From the NCBI GenBank assembly GCA_035691485.1, contig DASSIZ010000060.1, positions 1 through 41,821 on the forward strand: a DNA stretch of 41,821 nt. The letters run 5' to 3'. Made by a program: the position numbers and the translations under genes. Numbering within the stretch: position 1 is the first letter of the stretch; the number at the start of each line of letters is the position of its first letter. The notes under the pieces were generated by a model. The model made no database searches and was not told the origin of the DNA. It saw only the letters and a program-made list of their open reading frames with translations. This DNA is from Terriglobales bacterium (GTDB lineage: Bacteria > Acidobacteriota > Terriglobia > Terriglobales > Acidobacteriaceae). Below, piece after piece: positions 1-41,821 of this stretch.

Positions 1-1
1 C

Positions 2-640
2 GAGAGCGACGTCGGCCAGATCAAGGTCGGCCAGCCCATCACTTTCAAGGTTGACGCTTTTCCGAAAGACACTTTCCGCGGTGTTGTCTCGCAGATTCGC
101 ATGAATGCCACCACCGTGCAGAACGTGGTGACCTACAACACCATCATTGATTTCAACAATCCGGACACCAAGCTTTTCCCGGGCATGACCGCTTACGTCA
201 CCATTCCCGTGGCCAGCGCGTCCAATGTCGTCAAGGTGCCCAATGGCGCGCTTCGCTTTACGCCTGATCTGAAGCCCGATCAGCTTGCCGCGCTTGAGCA
301 GCAGACTGGCATCACGCCGAAAACCGCTTCGCGCCAAGGGCGTCGAGGTGGCGGTGCGGGCGCCAAGGCTGCCAACGCGAACCCGAACGCTCAGGCGCAG
401 CCGCGCACGCCGGCACAGGACGTAGCCATAGTCTGGAAGCAGACTGCGGACATGAAGCTGGTTCCGGTGCAGCTCAAGACCGGCATCACCGACCACACTT
501 TTACCGAAGTTGCCCAGGTGCTGCATGGCTCCATTAACCCCGGCGACCAGCTTGTTACCGGCAGCGCGTCGGCGTCCAAGCCTTCCGGCGGCAGCTCCGC
601 TCCAGGCATGGGCAGCGCACCGCGTGTGGGCGGACGATGA
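2..640 (+). CDS. MacA/HlyD-type periplasmic adaptor subunit (5' end outside window)
   Basis: The reading frame is open from the window edge, so the N-terminus (membrane anchor, coiled coil, lipoyl half) is missing. The visible 212 residues start with ESDVGQIKVGQP and a beta-barrel/membrane-proximal segment typical of RND/ABC efflux adaptors, including the PGMTAYVTIP stretch and VVKVPNGALRF. A Gly/Ala/Pro/Asn-rich low-complexity insert follows (around GRRGGGAGAK), then a last beta domain and a Gly/Ser tail. In the MacAB family this protein bridges the inner-membrane ABC permease to an outer-membrane TolC-like channel. The MacB-like ATPase and permease lie just downstream on the same strand, which supports that role. 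Substrate cannot be read from the sequence. Confidence 0.88.
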   Translation, partial: ESDVGQIKVGQPITFKVDAFPKDTFRGVVSQIRMNATTVQNVVTYNTIIDFNNPDTKLFPGMTAYVTIPVASASNVVKVPNGALRFTPDLKPDQLAALEQQTGITPKTASRQGRRGGGAGAKAANANPNAQAQPRTPAQDVAIVWKQTADMKLVPVQLKTGITDHTFTEVAQVLHGSINPGDQLVTGSASASKPSGGSSAPGMGSAPRVGGR

Positions 641-666
641 TGGAGTGCGAAGCACGGCATTTCATA

Positions 667-725
667 GCCCCGGGACGTAAGTCCCGGGTTACCACGAGGT
701 GAAGGTAACCAAGTCCCGCAGGGAC
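667..725. repeat. REP-like element of three nested or adjacent hairpins
   Basis: Three inverted repeats sit in 59 bases between the adaptor gene and the ATPase gene: CCCGGGAC/GTCCCGGG (669-676 and 681-688, GTAA loop), GGTTACC/GGTAACC (687-693 and 704-710) and GTCCC-GCA-GGGAC (713-725). The 'accgggac..gtcccgcagggacggcacg' style resembles short interspersed palindromic repeats found in acidobacterial genomes (recalled, not checked). It could act as a mobile REP element or an mRNA processing/attenuation hairpin inside the operon. Confidence 0.55.
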
Positions 726-748
726 GGCACGAAACGAACAAGGGAATT

Positions 749-1531
749 ATGGCAACACTAGCCCAATCCGAACTCCAGGCCGTGCAACGCGACGCTTCCG
801 ACGTGATTCGCGTCGCAGACGTTCACAAGTATTACGACCTCGGCGAAACCAAGGTCCACGCCCTGCGCGGCGTCTCGCTCGCCATCCGGCGCGGCGAATT
901 TGTCGCCATCATGGGCTCCAGCGGCTCCGGCAAGTCCACCTTCATGAACCTGCTCGGCTGCCTCGATAAGCCCACCAGCGGGCGCTTCTGGCTCAACGGC
1001 ACCGACGTTTCCGAACTGGACAAGAACTCGCTCGCCGCCATTCGTAATCGCGAACTCGGCTTCGTATTCCAGGGCTTCAACCTGCTGTCGCGTACCACGG
1101 CCCTGGAGAATGTCGAGCTGCCGACGTTGTACGCGCGTCTCGACAAGAGCGAGCGTTCCGCGCGCGCCGAAAAGGCCCTCCAGATGGTCGGCCTCGCCGA
1201 TCGCATGGACCACTTTCCGTCGCAGCTTTCCGGCGGACAGCAGCAGCGCGTCGCGATTGCGCGTGCGCTGGTCAACCAGCCCTCCATCCTGCTTGCCGAC
1301 GAGCCCACCGGGAACCTCGACAGCCGCACTTCAATCGAGATCATGCAGATTTTCCAGGACCTGAATGAACAGGGCCTGACCATCGTGCTGGTGACGCACG
1401 AATCCGACATCGCGCATTTTGCCAAGCGCATCGTGGTTTTTCGCGACGGCAAAATCCGCCGCGACGACGCGGTTCAGGTTCGGCCCCGCGCCGCCGACGT
1501 TTTATTGAAGATGCCGACGCTCGAGGACTAG
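749..1531 (+). CDS. MacB-like ABC transporter ATP-binding protein
   Basis: A 260-residue ABC ATPase. Walker [10 protein letters not shown] is at residues 56-64, the signature LSGGQQQR at 160-167, Walker B ILLADE at 180-185 followed by PTGNLD, and the H-loop His at 217 (VTHE). This is the LolD/MacB/FtsE subfamily, which powers mechanotransmission rather than classic transport. Start ATG 749 has AGGGAA just upstream. It lies 108 bp after the adaptor gene and 121 bp before a MacB-type permease. The ATPase and permease are separate here, whereas E. coli MacB fuses them. Residues 245-260 form a short extra tail. Confidence 0.93.
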
Positions 1532-1574
1532 CCTGTCAGTCTCTCAGTTGATCAGTGGTTTTGGTTCCGAACGG

Positions 1575-1607
1575 CTGAAAGACTGAAAGACTGGCGGACT
1601 GAAAGAC
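1575..1607 (+). repeat. Short imperfect tandem repeat CTGAAAGAC (three copies)
   Basis: CTGAAAGAC occurs at 1575-1583, 1583-1591 and 1599-1607, within the 121-bp gap between ATPase and permease genes. The flanking bases continue in similar purine-rich, 'gactg/gacag' style up to about 1635. No ORF or strong hairpin is seen; probably slipped-strand-derived spacer. Confidence 0.6.
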
Positions 1608-1652
1608 GGATAGACCAGCAGACAGATCGATCGTTAGACTTAGGGTAGCTAT

Positions 1653-2870
1653 ATGGATTTCGCCGCAACTTTAAAGATCGCGCTTCGCGCTCTTGCCCGC
1701 AACAAGATGCGTTCCGTGCTCACCATGTTGGGCATCATTATCGGCGTGGGCGCCGTCATCGCCATGGTTGGCGTTGGGCAGGGCGCGCAGCAGAAGGTGC
1801 AGGAGCAGATCGCCTCCATGGGCACCAACTTGCTGTTCGTCTCCAGCGGCACCGTGACGCGGGGTGGCCTGCACATGGGCTGGGGCCAGACCAAGACCCT
1901 CATTTATGAGGATATGAAGGCCATTCAGCGCGAAGTCCCCACTGTCGCCATGGCCGCGCCGGGTGCGGGGGCGAGCGCCCAGGTCGTCTACGAAAACCAG
2001 AACTGGTATACCCGCCTCACCGGCACCGAACCTTCCTACTTCGACATTCGCGATTGGCCAATGGCCGCCGGTTCCAGCTTTTCGCAAGATGACGTTACCC
2101 AGGCCGCCAACGTCGCCGTGATCGGCGCCACCGTGCGGCAGAACCTTTACGGCGCCACGGACCCGGTCGGAAGCACCATTCGCATTGGCAACCTGCCGTT
2201 CCAGGTAGTCGGGGTTCTTTCCGCCAAAGGGCAGTCGGGCATGGGACAGGACCAGGACGACACCATCGTCATCCCGATTACCACGCTGCAGAAGAAAATC
2301 AGCGGTCAGCCCTGGTTGCAGTTCATCATGGTCTCGGCGACCTCGCAGCCGGCCACCTACGCCGCCCAGCAGCAGATCACCTCGTTGCTGCGCGACCGGC
2401 ACCGCATCCGCCCGGGCACGGATGACGATTTCTTCGTGCGCAACCTGGCCGACGTCGCCGAACTTGCCGATCAGTCTTCGCGCGTCATGACCATGCTGCT
2501 GGCCTCCATCGCCGGCGTGTCGCTGATCGTCGGCGGCATCGGCATCATGAACATCATGCTGGTCTCGGTCACCGAACGCACCCGTGAAATCGGCATCCGC
2601 ATCGCCATCGGCGCCACCGAGCAGGACGTGCAGCGCCAGTTCTTGAGCGAGTCCGTCGTGCTCAGCCTGATCGGAGGCGCCATCGGCATTATCTTTGGCG
2701 TCGGCTCCTCGCTGGTGATCACCAGGACCCTGGGATGGCAGGTGCTGATCTCGCCCATGTCGATCGTCGTGGCGGTGATCTTCTCCATGGCAATCGGCAT
2801 CTTTTTCGGCTTCTATCCGGCGCGCAAAGCGGCTCGCCTCGATCCCATCGAAGCCCTGCGCTTCGAATAA
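1653..2870 (+). CDS. MacB/FtsX-type ABC transporter permease
   Basis: 405 residues with the MacB permease architecture. One N-terminal membrane helix lies at about 21-42 after a cytoplasmic amphipathic start (ALRALARNKMRS). A large periplasmic MacB_PCD domain (about 45-275) and a C-terminal FtsX block (about 280-405) with three helices follow. The FtsX block contains the conserved TERTREIGIRIAIGA segment and ends in FYPARKAARLDPIEALRFE. ATG 1653 has AGGG seven bases upstream. With the upstream adaptor and ATPase it makes a complete tripartite efflux/export set apart from the outer-membrane channel, which is not in the window. Substrate unknown; macrolides, lipoproteins and peptides are handled by relatives. 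Confidence 0.93.
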   Translation: MDFAATLKIALRALARNKMRSVLTMLGIIIGVGAVIAMVGVGQGAQQKVQEQIASMGTNLLFVSSGTVTRGGLHMGWGQTKTLIYEDMKAIQREVPTVAMAAPGAGASAQVVYENQNWYTRLTGTEPSYFDIRDWPMAAGSSFSQDDVTQAANVAVIGATVRQNLYGATDPVGSTIRIGNLPFQVVGVLSAKGQSGMGQDQDDTIVIPITTLQKKISGQPWLQFIMVSATSQPATYAAQQQITSLLRDRHRIRPGTDDDFFVRNLADVAELADQSSRVMTMLLASIAGVSLIVGGIGIMNIMLVSVTERTREIGIRIAIGATEQDVQRQFLSESVVLSLIGGAIGIIFGVGSSLVITRTLGWQVLISPMSIVVAVIFSMAIGIFFGFYPARKAARLDPIEALRFE

Positions 2871-2914
2871 GCACCGGCGCTTGGAGTGAAACGCTCCCTA
2901 GGCTCGCTATTGCT

Positions 2915-3112
2915 TCACCGAATGGGTTGCATCGCGGCGTGCGCCGGTTCCGGCGGCAGGGCTTGCGGTTTGTTTCTCTCCAGGGCGCCGAAATAGACGA
3001 GCAGCAACAACAGGAACATCACCGCCAGTACCAGCGCGAAAACCAGGCTGAACAGGTTCATGTTCGTCCATGCCGGCGGAGCATGGAAGTCGTGATGGTG
3101 AGCCGCGCGCAT
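2915..3112 (-). CDS. Small single-span membrane protein, hypothetical
   Basis: A 65-residue protein. The ATG at 3110-3112 is preceded by GGAGGTG (3117-3123), a near-ideal Shine-Dalgarno, which is the main reason to call it. The N-terminus is His-rich (residues 1-12 include HHHDFH), one strongly hydrophobic helix spans about residues 20-43, and a Pro/Ala-rich cytoplasmic or periplasmic tail follows. It starts 38 bp after the stop of the UspA gene on the same strand, so the two are probably one operon. No family recognised. The His-rich end might bind metal, but that is a guess. Confidence 0.62.
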   Translation of the reverse strand: MRAAHHHDFHAPPAWTNMNLFSLVFALVLAVMFLLLLLVYFGALERNKPQALPPEPAHAAMQPIR

Positions 3113-3150
3113 ACTTCACCTCCGTGTTTTCCGCGTCGGGCTCGGCGCCC

Positions 3151-4041
3151 TCACCTTACGGTCAGCACCGGGCAGGGTGCTTCGCACACCACGCGATGTG
3201 CTGTCGACCACGGTAAATGCGTTGCCGCGAACACTGACTGCCGGTGCACGCCCATTGCGATCAGGCTGGCGTTCTGGGCCCGAGCCACGCGCGCTATGAT
3301 CTCGGCCGGGATTCCAACCTCGACCACGATGTCGGCGCGAATGCCTTTCGGCACCATCTCCGATAGTTGCGTTCGTGCCTCGTCGAGTTCGCGCTCCACG
3401 AAATTCGTGGCCACGAACTCTGCGTCCGGTACGGCGCTCGCCAATACGTGCAGGAACGTCACTGGCGCCAGGTGCTCCATCGCCAGCATTGCTGCGTGCG
3501 GCAAGGCATGCAACGATGCCGCCGAGAAGTCGGTCGCAAACAGCACCCGATGCAGCCGTCCTTCATGCAGGCAATCGCCGGTCACGTGAGGTCCCACGGT
3601 GATCACCGGGCAGGCCGCGCGGCGGAATACTTCTTCCGCGGTCGATCCCATCAACAGCTTGCTGACGCCCTCACGCCCGTGGGTTCCCACCACCACCAGG
3701 TCAATTTTCTGATCGTGAATCAGCGTATCGATTGCGGGCCAGAAGTCGCCGTGCTCGATTAGTGACCGAAATTCGATCCCGGCAAGCTCCGGCCGCACGC
3801 ACTCTTTCTTCATGAGTGTCCGTGCATCGCGGGCCAGGTTCTCGAAAGTGCCGGGTCCGGCGTCCATGGGGATTGGGGACAGGGGTTCCAGCGGCACCAC
3901 GTGGGCCAGGAACATCCTCGCTTTCTCCTGTCGTGCCAGCGCCGCGGCGTACGTCAACGCCATCTTCGAGCAGGGTGAAAAGTCGGTTGCGACCAGGATG
4001 TTTTGCAAGGAAACGAGCGGAGCGGTAGTGACTGCAGCCAT
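3151..4041 (-). CDS. Tandem-domain universal stress protein (UspA family)
   Basis: 296 residues holding two UspA domains (about 13-150 and 160-296). The first has the ATP-binding signature G-x2-G-x9-G-S as GTHGREGVSKLLMGST. In the second this becomes GVHRQSVFAATHLPWST, which lacks the glycines, so only one domain is likely to bind ATP. The ATG at 4041 follows GGAGGAGGTG closely. It is divergent from a second tandem UspA gene at 4260 and followed by a small membrane protein gene. Family members are stress-induced soluble proteins tied to energy or oxygen limitation; the exact trigger is unknown. Confidence 0.9.
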   Translation of the reverse strand: MAAVTTAPLVSLQNILVATDFSPCSKMALTYAAALARQEKARMFLAHVVPLEPLSPIPMDAGPGTFENLARDARTLMKKECVRPELAGIEFRSLIEHGDFWPAIDTLIHDQKIDLVVVGTHGREGVSKLLMGSTAEEVFRRAACPVITVGPHVTGDCLHEGRLHRVLFATDFSAASLHALPHAAMLAMEHLAPVTFLHVLASAVPDAEFVATNFVERELDEARTQLSEMVPKGIRADIVVEVGIPAEIIARVARAQNASLIAMGVHRQSVFAATHLPWSTAHRVVCEAPCPVLTVR

Positions 4042-4259
4042 GGGACACCTCCTCCAATTGGTGCGAGAGGCACCCGTTCTGCTTCCCTTGTAGCACGGTC
4101 GCGCGTGATTTTGCGGTGACGCGGCGCACGCCCGGCACGGCGTTGTCCTCTTTCGGAACGGGACCGGCGAAAACTTGTCTTTATCGCATCACGGGGTGGG
4201 GCCATGCCGCCCCATCACGCCTACAATAGCCACGATAGCGTTCCTTGGCATTACCCTGA

Positions 4260-5108
4260 ATGAGCTTTAAGCCTGCCATCATCCTCGCTCTCGTGGACCT
4301 AAGTCCGGCGACCGGAGATGTGCTCGCCTGGACGCGGCTGTTTGCCCAAAAAACTTCCGCCAAGGTCCGCATCCTGCATGTCATCTGGCCGCCCGCAACG
4401 CGCGTTAGCAGTCAGGAGGAAGGCGCCATTCTCCTCGACGAATTCGAAGAGCGCCGCCTTGATCTGCGCGGCTCCATCAAAGCTCACGCCCAGGAAATCC
4501 TGGGCGACATCCCTTTCGAAATGGAGGTTGGCGTGGGCCACCCGGTGAAGGTTGCGCTGGAGACCATCGCCGCCCTTCGTCCCGGGCTGATCGTGCTCGG
4601 TAGCCATGGCCACGACGGAATTACGCGCTCACTCCTCGGTTCCGTCGCCGAAAATGTTGTGCGCGAGTCGGCGTTTCCCACCCTCATAGTGAAAGCCACC
4701 GACGTTGAGCCGGCCCTGAAGACAATTTTGTGTCCCGTGGACCTCGGCGACGTGGCAGCGCAATCCCTCGATACCGCAGCCGAAATGGCCAGGGTTTTCG
4801 GCGCACGGCTGGATGTGCTCCGCGTCCTCCCGCAGTGTCCCAACGCGGATGAGGAATTGAAGGCGATGCGGCAGTGGGTGCCGGAGATTGTTGCCCAGCG
4901 CTGCCCGACTTCGGAGTCGGTTCACACCGGCGATACCGCCGAGCAGATTGTTGTCTTCGCGCGCCAGCACGACTCTGATCTCATCGTGGTCGGCGCTGAG
5001 CCACGACGATTTCTGGAGTTTACCGTGCTCGGGCGCACCACCGAGCGCGTCGTGCGCCACGGTCCGTGTTCCGTGCTGGTGGTTCGCCTTGAGCCGCGCA
5101 GCAACTAG
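4260..5108 (+). CDS. Tandem-domain universal stress protein (UspA family)
   Basis: 282 residues with two UspA domains. The first carries GSHGHDGITRSLLGSVAENV, a complete ATP-binding signature. The second has GAEPRRFLEFTVLGRTTERVV, partly degenerate. The ATG at 4260 lacks a clear Shine-Dalgarno. It is transcribed away from the other tandem UspA gene; the 218-bp gap presumably holds both promoters and contains a TGGGGC/GCCCCA hairpin (4197-4202 and 4209-4214). Two paralogous two-domain Usps back to back suggest a shared stress regulon. Confidence 0.88.
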   Translation: MSFKPAIILALVDLSPATGDVLAWTRLFAQKTSAKVRILHVIWPPATRVSSQEEGAILLDEFEERRLDLRGSIKAHAQEILGDIPFEMEVGVGHPVKVALETIAALRPGLIVLGSHGHDGITRSLLGSVAENVVRESAFPTLIVKATDVEPALKTILCPVDLGDVAAQSLDTAAEMARVFGARLDVLRVLPQCPNADEELKAMRQWVPEIVAQRCPTSESVHTGDTAEQIVVFARQHDSDLIVVGAEPRRFLEFTVLGRTTERVVRHGPCSVLVVRLEPRSN

Positions 5109-5157
5109 CGGCTTCCGGAGTGGACTCTCATCCGGGTTCTAAGTTCTTCCCGACATC

Positions 5158-8067
5158 TCATTGCTTTGGCGGTTGTTGCTGTTGCTGCTGCTTCTTCTGG
5201 CCGAACACTTGATTCAGCACGTCGCCCAACGGGTTCTGCTGCTGTGGTGGCTGCTGCGGGGTTGCCACCGGCTGCTTGGGCTGTTGGCCTTGCTGCTGCC
5301 GTGGCTGTTGTTGCTGTCCGGCAATAGCACCCAGGATGCCGCCAATTCCGCCCTGCTGCTGCTGTTGTGTGCCGCCCTTCCCGCCGCCAAGGATGCCGCC
5401 GAGCGCGCTGCCCAGTGCACCCGGATTGGCTGCGGTCGGCAACAGGTTCTGCAACTTCATCTGCGCGATTTTCTGCACGTCGGGCGCGACCCGCGGGCTG
5501 CTGAATGTTCCCGTCAGCAAGATAGGAATCACCAGTTCACCCTGCTGGTTAGCGAGCGCCGTCTGCATGAATCCCCCGACCTGCGAACCGCCCACTTGCT
5601 GGCTCAGCGCCTTGGTAAGCACGGCGGTGACGTGCATGTTCAACTCCTCGGTCGCCAGGTTCACCGCACCCTCGGCGCCAAGGCTGCCGCCTGGGATCAG
5701 GGCTTTCAAATTGTTGGTCTGGGCCAGGCCGTTGACCACGTTGAAATTTCCCGTGAGCTGCACGATGTCGGTAAAGGCCTCGCTGCCGGTTGACGACGGC
5801 GATTTCAGCCCGTTGCCCACGAATTTTCCGACATTCGCCAGCTGGTTCAGCAGATCAATGTGGGCCAGCTTTCCCTTCGTCAGGTCGATACCAATGGTGC
5901 CGTTGAGCGTCCGCGCCATGTCGGCGGAAGATGCCGCCCGGAAGTTCGCATTCGCGTTCGCTGCCAGCAAACCGTAGAGGGTCTGTTTTATGGAGCTCAC
6001 TGACGAAAGCAGCTTGTTGGCGTCCACCTGGTTGAGCTTGGTGGAGACGGTTACGGCCATCGGCGTCGGACGCATGTCCACGGCGATGCTGCCGATCTGC
6101 TGGCCGCCATACAGCCCGGCGGTAATCGGCGCCAGCCGCACGATGCCGTGATCGAACACAACGTTGGAGTGGACTTGCTGGAGCTGCAGCTGATCGTAGA
6201 CCAGGTTGCCGATCGTAACGTTTCCCCCGCCGGAGATTTTATCCACCAGGGTGGGACCTGCGGCGGGCGCGGGGCGGGCCTGAGCTTCGGCATGGGGAAC
6301 CAGGTCGAGCGACGTTCGCTTCCGCGGTGGCGGCGGCGCGCTGCTCATCACCTGCTGTAACTTGACCACATCCACTTGGTCGGCATTGAGCGTGAACTGT
6401 AACTGCGGCGCATTGAAATTCCGCGCTGTCAGGTTGCCGTTGAAATTGCTTCCCGCCAGACCGGCGTTCAGGTTGCTCAGCGTGGCGGCGTTCTGGCTGA
6501 ACTGCAGGTCGGCGTTGCGGATTGCAACCGGCTGTGTAATCTGTGGCGTCTTCAGCGTCGCGTTCGAAATTTTCCCGCTGCCGCTGAATGTCATCGAATT
6601 GCTGTCCTTCATCGGGCCGGTGGCATGCAGGTCGAGCGAGATGGTGCCGGTCCCGTCCATGCCATCCACCGACGAAACACCGTACGCGCGCGCGATCGCC
6701 AGCAGCTCCGGAATGCTGGCATTGCCGGTTTTTACCATCGCATCCACCAGCGGCGATGGGCTGGTGTAGTTCGTCAGCCCGAATTGCACGCTGACTTGCG
6801 TTCCGCCACTCTTGGCGGTGAAAGGATTGGAGCGGATGTCGCGCGGCGTGAGCGTCAACTGGATGCCGCTGATCTCTACCGGCTGCTTCAGGTCCCCGCC
6901 GCTCACCTTGATGTCCTTGCCGGACAGGTTGCCGTTGAGCGCGGGCTGGCTCAGCGGTCCTTGCGCGCGCACGTCGGCGGTGATATTGCCGTTCACCGTC
7001 ATCGTGGGATTGAACGCCACCCCAAACGCTGACGCCAGCCGGGCCACTTCGCCGATCGCAGCATTCTGCGCCGTGACATGCACATCAACGTTGGCGGGCG
7101 TGGCGCCGCCGTTGATGTTCCCGGAGATCGACACCGGCGTGTTGCCGAGCATCAGCTTCGCCTGATCGATGTGAATGTTGTCGTTGGCAAGCTGGTCCGT
7201 GAACTTGTAGTCCATCGAGATGGGATAGCCGATTTTCACATTGCGGACGACCCCGTCCTTCAGATCAAGGGTGCCCTGCGAGCTCAGCGTACCGTTCTCG
7301 TTCTTGAGGGCGATGTTTCCCGAAGCGCTGCCTTCCATGCCGTTGAGCGAGGGCACCGCCAGCGCCTTCTGGATTCCCCCTAACGACACTTCTTTCAACT
7401 CCAGCTTGCCGTCAAAGGGTGTCTTGAGCATGTCGGCCTGGTTGATCGGGCCCGTCTTGCCGCTGAGCGCCATCGTTTCCTTGCCGGGACCGGGCAAATG
7501 CAATGCGGCGGAGAAGTCGAACGGCTTGCCGGGCGCGTAGTCGTGGAGCGTTACGTCGATGTTGTTGTACACGCCGTGGAAGTGCTTCTGGTCGTCAACG
7601 AGCGTGACTTGGCCGTTGGAAATTTTCAGATTCGAGAGCACAAAGCCCTGGCTTTGGTCGGGGTGCTGCTTCGGCGCCTGTTGCGGTCCAAGCGTGGAAA
7701 AGTTCCACACCCCCTGCGCGCTGCGGATGAGCTCAACCTTGGGATTCTTCAGGTCGAGAGAGTTGATTTGAACGTCTTTGTGCAGCAGGGGGAGCAGTTT
7801 TACCGATGCGTCGATGGCATCCATGCTGGCGAACGGGCCATGCCCGAACTGCGGCGCCTCGCCGATCACCACGTTATCCATGCGTACGGTGGGAGGCATG
7901 AGCGAAAGATGCATCTGCGCAAAGCTCACCGGGCGTCCGAGAGCTTTCTCGAGTTGCGTCTGCACCATGCCGTGGTAGCGGTTGATGTCGAGCACCAGCG
8001 GTACCACCACGATGACCAGCACCAGCAACGCGATGAGAATTGCGATCACAATACCAAGCTTGCGCAT
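5158..8067 (-). CDS. AsmA-family envelope protein with Gln-rich tail
   Basis: 969 residues from the ATG at 8067, which has AAGGAG six bases upstream; an in-frame extension upstream is unlikely. One N-terminal membrane anchor spans about residues 5-27, followed by the AsmA start (DINRYHGMVQTQLEKALGRP) and long beta-rich repeats typical of AsmA/TamB-type bridge-like proteins. The conserved C-terminal AsmA segment includes KGKLAHIDLLNQLANVGKF. The last roughly 85 residues are low complexity, rich in Gln, Gly and Pro. Relatives sit in the inner membrane with a periplasmic groove and move phospholipids or aid outer-membrane assembly. Monocistronic here. Confidence 0.87.
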   Translation of the reverse strand: MRKLGIVIAILIALLVLVIVVVPLVLDINRYHGMVQTQLEKALGRPVSFAQMHLSLMPPTVRMDNVVIGEAPQFGHGPFASMDAIDASVKLLPLLHKDVQINSLDLKNPKVELIRSAQGVWNFSTLGPQQAPKQHPDQSQGFVLSNLKISNGQVTLVDDQKHFHGVYNNIDVTLHDYAPGKPFDFSAALHLPGPGKETMALSGKTGPINQADMLKTPFDGKLELKEVSLGGIQKALAVPSLNGMEGSASGNIALKNENGTLSSQGTLDLKDGVVRNVKIGYPISMDYKFTDQLANDNIHIDQAKLMLGNTPVSISGNINGGATPANVDVHVTAQNAAIGEVARLASAFGVAFNPTMTVNGNITADVRAQGPLSQPALNGNLSGKDIKVSGGDLKQPVEISGIQLTLTPRDIRSNPFTAKSGGTQVSVQFGLTNYTSPSPLVDAMVKTGNASIPELLAIARAYGVSSVDGMDGTGTISLDLHATGPMKDSNSMTFSGSGKISNATLKTPQITQPVAIRNADLQFSQNAATLSNLNAGLAGSNFNGNLTARNFNAPQLQFTLNADQVDVVKLQQVMSSAPPPPRKRTSLDLVPHAEAQARPAPAAGPTLVDKISGGGNVTIGNLVYDQLQLQQVHSNVVFDHGIVRLAPITAGLYGGQQIGSIAVDMRPTPMAVTVSTKLNQVDANKLLSSVSSIKQTLYGLLAANANANFRAASSADMARTLNGTIGIDLTKGKLAHIDLLNQLANVGKFVGNGLKSPSSTGSEAFTDIVQLTGNFNVVNGLAQTNNLKALIPGGSLGAEGAVNLATEELNMHVTAVLTKALSQQVGGSQVGGFMQTALANQQGELVIPILLTGTFSSPRVAPDVQKIAQMKLQNLLPTAANPGALGSALGGILGGGKGGTQQQQQGGIGGILGAIAGQQQQPRQQQGQQPKQPVATPQQPPQQQNPLGDVLNQVFGQKKQQQQQQPPKQ

Positions 8068-8233
8068 AAGAACTCCTTGTCCCCGGGCACAGAACCAGAG
8101 ACACCACCGCCACACGATAGCAGGTACTTTCCTGGGTGGGAGCGGTGCTTCTAAGATTCGAAGCGCAAACGGTGCAGCACGGTTGTACAGGAAGTGCCTG
8201 CGGCCATCTTCCGGGGCCCGGCTTGGATTGGCC

Positions 8234-8392
8234 CTACGCCGCTGTTGTTCTACCGCCGCGGACGAAGTGCAGAATCAGTGAGATAACCGCCACGATCAGC
8301 AGGATATGCAGCAATCCCCCGGCGATGTGAAAGATCGCCCAACTGAAGATCCAGGCGAGTATCAGCACCACGAAGAGTATCAGGAAAATCAT
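8234..8392 (-). CDS. lmo0937-family small membrane protein
   Basis: A 52-residue protein: MIFLILFVVLILAWIFSW, then AIFHIAGGLLHILLIVAVIS, then a short basic tail containing FVRGGR. ATG 8390-8392 is preceded by GGAGGT three bases upstream. Two hydrophobic helices around a GG-x-x-H-x-L turn match the lmo0937 family of tiny membrane proteins as I remember it (typically about 50 residues, stress-associated, function unknown). It lies between the divergent AsmA and TPR genes. Too short for many gene finders. Confidence 0.78.
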   Translation of the reverse strand: MIFLILFVVLILAWIFSWAIFHIAGGLLHILLIVAVISLILHFVRGGRTTAA

Positions 8393-8591
8393 GCGACCTC
8401 CGGCTTGCGGACTGCTCCTCCAAGTTGGAGAGACCGGGACCGCTGCAGGTTGTACGCGAGTACCCGCTGCCGGCCTTAAATCCTGGCAATTGACGCTGCG
8501 GAATTGGCCCTGCTAGACTTTCAGATTCCGGGCCGTGCGCGCAATACTCATGCGTGCGGCATCCCTCCTCAACAGTTAAGGACCCAACAAA

Positions 8592-9302
8592 GTGCGCAGT
8601 TCAACAAGACATCAGCTCAAACAGGATCAATTCACCGCCACCGCCAAAGAGACCTACTCGTGGGCGGTGGAGCACCGCAGCAAACTGGTTTACGGCGCGG
8701 GGGCGATCGCCGTGGCCCTGCTGATCGTTCTCGGCGGCTGGGTGTACATCCAGCAGCAGGACGATGCCGCGGGCGTGGCGCTGGGCCATGCGCTGCAGGT
8801 TTATCGCGCTCCCATCACCTCTGCCCTCGAAGCGCCCGCGCCGGAGATGACTTCCTTCAAGTCAGCCCAGGACCGGGCGAAGGCTGCTCGTTCCGAGTTC
8901 GCGCAGGTGGTGCAGAAGTATCCGCACACGCATTCGGCGGACATCGCGCGCTATTTCATGGGTCTTGCCGACCAGGTTGCGGGTAACATGGCGGCTGCGG
9001 AACAGGAACTCAAGCAGGTGGCGGACAAAGGCCACTCCGACATTCCGGCGCTGTCGAAGTTCGCGCTCGCCTCCGTCTATCGCGCGGAGGGAAAGGACCC
9101 GGAGGCGGTGACGCTCTACAGGGATCTGATCGACCATCCTGCCAATACCGTCTCCAAGGCGCAGGCTCAACTGGCTCTGGCTTCCGTGTACGAAGGCAAG
9201 CAACCTCAGGACGCGCGCAACCTGTACCAGCAGGTGCAGAAGGAAAACCCCGATAGCCCAGCCGCGCAAATCGCCGCCACCCGCCTCGCGGAATTGAAAT
9301 AG
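8592..9302 (+). CDS. Membrane-anchored TPR protein (YfgM-like)
   Basis: 236 residues, GTG start at 8592 with AAGGA upstream. A soluble N-terminal stretch (1-32) precedes one membrane helix (about 33-53, VYGAGAIAVALLIVLGGWVYI). Four or so tetratricopeptide-like helical pairs follow, for example YPHTHSADIARYFMGLADQ and ALASVYEGKQPQDARNLYQQ. The layout matches the YfgM/TPR_21 family: short cytoplasmic tail, one helix, periplasmic TPRs, which helps at the SecYEG translocon or in envelope stress control. The family call is an inference from layout; the TPR nature is visible. Confidence 0.75.
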   Translation: MRSSTRHQLKQDQFTATAKETYSWAVEHRSKLVYGAGAIAVALLIVLGGWVYIQQQDDAAGVALGHALQVYRAPITSALEAPAPEMTSFKSAQDRAKAARSEFAQVVQKYPHTHSADIARYFMGLADQVAGNMAAAEQELKQVADKGHSDIPALSKFALASVYRAEGKDPEAVTLYRDLIDHPANTVSKAQAQLALASVYEGKQPQDARNLYQQVQKENPDSPAAQIAATRLAELK

Positions 9303-9448
9303 TAGATATCAGCGCCCGCCGCAACGGTTGAGCTCTGCGTGGGTGGCCCACTCTTGCGAGCCCTGGCCCGGGTAGGGCAGAGCTTCAGCCGTGCCACTCG
9401 GTGTTGGCCCAATTTGTGAGCGCAGGAATCCGGCTGAGCCAGGATGGC

Positions 9449-9817
9449 TCAGGATGTCATTTCTTCGAGCTGGCCTTTTTCCAGTTTTTCCTGGCATTCA
9501 ATGCAGTGGCGGGTCCAAGGCACGGCCTCGAGCCGCTTGGGATTGATGTCCTTCCCGCAGGAAATACATTGCCCGAATGTGCCTTCGCGAATCCGGCTGA
9601 GCGCCCCCTCCACCATTTGCAGCAGTTGGCGCTCGCTGTTGCTCTGGTGGAAGAGGAACTCCTTGTTGTAGGAACTGGCGGCACGGTCGGCAATATCCTG
9701 CGCGGTGTCGAGATCGCTGGCGCGGCCGTCCTGTTCCGTGCGCGAAACATTCTTGCGCAGCTGATGCTGCCGCTCTTCCAGCTTCTTTTTGAAGTATTCG
9801 ACCTTCTTCTTTTCCAT
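9449..9817 (-). CDS. DksA/TraR-family zinc-finger protein
   Basis: 122 residues: a basic, coiled-coil N-terminal half (KKKVEYFKKKLEERQ), an acidic segment with the DxxD-like DLDTAQDIAD around residues 35-42, then a four-Cys zinc finger CISCG...RHCIEC near residues 84-108. The family binds the RNA polymerase secondary channel and changes promoter choice with ppGpp. DksA proper is about 150 residues; at 122 this is nearer the short TraR/YbiI-like or acidobacterial DksA forms. ATG at 9817. Monocistronic. Confidence 0.88.
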   Translation of the reverse strand: MEKKKVEYFKKKLEERQHQLRKNVSRTEQDGRASDLDTAQDIADRAASSYNKEFLFHQSNSERQLLQMVEGALSRIREGTFGQCISCGKDINPKRLEAVPWTRHCIECQEKLEKGQLEEMTS

Positions 9818-10315
9818 GCGCCCGTTCTTCTCCCCCTCGGCTTACCAGAATTGCGCCAGATGCAGGGGCAAACCAAAAATGATATGCGCGCGGCGGAGAG
9901 GGCGTCAACAGCCACGGCCCCGACTTGGCGCATCCGGCCGTTCTGTTTTGGACCGGGCCGCCACACCCTGCAATAATTCCCCGCAAATTAAAAGCGGCCC
10001 CTTTCGGGGCCACCATAAAGAGGCAAGGGAGGGGGGAAAGTCAGGGAAGGCGATGCAAGGTGCCGGTCAAACACCCGGTACATAGAGATTGGACAAGTCG
10101 ACAATCAAGGAAGAGAATCAAAGTCATTTTTGTTACGGCCTCTTTTGTTGCGGTTCTAAGCTGCACACGCGCAGCCAAAAACCTGCGGCGTAGGCAACGA
10201 TTTCTGGCCAGCATGAAAGCTATTGGTGGGAAGCAAGTTAGCTCGGACGACGGCACGATTTGCACAGCTTATGGTTGCTTGAAAAAGTGGCCAGGTCGGT
10301 ATACGCCTACTCACA
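9818..10315. other. 498-bp stretch without a supported gene
   Basis: Holds a strong hairpin at 9996-10011 (listed separately) and a purine-rich block (10020-10130) with lower GC than its surroundings toward 10130-10310. Frames here are open in places (for example + 9925-10341) but lack a start codon with a ribosome binding site. A small RNA cannot be excluded. Confidence 0.5.
9984..10011 (-). terminator. Possible rho-independent terminator (minus strand)
   Basis: Stem GGCCCC/GGGGCC (9996-10001 and 10006-10011) with a TTTC/GAAA loop. Read on the minus strand it is followed by GCTTTTAATTTG. It lies 305 bp after the stop of the sigma-54 regulator gene, which may be its source transcript. Confidence 0.45.
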
Positions 10316-11833
10316 CTATGCACTGTGCTGCTTATTTTTGATCTGGTTCTGCTCTTCCATCGCCTTCAGCTTGTTGAGCAGGGCCTTGTAGCTGACTTTC
10401 AGAATCTTGGCGGCCTGACGCCGGTTCCAGCGGGTCTGGGCGAGTACGCGTTCGATCGCTTCGCGCTCCGCTTGCATGGCGGCGCGGCGGCCGATTTCCA
10501 ACAGCGAAGGCATGTCCATCTCGGTCACGTGGCCATTGCCGTTGTCCGACGGAGCAGGTTCCGGTGAGGGACCCTCCACGGCTGCCCCTGCGGCCGCTCC
10601 GCCATCGTTCTGCTTGATGCCCCAGATCGGGCTATTGACGGAACCGGTCGAGGCCATGATCGGCTTGTGGGTGGAGAGTTCGCGGATGATCTGCGGCTCA
10701 TTTCCCACGATCACGTAACGCTTGACCAGGTTCTCCAGTTCCCGGATGTTGCCCGGCCAGTTGTATTCCATCATGCGGCCGACCGCATAATCGCTGAACG
10801 GCGCCGGCTGCTTGCCGTAGAACTCGCTGTACTTGCGAAGGAAGAAGTCCAGGAATACAGGGATCTCTTCGCGGCGTTCCCGCAACGGCGGGATGTGAAT
10901 GGTCACGACATTCAAGCGATAGAAGAGATCTTCTCGGAACATGCCTTCTTCGACCGCCCGCTCCAGCGGCTTGTTCGTCGCCGCCAGGACGCGGACATCC
11001 ACCGCGATGTCGCGCTTCCCGCCTAAACGGGAAAATTCGCCATCCTGCAGGACGTGCAAAAGCTTGGCCTGCAGCGCCGGATGCATTTCGCTGATTTCAT
11101 CCAGGAATATGCTTCCGTAATTGGCCTGGTCGAATTTCCCGAGCTTCTGCCGGTTGGCGCCGGTAAACGCCCCGGGCTCGTAGCCAAACAGTTCGCTTTC
11201 CAGCAGTTCGTACGGGATGGCGGCGCAGTTGACTTTGACGAAAGGCTTATCGCGGCGCCCGGACTGGGCGTAGATCATGCGCGCCACTACTTCCTTGCCG
11301 GTGCCGCTTTCACCCCGGACGAGCACCGTGGCGGTCGTGTCTGCCACCTGCTCAATCGTCATCTTCACTTCTTCCATCTTGGGGGAAGTGCCGAACAGCA
11401 TGGAGAAGTCGGCATGACGGCGGACCTGTTCGCGCAGTTGCGTGACTTCGCTGACCAGGCGCTGCTTGTCCATGACTTTGGCGATGCGGACCTCGAGCTC
11501 TTTCGGCTCGAACGGCTTGCTGACGTAGTCGTCGGCGCCCAGCTTGGAGGCCTTGAAGATGAGCGCAGGGTTATTCTGGGCGGAGAGCATGATGACCGAC
11601 ACGTCCGGTTTGATCTGCTTGATTCGCTCCAGGGTCTCGATCCCACCCATCCCGTTCATGGCGACATCAAGCAGCACCAGCGCGGGGTCGTACACGCGAA
11701 ACATGCGAATCGCTTCTTCGCCACTGCCCACGATGTTCACGTCGAAATTGTGGCGCCCTAGATAAGTGCTGAGGTACCGCGCCATGCTGGCATCGTCGTC
11801 AACGATCAGGACTCGCGTTTTCTGCGACTGCAT
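10316..11833 (-). CDS. NtrC-family sigma-54 response regulator
   Basis: 505 residues from ATG 11833, chosen because GGAGGAAGTGG precedes it and the receiver begins at once (TRVLIVDDDASM). Receiver domain 5-122, phospho-acceptor Asp56, conserved Lys106. AAA+ sigma-54 domain about 145-375: Walker A GESGTGK at 174-180, GAFTGA at 221-226 (contact to sigma-54), Walker B SIFLDE at 241-246. A Gly/Ala/Pro linker follows (about 408-435), then a Fis-type helix-turn-helix with RRQAAKILKVSYKALLNKL. It should activate sigma-54 promoters when phosphorylated. The receiver-GAF-histidine kinase gene immediately upstream on the same strand is its likely partner. Regulated genes are not identifiable here. Confidence 0.93.
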   Translation of the reverse strand: MQSQKTRVLIVDDDASMARYLSTYLGRHNFDVNIVGSGEEAIRMFRVYDPALVLLDVAMNGMGGIETLERIKQIKPDVSVIMLSAQNNPALIFKASKLGADDYVSKPFEPKELEVRIAKVMDKQRLVSEVTQLREQVRRHADFSMLFGTSPKMEEVKMTIEQVADTTATVLVRGESGTGKEVVARMIYAQSGRRDKPFVKVNCAAIPYELLESELFGYEPGAFTGANRQKLGKFDQANYGSIFLDEISEMHPALQAKLLHVLQDGEFSRLGGKRDIAVDVRVLAATNKPLERAVEEGMFREDLFYRLNVVTIHIPPLRERREEIPVFLDFFLRKYSEFYGKQPAPFSDYAVGRMMEYNWPGNIRELENLVKRYVIVGNEPQIIRELSTHKPIMASTGSVNSPIWGIKQNDGGAAAGAAVEGPSPEPAPSDNGNGHVTEMDMPSLLEIGRRAAMQAEREAIERVLAQTRWNRRQAAKILKVSYKALLNKLKAMEEQNQIKNKQHSA

Positions 11834-12122
11834 CCACTTCCTCCCGGACTCGTCCACCAAAGCAGAGGCAACTCCGCTACCAAAACAGCAACCGGATGAC
11901 ACTATTGGGAAGCTTCTTCCCGTCAATTTCCTCAATCAGTGGCACCGGAGTTACCGTTGTTCACAACGCTAACAACCTGTGAATCAGCCATTTGAGGGCC
12001 CCTACGCGTCATTAGTGGAACCCCGCGCCCCACTCACCAAGCGCCGGCACGCTCCGCCGGCAGAATTCAAAGTAGTTGGTATTGTACTCCGGTTCCATAT
12101 GTTGGCACGAAAATATCCAAAA

Positions 12123-13730
12123 TCAGGCGGACACGGCACTTGTGACCTTCTGATTCCCGGCGTCCACCGGCAGCGTAAAGAAGAACCTGCTGCCCCGCCC
12201 CGGCGCGCTTTCCACGTTCAGGGCGCCGGAATGTGCCTCGACGATGCGGCGGGCGATGGCCAGTCCCAGGCCGCTGCCCTCGCGGTGACGCTTCTTTACC
12301 CCCTCGTGAATCTGGGCGAACTCATCGAAAATCTTCTCCCGTGCTTCGGGCGCGATGCCGATCCCGGTATCGCGAACGGAAATCTCCACCGCCCGGGTCT
12401 CAGGAAGATGTCGGACAGCCACATTGATCAAACCTTGGGCGGGAGTGAACTTCAGCGCGTTGCCGACCAGATTGACCAATACCTGCTCGATTCGTTCTGC
12501 GTCAGCAACGATTCTGGGCAGCCGTGCTGGGACCTCCATGGACAAGCGGATGTCCTTGGCACGTGCTTGCTGCTGGAACAAGGCAATTACGCTGCTGACG
12601 ACCTTTCTCAGGTCGGACGGCGCGTAATTCATGCGCATTTTACCGGACTCGATCTGCGTGATGTCCAGCATCGAGTTCACCAGGCGAATGAGGCGCTTGC
12701 ACGCTGCCATCGATTCGCGCAGCGTGTCCTTTTCTTCATCCGAGAGGCGATCGTTCAGGCTCTCTGCGAGCATCGAGTTATAGCCCAGGATAATGCTCAG
12801 TGGCGTGCGCAGTTCGTGGGTGGCGACGCTCAGGAACTGCGACTTGAGCTTGTCCAGTTCGCGCAGTTTCGCATTCGCCGACTCGAGTTGCTGGTTGTTG
12901 CGTTGCAGTTCGGCGAATAAGGTGGCGTTGGAAAGCGCCAAGGCAGTCTGACCCGCCAGCGAACGCAGAAAACGCTGCGCCGAGGCGTGGAACTCAAATG
13001 CTTCCGCGCCGTTTTCGGCGCACAGCACGCAGATAAGCTGGCCATTGGCAAGGCCGGGCACGAACACGTAGGACTGCACTTTTCGCGCGGCGGCCCAGCG
13101 CTCGGCGAGGGCCACATGGTCGGAGTACCCGATGATCTCCCCGCGCTCCAAGCGAGGCGCAATGGAGGCATCGCGAAAAAGCCGGCGAAGCTCGTCTTTG
13201 ATGTCGGGCCCCGATGGCGCCAAGTTAACCAGGATCGCGTTCGCGACGCCAAGCACTCGCCGAACCGCTTCGGTAACTTCGGCGGTGATGGCCTGCGGAT
13301 CCAGCGAAGTGGTCAGCGTGCGGCTGATGCGGTACAGCGTGTCAATTTCGGAAAACCGCTTGCGCTCCAGCGAACGGCGGACGGCGGCCTTCAGGTCTGC
13401 GACCTCGGTAGGCTTGAGCAGGTATTCGTAAGCGCCGCGCTGCACCGCCTCCAATGCCGAATCCACTGAGCCGTAGCCCGTCATCATTACGGTCACGGTC
13501 GAAGGCGAAGTCTTTCGGACTTCTTCCAGCACCTGCAGGCCATCCACGCCGGGCATTTTCAGGTCGGTCAACACCAAGTCGTAGCGGGTGGAGCGAATCG
13601 CCTGGATGGCCTGCTCACCGCCGCCCGCCGAGTCCACGTCGAAGCCTTCCTGCTGCAGGATGGCAACCACGGTCAGGAGCACGCTGGCTTCGTCGTCAAC
13701 AACAAGGATCTTGGCACGAGGTAGAACCAT
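12123..13730 (-). CDS. Receiver-GAF-histidine kinase (reverse hybrid kinase)
   Basis: 535 residues, no membrane helices, so cytoplasmic. Order: receiver (6-120, Asp56), GAF-like domain (about 130-270), a coiled-coil linker (275-297), HisKA with phospho-acceptor His305 (SVATHELRTPLSII), HATPase with N-box NLVGNALKFTP (420-430), G1 DTGIGIA (454-460) and G2 GSGLGLA (485-491). An N-terminal receiver on a kinase means its activity is probably set by another kinase, with the GAF domain sensing a small ligand. ATG 13730. The NtrC-type regulator gene follows 289 bp downstream on the same strand. Confidence 0.92.
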   Translation of the reverse strand: MVLPRAKILVVDDEASVLLTVVAILQQEGFDVDSAGGGEQAIQAIRSTRYDLVLTDLKMPGVDGLQVLEEVRKTSPSTVTVMMTGYGSVDSALEAVQRGAYEYLLKPTEVADLKAAVRRSLERKRFSEIDTLYRISRTLTTSLDPQAITAEVTEAVRRVLGVANAILVNLAPSGPDIKDELRRLFRDASIAPRLERGEIIGYSDHVALAERWAAARKVQSYVFVPGLANGQLICVLCAENGAEAFEFHASAQRFLRSLAGQTALALSNATLFAELQRNNQQLESANAKLRELDKLKSQFLSVATHELRTPLSIILGYNSMLAESLNDRLSDEEKDTLRESMAACKRLIRLVNSMLDITQIESGKMRMNYAPSDLRKVVSSVIALFQQQARAKDIRLSMEVPARLPRIVADAERIEQVLVNLVGNALKFTPAQGLINVAVRHLPETRAVEISVRDTGIGIAPEAREKIFDEFAQIHEGVKKRHREGSGLGLAIARRIVEAHSGALNVESAPGRGSRFFFTLPVDAGNQKVTSAVSA

Positions 13731-13833
13731 GGGGAACGGCCCGCAGCTGAACAGGCCAGTAGCTGCTCAGTTGGATGCAAGCTAGGCCAAGGAAGGCTAG
13801 TGCCAATCGCGGGTAGAACAGCGGGGAAAGACA

Positions 13834-13861
13834 CAAAAACCGGGGTCATATGCCCCGGTTT
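13834..13861 (-). terminator. Rho-independent terminator after the GvpL/F gene
   Basis: Inverted repeat AACCGGGG/CCCCGGTT (13838-13845 and 13853-13860) with a 7-base loop. On the minus strand it is followed by TTTTTGTGT. It lies 24 bp after the GvpL/F stop codon and separates that gene from the kinase gene. Confidence 0.8.
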
Positions 13862-13884
13862 CAGACCTCCACTGCGGACGGCAG

Positions 13885-14631
13885 CTAACTGTTTCCGGTT
13901 ACCGTGCGCAGCTTGTTGGGCGTGAAGTGATAGGGCGGCCAGGGGCCGCTGATCGCGACCTGGCAGTCCTTCAACTGGCGCGTAGCCGCGCTATACCGGT
14001 TGTGGTACTTGGCTACGGTTTTGGAGTCGATCAGGTGGGCGATATCGATCAGAAGCCCGCCCGAATCAACCTTCTTGCAACTGATTTCTTCTTCCAGGGG
14101 GGAAAACAGCTTGTGCACCTGCACCGACACAGCGCGCGCCTTGCTTTGCCGCTCTCGATCGCGGGTGGCAATTTCGCGCAGTTTCGTAAGGTACTCACTG
14201 CCGGCTGACAGCGGCAGGGTTGCGTCGGGTAGGACGTCGCGCAAAGACTGGCCATGCACCATCACCTTCAGGTGCATCTCCGACTTGCCCTTCAGGCGCG
14301 CAACGCTCTCGGTGAACGCCTTGCGATTGGCGCGCACCGCGCGGCGAAGCGCTTCGTCGGTGTCAAAGACGGTGCCGAACCTAAAGGGAAGCACGGTGGT
14401 GTTGCGGAAGCATTCGCTGATGACGCGCGCATGCTCCAGTACCGCTTTCTGGTCCAGGTCCCCGCTACGTTGATACGAGCTGACAATGACCGCAAAATCG
14501 CCGCTGGGATATCCCAAAACGGGAGAGCCGGCAATACCTGTCATGCCGGGAATTGTGTAAGGACGACGCACGCGCGCGCCGTTCGTCAGAAACGCCTGCT
14601 GCTCGGTGATGCAGTATGCGTACCACGCCAT
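13885..14631 (-). CDS. GvpL/GvpF-family protein (orphan)
   Basis: 248 residues. The N-terminus MAWYAYCITEQQ, the middle LPFRFGTVF and the C-terminal GPWPPYHF (229-236) are hallmarks of gas-vesicle accessory proteins GvpL/GvpF. These have two alpha-beta domains and act as scaffolding or nucleation factors with GvpA. ATG 14631 follows GGAG at good spacing, and a clear terminator follows the stop, so it is a single-gene transcript. No gvpA, gvpN, gvpK or other gas-vesicle gene occurs in the window, so a role in gas vesicles is doubtful. It sits among two-component genes and may have another structural or sensory job. Confidence 0.88.
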   Translation of the reverse strand: MAWYAYCITEQQAFLTNGARVRRPYTIPGMTGIAGSPVLGYPSGDFAVIVSSYQRSGDLDQKAVLEHARVISECFRNTTVLPFRFGTVFDTDEALRRAVRANRKAFTESVARLKGKSEMHLKVMVHGQSLRDVLPDATLPLSAGSEYLTKLREIATRDRERQSKARAVSVQVHKLFSPLEEEISCKKVDSGGLLIDIAHLIDSKTVAKYHNRYSAATRQLKDCQVAISGPWPPYHFTPNKLRTVTGNS

Positions 14632-14906
14632 GTCGATTCTCCGGGCTGGGCGGAGGCAAACGACTGCCTCGCGGTAGGTGAATGGGCCTGCGAACGGAAG
14701 CTTCGGCTAGGTACCGCTGTTTTGTTAAGGGCACGGGCTGATGCCCTACTGCCTATGCTATCCCGGGTACATACCAGCTAGCAACTGAAATTGTGCATGT
14801 GGAAATCGCAAACCGAGGCTGAAGGCGACTCCGGCTAAAAGGTAAGGGCCCGGCGCCCTCGCTGGGGCTGCCTGGGCGAAATCCAGCGCGCGCGTCCGGG
14901 ACCGGA

Positions 14907-15176
14907 TTAGGCCGTCGCCGCTCGCCGGCTTGAGGCCACCGTGGGGACGGACGTATTCGGTTCGTCCCCCCTCTCCTCGATGATCGCGCGGGTGGCGCGC
15001 AGGATGGTGGCGATCACCGTGATCTCCTCATCTGCGATGCGTAGGTAGCGCTGCAGGAGCGGATCCTCGGTCTGGCAGCAGGCCAAGTACACGGCATTGC
15101 GAATGGCCGCCAGCGGGCTGTTGATCTGGTGACTGAGTTCGGCGATCAGGTACTGTTGATCCTTCGAAATATCCAT
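14907..15176 (-). CDS. Stand-alone histidine-kinase dimerisation (H-box) domain protein
   Basis: 89 residues from ATG 15176 (AGGGA upstream; an ATG 72 bases earlier is less likely). Nearly the whole protein is one DHp-like helical hairpin: YLIAELSHQINSPLAAIRNA with the H-box His at 16, then a second helix (YLRIADEEITVIATILRATRAI). There is no ATPase domain, sensor or membrane helix. It could be a phosphotransfer or dimerisation partner for separate kinases. The GvpL/F gene is next on the same strand, 275 bp away. The C-terminal 20 residues look disordered. Confidence 0.72.
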   Translation of the reverse strand: MDISKDQQYLIAELSHQINSPLAAIRNAVYLACCQTEDPLLQRYLRIADEEITVIATILRATRAIIEERGDEPNTSVPTVASSRRAATA

Positions 15177-15487
15177 CTCTACACATCCCTGTTCCTGCCA
15201 TCCGGAGTAGCTGCACGAGTGATTCCAGGAGACGGAACTGTAAGGCACACCTGCTCATAGCATCGCTTGTGGGTACATCGACTTGGGTAACCGGTTGCCG
15301 CAATGCGGTTTCGATGTGCCCAATGTCGGGACCGGCATCCAAGATGGGGTGGTTTGGTGCCGTCGCGCCGCCTGCGAGTTGCCGGCGCGGAGAGCGGCAA
15401 CCGCTCAGAGAACAAATACAATATGGCCGCCTCACGGGTCCGGGGCTAAGTGGTACGGGGCGTGCTTTTCCTGAATGGGGTTGAATT
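15177..15487. other. 311-bp divergent intergenic region
   Basis: Lies between the H-box protein (minus) and the GGDEF gene (plus), so it must hold both promoters. No convincing -35/-10 pair, operator or small gene was recognised. Confidence 0.5.
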
Positions 15488-16618
15488 ATGCCCAACTCGG
15501 CTATGGCGTTCGGATTGGAAACCCCGGATTCGTGCCCGCCAGAAATGTTCGTGGTCGAGGTGTTTTCCGAACTCAACCAGGAGACTGTCGAGCAGCGCTG
15601 GCGCGAAATCAACGTAGTCTTGCGTCTCAGCATGCTCGCCGGCCTGCCCATGCAGTTCAGCGCCACCCTGAACCTGCTCTGCGACTTTGCTGCCGAAATC
15701 GTCACTTACGACCGCGCCCTGGTCTATTTCTGGGAAGAACCCGAGGAGCAGGTTCACCTCCGGGCCTCCCGCGGCTTTGACCTTGGCCCCAAGGATTTCC
15801 TGGATCGCGGTAATATCCTGAACTTCTGGGCCGCTAAATACAGCCGCCCGCTGCTGGTCACCCAGGGGCACAACATCCAGGCCGATGCTTTATTGCAGTC
15901 GGTGGACGCCTGTTCCGCTCTGGTGATCCCGTTGCTGGTGAGCAATCGCCCCTTGGGATCGATGCAGTTGTTCTCTTCTTCTCCTGCTGCCTTCACCCGC
16001 GAAGACGCGCACTTGTTGTGGATCTTGTCCCTGGTCGGGGAGAACCTGCTGACGCGCGAGTATGCCAACGAGGGACTGATCACCTTCGCCTTTACCGACT
16101 TTCTCACCGGCCTCAAAACACGCGGCTACTTCGAGCAACAGCTCGAGTTGGAGATCAAACGCTCGGAACGAAAGAAGACCCACTTCGCACTCTTGATGAT
16201 CGACATCGACTTTTTCAAGCAGCTCAATGACAACTACGGCCACCACGTTGGCGACCAGGTGCTGCGCGACGTCGGTTCCATCCTGATGAAAGACATGCGC
16301 GAGGTAGACACGGTGGCCCGTTACGGCGGCGAAGAATTCGTTATCGTGCTGCCGGAAACCAGCGCCCCCGGCGCCATGCTGGTCGCGCAAAGGTTGCGCC
16401 GGGCGGTGGAACAGACCCGGTTTTTTGCCGGCTCCCCCCGCGCAACCGAGCACCTGACCATCAGCATCGGTGTAGGTGTGTTCGATGTCGATGCGCAGTT
16501 CAAGCGCGAGTTGATTGAGGCCGCCGACGCTGCTCTCTATGCCGCCAAACGCCGCGGCCGCAACCAGGTCGTGCTGTTCTCCGATTTGCCGCGCAAGACC
16601 CAGCGGGAGGCGTCGTGA
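15488..16618 (+). CDS. GAF-GGDEF diguanylate cyclase
   Basis: 376 residues, soluble. A GAF domain spans about 50-190, and a GGDEF domain about 200-370 begins with the usual TDFLTGLKTRGYF. The active-site loop is GGEEF (280-284). An RxxD inhibitory I-site is present (R271-D274), five residues before GGEEF, so product inhibition by c-di-GMP is expected. It makes c-di-GMP from two GTP. Its TGA overlaps the GTG of the following glycosyltransferase gene (GTGA), so the two are translationally coupled. No EAL domain. Confidence 0.93.
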   Translation: MPNSAMAFGLETPDSCPPEMFVVEVFSELNQETVEQRWREINVVLRLSMLAGLPMQFSATLNLLCDFAAEIVTYDRALVYFWEEPEEQVHLRASRGFDLGPKDFLDRGNILNFWAAKYSRPLLVTQGHNIQADALLQSVDACSALVIPLLVSNRPLGSMQLFSSSPAAFTREDAHLLWILSLVGENLLTREYANEGLITFAFTDFLTGLKTRGYFEQQLELEIKRSERKKTHFALLMIDIDFFKQLNDNYGHHVGDQVLRDVGSILMKDMREVDTVARYGGEEFVIVLPETSAPGAMLVAQRLRRAVEQTRFFAGSPRATEHLTISIGVGVFDVDAQFKRELIEAADAALYAAKRRGRNQVVLFSDLPRKTQREAS

Positions 16619-17811
16619 GCCTTTTGCCATGGTCGGTATCGGTGCCCCGCTATTGGCCGGAGGCGGCGGCGGCGGCCGAAGAGCGTCCCATTCGTCGCTG
16701 GTCGGTGCTTCATGCCTGCGATGAAGTCGGCATCACCGCAACTGTCGCCGAAGCGCAGATCGCCTCGGGTATGCGGCCCTCGATTCTGACGGCGAGGGGT
16801 TGGTATCGGCCCCTGGCTCACCAATCGGATCCCGTCTCCGCCGTTTCCCTTATTCATGAATGGCAGCAGGTGCGGCTCTGGCGGCAGCGGTTGGTCAACG
16901 AATTGGTGGAAGACTGGGCCGAGGTACTGCACGCTCACTGTTTTGCCGCCGCGATGGCGGGGCTGCGGGGCAGTGCAGCCGTCGTCTATGACCTGGCGTG
17001 TAGCCTGGGGGCCGGCATTTCCCCGAAGCCGTGTGCTTGGCTGTTGCGCTCGCTGCGGCGAGCAGAACAGTTCGCCTTGTCACGTGCAGGCGCGGTGGTC
17101 GTGCATTCGCAGGCCATGTGGACGCAGGCGATCCAGCGCGGTGTAGAAGCGCAAAATTTGTTTCTTGTGCCCGATCCGGTCGAGCCCGCCGATTTCATCG
17201 AATCCCACGACGACCGGCGCGACGCAACCATCACCTTGTTTGCGCCGGGTAATCACCACCATGAATTGCTGATCGAGGCCTTCGCGGCGCTCGTCGGCGA
17301 GATTGATAACGCGCGCCTTCTGCTCGAGGCGGATTCCGAGCGGGCCGAGTTGCTGCTCGCGCAAGCGGCTGAGGCCGGCATCGTCAGGTCAGTCGAAGTC
17401 ATCTCCGCCGCCCAGCGTGAAGGCGCATTGTCCCAAGCGGACATTGTCATTGCCTCTGCGCCTGGCGATGATTCCCCGGGCGCTACGCTGATCTCCGCGC
17501 TGCTTCACGGCCGGCCTGTACTCGCTGCCGACGTTCCGCAACATCGCGAGGTGACCCCACAAGGCCGCGGCTGCGTCTGGTACCGGAATGATGATGCGCG
17601 TGATCTCGCCGGGCGTGCCGCCTTCCTCGCCCGTAACCGTGATTTCCGCGCCGCTCTCGCCATCAGCGGCCGCGCCCACCTGCAGGCGACCCGCGGCCGC
17701 ATGGTTATTGCGCGCAAGTACGACGATGTCTACCGCCACGCCTTCCAGCGGTGGCATCGCGACACGTTGGATCCGTTGAGAAAACTGGAAATTGCGCAGG
17801 CCTGCTTTTAG
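16615..17811 (+). CDS. Glycosyltransferase, GT-B fold (family 1/4-like)
   Basis: 398 residues, start GTG 16615 overlapping the cyclase stop codon by four bases. The N-terminal half has the pattern HACDEVGIT...EVLHAHCFAAAMAG of GT4-type enzymes. The C-terminal half has VVHSQAMW, LVPDPVEPADF and a donor-site region with SPGATLISALLHGRPVLAADVPQHRE, where family 1 enzymes have the E-x7-E motif; that motif is not intact here. It likely transfers a sugar from a nucleotide donor in envelope or exopolysaccharide synthesis, with coupling to c-di-GMP as inferred from its neighbour. Acceptor unknown. Confidence 0.72.
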   Translation: MSLLPWSVSVPRYWPEAAAAAEERPIRRWSVLHACDEVGITATVAEAQIASGMRPSILTARGWYRPLAHQSDPVSAVSLIHEWQQVRLWRQRLVNELVEDWAEVLHAHCFAAAMAGLRGSAAVVYDLACSLGAGISPKPCAWLLRSLRRAEQFALSRAGAVVVHSQAMWTQAIQRGVEAQNLFLVPDPVEPADFIESHDDRRDATITLFAPGNHHHELLIEAFAALVGEIDNARLLLEADSERAELLLAQAAEAGIVRSVEVISAAQREGALSQADIVIASAPGDDSPGATLISALLHGRPVLAADVPQHREVTPQGRGCVWYRNDDARDLAGRAAFLARNRDFRAALAISGRAHLQATRGRMVIARKYDDVYRHAFQRWHRDTLDPLRKLEIAQACF

Positions 17812-17834
17812 TTCGATACAAATGAAGAATTCAT

Positions 17835-17862
17835 CGGCGCCGGACCTATGGGATTGGCGCCG
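17835..17862. terminator. Hairpin between convergent genes
   Basis: CGGCGCC (17835-17841) and GGCGCCG (17856-17862) pair across a 14-base loop in the 74-bp gap between the glycosyltransferase and aroDE ends. There is no T-run, so it is a weak terminator candidate. Confidence 0.4.
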
Positions 17863-17885
17863 CAGCTGTCTCTAGCTGCCCCTGG

Positions 17886-19451
17886 CTATCTCTTTTTGTG
17901 ATTGTTCCCGTTGCGCGCCCGCGTGGCGATGGCGGCCAGCACTTCGTTTTGCATCTCCGGAAGCGGCGCCGGCTTGCCCGTCCAGATTTCAAATTGCCGC
18001 GCGCCTTGATACACAAACATCTCCGAGCCCGGGATTACCGTCGCACCTTGCGCTCGCGCCAGGCGGGCAAAGCGCGTCTCCGCGTCCGTGTACACCATGT
18101 CCAGGACAAACTTTGCCTTGCTCTCTTTTTCGTTCAGGGGCGAGGCTTTAGGGTCGGACATGCCGACCGGCGTCGCGTTGATGATCACGTCGAAGGAGAA
18201 CTTTTTCAGGTCGCTGCGCTTCAGGACCTTGGCTTTGGCTTGGCGAGCCAGTTTTTGCGCCGGCGCGGAAGAGCGATTCAGGATGTAAACCTCGGCCCCG
18301 CGCGCCTTCACTCCGAAGACCGCGGCCCGTGCTGCGCCTCCTGCCCCCAGCACCAGCACCTTGGCGCCCGCCAGCGACATGCGCTGCTCCAAAGGCTGGA
18401 CGATGCCGGTTACGTCGGTATTGAAACCGTACAGCTTCCCGTCCTGGGCGCGCACCAGGGTGTTGCAAGCCCCGGTTTTCTGAGTCAGCGTGTCACTGTT
18501 GTCGAGATGACCGACGATCTCCTCTTTATACGGCATGGTGATGCTGAGCCCATGGATCGGGATCTCCTGCACGCATTTCAGCAGGTCGGAAACGGTTTTC
18601 GCGTGCAGCGCCAGGTAAACCGCATTCACATTTTCCCGGCGGAACGCGGCGTTCATCATCTGGGGCGACAGCGAGTGCGACACCGGGTCCCCCGCGACGC
18701 CGTAGATCCTGGTCGCCGTGTCCACCTGCTCGATGCGGTAAACATCCTGCAGCATTTTGGCCGTGATCATGCCGGGAGCCGTCTCCTCCCCGGGACTGGC
18801 GGCGGCAAAGGTCCACAAGCTCCCCGCCCGCAAACTCAGGATGCGGCTGATCAGGCCTTGCTCACCCATGCAGACACCGATTACGGAATGCGTATTGCGG
18901 GTCTGCTCCAAAAATTTCATCATCGCTACGTTGTCGGCGAGGTTGGTCGCGGTGGTAACGATCTTGTAATAGTCGGCAGAGAACTGCTGCATCTTCGCGA
19001 ATGTCGCTTCGATCTTCTTCGTGGCATGAAAATCGTGAAACGAAAGGATTAGTGACGCCCGGCCGCGCAAACGTTCCAATTCGGCCGGCTTCATCGCCGA
19101 AGCGCTTTGCAGTTCGAGGTCGATTAACTGGCAGCCGTTGGCGGCAGCCTTCGTCAGGACATCCACCTCGGCGGCCAGCGAACCGCGGAATTTCCCCCCA
19201 TTCACTGCCCGGCGACAGGTCCCGATGGCCACCGCTTCCGGGTGATAGCTGAGGAACCGGCGAATGTGCGGGAGCGCCAGGCCGGGGCTCTTCAGATAGT
19301 CTAACCTGAACTCCAGGAAGGAGTTATCCCGCACCATGGCTTCGGCCTTCTCCACCATCTCGGCCGCCGAAGCGCCCGCCACCGGCACGCAGACCCGGGG
19401 CAGCCGCAGCGGCAGGGGCCGCGGAACGAAGCTGGTGTTTGCTGCGCTCAT
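17886..19451 (-). CDS. aroDE: Bifunctional 3-dehydroquinate dehydratase / shikimate dehydrogenase
   Basis: 521 residues from ATG 19451; upstream in-frame sequence is unlike the family. Type I dehydroquinase, about 15-235: EFRLDY around 47-52, SFHDF with His139 and the Schiff-base Lys163 in YYKIVTTA. Shikimate dehydrogenase, about 245-515: GVAGDPVSHSLSP (251-263), MPYKE with catalytic Lys309, NTD with Asp345, and NADPH-binding GAGGAARA (369-376) with LNRS. Together these perform steps 3 and 4 of the shikimate pathway to aromatic amino acids. Fusion of AroD and AroE is known in plants, chlamydiae and some other bacteria. No other aro gene is nearby. Confidence 0.95.
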   Translation of the reverse strand: MSAANTSFVPRPLPLRLPRVCVPVAGASAAEMVEKAEAMVRDNSFLEFRLDYLKSPGLALPHIRRFLSYHPEAVAIGTCRRAVNGGKFRGSLAAEVDVLTKAAANGCQLIDLELQSASAMKPAELERLRGRASLILSFHDFHATKKIEATFAKMQQFSADYYKIVTTATNLADNVAMMKFLEQTRNTHSVIGVCMGEQGLISRILSLRAGSLWTFAAASPGEETAPGMITAKMLQDVYRIEQVDTATRIYGVAGDPVSHSLSPQMMNAAFRRENVNAVYLALHAKTVSDLLKCVQEIPIHGLSITMPYKEEIVGHLDNSDTLTQKTGACNTLVRAQDGKLYGFNTDVTGIVQPLEQRMSLAGAKVLVLGAGGAARAAVFGVKARGAEVYILNRSSAPAQKLARQAKAKVLKRSDLKKFSFDVIINATPVGMSDPKASPLNEKESKAKFVLDMVYTDAETRFARLARAQGATVIPGSEMFVYQGARQFEIWTGKPAPLPEMQNEVLAAIATRARNGNNHKKR

Positions 19452-19481
19452 TGCTTCTGGGCCAAACCGTCTGGGCCGAAC

Positions 19482-19525
19482 GTTATGGGCCGAAAATGTG
19501 CAGCATCTTACACATGCACCATAAC
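19482..19525. promoter_or_regulatory. Interrupted inverted repeat in divergent promoter region
   Basis: GTTATG (19482-19487) pairs with CATAAC (19520-19525), and inside it GTGCA (19498-19502) pairs with TGCAC (19515-19519). It lies 31 bp upstream of the aroDE start and 166 bp upstream of the secreted-protein start. It could be an operator or a 5'-leader stem. No known motif matched. Confidence 0.3.
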
Positions 19526-19690
19526 AGATGCAATGAGCGATTCCGCACCCGGAAATCGGTCCCTTCGCGGGCGCAGTACCGGAAGGGTAAACACGCCCGT
19601 CGTTGACCCTCGGTAAGCTGTTTGTTAGCGTTCCAGTTGAGGTACTGTCTGCGCACGTCCAGCCGTGTTTTGGCACGCGAAGGAGGCGGT

Positions 19691-20593
19691 ATGAGGATTG
19701 TGGCGTTGCTGTTGGTATTGTCAGCGCCGTGGGCTTTTTCGCAAGAACCGGCTGCGCCGGTGCATGGGAGCAGCAACCTGACCCAGCGCGTGCAGGCGCC
19801 GAGCTACTCCGACATGTATTGCTCCGGATTCATCAGCAAGCAGGGCTTTCCCGCCGCCAACTATGTCGCCGCCGGTGCGGAATCGCCGAACCAGACGCAG
19901 TTCCGGCAGACCGACGTCCTCTTCCTGGACGGAACCGGATATACCGAAGGTGCTCGCCTCTCCGTGATCCGTCCCTTGCGTGACCCGAACCGCAGCCGGG
20001 CGTATCCGACGCAGGCAGCCAGCATTGCCGCACTCGGACAGCCTTATGCTGACTTGGGTCGGGTGCGGGTGACTGCCCTCCGCGGCAAGATGGCGATCGC
20101 AGTGGTCGAGTTCAGCTGCAGTCCCATTGTTCCTGGCGACTTGGTGACCCCGTTTGAGGAGAAGCCGCCGGTTGCTTATCGCCCGAAGACGGAATTTGAG
20201 CGCTTCCCGGCGGCAGCCAGCAGCGTGACCGCCCGCATTGTCATGGCCAAGGATTTTGATTATCTCGTGGGGGCGGGGCAAAAGGTGTACATCAGCGCCG
20301 GTGCCGACAAAGGCGTGAAGGTCGGCGATTATTTCCGCGCGGTTCGTAACTACGATCCCGCGAAGATGGACGCAGTCGACGCCCTTTCTCTGAGAGTGCC
20401 GCAAAGCGAAGAGACGCAACAGTACGGCACGGAATTGAGCAAAGCGAAGTACGCCGAGCTTCCACGGCGCGCCGTGGCGGAAATGATCGTCCTCAACGTG
20501 ACCCCAACATCTTCCACGGCGTTGGTCACCTACTCGGTGGAGAACATAATCGTAGGCGACACCGTCGAGTTGGAAGGCGGCGGATCTCAGTAA
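19691..20593 (+). CDS. Secreted protein, unknown function
   Basis: 300 residues from ATG 19691, preceded by AGGAGGCGGT, which fixes the start. A signal peptide spans residues 1-18 (MRIVALLLVLSAPWAFSQ, cleavage near there). Two conserved Cys lie in the mature part (MYCSGFISKQG and EFSCSPIVPGD). A region around residues 205-225 (VGAGQKVYISAGADKGVKVG) is a small beta motif seen in flagellar FlgT-like and related periplasmic proteins. A very similar 'G..V.VGD' motif closes the protein. No enzyme motif. Followed by a strong terminator, so transcribed alone. Confidence 0.75.
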   Translation: MRIVALLLVLSAPWAFSQEPAAPVHGSSNLTQRVQAPSYSDMYCSGFISKQGFPAANYVAAGAESPNQTQFRQTDVLFLDGTGYTEGARLSVIRPLRDPNRSRAYPTQAASIAALGQPYADLGRVRVTALRGKMAIAVVEFSCSPIVPGDLVTPFEEKPPVAYRPKTEFERFPAAASSVTARIVMAKDFDYLVGAGQKVYISAGADKGVKVGDYFRAVRNYDPAKMDAVDALSLRVPQSEETQQYGTELSKAKYAELPRRAVAEMIVLNVTPTSSTALVTYSVENIIVGDTVELEGGGSQ

Positions 20594-20615
20594 GTTTTTG
20601 CCGTGTCGAATCGAG

Positions 20616-20641
20616 CGGCGCCTGCGGGCGCCGTTTTTTTT
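20616..20641 (+). terminator. Rho-independent terminator
   Basis: Stem CGGCGCC/GGCGCCG (20616-20622 and 20627-20633), TGCG loop and eight T residues (20634-20641), 22 bp after the stop of the secreted-protein gene. Confidence 0.93.
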
Positions 20642-20705
20642 GCGAAAAAGGTTTCGGAGGCTGGAAGGTTTCGGAGGTTTCCAAAAACCGTCTGCCCGCC
20701 AGCCC

Positions 20706-21950
20706 CTAGCCCATGTCTTTGTCTTTCTTTTTCCCCGGCAGCGCGGCGGGATTTTCGTGCGTGCGCTCGCGGAATGTCCCGCTCATCCCGCTGGCCAGCG
20801 AGACCGCGGATTCCCCGAACTTGTCGCGCAGACGGTCGGCCGCGGAAAGCGCCTGATGCCAACGCTGGTGCCGTTCGGCGTCCAGTAAGCCTATCTGGCC
20901 CTCGACGGTCTCCAGCGACGACGCCTGCACTCCCAGCAATCGCACTTTGCCCCCCGCGCGCCAGTTGCGTCGAAACAGGGACCGCACCTGCTCGCTGATC
21001 TCCGTGTCCAACTGCGTTGCAGTGGCCAGGGTGTGCGCCCGCGTGATGGTCGTAAAATCCTGGTAACGCAGCTTGAGTTGAATGGTGCGAGCGTGCAGCC
21101 CGGCTTCCCGCAGCCTACGCCCTACCATTTCGCTCAAGTGTGCCAGCGTGGATTCCAGCTGCGGCAGTTCTGCGGTGTCTTCGTTGAAGGTATGTTCGTG
21201 GCTGATGGACTTCGCCCCGACATCTTCTCCAATTTCGCTGTCGAACCAGCCGCCGGCATCTTCGCCACGCGCTTTGCCGGCCAGCGCCAGCCCCCACTTT
21301 CCGAACCGCTCCTCGAGCACGCCATCTTCCAGCTTTGCCAGGTCGCCGACTTTGAAAATAGACATGGCGTGCAGGTTCTGCTCCGTGACCCTGCCCACAC
21401 CCGGAATTTTTCGAATGGCGAGGGGCGACAGGAACGACGCCTCACAGCCCGGCAGCACCTGCAGCACGCCATTGCGCTTGGCCTGGTCGGACGCAACCTT
21501 GGCCACCAGTCGCGAACTGGCTATGCCGATGGAACAATTCAGCTGCGTCTTCTTCTTCATCGCGGCGTGAAGGTTGTGCGCGGCGCGCAACGGCGGGCCG
21601 TGCAATCGCTCCGTGCCGGTCATGTCGAGGTAGGCTTCGTCGATGGAAGCCATTTCCACGGCCGGCGAAAAAGTCGTCAGCACTTCCAGCACTTGGTGCG
21701 AGCACTCGCGGTACCGGTCGGGGTGGCCATCCACGAATACAGCTTCCGCGGGAAGCAGTTTGGCGGCGGTGCGCAGTGGCATCGCCGAGTGCACGCCGAA
21801 CTTGCGCGCTTCATAATTGGCCGCCGCCACCACGCCGCGCTCTTCCCGCTGCCCGCCAACTACGACCGCTTTCCCCTTCAGCGAGGGATCAAACAGTTCC
21901 TCGACCGAAACGAAGAACGCGTCCATATCGACATGGAATACGGTGCGCAC
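20706..21950 (-). CDS. dinB: DNA polymerase IV (Y-family)
   Basis: 414 residues from GTG 21950, giving MRTVFHVDMDAFFVSVE, which aligns with E. coli DinB; AGGG precedes it. A GTG 15 bases earlier (21965) is an alternative. Catalytic acidic residues: Asp8 in HVDMD and Asp104-Glu105 in SIDEAYLD. Helix-hairpin-helix IRKIPGVGRVTEQNL and a little-finger domain with SISHEHTF follow. It performs error-prone translesion synthesis. The C-terminus (ALPGKKKDKDMG) lacks the canonical clamp-binding QL[VS]LGL motif seen in E. coli; the sequence GQIGLLD around residue 365 may serve instead. The upstream gap contains a perfect 26-bp inverted repeat. Confidence 0.95.
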   Translation of the reverse strand: MRTVFHVDMDAFFVSVEELFDPSLKGKAVVVGGQREERGVVAAANYEARKFGVHSAMPLRTAAKLLPAEAVFVDGHPDRYRECSHQVLEVLTTFSPAVEMASIDEAYLDMTGTERLHGPPLRAAHNLHAAMKKKTQLNCSIGIASSRLVAKVASDQAKRNGVLQVLPGCEASFLSPLAIRKIPGVGRVTEQNLHAMSIFKVGDLAKLEDGVLEERFGKWGLALAGKARGEDAGGWFDSEIGEDVGAKSISHEHTFNEDTAELPQLESTLAHLSEMVGRRLREAGLHARTIQLKLRYQDFTTITRAHTLATATQLDTEISEQVRSLFRRNWRAGGKVRLLGVQASSLETVEGQIGLLDAERHQRWHQALSAADRLRDKFGESAVSLASGMSGTFRERTHENPAALPGKKKDKDMG

Positions 21951-21971
21951 GTTGGCCCTGAGCACAATTAT

Positions 21972-22030
21972 GAATCAAGAAGTCAGAATGAAGAATGGAC
22001 GAAGCATTCTTCATTCTGACTTCTTGATTC
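21972..22030. repeat. Perfect 26-bp inverted repeat upstream of dinB
   Basis: Left arm 21972-21997, right arm 22005-22030, 7-bp loop (GACGAAG). The arms match over all 26 bases and are AT-rich relative to their surroundings, with internal GAATGAAGAATG-type direct repetition. It fills the gap between the AMMECR1 stop codon and the dinB start. It can form an RNA hairpin or cruciform and could act as terminator, attenuator or repeat-element insertion. Confidence 0.95.
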
Positions 22031-22031
22031 T

Positions 22032-22613
22032 TCATTCCCCAAACACTTCCGCGGTGAAGGCTTCCATCACCGCACCGCGCTGCCAGGCGTCGGGCGGCGC
22101 ACCGGCCTTGAGGCAGGTTTGCTCGAGGAAAATCCGCCGGTCCCATCCGTGTTCGACCGGCACTTGCGGCAGCAGCAACCCGCGTCGCGTGCCATAGGTG
22201 AGGACCAGGCCGTGCCGCCCGATCTCGATTTCCTCGCACGCAATCGGCTGCAGCGGTGAGAGCACGCTGATCTCGATTTTAAGCAGTGGCGCTTCTTCCG
22301 GAGTTACCGGTGGAAATCGGATGTCGTGAAATGCAGCAGCCACTGCGGCTTCTGTGACCGCACGGTACAGCGGGTAGATGGGAAATACGTAGCCGACGCA
22401 ACCGCGCAGCTCGCCTTCGAGATAAAGCGTAGTGAACGCGCCCCGGTTTTCTTCCAGATGGCTGTATGGCGCCAGCGCCTTCAACTCAGTTCCGTGAAGG
22501 CTTGCTGCAATCGCCTGGTGCGCCAGCGCCAGCAGAGCGCTGCGTTCTTCCGTCGAAAATTCTGCAGGGGCGGCTGAGATGTGGGTCGCGCTGTCGCTAG
22601 GTAATTGCGACAT
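22032..22613 (-). CDS. AMMECR1-domain protein (AmrA-like)
   Basis: 193 residues from ATG 22613 (GGAGAAAG upstream; a GTG one codon earlier is possible). AMMECR1 fold with the conserved LRGCVGY motif around residues 69-75 and GLLLPQVPVEHGWDR near 145-160. In many bacteria the family is AmrA of the AMMECR1/MEMO1/radical SAM trio; MEMO1 and the radical-SAM partners are absent from this window. Function is undetermined. It overlaps the pgsA 3' end by 17 bp on the same strand, so the two are co-transcribed. Confidence 0.9.
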   Translation of the reverse strand: MSQLPSDSATHISAAPAEFSTEERSALLALAHQAIAASLHGTELKALAPYSHLEENRGAFTTLYLEGELRGCVGYVFPIYPLYRAVTEAAVAAAFHDIRFPPVTPEEAPLLKIEISVLSPLQPIACEEIEIGRHGLVLTYGTRRGLLLPQVPVEHGWDRRIFLEQTCLKAGAPPDAWQRGAVMEAFTAEVFGE

Positions 22614-23247
22614 CACGCTTTCTCCGCCGGCTCAGGATAAACGCGCGGCGCTGCCGGCGTACCACTTGCCGATCGATCTTGAACCAGAACGCGGCGAAGT
22701 AATCGACCGCTGAGACCAGCGACAGCGTCACCATGAACCAGATGCCCACCCGCGCCAGCACATCCAGCGGGAAGACGAAGCGGCCGAACTCCCATTGCAG
22801 CCAGCGGTGGTCGAGAATGCAGAGCACCACGACCACGATCTGCACCACCATCTTCACCTTGCCCAGGTCGCTGGCGTCAATGGTGAAGCCCTGTTGCGCG
22901 GCAATGGAGCGCAGCCCGCTGACCAGGAACTCGCGTCCAATGATCACCACCGCCATCCACGCCGGCACCACGCTCGGATTCAGTTGCACCAACGTGACGA
23001 ACGCGGCGGCGATCAGCAGTTTGTCCGCCAGCGGATCCAGCAGCATGCCCATGGTGGTGATCTGGTGGCGCCGCCGGGCCAGGTAGCCGTCAAGTCCGTC
23101 CGTAATTGACGCGGCAATGAATACCGCCGAGGCCAGCACTTCGCGCTCCCCGCGCACGCCCATCGCGAACCGACTGGAGGACAGGATCCAGATCAGCACC
23201 GGAACGGCGAATATGCGGGTAAGCGTAATGTAGTTCGGAAGGTTCAA
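22597..23247 (-). CDS. pgsA: CDP-diacylglycerol--glycerol-3-phosphate 3-phosphatidyltransferase
   Basis: 216 residues, start TTG 23247 giving MNLPNYITLTRI as in the family. About five membrane helices. CDP-alcohol phosphotransferase motif D-G-x2-A-R-x8-G-x3-D-x3-D is intact: DGYLARRRHQITTMGMLLDPLADK region (residues 52-75). It makes phosphatidylglycerol phosphate from CDP-diacylglycerol and sn-glycerol 3-phosphate. The gene overlaps the AMMECR1 gene. A second CDP-alcohol transferase lies at 35.5-36.1 kb. Confidence 0.92.
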   Translation of the reverse strand: MNLPNYITLTRIFAVPVLIWILSSSRFAMGVRGEREVLASAVFIAASITDGLDGYLARRRHQITTMGMLLDPLADKLLIAAAFVTLVQLNPSVVPAWMAVVIIGREFLVSGLRSIAAQQGFTIDASDLGKVKMVVQIVVVVLCILDHRWLQWEFGRFVFPLDVLARVGIWFMVTLSLVSAVDYFAAFWFKIDRQVVRRQRRAFILSRRRKRDVAIT

Positions 23248-23413
23248 TTCAATACCGCAAGCCCGTGCGTGGACGCGTCCGCGCTCTCAGTGCTCAATAG
23301 CAGCTAATCCTAGATTATGCTCCGCGCCTTGAGGCAAAGCAATGCGCAAACCAGCGGCATTCCCACAAAACAACCAGGCTAGCCAACTCCCTGGCTGATA
23401 CGCTAAATAAGGT

Positions 23414-24685
<1,272 letters not shown>

Positions 24686-24810
24686 GAACGCTCCCCCACT
24701 CGTCCGCCGGCCTTGTGAGGTGCCGCGGGCGAACGAGTATATCGCAGGCGCAGCAGCCTTAATCCTCAGGCCACGAGCGCCTAAGGTCATTGGCTGATTG
24801 CCTGTTACGC

Positions 24811-24825
24811 AGGTTACAATAACCT
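24811..24825 (+). promoter_or_regulatory. Operator-like palindrome overlapping a -10 (AGGTTA-CAA-TAACCT)
   Basis: Six-base arms (24811-24816 and 24820-24825) around CAA; the embedded TACAAT (24815-24820) may be a -10 with TTGGCT (24790-24795) 19 bases upstream. The transglutaminase-like ATG is 9 bp away. A repressor binding here would block that promoter. Regulator unknown. Confidence 0.4.
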
Positions 24826-24833
24826 TATAGTCA

Positions 24834-25997
24834 ATGCCATTGCAGCCGAGATTTCGTCTGTCCCTGGTGTCCCTGGGCCTGTTGTTGGCTATCGCCGCCG
24901 CGATTCCGTTTGCCGCCGCGCGACTTCGCGCCGATCGACCTTCGCCGCCGCCGCCCGCCGCGGTCGCCGTGGCTGCCACCCTGGATCCCGTGTACACCGT
25001 TCAAGCCGGCGTCGATGGAGAAATCTTTCCTGCTTTCGCGAATTATGCTTCGCTGCAAAAGCCGCGCGATCGCAAAGTCTCCACCGTCTCGGTGCGCATC
25101 CTGAATACCACCACGGAAGCTCTCAAGAACCGCATCACCGTCCAAATTCCCGGTTGGAGCGACCAGGAAGTTCAGATGATTCAGGTGCCTGCGGGTGAGA
25201 CTCGCACCTTCACCTTCGCCCCTACCTTCCTGCCGCAAATGTTTACCAACCGGGAGATCGTGCCCGCCACCGTGCTCGTAGTCGCCACCGATACATCCGG
25301 CCGCCGGATGTATGACGAGACCCTCCCGGTCCGCTTGCGTGCCGCCGAGGATATGTACTGGGGCCAGGGCTTCAAGTTCGCGCCGTTCATCGCCGCCTGG
25401 GTAACGCCGCACGATTCGGAAGTGGAGGAGATTCTCAGCCGTGCCAAGGAAAACATGCCCGGCCGTCGTCTTCCCGGGTACGAGCCTTGGAAGAACACCG
25501 CCGGGCAAGTTCATTCCACCTACGAGCAGGCGGCCGCCATCTATCGCGCCGTCCAGGAGCGCGGCGTCTCCTACGTGAAGAGTTCCACCACCTTCGGCCA
25601 GCACCTGGATGTCAGCGAACGAGTGCGCTTCCCTCGCGAGTCGCTGAACCGTGTTTCGGCCAACTGCATTGATGGCGCGGTCATGTATGCCTCGCTGTTT
25701 GAAAACCTGGGATTGGATCCGGTGGTCATCCTGGTGCCCGGCCATGCCTATGTTGCCGTGCGCGAAGCTTCACACTCCGATAACTATCTCTACATTGAGA
25801 CTTCGATAACCGGACGGGCGACCTTTGAGACCGCCGTGCTCAGCGCCGGCCGCGGAATCAGCCGCTTCCGCCCGGAACAGGTCCTGCGCATCTCCATCGC
25901 CCAGGCGCGCCAGCAAGGCATTTATCCCATGCCCTTGTACGGCCACGCCGGCCACAAAGCCCGCGCCGCTGCTCCGACTTCCACTGCCGCCGAGTAG
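24834..25997 (+). CDS. Transglutaminase-like exported protein
   Basis: 387 residues. One N-terminal membrane/signal segment spans about residues 8-29, then a Pro-rich stretch. A beta-rich domain follows (about 50-170), then a helical part with a transglutaminase/protease core: [15 protein letters not shown] with Cys278 and PGHAYVAV with His304. A third acidic candidate is Glu322 in YIETS. Cys-His spacing of 26 is short but typical of small transglutaminase-like folds. The enzyme may cross-link or hydrolyse peptide bonds in the envelope; activity is not shown by sequence alone. Divergent from gdhA. Confidence 0.7.
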
Positions 25998-26150
25998 CTC
26001 GCCCACTTACCTCGTTGCTTCCCAACGGCCACCCGGCGGTTAATAATTACTAACTATGTCTGCCATCCCGCTCCCCCCACGATTCATCTGAGCCAGTGCC
26101 CGATGTCATCCTTTGCTGGCCAAAATGGCGGAAGGGTACGAGAGTAACTC

Positions 26151-26182
26151 TTGACAAGCTACCGGGTGGGTCTAAAATACCC
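26151..26182 (+). promoter_or_regulatory. Sigma-70-like promoter with overlapping GGGT-N7-ACCC palindrome
   Basis: TTGACA (26151-26156) and TAAAAT (26173-26178) are separated by 16 bases. GGGT (26168-26171) and ACCC (26179-26182) flank the -10, like a repressor operator (an Rrf2-type resemblance is only a recollection). It drives the small zinc-ribbon gene starting at 26209. Confidence 0.6.
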
Positions 26183-26208
26183 AACATTTCCGGCCTGTTT
26201 TCGGATAT

Positions 26209-26412
26209 ATGAACTCGAACCATCCTCTACCACCCGCTAAACCTCCCCTGCCGAGCATGAGCATGGACAAGTGTGAACATCTGCGTGTGCGGATCGTGGC
26301 CCGCGAAGAGGACTCGGAATTCGTCGAGTGCCTCGAATGCGGCGACATCTTCGAAAGCAGTGAGTTTAAAGACATGGCTATCGAAGAGCGATCCACCGGC
26401 ACGGACGCCTAA
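26209..26412 (+). CDS. Small zinc-ribbon-like protein, hypothetical
   Basis: 67 residues. Metal-ligand pattern C-x-H (CEHL, Cys22-His24) and C-x2-C (CLECG, Cys41 and Cys44), separated by an acidic REEDSEFVE stretch, as in small zinc ribbons. ATG 26209 has no strong Shine-Dalgarno; internal ATGs at 26257 and 26263 (MSMDKCEH) are alternatives and would remove a Pro-rich leader. The promoter at 26151 supports transcription. Function unknown. Confidence 0.6.
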   Translation: MNSNHPLPPAKPPLPSMSMDKCEHLRVRIVAREEDSEFVECLECGDIFESSEFKDMAIEERSTGTDA

Positions 26413-26506
26413 GAGCACTCCCTCCAGCCAGCCTTGTTCGCCAAGCCCGCGTAGCAGTGTCTTCCCGGGACGGGCGGCGCCATGTCGCGCCCTTCGAATA
26501 AATTGC

Positions 26507-26536
26507 TTGACTCATGCAAGTTGTTTGGCGTACCCT
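26507..26536 (+). promoter_or_regulatory. Promoter of the MarR-arsM operon, possibly leaderless
   Basis: TTGACT (26507-26512), 18-bp spacer and TACCCT (26531-26536). The expected start of transcription is close to the GTG at 26543, so the mRNA may have almost no leader. CTTG-N7-CAAG (26506-26520) overlaps the -35 and may be the MarR site. Confidence 0.45.
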
Positions 26537-26542
26537 GCGTTT

Positions 26543-27034
26543 GTGGACAATTCTGACAACGTTGATGCTTGGTGGAACGAGCTGGAGCGGCTCGAGCGCG
26601 TGCTCATGTGCGTCGGTCCCGACGAGGTCTGCTGCGAAGGAATGACCCCGCGCCAGACCGCAATCCTGCGCACGCTCATCGCGCAGGAGGGCGCCCGGCT
26701 CTCCGACCTGGCCGCCGCTTCGCGTATTACTCCCAGCGCACTGACTCGCAACCTCGAGAAGCTGGAAAAGCTCGGCATGGTGGAACGGGTGCGCGGAGGG
26801 CAGCAGGACGGCCGCGCCGCCATGGTCAAGATCACCTCCGCCGGTCGCAAGGCTCGCCGTCGCATTGATCAGCTCATGCGCGAGCGCGCACGCGCCGTCG
26901 TCGCGTCCATTCCCCCATCCCGCCGTGAACAGGTCCTGACCGCCCTGCGCGAGTTCTCGACGGCGTTGGAAAACAACAACTGCTGTGGCCTCCAGGTTGG
27001 GCCGAAACCGGGTCTATTGGCCGCCAATCGTTAG
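26543..27034 (+). CDS. MarR-family regulator with Cys clusters (probably metalloid-responsive)
   Basis: 163 residues from GTG 26543; no Shine-Dalgarno, which fits a leaderless message. Winged helix core about 45-100 with LSDLAAASRITPSALTRNLE recognition region and the wing RGGQQDGRAA. Cys23, Cys30 and Cys31 lie before the core, and Cys147-Cys148 near the C-terminus, a pattern that could form an As(III)-type thiol site. The next gene, 25 bp on, is an arsenite methyltransferase. Ligand-driven derepression of that gene is inferred, not shown. Confidence 0.8.
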   Translation: MDNSDNVDAWWNELERLERVLMCVGPDEVCCEGMTPRQTAILRTLIAQEGARLSDLAAASRITPSALTRNLEKLEKLGMVERVRGGQQDGRAAMVKITSAGRKARRRIDQLMRERARAVVASIPPSRREQVLTALREFSTALENNNCCGLQVGPKPGLLAANR

Positions 27035-27059
27035 CTGCACTTTTGAAAGGAACGCAAAC

Positions 27060-27836
27060 ATGAAGATCCAGGATGCAGTAAAAGATCATTACGGCGCTGT
27101 TGCCCGTGGCGAGCAATCCGGATGCGGCTGCGGCTCCACCGACGAGCTTGCCACTAAGATCGGTTACTCGGCGGAAGATCTGGCGCTCGCCGGCCAGGCA
27201 AACCTCGGCTTGGGCTGCGGCAACCCGCTGGCCCTCGCGGAAATACGTGAAGGCATGACCGTGCTTGACCTGGGCAGCGGCGCCGGCTTCGACGCCTTCC
27301 TGGCATGGCGTCGCGTGGGAGCTGCCGGACGGGTCATTGGCGTGGATATGACCGACGACATGCTTGCGCAGGCGCGCGCCAATGCCGAAAAAATAGGCGC
27401 TACCAACGTCGAATTTCGCAAGGGCTTTATCGAGCAACTTCCGCTGCCTGACTCGTCCGTTGACCTGGTGATCAGCAATTGCGTCATCAACCTTAGCGTC
27501 GACAAGCCCCAAGTCTTTCGCGAGATCGCCCGCGTCCTCAAACCGGGCGGACGCCTCGCCGTCGGTGACCTGGTGCTCCTGCGGCAACTCCCCAAGGAGG
27601 TGGCCGGCAGCGTGAGCGCGTACGTCGGCTGTATCGCCGGCGCCAGCATAATGACCGATTACGTTCAGATGGCGCTGGAGGCAGGGCTCACCGATCTGTC
27701 GATTCCGCAGATCGAACACGGCAAGAAGCTGGCCAGCGCCGTCGCCCCCACTGGCTGTTGCGGCAGCGATCCCATTGCCGACGCGGCCGCGAATGCCATT
27801 GCGTCCATCAAGCTGCACGGCCGCAAACCGGTGTAG
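27060..27836 (+). CDS. arsM: Arsenite S-adenosylmethionine methyltransferase
   Basis: 258 residues from ATG 27060 with AAAGGA upstream. SAM-dependent class I fold, motif I VLDLGSGAGFDAF (68-80). The three cysteines that bind As(III) in ArsM are all present: Cys53 in LGLGCGNP, Cys141 in ISNCVINLS and Cys191 in YVGCIAGA; an N-terminal CxC (Cys22, Cys24) and Cys233-Cys234 are extra. It methylates As(III) to mono-, di- or trimethyl forms. Co-directional with the MarR gene, spacing 25 bp. No arsenite pump or reductase gene is nearby. Confidence 0.93.
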   Translation: MKIQDAVKDHYGAVARGEQSGCGCGSTDELATKIGYSAEDLALAGQANLGLGCGNPLALAEIREGMTVLDLGSGAGFDAFLAWRRVGAAGRVIGVDMTDDMLAQARANAEKIGATNVEFRKGFIEQLPLPDSSVDLVISNCVINLSVDKPQVFREIARVLKPGGRLAVGDLVLLRQLPKEVAGSVSAYVGCIAGASIMTDYVQMALEAGLTDLSIPQIEHGKKLASAVAPTGCCGSDPIADAAANAIASIKLHGRKPV

Positions 27837-27976
27837 TGAGATTAAGAAGTAGGGGAACACGATGCTAAAGCCAGCTGGCCGGGCGCCCATCGGTCATAGC
27901 CGATGGCCGATGGCCAATGGCGGGTTGACTCTTCCGAAAAATCAACTATGCTTCCGCCAGAGAAGCGGGGGGGAAT

Positions 27977-28297
27977 ATGACCGGAATCCGGGCGTCGGAA
28001 CGCTGGCCGATTCGGTGCGAGATTCGTTGCCAGGCAGGAGATCAAACCTTTGAGGCCGAATCGTTTGACATCAGCGAAAACGGCATGTCTTTTATTACCG
28101 ACGCGCATCTCCCCGTGGATAGCGAAGTGGAGTTGCGTTATCGGCTGCACCCGGAAGATCCCCTCATCATCGTGCGCGTCCTGGTCCGCTCGCAAGTTGG
28201 AAACCGTGTCGGCGTGCAGTTCCTCGACCTCAAGCACGAGCACCGCGAACGCCTGCTGCAGCATCGCGCGCGGGTCGCGTATGCGGGAAAGCGCTAG
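27977..28297 (+). CDS. PilZ-domain protein
   Basis: 106 residues; GGGGGGAAT just before ATG 27977. The c-di-GMP binding pattern is present as ERWPIRCEIRC followed by FDISENGMSF (D/N-x-S-x-x-G); PilZ beta-barrel about 10-98. A single-domain PilZ, so it would be a c-di-GMP-responsive adaptor. The arginine spacing is not the textbook RxxxR, so binding strength is uncertain. It ends 7 bp before the convergent cysS stop. Confidence 0.82.
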   Translation: MTGIRASERWPIRCEIRCQAGDQTFEAESFDISENGMSFITDAHLPVDSEVELRYRLHPEDPLIIVRVLVRSQVGNRVGVQFLDLKHEHRERLLQHRARVAYAGKR

Positions 28298-28304
28298 CCG
28301 CTGG

Positions 28305-29789
28305 TTACTTTTTCTTCCACCTCACCCCGTCCTTGGTGTCCTCCAGGATGATTCCCGCGCTCGCCAGTTCGTTCCTGATCTCGTCGGCGCGCGCGAAATT
28401 ACGCGACTTGCGGGCGGCTTGACGCTGCGCAATCAGCTCGTCGATCCTGGCGTCGCTTAACTCCACCGACTTTGACGCTTCCACCGTCGCTTCGCTCGCC
28501 TCCTGGATACGTCCTTCTCCCTTAGCCCACTGCAGGACTTGGCGCATCTTCTGCGCGTCGTCGTCATGCAGGACGGCGAAAATTGCGTCGAACCACGCCA
28601 TCGCCTTCAGCAGCGGCGCGGCATCGTCCTTCCGCAACTGCCCGGCATCGGCCGCCGCGTTCGCCTCGCGCACCATGTCGAACATTTTTCCCAGCGCTTC
28701 CGCGGTGTTCAGGTCATCCGCCAGCGCCGCGTTCATCTGCTCCACTGTTGCATTCGCAAGCTTCGCGATTGCGGGGTTACTTCCGGCGGGCAACGGGCTC
28801 GTTTCCAGTCGCAGCTTGAAGTTGCGCAAACGTTCGATCGATTGCGCCGCCGACTTCAGCCCGTCAAAGGTGAAGTTCAACTGCTTGCGGTAGGGCACCG
28901 ATGTCAGCAGGAACCGCAGCGCCGACGGTTTATGCCCCTTCAGGATCAAGTCGCGCACGGTATAGAAGTTGCCGAGCGATTTCGACATCTTCTCGCCCTC
29001 CACCAGCAAGAACCGCGCGTGCATCCAGAAACGCGCGAACAGTTTTCCCGTCAGCGCTTCCGACTGCGCAATTTCATTTTCATGGTGCGGGAAAATCAGG
29101 TCTTCGCCGCCCAGGTGGATGTCGAAGGTCTCGCCCAGGTACTTCATTGCCATGGTGGAGCACTCGATGTGCCACCCCGGTCGTCCCGGTCCGATCTTCG
29201 TCTCCCAAAACGCTTCGCCCGCCTTGGGCGCCTTCCACAACGCGAAGTCGCGCGCATTGTCCTTGTCGTATTCGTCCACGTCCACGCGCGCTCCCTCGAT
29301 GATCCCCCCGAAGTCCTTCTTTGACAATTTGCCGTAGCTGGGAAACGTCGCGATGCGGAAGTAATACGAGCCGTCTTCGGTGCGGTAAGCGTGCCCGCTG
29401 TCCACCAGGCCCTTGATGAATTCCGCCATCTCCTCGATGTGCTCCGTGGCGCGCAACAGTTGTTCCGGTCTTTCGATGTTGAGAAAGCCGGTGTCCTCCA
29501 GGAACGCCTTCTCGTACTTCTGGGTGTACTCCTGCACGCTGATGCCCCGCTCGGCCGCGTTGCGAATGATCTTGTCGTCCACGTCGGTGATGTTCATCGC
29601 GTGCTTCAGCTTGAAGCCGCTTTGGCGGAGGAAACGCCGCAGCAGGTCCACGAAGACGAAAGTGCGGAAATTGCCGATGTGGCCGTAGTCGTACACTGTC
29701 GGTCCGCAGGCATACATGCGGACCTCGTTATTTTTCATCGGCTGGAAGTCCTCGACGCGGCCGGTCAGAGTATTGAAAAATCGCGGCAT
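28305..29789 (-). CDS. cysS: Cysteinyl-tRNA synthetase
   Basis: 494 residues from ATG 29789 (MPRFFNTLTGRVEDF fits the family; an upstream ATG at 29846 with AGGGAAT is an alternative that adds 19 residues). HIGH motif as HIGN at 37-40, KMSKS at 267-271, zinc ligands Cys28, Cys210, His235 and Glu239. It charges tRNA-Cys with cysteine in the cytoplasm. Complete length for the family (about 460-500). Confidence 0.96.
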   Translation of the reverse strand: MPRFFNTLTGRVEDFQPMKNNEVRMYACGPTVYDYGHIGNFRTFVFVDLLRRFLRQSGFKLKHAMNITDVDDKIIRNAAERGISVQEYTQKYEKAFLEDTGFLNIERPEQLLRATEHIEEMAEFIKGLVDSGHAYRTEDGSYYFRIATFPSYGKLSKKDFGGIIEGARVDVDEYDKDNARDFALWKAPKAGEAFWETKIGPGRPGWHIECSTMAMKYLGETFDIHLGGEDLIFPHHENEIAQSEALTGKLFARFWMHARFLLVEGEKMSKSLGNFYTVRDLILKGHKPSALRFLLTSVPYRKQLNFTFDGLKSAAQSIERLRNFKLRLETSPLPAGSNPAIAKLANATVEQMNAALADDLNTAEALGKMFDMVREANAAADAGQLRKDDAAPLLKAMAWFDAIFAVLHDDDAQKMRQVLQWAKGEGRIQEASEATVEASKSVELSDARIDELIAQRQAARKSRNFARADEIRNELASAGIILEDTKDGVRWKKK

Positions 29790-30175
29790 CGTGCCTGCCT
29801 TGATGGAAGGCTCTACTTGCACCGAGCTGTGTTCGACTCGACCCATATTCCCTAACTCTGCCCGCGAAGGGCCTCTTCATTGTCACGGACACTCGATTGT
29901 AGGTTTCGAGCAAAACCCGGGTCAACGACAGCCCCTTCAATGGGAATGCCCGAAGTAACCGTCGGGTAACCTGATCCACTCGAAGGCACTCGACGCCCGG
30001 TTCTCGCCTGCCTCACCCACTACTTTACAACCCAAGCTGTTGAAACCTGCCGTGTTCTCCTGCATCTTATCTGCGCATGTGGGGACAGCCTGGCGGTTTT
30101 ACTTGAACCCGCCTCTCCTGAAACGCCCGTCGGTCGTTTTCAACCCGTCGTCCGCGCAGCCGAAGGAGATATCCC
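29790..30175. other. 386-bp divergent intergenic region
   Basis: Lies between cysS (minus) and the Tat-exported transglutaminase-like gene (plus). The only clear signals are the AGGGAAT before the possible cysS upstream start and the AAGGAG before 30176. No operon-specific motif or small gene identified. Confidence 0.5.
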
Positions 30176-31288
30176 ATGAACCGTCGTCATTTTCTGCGAT
30201 CCACCAGTATGGCGTGCGCTGGTCTGGCGCTTTCCAATCCGCAGCGCCTCTTTGCCGAGCCCCTGTCTGACGAGCTGTCCACATCAGGCGCCTGGCGCAC
30301 CTTCGAAGTCATAACTCGCGTCGAAGTTCTCAAACCCTCAGGAATCACACATGTATGGCTGCCGGCAGCGCTCATCGGCGCTACCCCTTTCCAGAAGACC
30401 CTCGCCAACACGTTCCACGCCGAAGGCGGCGCCGCCAAATTGGTCGAGAATAAGGCTGACGCGCTCGGAATGATCGCTGCCACTTTTCCTGCCGGAGTGA
30501 AGCCGGTGCTTTTCGTTACCAGCCGCGTCGCCCTCAAGAACTATTCCGTCGATCTCACCTCCCCGGGGCATCCTCGCAAAGCAAGCCAAGCAGAACTGCA
30601 GCATTACCTCCAGCCTACGAAGTCGATTCCCACCGACGGCATCGTCCGACAGAACGCAGTCGAGATCACCCGCGGCGCCACCACCGACGTTGAAAAGGCG
30701 CGCGTTATCTACGAGTGGATCGTGGAGAACACCTTCCGCGACCCGAAGACGCGCGGCTGCGGACGCGGCGATATCCGCTTTATGCTCGATTCCCGCGACT
30801 TGGGCGGCAAGTGTGCCGACCTCAACGCACTCTACGTGGGCCTGGCGCGCGCCGTCGGTCTTCCCGCCCGTGACGTCTACGGCGTTCGCGTTGCCAAGTC
30901 CCAGTTGGGCTACAAGAGCCTCGGAGTGGCGTCAGAAACCGTCACCAAGGCCCAGCACTGCCGCGCTGAGGTTTACCTGCAGGCCCATGGCTGGGTTCCC
31001 GTCGATCCTGCCGACGTGCGCAAGGTCGTGCTGGAAGAGCCGCCCGGCAACCGTCCTCTCGACGACAACATGGTCAAACAGGCCCGCGCCCGTCTCTTCG
31101 GTTCCTGGGAGATGAACTGGATGGCCTACAACTTTGGCCACGACGTGGTTTTGCCGGGATCGAGTGGCCCGCCCATTGCCTTCCTCATGTATCCGCAGGC
31201 GGAAACGGCGGAAGGCCGTCTCGACAGCCTCGATCCCGATCACTTCAAGTATGAGATTACCGCCAAGGAGATTTCCTCGGCGGCGTGA
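30176..31288 (+). CDS. Tat-exported transglutaminase-like protein
   Basis: 370 residues; AAGGAG eight bases before ATG 30176. Tat signal MNRRHFLRSTSMACAG (twin Arg at 3-4). A transglutaminase-core domain lies in the C-terminal half: GGKCADLNALYVGLARAVGLPAR with the nucleophilic Cys, then HCRAEVYLQAHGWVPVDPADV with His and Asp. A beta-rich N-terminal half (about 40-180) precedes it, as in similar secreted transglutaminase-like proteins. It probably acts on envelope peptides or proteins. A second protein with this core exists at 24.8 kb, not closely alike. Confidence 0.85.
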   Translation: MNRRHFLRSTSMACAGLALSNPQRLFAEPLSDELSTSGAWRTFEVITRVEVLKPSGITHVWLPAALIGATPFQKTLANTFHAEGGAAKLVENKADALGMIAATFPAGVKPVLFVTSRVALKNYSVDLTSPGHPRKASQAELQHYLQPTKSIPTDGIVRQNAVEITRGATTDVEKARVIYEWIVENTFRDPKTRGCGRGDIRFMLDSRDLGGKCADLNALYVGLARAVGLPARDVYGVRVAKSQLGYKSLGVASETVTKAQHCRAEVYLQAHGWVPVDPADVRKVVLEEPPGNRPLDDNMVKQARARLFGSWEMNWMAYNFGHDVVLPGSSGPPIAFLMYPQAETAEGRLDSLDPDHFKYEITAKEISSAA

Positions 31289-31325
31289 CTCGGAATGGCT
31301 GGATCGCCGGCGCTTCCTGGCCTGG

Positions 31326-32153
31326 CTATTGGCTTCGCGAGCGAACCATCGGACCAGTTCCTCGGAATGGTCGCATCAGCATCCAGCCAATCCCAAGGCT
31401 GCTCTCGTCCTGGCATTCTTCGAGCCCGACCATCATCTGCTCGTGGCCGCTGGCCGGCTCCGCCAGATAGGTTCCAAACATATGGTCCCAGAATCCGAAT
31501 ACGTCGGAAAAGTTCCTGGATTGTTCGGCGACTTGCGCCGAGTGGTGAATGCGATGCATGTCCGGCGTGACAAATAGCCAGTGCAGCCAGCGGTCGATAG
31601 ACGGCGGGAGTGACACGTTGGCATGGCTGAAAAAGCTCTGCACGGCAGAGGCCAGTTCCACGAACAACACCGCGCTGACCGGCGGCGCCAACAGCGCGAT
31701 GGTCGCGATATTGGCTCCTTGCAGCACCATAACTTCCAGCGGATGCACCCGCGCCCCGGTGGAGACATCGAAGTCCGGATCCGAATGATGCACCTGGTGC
31801 ACGTGCCACAAACGGGTCGCATGCAGGCACCAGTGCACCGCGTACCGCGTGAAATCCAGAACCAGCACCGCGACAATCCATCGCACGGCAAGCGGCAGAG
31901 CGGCTTTGTTGAGTAAACCAAACCGGCTGTCCGACACAGCCAGCGCGATGGCTACCGGGGTGGCTCGTAACGCCGTCGTCGAGAACAGCGTGCTCAGCAG
32001 CAGGATCAGGCCATGGCGCGTCCAGCGGCGCTCGAGCGGCATTTTCAGCCTCCGCCGGGGGCGCCACGATTCCCATATCGCGATCGCGAAAAACGTCGCT
32101 ACAAACGTCAGCCAGTACGTTCTGATCTCGAGTTGCAGCCAGTGCGTCGGCAT
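31326..32153 (-). CDS. Fatty-acid hydroxylase / sterol desaturase family membrane protein
   Basis: 275 residues with membrane helices and the diiron histidine boxes HWCLH (107-111), HQVHH (119-123) and HRIHH (200-204), plus H177. Family enzymes hydroxylate or desaturate lipids such as carotenoids, sterols or fatty acids in the membrane. ATG 32153 lacks a clear ribosome site. It starts 45 bp downstream of the exosortase stop codon on the same strand, so it may be co-transcribed with the exosortase and the VPEID array. Substrate unknown. Confidence 0.83.
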   Translation of the reverse strand: MPTHWLQLEIRTYWLTFVATFFAIAIWESWRPRRRLKMPLERRWTRHGLILLLSTLFSTTALRATPVAIALAVSDSRFGLLNKAALPLAVRWIVAVLVLDFTRYAVHWCLHATRLWHVHQVHHSDPDFDVSTGARVHPLEVMVLQGANIATIALLAPPVSAVLFVELASAVQSFFSHANVSLPPSIDRWLHWLFVTPDMHRIHHSAQVAEQSRNFSDVFGFWDHMFGTYLAEPASGHEQMMVGLEECQDESSLGIGWMLMRPFRGTGPMVRSRSQ

Positions 32154-32198
32154 ACCGTTACTAGTTGGCGTTAGCCTCCTGCCGTTGACCCGTTCTCT

Positions 32199-33893
32199 TT
32201 ACCACAGCGACCAGTTGTGAAATAAGAGCACGTAAGCGGCAAGCAACGCGTTCGCGCTGGCGTGGGCAACCACCGCATCGCCCATTCTGCCTCGTCGCAG
32301 CAGCAGCACACCGAACAGGAGGCCGGCGGCAATTCCGGGTAACCAGCGAGTGCCGTGCAGAATGCCGAAGACCACGGAGGACACCAGCAGCGCGGTCCAG
32401 GGAATACTCCGGAACGAAAAAGCAACCGATTCGAAATCGCTGGCTACCAGTCGCCGCAGCAGGAAGCCGCGAAACGCAAGCTCCTCGGCGATGGGCACCG
32501 TTACTACGGCTCCCAACAGGCGCAGAGCGATCCAACCGAAGCGCGTCGCGGCCGGCGCCGCCATCAGTTCGGCGGGCATTCCCTGTGCCACGCCGTGGCC
32601 CATCGCGCGGTCTGCCGCAATCCACATCACGGCAACGATCGCGCCCACCGCAGGCGCCAGCCAGCCGCATTTCCAATTCAGCCGGTCGTACCGCCGCCGG
32701 TAAGTCCAGAGCATGGCCGCTGCCGCCAGGAACCGCAACGGATAAAGCCACTCGAAACTTGCCGTGGCCGCGCCGGCTATCAATCCCGCTGCCAGAATTG
32801 CCAGGAAGGGAAGAAGGTACCCTGCGGTCGGGTTCTCGGCCTGCGCTTCACGCGATTCGGCGCTGGCGGCTCGCGAAGTAAACAGCGAAACGCGCCCGAT
32901 CACCAGGCAGAAACTCACCGCAATGATGTTGAAAAAAATCCATCCCGCTTGCGAATGAAAGCCGCGCGCGGCGATCTGCGGGAAGCCGGCATGGCCGATC
33001 AGGATCAAGGCCGTGATTCGGACCACGTTCAGCAGGAAGCTGAGCATGATCGCGGCCGGCAACAGCAGTAGCGACTGCGGAAATCGGCATTCCCGCCGAA
33101 ACAGGAGCAACCACAGGGTCCCAAAGGCGAGCACCAGTCCGGCGCCCTCAAGACCGGAACACTGCGGCGAAATTGTGACCTTGAAAGCCTGCGTGCCGAG
33201 CAGCATGTTCGCCGGTTCGGCAAAGACCGGCGATACCACCGACTTCAGCAGCAGCTTCGATAGGCCGAAGGTGGCGTACGTTGCCTGCCGCCACAGCAAA
33301 CGCGCGGCGCCTCCGGCCAGGCTGGCCGCAACCGTGCTTACCACCGCATAAATCCACAGATACCCAGTCCCGCGTAATAACTGCACCCAGCCCGTCCAGG
33401 GAAAGAATGCCAAGGCCGCAAGCCCGATCGCGCTCACGCCCACCACAAGCCAACTGGCTGCGACGGCATCGCTCCACAAGCCGGTCGCTGAATTCGTGAA
33501 CAGAACGGCAGACAGTTCCGCGAACACCAGCAGGGCGCAGCCGTGACCCGCCAGCAGCCCCCAGGAAAAACTCGGTGATTCGGTCGCACCCGGCTCTGCG
33601 AACCGCGTGTTTCGTTTTTTCAGGAAAGCGAACGTGGTAAAGATGGCGCAAAAACCGATGACTGCCCGCAGCGCGTAAGCTCCCCAGGCACCCACGATTC
33701 GGGTGAGTCCCGAACTGTGCGCCAGAGATGCAGTGTCCAGCCATAGAGAAATTGCGACCGCTTCCGCGGCGAACAGCAGGGCAAGCAGCACAATCCGCCG
33801 CACCAGCGCGCGCGCCGAATGGTTTCCCAGCGCTAAGGAATTGCATTCCGGCGGAAACGCCGGATTGGGTTGGAGCAGGCTGCAGTCAGACAC
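32199..33893 (-). CDS. xrtE: Exosortase E fused to CPBP (CAAX-type) protease
   Basis: 564 residues (GTG 33893; a GTG at codon 31, giving MRRIVLLALLFAAEA, is an alternative start). Exosortase half, about 30-335: multiple helices, nucleophile Cys245 in SPQCSGLEGAG, Arg292 in LNVVRI, His313 in GFHSQAGW. CPBP/Abi protease half, about 360-560: EELAFR (470-475, two Glu and Arg475), His513 in GILHGTR and His544 in VAHASANA. This layout is that of the 'exosortase E/protease, VPEID-CTERM system' family. Seven VPEID-tailed micro-proteins are encoded directly upstream. It likely cleaves them at the sorting motif in the inner membrane; the CPBP half may cut the remaining anchor. Confidence 0.9.
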   Translation of the reverse strand: MSDCSLLQPNPAFPPECNSLALGNHSARALVRRIVLLALLFAAEAVAISLWLDTASLAHSSGLTRIVGAWGAYALRAVIGFCAIFTTFAFLKKRNTRFAEPGATESPSFSWGLLAGHGCALLVFAELSAVLFTNSATGLWSDAVAASWLVVGVSAIGLAALAFFPWTGWVQLLRGTGYLWIYAVVSTVAASLAGGAARLLWRQATYATFGLSKLLLKSVVSPVFAEPANMLLGTQAFKVTISPQCSGLEGAGLVLAFGTLWLLLFRRECRFPQSLLLLPAAIMLSFLLNVVRITALILIGHAGFPQIAARGFHSQAGWIFFNIIAVSFCLVIGRVSLFTSRAASAESREAQAENPTAGYLLPFLAILAAGLIAGAATASFEWLYPLRFLAAAAMLWTYRRRYDRLNWKCGWLAPAVGAIVAVMWIAADRAMGHGVAQGMPAELMAAPAATRFGWIALRLLGAVVTVPIAEELAFRGFLLRRLVASDFESVAFSFRSIPWTALLVSSVVFGILHGTRWLPGIAAGLLFGVLLLRRGRMGDAVVAHASANALLAAYVLLFHNWSLW

Positions 33894-33948
33894 AAGGCAC
33901 CAGGGCCTTTAGCTCTCTCAAGTCCGAGCGCCAAAGATGCGTGAACAA

Positions 33949-34107
33949 TTACTTCTTCCTGGCCTTGATGACGAGCACAGCGCCGGCAATCAGGGTGATC
34001 GCCGAAACCGCCGTCGCGCTGTCGATTTCCGGTACGACATTAATTCCCGCGGACGCAGCGCTGGCCAATCCTGCAATCAACAACGTCGTTCCGATCAGTT
34101 TTCTCAT
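33949..34107 (-). CDS. VPEID-CTERM micro-protein, copy 7
   Basis: 52 residues, MRK class. Signal-like segment MRKLIGTTLLIAGLASAASA, variable linker GINV, VPEID at 25-29, hydrophobic segment about 33-47, basic end KARKK. Start ATG 34107, Shine-Dalgarno upstream in the shared leader. Last copy before the exosortase gene (55 bp away). It carries one of two exact 104-bp repeats of its neighbour (start region and leader). Confidence 0.9.
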   Translation of the reverse strand: MRKLIGTTLLIAGLASAASAGINVVPEIDSATAVSAITLIAGAVLVIKARKK

Positions 34108-34356
34108 GCCATCCTCTCCAGGCCTGCAACTACGCTTTCGACAAACTACTTCTTCCTGCTTCTGATGACGAGCGCTGCGCCCGCAATCAACGTGATCGCC
34201 GAGACCGCCGTCGCAGCGTCGATTTCCGGCACAGTGGAAATAGCTCCGGCGAACGCAGCGCTGGCCAATCCTGCAATCAACAACGTCGTTCCGATCAGTT
34301 TTCTCATGCCATCCTCTCCAGGCCTGCAACTACGCTTTCGACAAACTACTTCTTCC
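34053..34356. repeat. Exact 104-bp direct repeat pair with 200-bp spacing
   Basis: Bases 34053-34156 and 34253-34356 are identical for 104 bases. The unit covers the N-terminal codons of copies 7 and 6, their ribosome site and leader, and the last codons of the preceding copy. A second pair, 34467-34517 and 34860-34910, is 51 bases exact (start regions of copies 5 and 3). Confidence 0.97.
34146..34307 (-). CDS. VPEID-CTERM micro-protein, copy 6
   Basis: 53 residues, MRK class. Signal-like MRKLIGTTLLIAGLASAAFA, linker GAIST, VPEID at 26-30, hydrophobic segment, tail RSRKK. ATG 34307; stop TAG at 34146. N-terminal 18 residues are identical to copy 7 (same DNA repeat). Confidence 0.9.
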   Translation of the reverse strand: MRKLIGTTLLIAGLASAAFAGAISTVPEIDAATAVSAITLIAGAALVIRSRKK

Positions 34357-34507
34357 GGCCGCGGATGACGAGCGCAGCGCCGGTAATCATGGTGATCGCC
34401 GAGACCGCGGCCGTGCCGCCAATTTCCGGAACCGCCAGACCGAGGCCCGCGAATGCGACGCTTCCTAATCCCACAACCAACAGCAGCATTCCCACAAGTT
34501 TCTGCAT
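34346..34507 (-). CDS. VPEIG-variant micro-protein, copy 5 (chimera-like)
   Basis: 53 residues. N-terminus MQKLVGMLLLVVGLGSVAFA is of the MQK class and nearly that of copy 3, linker GLGLA, motif VPEIG at 26-30 (Gly in place of Asp), but the hydrophobic segment AVSAITMITGAALVIRG is of the MRK class. ATG 34507 with GGGAGG upstream. Confidence 0.88.
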   Translation of the reverse strand: MQKLVGMLLLVVGLGSVAFAGLGLAVPEIGGTAAVSAITMITGAALVIRGRKK

Positions 34508-34550
34508 GCCATCCTCCCGGTGTTACGCGTGTCGATGAACTCGTCTGTCC

Positions 34551-34709
34551 TTATTTCTTCCTGCCTCGGATGATGAGCAGGGCGCCGGCAACCAGGGTGA
34601 TCGCCGAGACCGCCGTTGCAGCGTCGATTTCCGGCACCGTAAAAGTTCCGGCGATCGCAGCGCTGGACAAGCCTGCAATCAACAACGCCGTTCCGATGAG
34701 TTTCCTCAT
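34551..34709 (-). CDS. VPEID-CTERM micro-protein, copy 4
   Basis: 52 residues, MRK class: MRKLIGTALLIAGLSSAAIA, linker GTFT, VPEID at 25-29, AVSAITLVAGALLIIRG, tail RKK. ATG 34709 is preceded by GGGGGATGG. Confidence 0.9.
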   Translation of the reverse strand: MRKLIGTALLIAGLSSAAIAGTFTVPEIDAATAVSAITLVAGALLIIRGRKK

Positions 34710-34741
34710 TCCATCCCCCGATCCTGCAACTGCGCTTTCGA

Positions 34742-34900
34742 CTATTTCTTTCTGCCCCGGACGACGAGCATCGCACCGGACAGCAAGGTGAGAGCTGAGA
34801 CTGCGGTTGAGCCGTCAATTTCTGGTGCGGCAACAGGCCCGGCCAAGGCAACGCTTCCCAATCCCACAACCAACAGCAGCATTCCCACAAGTTTCTGCAT
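34742..34900 (-). CDS. APEID-variant micro-protein, copy 3
   Basis: 52 residues, MQK class: MQKLVGMLLLVVGLGSVALA, linker GPVA, motif APEID at 25-29, AVSALTLLSGAMLVVRG, tail RKK. ATG 34900 has GGAGGATGGC before it. Too short and in a different frame from a longer non-coding frame over the same DNA, so easily missed. Confidence 0.88.
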   Translation of the reverse strand: MQKLVGMLLLVVGLGSVALAGPVAAPEIDGSTAVSALTLLSGAMLVVRGRKK

Positions 34901-34945
34901 GCCATCCTCCTGGATGCCGCGCCGACGAACTGAACTCGTCTCTAT

Positions 34946-35101
34946 TTATTTCTTTCTGCCCCGGATGACGAGCATCGCGCCCGACAGCAGGGTGAGAGCC
35001 GAGACTGCGGTTGAGCCGTCAATTTCCGGTACCGAGGGGCTCGCGAGCGCCGCGCTGGTTAATCCTGCAACCATCAATGCGATCCCAATCATCTTCTGCA
35101 T
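34946..35101 (-). CDS. VPEID-CTERM micro-protein, copy 2
   Basis: 51 residues, MQK class: MQKMIGIALMVAGLTSAALA, linker SPS, VPEID at 24-28, AVSALTLLSGAMLVIRG, tail RKK. ATG 35101 with GGGAGGATGGC upstream. Confidence 0.9.
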   Translation of the reverse strand: MQKMIGIALMVAGLTSAALASPSVPEIDGSTAVSALTLLSGAMLVIRGRKK

Positions 35102-35144
35102 GCCATCCTCCCGGTGTTACCTGTGTCAATGAACTCGTCTGACC

Positions 35145-35300
35145 TTACTTCTTTCTGCCCCGGATGACGAGCATCGCGCCGGACAGCAAGGTGAGAGCCG
35201 AGACTGCGATTGAACCGTCAATCTCCGGCACGGCGGTAAACGCGAACGCAGCGCTGGTTAACCCTGCAACCATCAACCCAATTCCAATGATTTTTTGCAT
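35145..35300 (-). CDS. VPEID-CTERM micro-protein, copy 1 (first in transcript)
   Basis: 51 residues from ATG 35300 (an in-frame ATG 27 bases upstream is possible but GGGGGATGGT fits 35300). MQK class: MQKIIGIGLMVAGLTSAAFA, linker FTA, VPEID at 24-28, AVSALTLLSGAMLVIRG, tail RKK. First of seven in the direction of transcription, with the gap 35301-35505 upstream. Confidence 0.9.
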   Translation of the reverse strand: MQKIIGIGLMVAGLTSAAFAFTAVPEIDGSIAVSALTLLSGAMLVIRGRKK

Positions 35301-35505
35301 ACCATCCCCCGGACATCGCCAGTGCAATTATTCCTCCACTGACCTCGCCATGTTCTCAATACCTTGCGGCGTTCCAGGATTTCCACAGCGACAATACATT
35401 GCGCATAATGTCTGTCACTTTCCCACAATAAATTCGCGAAGCCAGTTCCCGCGCCTGGCGCTCCACCACTTTCGTGGTGCTCATGGCGGCGAAGATTTCT
35501 TGGAT
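35301..35505 (-). promoter_or_regulatory. Upstream region of the VPEID array
   Basis: 205 bases between copy 1 and the CDP-alcohol transferase stop. It has ACATT-N6-AATGT (35396-35411), operator-like, and CACCAC-TTTC-GTGGTG (35464-35479), a 6-bp stem with a four-base loop (GAAA on the minus strand) but no T-run. The array promoter is probably here; no clear -35/-10 pair was resolved. Confidence 0.35.
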
Positions 35506-36090
35506 TTATTGCCCTGACGCTGCCGGGCGTCCGCTCTTTTCGTAGGTCCGGATGCGCTGCCCGATCAGAAACACGTAGTGCAGTCCCGAGATGAGCGTGA
35601 AGGCGAAGGTAGCGTACAGACCCACTTTGCGGCTGAAGAATACCCAGGGGCTGGAGTCCACCTGAAACAGCAGCACGAAAAAAATCGTTGCCACCTGCGC
35701 GCCGGTATTGATCTTGCCGAAGATGCTGGGACGAAAGTCGCGGATGGAAGTCGTCGCGTAGAGCACGGCGCAGGTCAACAGGATGCACAGGTCGCGGCTG
35801 AAGACCAGCACCGTGTACTTCCACCGGATGAGGTGCAGAATCGACAGTACCAGGAACAGCGTGCTCAGCAGCAGCTTGTCGGCGATGGGATCCAGGTACT
35901 GGCCGAGCTTGGTCTGCTGGTGCAGCCCGCGCGCCAAAAGGCCGTCCAGTCCGTCGCTCACCCCCGCGATGACCAGCAGGATCAGCGCCAGCCGGTAATT
36001 GTTGTCCACGATGTTGATGATGATGAATGGAATGATGATCAGCCGCATCAGCGTCAGCTGGTTGGGCGCGGTGAGAAGCTGGCGAAGCAT
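35506..36090 (-). CDS. CDP-alcohol phosphatidyltransferase family protein
   Basis: 194 residues, five or so membrane helices. CDP-alcohol motif present: DGLLARGLHQQTKLGQYLDPIADK region (residues 49-72). ATG follows the stop codon of the upstream gene without a gap (TAG 36091-36093, ATG 36088-36090), so translation is coupled. Its motif and layout resemble PgsA or cardiolipin-synthase-type enzymes; the bona fide PgsA is at 22.6 kb, so this one may make another phospholipid. Specificity cannot be read from sequence. Confidence 0.85.
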   Translation of the reverse strand: MLRQLLTAPNQLTLMRLIIIPFIIINIVDNNYRLALILLVIAGVSDGLDGLLARGLHQQTKLGQYLDPIADKLLLSTLFLVLSILHLIRWKYTVLVFSRDLCILLTCAVLYATTSIRDFRPSIFGKINTGAQVATIFFVLLFQVDSSPWVFFSRKVGLYATFAFTLISGLHYVFLIGQRIRTYEKSGRPAASGQ

Positions 36091-36441
36091 CTAGCGACGG
36101 CGCTCCGTCGAAAATTCCGGCCCGTCGAAAATTTCGACGGCGCTGCTCCCGCTCTTCGACGCGAAACGTTCCGCCAGCGACGGAATGCTGCCGTTGCGCG
36201 CGTCCAATTCAATGCGCTCGATGCGGTGCATGGGAAAAAAAACAGCGCTTGCCGCGACCGGTTCGCCTTCCCGCACCAGCCGCGAAAAATCATCGAACGA
36301 GTTCAAGTCGATGCCGCGCACCCCGAGCCCGGCCGTGGTCAGTTCCATCACCACGCCCCAGAATTTTTCGCGCGGTGAATTCAGCGTCACCAGGACAACG
36401 GCGCCCCGGGCAAATATCGCGGCTGTCTCCGACTCTGGCAC
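36091..36441 (-). CDS. Conserved hypothetical protein with PREKFWG motif
   Basis: 116 residues from GTG 36441, no good Shine-Dalgarno. Soluble, probably small beta-barrel: GAVVLVTLNSPREKFWGVV, then GVRGIDLNSFDDF and an acidic C-terminal half. A similar uncharacterised type is remembered from acidobacterial genomes; it may resemble PilZ or RNA-binding barrels. Stop overlaps the next gene start context (no gap). Confidence 0.7.
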   Translation of the reverse strand: MPESETAAIFARGAVVLVTLNSPREKFWGVVMELTTAGLGVRGIDLNSFDDFSRLVREGEPVAASAVFFPMHRIERIELDARNGSIPSLAERFASKSGSSAVEIFDGPEFSTERRR

Positions 36442-36483
36442 GGTTCGATTGTCAACGCCCGCAGGCGCGATTGCAACAGTTCT

Positions 36484-37875
36484 TCATCGCGTGTACAGGG
36501 CGATGATGCGCTCAATCGCTCGCCGGCACACGGCGCAAAACGCATCGTGGCGCGTGAACATGATGCAGTTCTCCTGCGGCCGGTAGTAGCCCTTGGCTTC
36601 GTAGTTCGCGCCCTCGAACGCGCCGATCTTGCCCGAGTGCTGGTCGGAGGACAACAGCTGATCTTCGTGCTTCTTTTCCTCGCTGAAGAGCGCGTCCATC
36701 TCCGATTCAGGGCGGTTCTGCTTGCGGATTTCGCGGCGGCGAGCCTGGATGTCCCGCTCGTATGCTTCAAATGCTTCTTTGTTCCACGGCGTCGGAACCG
36801 GTGTTCCCGGCGACACCATGTCTTTCCACTTGAGCGCCGCCGGATCGAGCAGCGCGGTGATGTTCGGCTCCCATGGCTCCACCTTGTGCGCCGGCGGCAG
36901 GTAGGAAACGTCGGAGGTGTAGTACTCGTCGGCCAGGCCGGCGAAATGATGCCCGAATTCGTGCACGAACACGTACGGCGACCACAGGCTGTCGGCGGCC
37001 ACCGTGCTGTACAGGTTAAAAATGCCGCCCCCGCCATAGGTCGCGCCGTTGACCAGGATTTCAACGAATTCGTAGGGCGCGAACGATGCCATGTCCCGGA
37101 AGCTGCGATTGTCGAAGGTAAGGATGTAGCGCTCCGATCCGAATGCGTCGTAAGTCGCGCCGGCCGGATTGCGATGGTGAATGCCCGTGGACGGTCGTGA
37201 GATTCCGGATTCCGGCGACGCCGGGCACAGCCCCCACACGTTGAAGTCGGATCGGTGCTCCTTGAATGGCGAAGTCGAGAACAGTATTTCCATCAGCCGC
37301 CGCGCGTCCTTCTCGAACTTCGCCCGCTCCGCCGCGGTATAGCCGTCACCCAGGATCAGGAAGTCAACCTTGTTGGCGGGATCGCCGGACTTCTGCAAGG
37401 TCAGCAGCGGGCCCGGCGAAGGCGGCGCCGAGGTATCGATGAAGGGGTCTTTCGGATCGGCGGTCGTGCTCCAGATTTCGCGGAAGGCATTGCCGGCGTC
37501 GCGCTTCATGAGCGAGATCTGCACCGGCCCGGTGGGAGCGGGAAAGCGCAGTGACTCCGAGAAGGTGCGGTTCATCTGCTTGGCCTCTTCGGTCTGCTCC
37601 CATTCCCCGAAAATCGAGGCAAAGCCGCGTGAGTACACCACGCGATTGCTGGCCCGGTCGCGCACCTCGAAAAAATATTTTCCGGTATTGGTGTCGTCGA
37701 TCGCCTGGCGCGGGTCCCCGGGCCACGGGGTCGGCTCGATCACGATGCGGTCCAGGGAAAACGTCTCCTGGTGGTCGTTGCCGGTGTGGTAGTAATCCAC
37801 GCGCATCGTCTTCAGCGCGGCGAAGGCCGGGACCGCCAGCAGGATTGCAACTGCGGCGAGGAAGAGCTTTTTCAT
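36484..37875 (-). CDS. M64-family (IgA-peptidase type) exported metallopeptidase
   Basis: 463 residues from ATG 37875. Signal peptide MKKLFLAAVAILLAVPAFA (1-19). Zinc-binding HEFGH (305-309) followed by DEY (316-318), the M64 pattern HExGHxxxxLxDEY. An N-terminal M64_N domain (about 23-150) precedes the peptidase domain. Secreted or periplasmic protease; substrate unknown. TACAAT lies just upstream of the start and may be a -10 of a nearly leaderless message. The next genes on the same strand are the PREKFWG protein and CDP-alcohol transferase. Confidence 0.88.
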   Translation of the reverse strand: MKKLFLAAVAILLAVPAFAALKTMRVDYYHTGNDHQETFSLDRIVIEPTPWPGDPRQAIDDTNTGKYFFEVRDRASNRVVYSRGFASIFGEWEQTEEAKQMNRTFSESLRFPAPTGPVQISLMKRDAGNAFREIWSTTADPKDPFIDTSAPPSPGPLLTLQKSGDPANKVDFLILGDGYTAAERAKFEKDARRLMEILFSTSPFKEHRSDFNVWGLCPASPESGISRPSTGIHHRNPAGATYDAFGSERYILTFDNRSFRDMASFAPYEFVEILVNGATYGGGGIFNLYSTVAADSLWSPYVFVHEFGHHFAGLADEYYTSDVSYLPPAHKVEPWEPNITALLDPAALKWKDMVSPGTPVPTPWNKEAFEAYERDIQARRREIRKQNRPESEMDALFSEEKKHEDQLLSSDQHSGKIGAFEGANYEAKGYYRPQENCIMFTRHDAFCAVCRRAIERIIALYTR

Positions 37876-38082
37876 GATGCGGGATTGTACATCTCGACGT
37901 TTTGCGTTGGCGAGGAGCGGAACGAACCCGAAAGATGGCTGGATGAAACAAGAGGCTCCGAAAGAATTGGCAGCTCGACCGGGAACCATCGACCTGTCCG
38001 GCAAGCCGGGGGACGCTCTAACCTTGGGTCAAAAAATGGTAGGCCCGAATGGACTCGAATCGGTTTTGTGACGTTGTCTGGC

Positions 38083-38559
38083 TCACATGTGTGTCATGCT
38101 GAAAGTGCCTGTTTGGCTTGTGCAAGCGGGCGTATGTCCGGTGAGGTTGAACGTCCCCGAGCCTGAACCCATGCCCATCGTCATGGTGCCCTGCATGATC
38201 ATGGTGTTTGTTTCGGTGCCGCCCGATGACATCGACGATATCGTGATTGTCATCATGCCGCCGTTCATCATTCCGGGCCCCATCTGACCGCTCATCACGG
38301 TGCCCGCGCCGAAGCACTGGGCCAGCGAACTCATGTTCGTGAAGTTCATGTTGCTACCAGTGAGCGCGGTATTGTTCTGCGTCAGGTTGAATGTGAACGA
38401 GCCCAGTTGCTGCCCTGACGAACTGGCCAGTGTCTCAGACCACGCGCCTGTTGCCAGGTTTGTGGTTCCTGTCGTTCTCGTCACTGATGACGTAGTTCCA
38501 CCGCAAGCAATCAAAGCGGCGGTTAACAGAATCGCTGCAAACGTGCCCGCGCGCTTCAT
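38083..38559 (-). CDS. Met-rich lipoprotein, hypothetical
   Basis: 158 residues; GGAGGG before ATG 38559. Lipobox ALIAC with Cys19, so lipid-anchored to the envelope. The mature part is Thr/Ser/Gly-rich, with a Met-rich stretch MSGQMGPGMMNGGMMTITIS and a second, QGTMTMGMGSGSG. Two Cys (in AQCFGAG and PACTSQ) might form a disulfide. Beta-strand pattern LGSFTFNLTQNNTALTGSN resembles small lipoproteins of unknown function. The Met clusters might bind copper or silver; that is only a guess. Confidence 0.82.
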   Translation of the reverse strand: MKRAGTFAAILLTAALIACGGTTSSVTRTTGTTNLATGAWSETLASSSGQQLGSFTFNLTQNNTALTGSNMNFTNMSSLAQCFGAGTVMSGQMGPGMMNGGMMTITISSMSSGGTETNTMIMQGTMTMGMGSGSGTFNLTGHTPACTSQTGTFSMTHM

Positions 38560-38947
38560 ATTCCCTCCGTTCGGTGGAGGTCAAATTTAACAGCTGAATG
38601 CCCACCCATCCCCACTTCAGGAGCAGCGCTCCGCGCTCGAGGAATTGATCGCATTTTCCTTGTTGTTCGGGACCTCCGACATATCTGGACTTGCGGCTGT
38701 GGGCCCTGGTTACACACGCGGACTGTTAAGGCGGGACGAACGGGCCAGCAGAATTCCTCTGTGCGTCCTCTAAAACGGCGTATTAGGGATGGCGCTTATT
38801 CCTGCTCGTCCCTTTCAAAAGACAAGTCCTTTGGATGGAGCAGATGCGGAAGCATCGGCTGTCGCTCAATGCCGCATCGCACTTATCAAAGAGTCCGATC
38901 CAAATTTCCATCTACCACTCTTCACGAGGAAGAGGGAAGGAGGAAGT
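38560..38947. other. 388-bp divergent intergenic region
   Basis: Contains the upstream regions of the Met-rich lipoprotein (minus) and the PEGA-like protein (plus). A frame opens on the plus strand (38789-38947) but continues in frame into the PEGA gene whose real start is 38948. No motif recognised. Confidence 0.5.
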
Positions 38948-39457
38948 ATGCGATGGTTTAGGAGGACACTAACCGCTGGGGTGATCGGGGGGCTTCTTCT
39001 GACAGGGACATTGGCCGCATCTATGCAAACCGCAACGGCACCCGCGCCCAAACCCAAGGCATCCCCGGCTGCGCCGATGCCGTCGAGCTCTGCGCAAATG
39101 CCGCAAATGCCGAAGAGCTCAGCTCAGGCGCCTTCAGCCGCTTCGCAACCGCGTCAGCGCGTTGTCATCGTCGAACCGATCCGGGTCTTTGACCCGTTCT
39201 TCGACTATCCGTATCCGTACGCGTATGCGCCGGATTACATGGCTGAGAACTTCGGCTACGTTAAGCTCGATACGAAGATGAAAGATGCTTCTGTCTACGT
39301 GGATGGCGGGTTTGCCGACAAGGTGGAGAAGGCGAAGAAGTTCGCACTTCGACCCGGCACTCACAACATTGAGTTGCGCGATTCTGACGGTCGCCCGATT
39401 TTCAAGGAACGTGTTGCGGTACTCGTGGGCAAGACCACGACACTTCACGTCGGCTGA
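38948..39457 (+). CDS. Exported protein with PEGA-like domain
   Basis: 169 residues from ATG 38948, with GGAGGAAGT in front. An N-terminal hydrophobic signal segment (about 9-27), an Ala/Pro/Ser/Met-rich linker (30-72), then a compact beta domain GYVKLDTKMKDASVYVDGGF with KKFALRPGTHNIELRDSDGR, the PEGA pattern that carries surface or S-layer-like roles. Followed by a terminator, so single gene. Function unclear. Confidence 0.78.
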   Translation: MRWFRRTLTAGVIGGLLLTGTLAASMQTATAPAPKPKASPAAPMPSSSAQMPQMPKSSAQAPSAASQPRQRVVIVEPIRVFDPFFDYPYPYAYAPDYMAENFGYVKLDTKMKDASVYVDGGFADKVEKAKKFALRPGTHNIELRDSDGRPIFKERVAVLVGKTTTLHVG

Positions 39458-39496
39458 TGTCGCGTCGTTCCGGATGAAAATCAACCACGAAGGAAT

Positions 39497-39528
39497 AGCC
39501 CCGCTCGTGCGAGTGGGGCTTTAATTTT
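39497..39528 (+). terminator. Rho-independent terminator
   Basis: Stem AGCCCCGCTC/GAGTGGGGCT (39497-39506 and 39511-39520, one wobble), GTGC loop, followed by TTAATTTT. 39 bp after the PEGA-like stop codon. Confidence 0.85.
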
Positions 39529-39724
39529 CTTGAGGTCGCAGATTTCCTGACCGGCACCGGGAGCGTGGACGATCATGGGGAATAGCCGGGCGCGCAACCC
39601 TTCGAACGTAGCCCGTCAATTTCGAACTCGTCCGTGTCAAAAACGAGGTCAACACGCTAAATCCCCGTTTGCAACGCCGCGTTTTACGGCTGGTCAGAAG
39701 TAGCTAGCTTCTTGCGTGTAGTAG

Positions 39725-39761
39725 GGAAAAATCAGGCCGACTCGCGAAGCAAGCCGGCCTG
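39725..39761 (-). terminator. Rho-independent terminator of the BNR gene
   Basis: CAGGCCG (39733-39739) and CGGCCTG (39755-39761) with inner pairing, then ATTTTTCCC on the minus strand. It lies 17 bp beyond the BNR stop codon. Confidence 0.8.
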
Positions 39762-39778
39762 GCATGAAATTAGACGGT

Positions 39779-41434
39779 TCAGTTCTTGGCTGCCACTGCG
39801 TGTTGCCCGTGGTTGCGGGTTGCCGAGGGAGGATTCGCCACCACCGCACGCTGGTCCGTCCATAAACTCCAGGTGGTTCCATCCGACCCAACCGCTACCC
39901 CGTTGTAGTCGCCGATAAAGCGCGAGTTCCCGTTCGTCGTTCCGGAAAACCACAGAGAGTGGCCCGGATCGGAGAAGCCCGTGTCCACCCGATTCTTGCT
40001 CAGGATGCTCCCGGCCTTACTGAGCTTGGTGACGGCAAAACCGTACTTGCACTGGGTCTGGTCGGCGCCCGTCGCCAGGCTGCGGTCCATGTAGCCAACG
40101 CTGACGGTCCCGTTGGCGGCGACCGCAACCCAGGGATAGAACTGGTCGTTAGCTGACGTGTCCACCGGGATGATGCTCCATGTCGCGCCGCCATCGGTCG
40201 ATTTGCCCAAGAACACGTCCGTATTGGTGGCAGTTTTCGTACCGTTTTGGTTATCGGCGAAGGCGACGTACACCGTGTTGCCGGTCGCATCGCTCGGGTC
40301 CACAGCGGTGTTAGCTTTGACGCCGTATCGCAACTGGCAGCCGCTCAGCGTGTCGCGACCATCGACGTTGCTCGGGAAATTCAGGTCCTGTACTAAACTC
40401 ACGCGCGAGGGCGCGCTCCAGGTCGCTCCCCCATCGCTCGAGGAGACCGCCAGGATCTGGTTCAGTCCGAAGGTATTGAAGTTCTCGAACGTCACGTACA
40501 CCTTTCCATTCGGCGCGACCGCCGGGTACGAGTCCTGGTTCAGGTCGCACTCGTTGGGTGCTCCGAACAGAGCCGCGTTGCAGAACGGACTAAAACCGCT
40601 GATCGCTTTGGGCGCTGTCCATTGCACGCCGTTGTCGGAAACCGCCACGTTGATTGGACTGGCGAAAAACTGTGCCGTCGGACTGAAGAACTGCGCAAAG
40701 CGCGTCCACGTTACGTACACGCGGTTGCTGAAGGGACTGGACGCATTGGCGTCGGCAGCAATGTACTCCTTGTCGTTGAAAATGTTCGGTCCGAATCCTT
40801 TGCTCTTGGGCGTGACAGCCGTCTGACCCTTCGCCACCGTGACTGGATTGCTCCAGGTTATGCCCCCGTCGTTGGACGAGGCGACCACAACGCTAGGTCC
40901 GGTAAAGCTGCCGCCCGGCCCCTCGTGGTCGGCGATGTTGGAGTAGTAGAGGCGACTATTACTGTCAAACGCCAGTGCCGGGTCGCCGGTGAACTGGTAC
41001 GGGGTGATGGGTGGGATAACTTCGTGCCAGGTGCTGCCGCCGTCGAAGGTAGAGGAAGCGGCCGCCACCACTCGCTCCACGAGCGTCGCTCCATTAAAGA
41101 ACAGCCGGTAGGAGTGGAATCCGCCGACGGCGTGCTGGGGGTTGTGAGGGTCCACCACAATCGTGGTTTCGTTGTGTGGAGTCTCACCGTCGCAATCCAG
41201 CAAGAAGTTGCCTGCATAAACTGCGGGCTGAGTCGAAGCGCCGATGAAGCAGTCCGCAGTTCTCGGCAGAGTGCCGACACCACTGCTATCGCCGGGCGGC
41301 AGTTGCCAGAAATCATAGAATCCCGACTTCTGGGGGCCGGGTTTTTCGATTGGGGACGGCCCGTCGGCCGCCATTACATTCAGGCACACGGCCACGAACA
41401 GCGTGAGCAGGAGAAACAGCCTAGCTTTGTTCAC
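39779..41434 (-). CDS. Secreted BNR/Asp-box protein (sialidase-like beta-propeller)
   Basis: 551 residues from GTG 41434, which has AAGGAG eight bases upstream (a GTG at 41443 would overlap that site). Signal peptide about 1-22 (MNKARLFLLLTLFVAVCLN). At least four Asp-box motifs S-x-D-G-G-x-T-W (STFDGGSTW, SSNDGGITW, SSSDGGATW, STDGGATW), typical of six-bladed propellers. Catalytic sialidase residues (Arg triad, Tyr/Glu) were not identified, so enzymatic function is uncertain. Single-gene transcript. Confidence 0.82.
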   Translation of the reverse strand: MNKARLFLLLTLFVAVCLNVMAADGPSPIEKPGPQKSGFYDFWQLPPGDSSGVGTLPRTADCFIGASTQPAVYAGNFLLDCDGETPHNETTIVVDPHNPQHAVGGFHSYRLFFNGATLVERVVAAASSTFDGGSTWHEVIPPITPYQFTGDPALAFDSNSRLYYSNIADHEGPGGSFTGPSVVVASSNDGGITWSNPVTVAKGQTAVTPKSKGFGPNIFNDKEYIAADANASSPFSNRVYVTWTRFAQFFSPTAQFFASPINVAVSDNGVQWTAPKAISGFSPFCNAALFGAPNECDLNQDSYPAVAPNGKVYVTFENFNTFGLNQILAVSSSDGGATWSAPSRVSLVQDLNFPSNVDGRDTLSGCQLRYGVKANTAVDPSDATGNTVYVAFADNQNGTKTATNTDVFLGKSTDGGATWSIIPVDTSANDQFYPWVAVAANGTVSVGYMDRSLATGADQTQCKYGFAVTKLSKAGSILSKNRVDTGFSDPGHSLWFSGTTNGNSRFIGDYNGVAVGSDGTTWSLWTDQRAVVANPPSATRNHGQHAVAAKN

Positions 41435-41821
41435 AGAGAGCACTCCTTCGGGAAGAATTGGGAGCCATGGTCATTTTTCAGCACCCATTCCTCGGTTCCG
41501 CCCAAGACAGGGACTAATGATATCGAACGTGGCCGACCCGACAGGGGGCGTCGGTTACTCTGTGCCTCATATAGGCCGTGTGTTCTTTCGTAGCGGCCAC
41601 CCAGGCGCAGACTAAGCTCAGGCGGATCCGAGACACACAAATATTCTCAAAGGTACTGGCAATCCGGCCTCCAGAGAATGGCTAGTGTTCCTCTTTGTTT
41701 TCAATGCTGCCAAAGCAGCAAAGATCGTGCTAGTGCAGTTTCTTGCAACTAAATGGAAAGCAACGGTCTTGGTCGAGCTGTCGAGAAGCCCGCTTTTCAC
41801 CGGTAATTCAGACTTGGCCGG
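41435..41821. other. 387-bp upstream region to window end
   Basis: Probably the promoter region of the BNR gene and the end of whatever lies beyond. A small frame on the minus strand (41618-41800) has no ribosome site and no recognisable features. No other signal. Confidence 0.45.

What the first reader, a model, noticed from the sequence alone, without database searches (positions are those of the whole stretch)
33949..35300. Seven tandem exosortase substrates that consist only of a signal peptide and a sorting signal
Seven genes of 51-53 codons, each with its own Shine-Dalgarno, encode signal-like segment, 3-5 residue linker, VPEID-type motif, hydrophobic segment and basic tail. The known VPEID-CTERM tail is normally appended to a sizeable mature protein; here that protein is missing. 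If both signal peptidase and exosortase cut, the product would be a peptide of perhaps 5-10 residues; if only one cuts, a short lipid- or membrane-bound peptide. Candidates: a peptide pheromone or surface-decorating system, a set of decoys, or scaffolds. The exosortase/VPEID pairing is established; the role of this multi-copy mini-substrate array is not, to my knowledge, described.
Basis: partly seen in the sequence, partly recalled or inferred. Interest (0 to 1): 0.92.

Follow-up and report, generated by a model that had tools for sequence, protein, structure and literature searches.

The report
Exosortase cassette with seven cargo-less substrates
An environmental acidobacterium-type genome carries seven tiny genes that each encode little more than an export signal and a cutting tag, next to the enzyme expected to cut them and a lipid-type hydroxylase, which suggests a dedicated factory for very short, probably membrane-anchored peptides.

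Summary
Seven ATG-started ORFs (51-53 codons, minus strand, 33949-35300, ~200-bp period, each with a Shine-Dalgarno) encode a signal segment, 3-5 residues, (V/A)PEI(D/G), a hydrophobic helix and a basic tail. pN/pS is 0.15-0.52 in all 21 pairs. They precede an intact exosortase E/CPBP fusion (XrtE; TIGR04162, 239 bits, cut-off 150), the only exosortase found in the genome. The curated VPEID-CTERM model reports six of seven, none over cut-off. A profile built here finds these seven and no larger substrate.

It is not a freak of one genome: 68 of the 80 XrtE loci examined have a nearby short candidate substrate (49-124 aa), mostly 49-55 aa in Acidobacteriota. Seven is the most seen at one xrtE (next six and five).

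New here: a PF04116 "fatty acid hydroxylase" subfamily travels with these peptides, even where XrtE is elsewhere. In 26 test genomes all five strong hits lie 18-313 bp from such a substrate.

Best reading: a three-part module that matures precursors into ~5-10-residue peptides, probably lipid-anchored, with the hydroxylase modifying lipid or product. Enzyme-substrate pairing is well supported; cleavage, lipidation and purpose are inferred. The open papers searched describe nothing like it, but the exosortase classification paper was not available.

The parts
35145..35300 (-). mini-substrate copy 7 (first in transcription order), 51 aa; predicted mature start FTA-VPEID
   Evidence: A4 profile E 9.6e-16
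34946..35101 (-). mini-substrate copy 6, 51 aa; SPS-VPEID
   Evidence: A4 E 1.6e-16
34742..34900 (-). mini-substrate copy 5, 52 aa; GPVA-APEID; N-terminal half like copy 3, C-terminal half like copies 6/7 (mosaic)
   Evidence: A4 E 1.2e-15
34551..34709 (-). mini-substrate copy 4, 52 aa; GTFT-VPEID; best match to TIGR04161 (29.8 bits, cut-off 33)
   Evidence: A4 E 6.1e-16
34346..34507 (-). mini-substrate copy 3, 53 aa; GLGLA-VPEIG; no TIGR04161 hit
   Evidence: A4 E 1.3e-12
34146..34307 (-). mini-substrate copy 2, 53 aa; GAIST-VPEID
   Evidence: A4 E 1.1e-15
33949..34107 (-). mini-substrate copy 1 (last, 55 bp before xrtE), 52 aa; GINV-VPEID
   Evidence: A4 E 2.0e-14
32199..33893 (-). exosortase E / CPBP (Rce1-like) intramembrane protease fusion, 564 aa; C245-R292-H313 and E470/E471/R475/H544 invariant in 41 aligned homologues
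   Evidence: TIGR04162 238.9 bits over cut-off 150; PF09721 and PF02517; conservation; AlphaFold2 mean pLDDT 86.6
31326..32153 (-). fatty acid hydroxylase superfamily protein (PF04116), 275 aa, 45 bp after xrtE; member of the subfamily linked to mini-substrates
   Evidence: E 3e-27

Best explanation
A three-part peptide-maturation module, probably one operon. (1) The seven mini-genes make precursors that are exported by an N-terminal signal peptide with an AxA-type cleavage site. (2) XrtE, an exosortase fused to a CPBP protease, recognises xPEI(D) plus the hydrophobic helix and basic tail and cuts near that motif. The N-terminal product is a peptide of about 5-10 residues. By analogy with archaeosortase A, its new C-terminus is passed to an amine-bearing membrane lipid, leaving a very short lipid-anchored peptide at the cell surface or in the periplasm. 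(3) The PF04116 hydroxylase hydroxylates the lipid (or less likely the peptide). The CPBP half may clear the tail remnant or make a second cut. Several copies raise dosage and give slightly different peptides. Shown here by sequence: gene anatomy, coding constraint, enzyme identity, enzyme-substrate linkage, conserved short substrates, hydroxylase linkage. Inferred: co-transcription, signal-peptide cleavage, XrtE cleavage and its position, lipid attachment, role of the hydroxylase, biological purpose.
For: XrtE is the only exosortase-family hit in the genome and the seven tails are the only ones (eighth hit E 0.3). 68 of the 80 XrtE loci kept from genome contigs have a <=130-aa candidate within 3 kb; with the window, L015 and L016 added, 97 of 103 candidates of any length are on the xrtE strand. 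In a simple neighbour clustering of 83 sequences no other family is in more than 7; that clustering missed some short or overlapped genes. Among 396 genomes of the phylum, all 3 with XrtE over cut-off also have the tails. Catalytic residues of both halves are invariant in 41 homologues. Constraint is stronger in the motif and tail: summed pN/pS 0.31 in the last 28 codons against 0.41 in the first 21, and higher column information. Hydroxylase: 12 hits over 300 bits in 46 distinct genomes (11 of them with a hit); 11 of the 12 lie 10-313 bp from a mini-substrate tail match and the window's own is one gene away. Six of these 12 helped to build the profile and six did not, including all five of the 26-genome test. 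Precedent: archaeosortase A lipid-anchors its substrates and needs lipid-synthesis enzymes whose genes neighbour artA in Methanosarcina (PMC7157517, passages read).
Against: No expression, cleavage or lipid data. All seven copies fall below the TIGR04161 cut-off. Twelve of 80 XrtE loci have no short candidate. Hydroxylase adjacency at xrtE itself is seen in only 8 of 82 distinct loci, and 35 of the 46 genomes have no hydroxylase hit over 300 bits, so it cannot be essential to the XrtE reaction. Some genomes have mini-substrates far from any XrtE, and G054 has one but no XrtE match at E<=1e-20. Exosortase-mediated lipidation was not shown in what I read; it is taken from archaea.
Confidence: 0.48

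Rival explanations
1. Free peptide signal. The mini-genes are pheromone precursors trimmed at both ends, in the manner of AgrD cut by AgrB and MroQ; the two fused protease halves of XrtE would make the two cuts and release a 5-10-residue peptide.
For: Precursor layout (N-terminal helix, short middle, C-terminal recognition tail), two intact protease domains in one protein, predicted fragments to xPEI of 6-9 residues in 43 of 63 short candidates. A review reports that MroQ, an integral membrane protease, removes the AgrD leader (PMC10885120, passages).
Against: No receptor, kinase or regulator was seen to recur beside the loci (a simple clustering of which only some clusters were identified). 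Linkers are poorly conserved and 71% of residues are A/V/P/S/T/G. Copies in one array carry different linkers. Does not explain the hydroxylase. AgrB/MroQ homology was not tested.
Confidence: 0.17
2. Uncleaved two-helix membrane micro-proteins. The N-terminal helix is retained, the PEI motif is a turn, and the pair acts as a membrane regulator or lipid-organising peptide; XrtE destroys it or is itself regulated by it.
For: AlphaFold2 gives two helices (2-22 and 30-50) joined by a short loop at modest confidence (copy 4; pLDDT 75.8, pTM 0.37). The C-terminal helix is the more conserved half.
Against: AxA-type cleavage sites predicted after residue 20 in all seven (a simple -3/-1 rule, not SignalP). 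In other XrtE clades the same tail follows about 20-300 residues of sequence after the predicted signal peptide, which fits a sorting signal.
Confidence: 0.17
3. Competitive decoys or enzyme scaffolds that occupy XrtE to tune sorting of other proteins.
For: Multi-copy and cargo-less.
Against: No other substrate in the genome by the A4 profile, so nothing was found to compete with; short candidates are the only type near xrtE in most loci.
Confidence: 0.05
4. A reservoir of sorting tails that recombine onto larger genes; the array is a by-product of recombination.
For: Mosaic copies: copy 5 combines the copy-3 N-half with the copy-6/7 C-half, and a 188-nt repeat at 90% identity spans gene borders.
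Against: Complete ORFs with start signals and pN/pS below 1; no larger recipient gene found.
Confidence: 0.03

Closest known systems
Exosortase E / VPEID-CTERM system (TIGR04162 / TIGR04161)
   Same: Enzyme is a member by the curated model; substrates share the VPEID-type motif, helix and basic tail and lie beside the enzyme.
   Different: Substrates lack a mature domain (3-5 residues), occur in seven tandem copies, score below the TIGR04161 cut-off, and come with a hydroxylase. A Methylomicrobium substrate of 115 aa passes the cut-off at 54.4 bits, the only one of 9 others tested to do so.
Archaeosortase A (Haloferax volcanii)
   Same: Exosortase superfamily; cleaves a C-terminal tripartite signal and lipid-anchors the product; lipid-synthesis genes beside artA in Methanosarcina (PMC7157517, passages).
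   Different: ArtA substrates include the S-layer glycoprotein; no CPBP fusion or mini-substrates in the passages read.
PEP-CTERM / EpsH (XrtA-type) systems
   Same: Tripartite C-terminal signal; a 2006 paper already noted four EpsH-CAAX protease fusions (PMC1569441, passages).
   Different: Median of eight diverse substrates per genome, linked to exopolysaccharide genes (same passages). Here one mini-substrate family; the only sugar-related recurrent neighbour identified is an epimerase/dehydratase cluster in 6 of 83 sequences.
JDVT-CTERM / MrtJ pair
   Same: Minimal sorting-enzyme plus single-target cassette with a CPBP protease (PMC11980579, passages).
   Different: No exosortase domain (recalled); one target; target size not checked here.
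AgrD/AgrB/MroQ pheromone maturation
   Same: Short peptide cut out between N-terminal helix and C-terminal tail by two membrane proteases (PMC10885120, passages); that MroQ is CPBP-like is recalled.
   Different: No homology tested; no receptor pair seen; Gram-positive system.
Ornithine lipid hydroxylase OlsE
   Same: Nearest NCBIfam model of the hydroxylase (73 bits).
   Different: Far below its cut-off of 475, so not OlsE; substrate unknown.

Membership tests
Exosortase E (TIGR04162) | Whole-protein score over the curated cut-off of 150 bits | tested here: met
   238.9 bits, residues 37-563 on 2-515 of 516
Exosortase E (TIGR04162) | Exosortase half with Cys/Arg/His catalytic residues (assignment of the triad recalled) | tested here: met
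   PF09721 E 3.1e-10; C245, R292, H313 invariant in 41 homologues
Exosortase E (TIGR04162) | C-terminal CPBP/Rce1-like protease with EExxxR and His | tested here: met
   PF02517 E 8.3e-16; E470, E471, R475, H544 invariant. Foldseek on the AlphaFold2 model gave no PDB match at E<=0.001
VPEID-CTERM (TIGR04161) | Score over the curated cut-off of 33 bits | tested here: not met
   0 of 7 over cut-off; 6 of 7 reported at 15.9-29.8 bits
VPEID-CTERM-like tripartite sorting signal (descriptive, not the curated family) | Motif, hydrophobic helix and basic tail at the C-terminus of a protein with a predicted signal peptide beside XrtE | tested here: met
   Seven of seven; helix at residues 30-50 in the model of copy 4
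Exosortase substrate | Cleavage by the cognate exosortase | not testable with these tools
   Needs biochemistry
PEP-CTERM (PF07589 / TIGR02595) | Match to the family models | tested here: not met
   Neither model listed for any of the seven at E<=1
Ornithine lipid hydroxylase OlsE (NF052566) | Score over the cut-off of 475 bits | tested here: not met
   73.2 bits; PF04116 superfamily membership met, 96.1 bits over 31
AgrD-type pheromone precursor | AgrB processing enzyme and AgrC receptor nearby | not tested
   Not searched for directly; none among the few neighbour clusters identified

The most novel reading that the evidence does not exclude
A class of ribosomally made ultrashort lipopeptides: precursors that are nothing but signal peptide plus sorting signal, matured by a fused exosortase-CPBP protease that acts as peptide-to-lipid transferase, and finished by a dedicated PF04116 (di-iron-type) hydroxylase. 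The module is multi-copy, patchily distributed and perhaps mobile, and occurs in Acidobacteriota with related forms in Planctomycetota and Pseudomonadota. The exosortase here would be a biosynthetic enzyme and not a surface-protein sorter.
Probability: 0.33. Interest if true: 0.9.

Novelty: new variant of a known kind. Interest (0 to 1): 0.72.

Why it matters
Exosortases are treated as sorters of surface proteins. Here an exosortase family has, in many genomes, substrates with no protein to sort. This makes the reaction chemically simple: a ~50-residue precursor, a ~5-10-residue product, one enzyme. The open question of what exosortases attach to their substrates then becomes a direct mass-spectrometry experiment, and the linked hydroxylase points to a lipid as the place to look. 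If the product is a lipopeptide, it would add a new biosynthetic route for ribosomal lipopeptides in poorly studied soil phyla.

Tried and rejected
Curated VPEID model genome-wide: finds only copy 4 in the genome, so it is too strict here; replaced by profile A4, built from 42 tails of 94 distinct ones found (where a tail reference began with GTG the tool read that first residue as M instead of V, which touches position 1 only). Of 30 mini-substrates in A7, 19 match TIGR04161 at E<=0.01. IMG/VR viral contigs: no XrtE relative, so no sign of phage carriage. Rfam 30000-38500: nothing at gathering scores. Promoter and terminator scan: 3 promoter-like sites against 0.8 expected, 4 terminator-like against 2.7; not used. 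PDB by sequence profile: none; PDB by fold: none at E<=0.001. CDP-alcohol phosphatidyltransferase upstream of the array as an ArtA-PssA-like partner: beside no other XrtE locus examined, so treated as chance or housekeeping. Transglutaminase-like neighbour: likewise only in the window. Hydroxylases of 19 other phylum genomes (of 39 others with E<=1e-45): no mini-substrate in the flanks held, mostly ~1.5 kb (a weak control, since the window's own hydroxylase stretch L150 also shows none at that width); they form a separate clade. Lateral transfer: the XrtE tree puts the window with a Bryobacter-type sequence (SH-aLRT 89, not starred) and two family mates in another clade (97 starred); suggestive only. 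Mirror-tree test: not done, since 28-residue tails carry too little signal.

Rows dropped or limits: XrtE loci capped at the best 80 of 194 confirmed. Twelve of the 80 have no candidate <=130 aa: L018 (decayed remnant), L027, L030, L034, L038, L057 (partial frame), L062, L065, L078, L089, and L093 and L095 with large ones only; several are contig ends. Seven of these twelve genomes were searched whole with A4 and all seven have a tail match somewhere (L018; L027, L034, L038, L057, L062, L065). One 324-aa candidate (L059) counted is probably spurious. L014/L064 and L015/L069 are the same genomes; G450 is in both hydroxylase tests. Phylum labels follow submitters' titles. Whole-genome XrtE counts scored at most three candidates per genome; five further genomes there matched below cut-off with the protease half only. 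The genomes were picked because they hold XrtE loci, so their tail counts (18 of 18, 25 of 26) are no unbiased co-occurrence test.
Full report
OBSERVATION. Seven ORFs of 51-53 codons lie in tandem on the minus strand at 33949-35300. Each starts with ATG behind a strong ribosome-binding site; the period is 191-202 nt. Each has a basic residue near the N-terminus, a hydrophobic segment ending in an A-x-A site at residue 20, a linker of 3-5 residues, (V/A)PEI(D/G), a hydrophobic helix and a tail ending RKK. In all 21 pairwise comparisons pN/pS is 0.15-0.52, as expected for reading frames under purifying selection. Copies are mosaic (copy 5 joins the two halves of other types), which points to recombination within the array. 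AlphaFold2 gives two helices, 2-22 and 30-50, for copy 4 at modest confidence.

ENZYME. 32199-33893 is exosortase E: TIGR04162 at 238.9 bits over a cut-off of 150, with both an exosortase domain (PF09721) and a CPBP/Rce1-like domain (PF02517). C245, R292, H313 and E470, E471, R475, H544 are invariant in 41 aligned homologues. It is the only exosortase-family match in the genome. The model is confident (pLDDT 86.6) but matches no solved structure by sequence profile or at Foldseek E<=0.001.

SUBSTRATE IDENTITY. The curated VPEID-CTERM model reports six of the seven copies but none over its cut-off, so by that rule they are not formal members. A profile of 42 tails (A4; the seven window copies are among its rows) finds the seven at E 1e-12 to 1e-16 and nothing else in the genome (next E 0.3). 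So no larger substrate was found. The assembly is 98.5% complete in 145 contigs, so a missed one is possible.

SURVEY. Of 194 XrtE relatives in genome contigs the best 80 were kept. A mechanical scan finds a candidate substrate within 3 kb of xrtE in 70 of 80 loci, of <=130 aa in 68 of 80. With the window, L015 and L016 added, 97 of 103 candidates are on the xrtE strand. The same scan gives no <=130-aa candidate further than 3 kb away in these 83 sequences (most extend only about 2 kb beyond). In Acidobacteriota 47 of 68 candidates are 49-55 aa and 34 of 68 have linkers of four residues or fewer. In Pseudomonadota they are 59-359 aa, in Planctomycetota 60-68 aa plus two of 233-236 aa. Candidates per locus: 55 loci with one, 12 with two, one each with four (large proteins, L095), five (L039) and six (L064, on both sides of xrtE), ten with none; the window has seven. 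Linkers of 63 short candidates are 71% A/V/P/S/T/G with 14 charged residues of 301. Thus the lack of a mature domain is a property of a large part of this exosortase family and not of one locus.

CO-OCCURRENCE. Of 396 genomes of the window's phylum, three have XrtE over cut-off, and all three carry the tails. Three others have a tail match: one strong without XrtE (G054) and two partial and weak. XrtE is rare near the window: 2 of 61 relatives including the window, none of the three same-genus genomes. In two sets of genomes picked for holding XrtE loci, 18 of 18 and 25 of 26 have tail matches; several have extra clusters on contigs without XrtE.

THE THIRD PARTNER. Of 11 stretches fetched around tail matches away from XrtE or in odd genomes, four showed a PF04116 protein beside the mini-substrates, the same family as the gene behind xrtE in the window (31326-32153). 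A profile of ten such proteins (A5) was run on 21 genomes: 7 hits over 300 bits, all beside mini-substrates or, in the window, one gene away. Six of these seven were in the profile, so a test set was run: 26 genomes, 25 of them not searched with it before. There are 5 hits over 300 bits in 4 genomes and all 5 lie 18-313 bp from a mini-substrate tail match. Of 28 weaker hits (at most 180 bits) one (70 bits) lies 448 bp from one; the others are not on a stretch with a tail match nearby. Two of the five carry one in-frame stop in the match. A rough product of chances for the five is 6e-15 (it assumes random placement). The linked hydroxylases group apart from 19 hydroxylases of genomes without mini-substrates: 12 of 13 fall in one starred set, with L081 (long branch) outside. 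Orientation varies (tail-to-tail in L140, L143, L147, divergent in L144), so this is not just one inherited operon. Beside xrtE itself the hydroxylase is found in 8 of 82 distinct loci, so it is an associate of the peptides more than of the enzyme.

MECHANISM. Archaeosortase A, a member of the same superfamily, cuts a C-terminal signal and leaves a lipid on the new C-terminus, and its function depends on lipid-synthesis enzymes (PMC7157517, passages). By analogy XrtE would convert each precursor into a peptide of about 5-10 residues carrying a lipid, and the linked hydroxylase would modify that lipid. Shown: anatomy, constraint, linkage of three gene families. Inferred: both cleavages, lipidation, hydroxylation target, purpose. 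A free, two-ended peptide like the AgrD product (PMC10885120, passages) and uncut two-helix micro-proteins are the main rivals.

RELATION TO KNOWN SYSTEMS. It belongs to the exosortase E system by its enzyme. Substrates are VPEID-like but below the curated cut-off. The 2006 founding paper noted four exosortase-CAAX protease fusions (PMC1569441, passages). Enzyme-plus-one-target cassettes are known for MrtJ/JDVT-CTERM (PMC11980579, passages) and for rhombosortase (PMC3237569, passages). I found no paper on exosortase E mini-substrate arrays or on the hydroxylase link in searches (listings and starts of abstracts); the two papers that one search returned for 'exosortase e' were opened at their exosortase passages and concern EpsH and archaeal sortases. 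That library holds open-licence papers only; the 2011-2012 classification paper is not held and may mention short VPEID proteins.

VERDICT. Real, conserved, not chance. A new variant of a known kind: an exosortase module whose whole detected substrate set is cargo-less, in the largest array seen here, with a hydroxylase partner shown on test genomes. The purpose is open, but the system is small enough to test directly.

Noticed in passing
window 35506-36090 (-): CDP-alcohol phosphatidyltransferase (PF01066) directly upstream of the array on the same strand; same Pfam family as archaeosortase-linked PssA (recalled), but found beside no other XrtE locus examined.
   Followed up: partly
L018 4755-4895 (+): Apparently decayed mini-substrate remnant (only the tail is recognisable, by eye) upstream of an intact xrtE; the same assembly has a second xrtE with a candidate substrate (L028).
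   Followed up: partly
L095 2763-9618; L093 1239-4837: XrtE loci with several full-size (216-359 aa) PEI-tailed proteins, in a methylotroph and a planctomycete: a natural comparison with cargo-bearing substrates.
   Followed up: no
L148 (G054:C32) 6006-6239 (-): Strong mini-substrate next to a LysR-like gene (by eye, not scanned) in a genome with no XrtE match; only a partial hydroxylase at a contig end elsewhere in that genome.
   Followed up: partly
window 36484-38004 (-): Peptidase M64 family protein (PF09471), upstream of the array region; not followed.
   Followed up: no
L039 3841-4845 (+): Five tandem mini-substrates before xrtE, the second-largest same-side array in the survey.
   Followed up: partly
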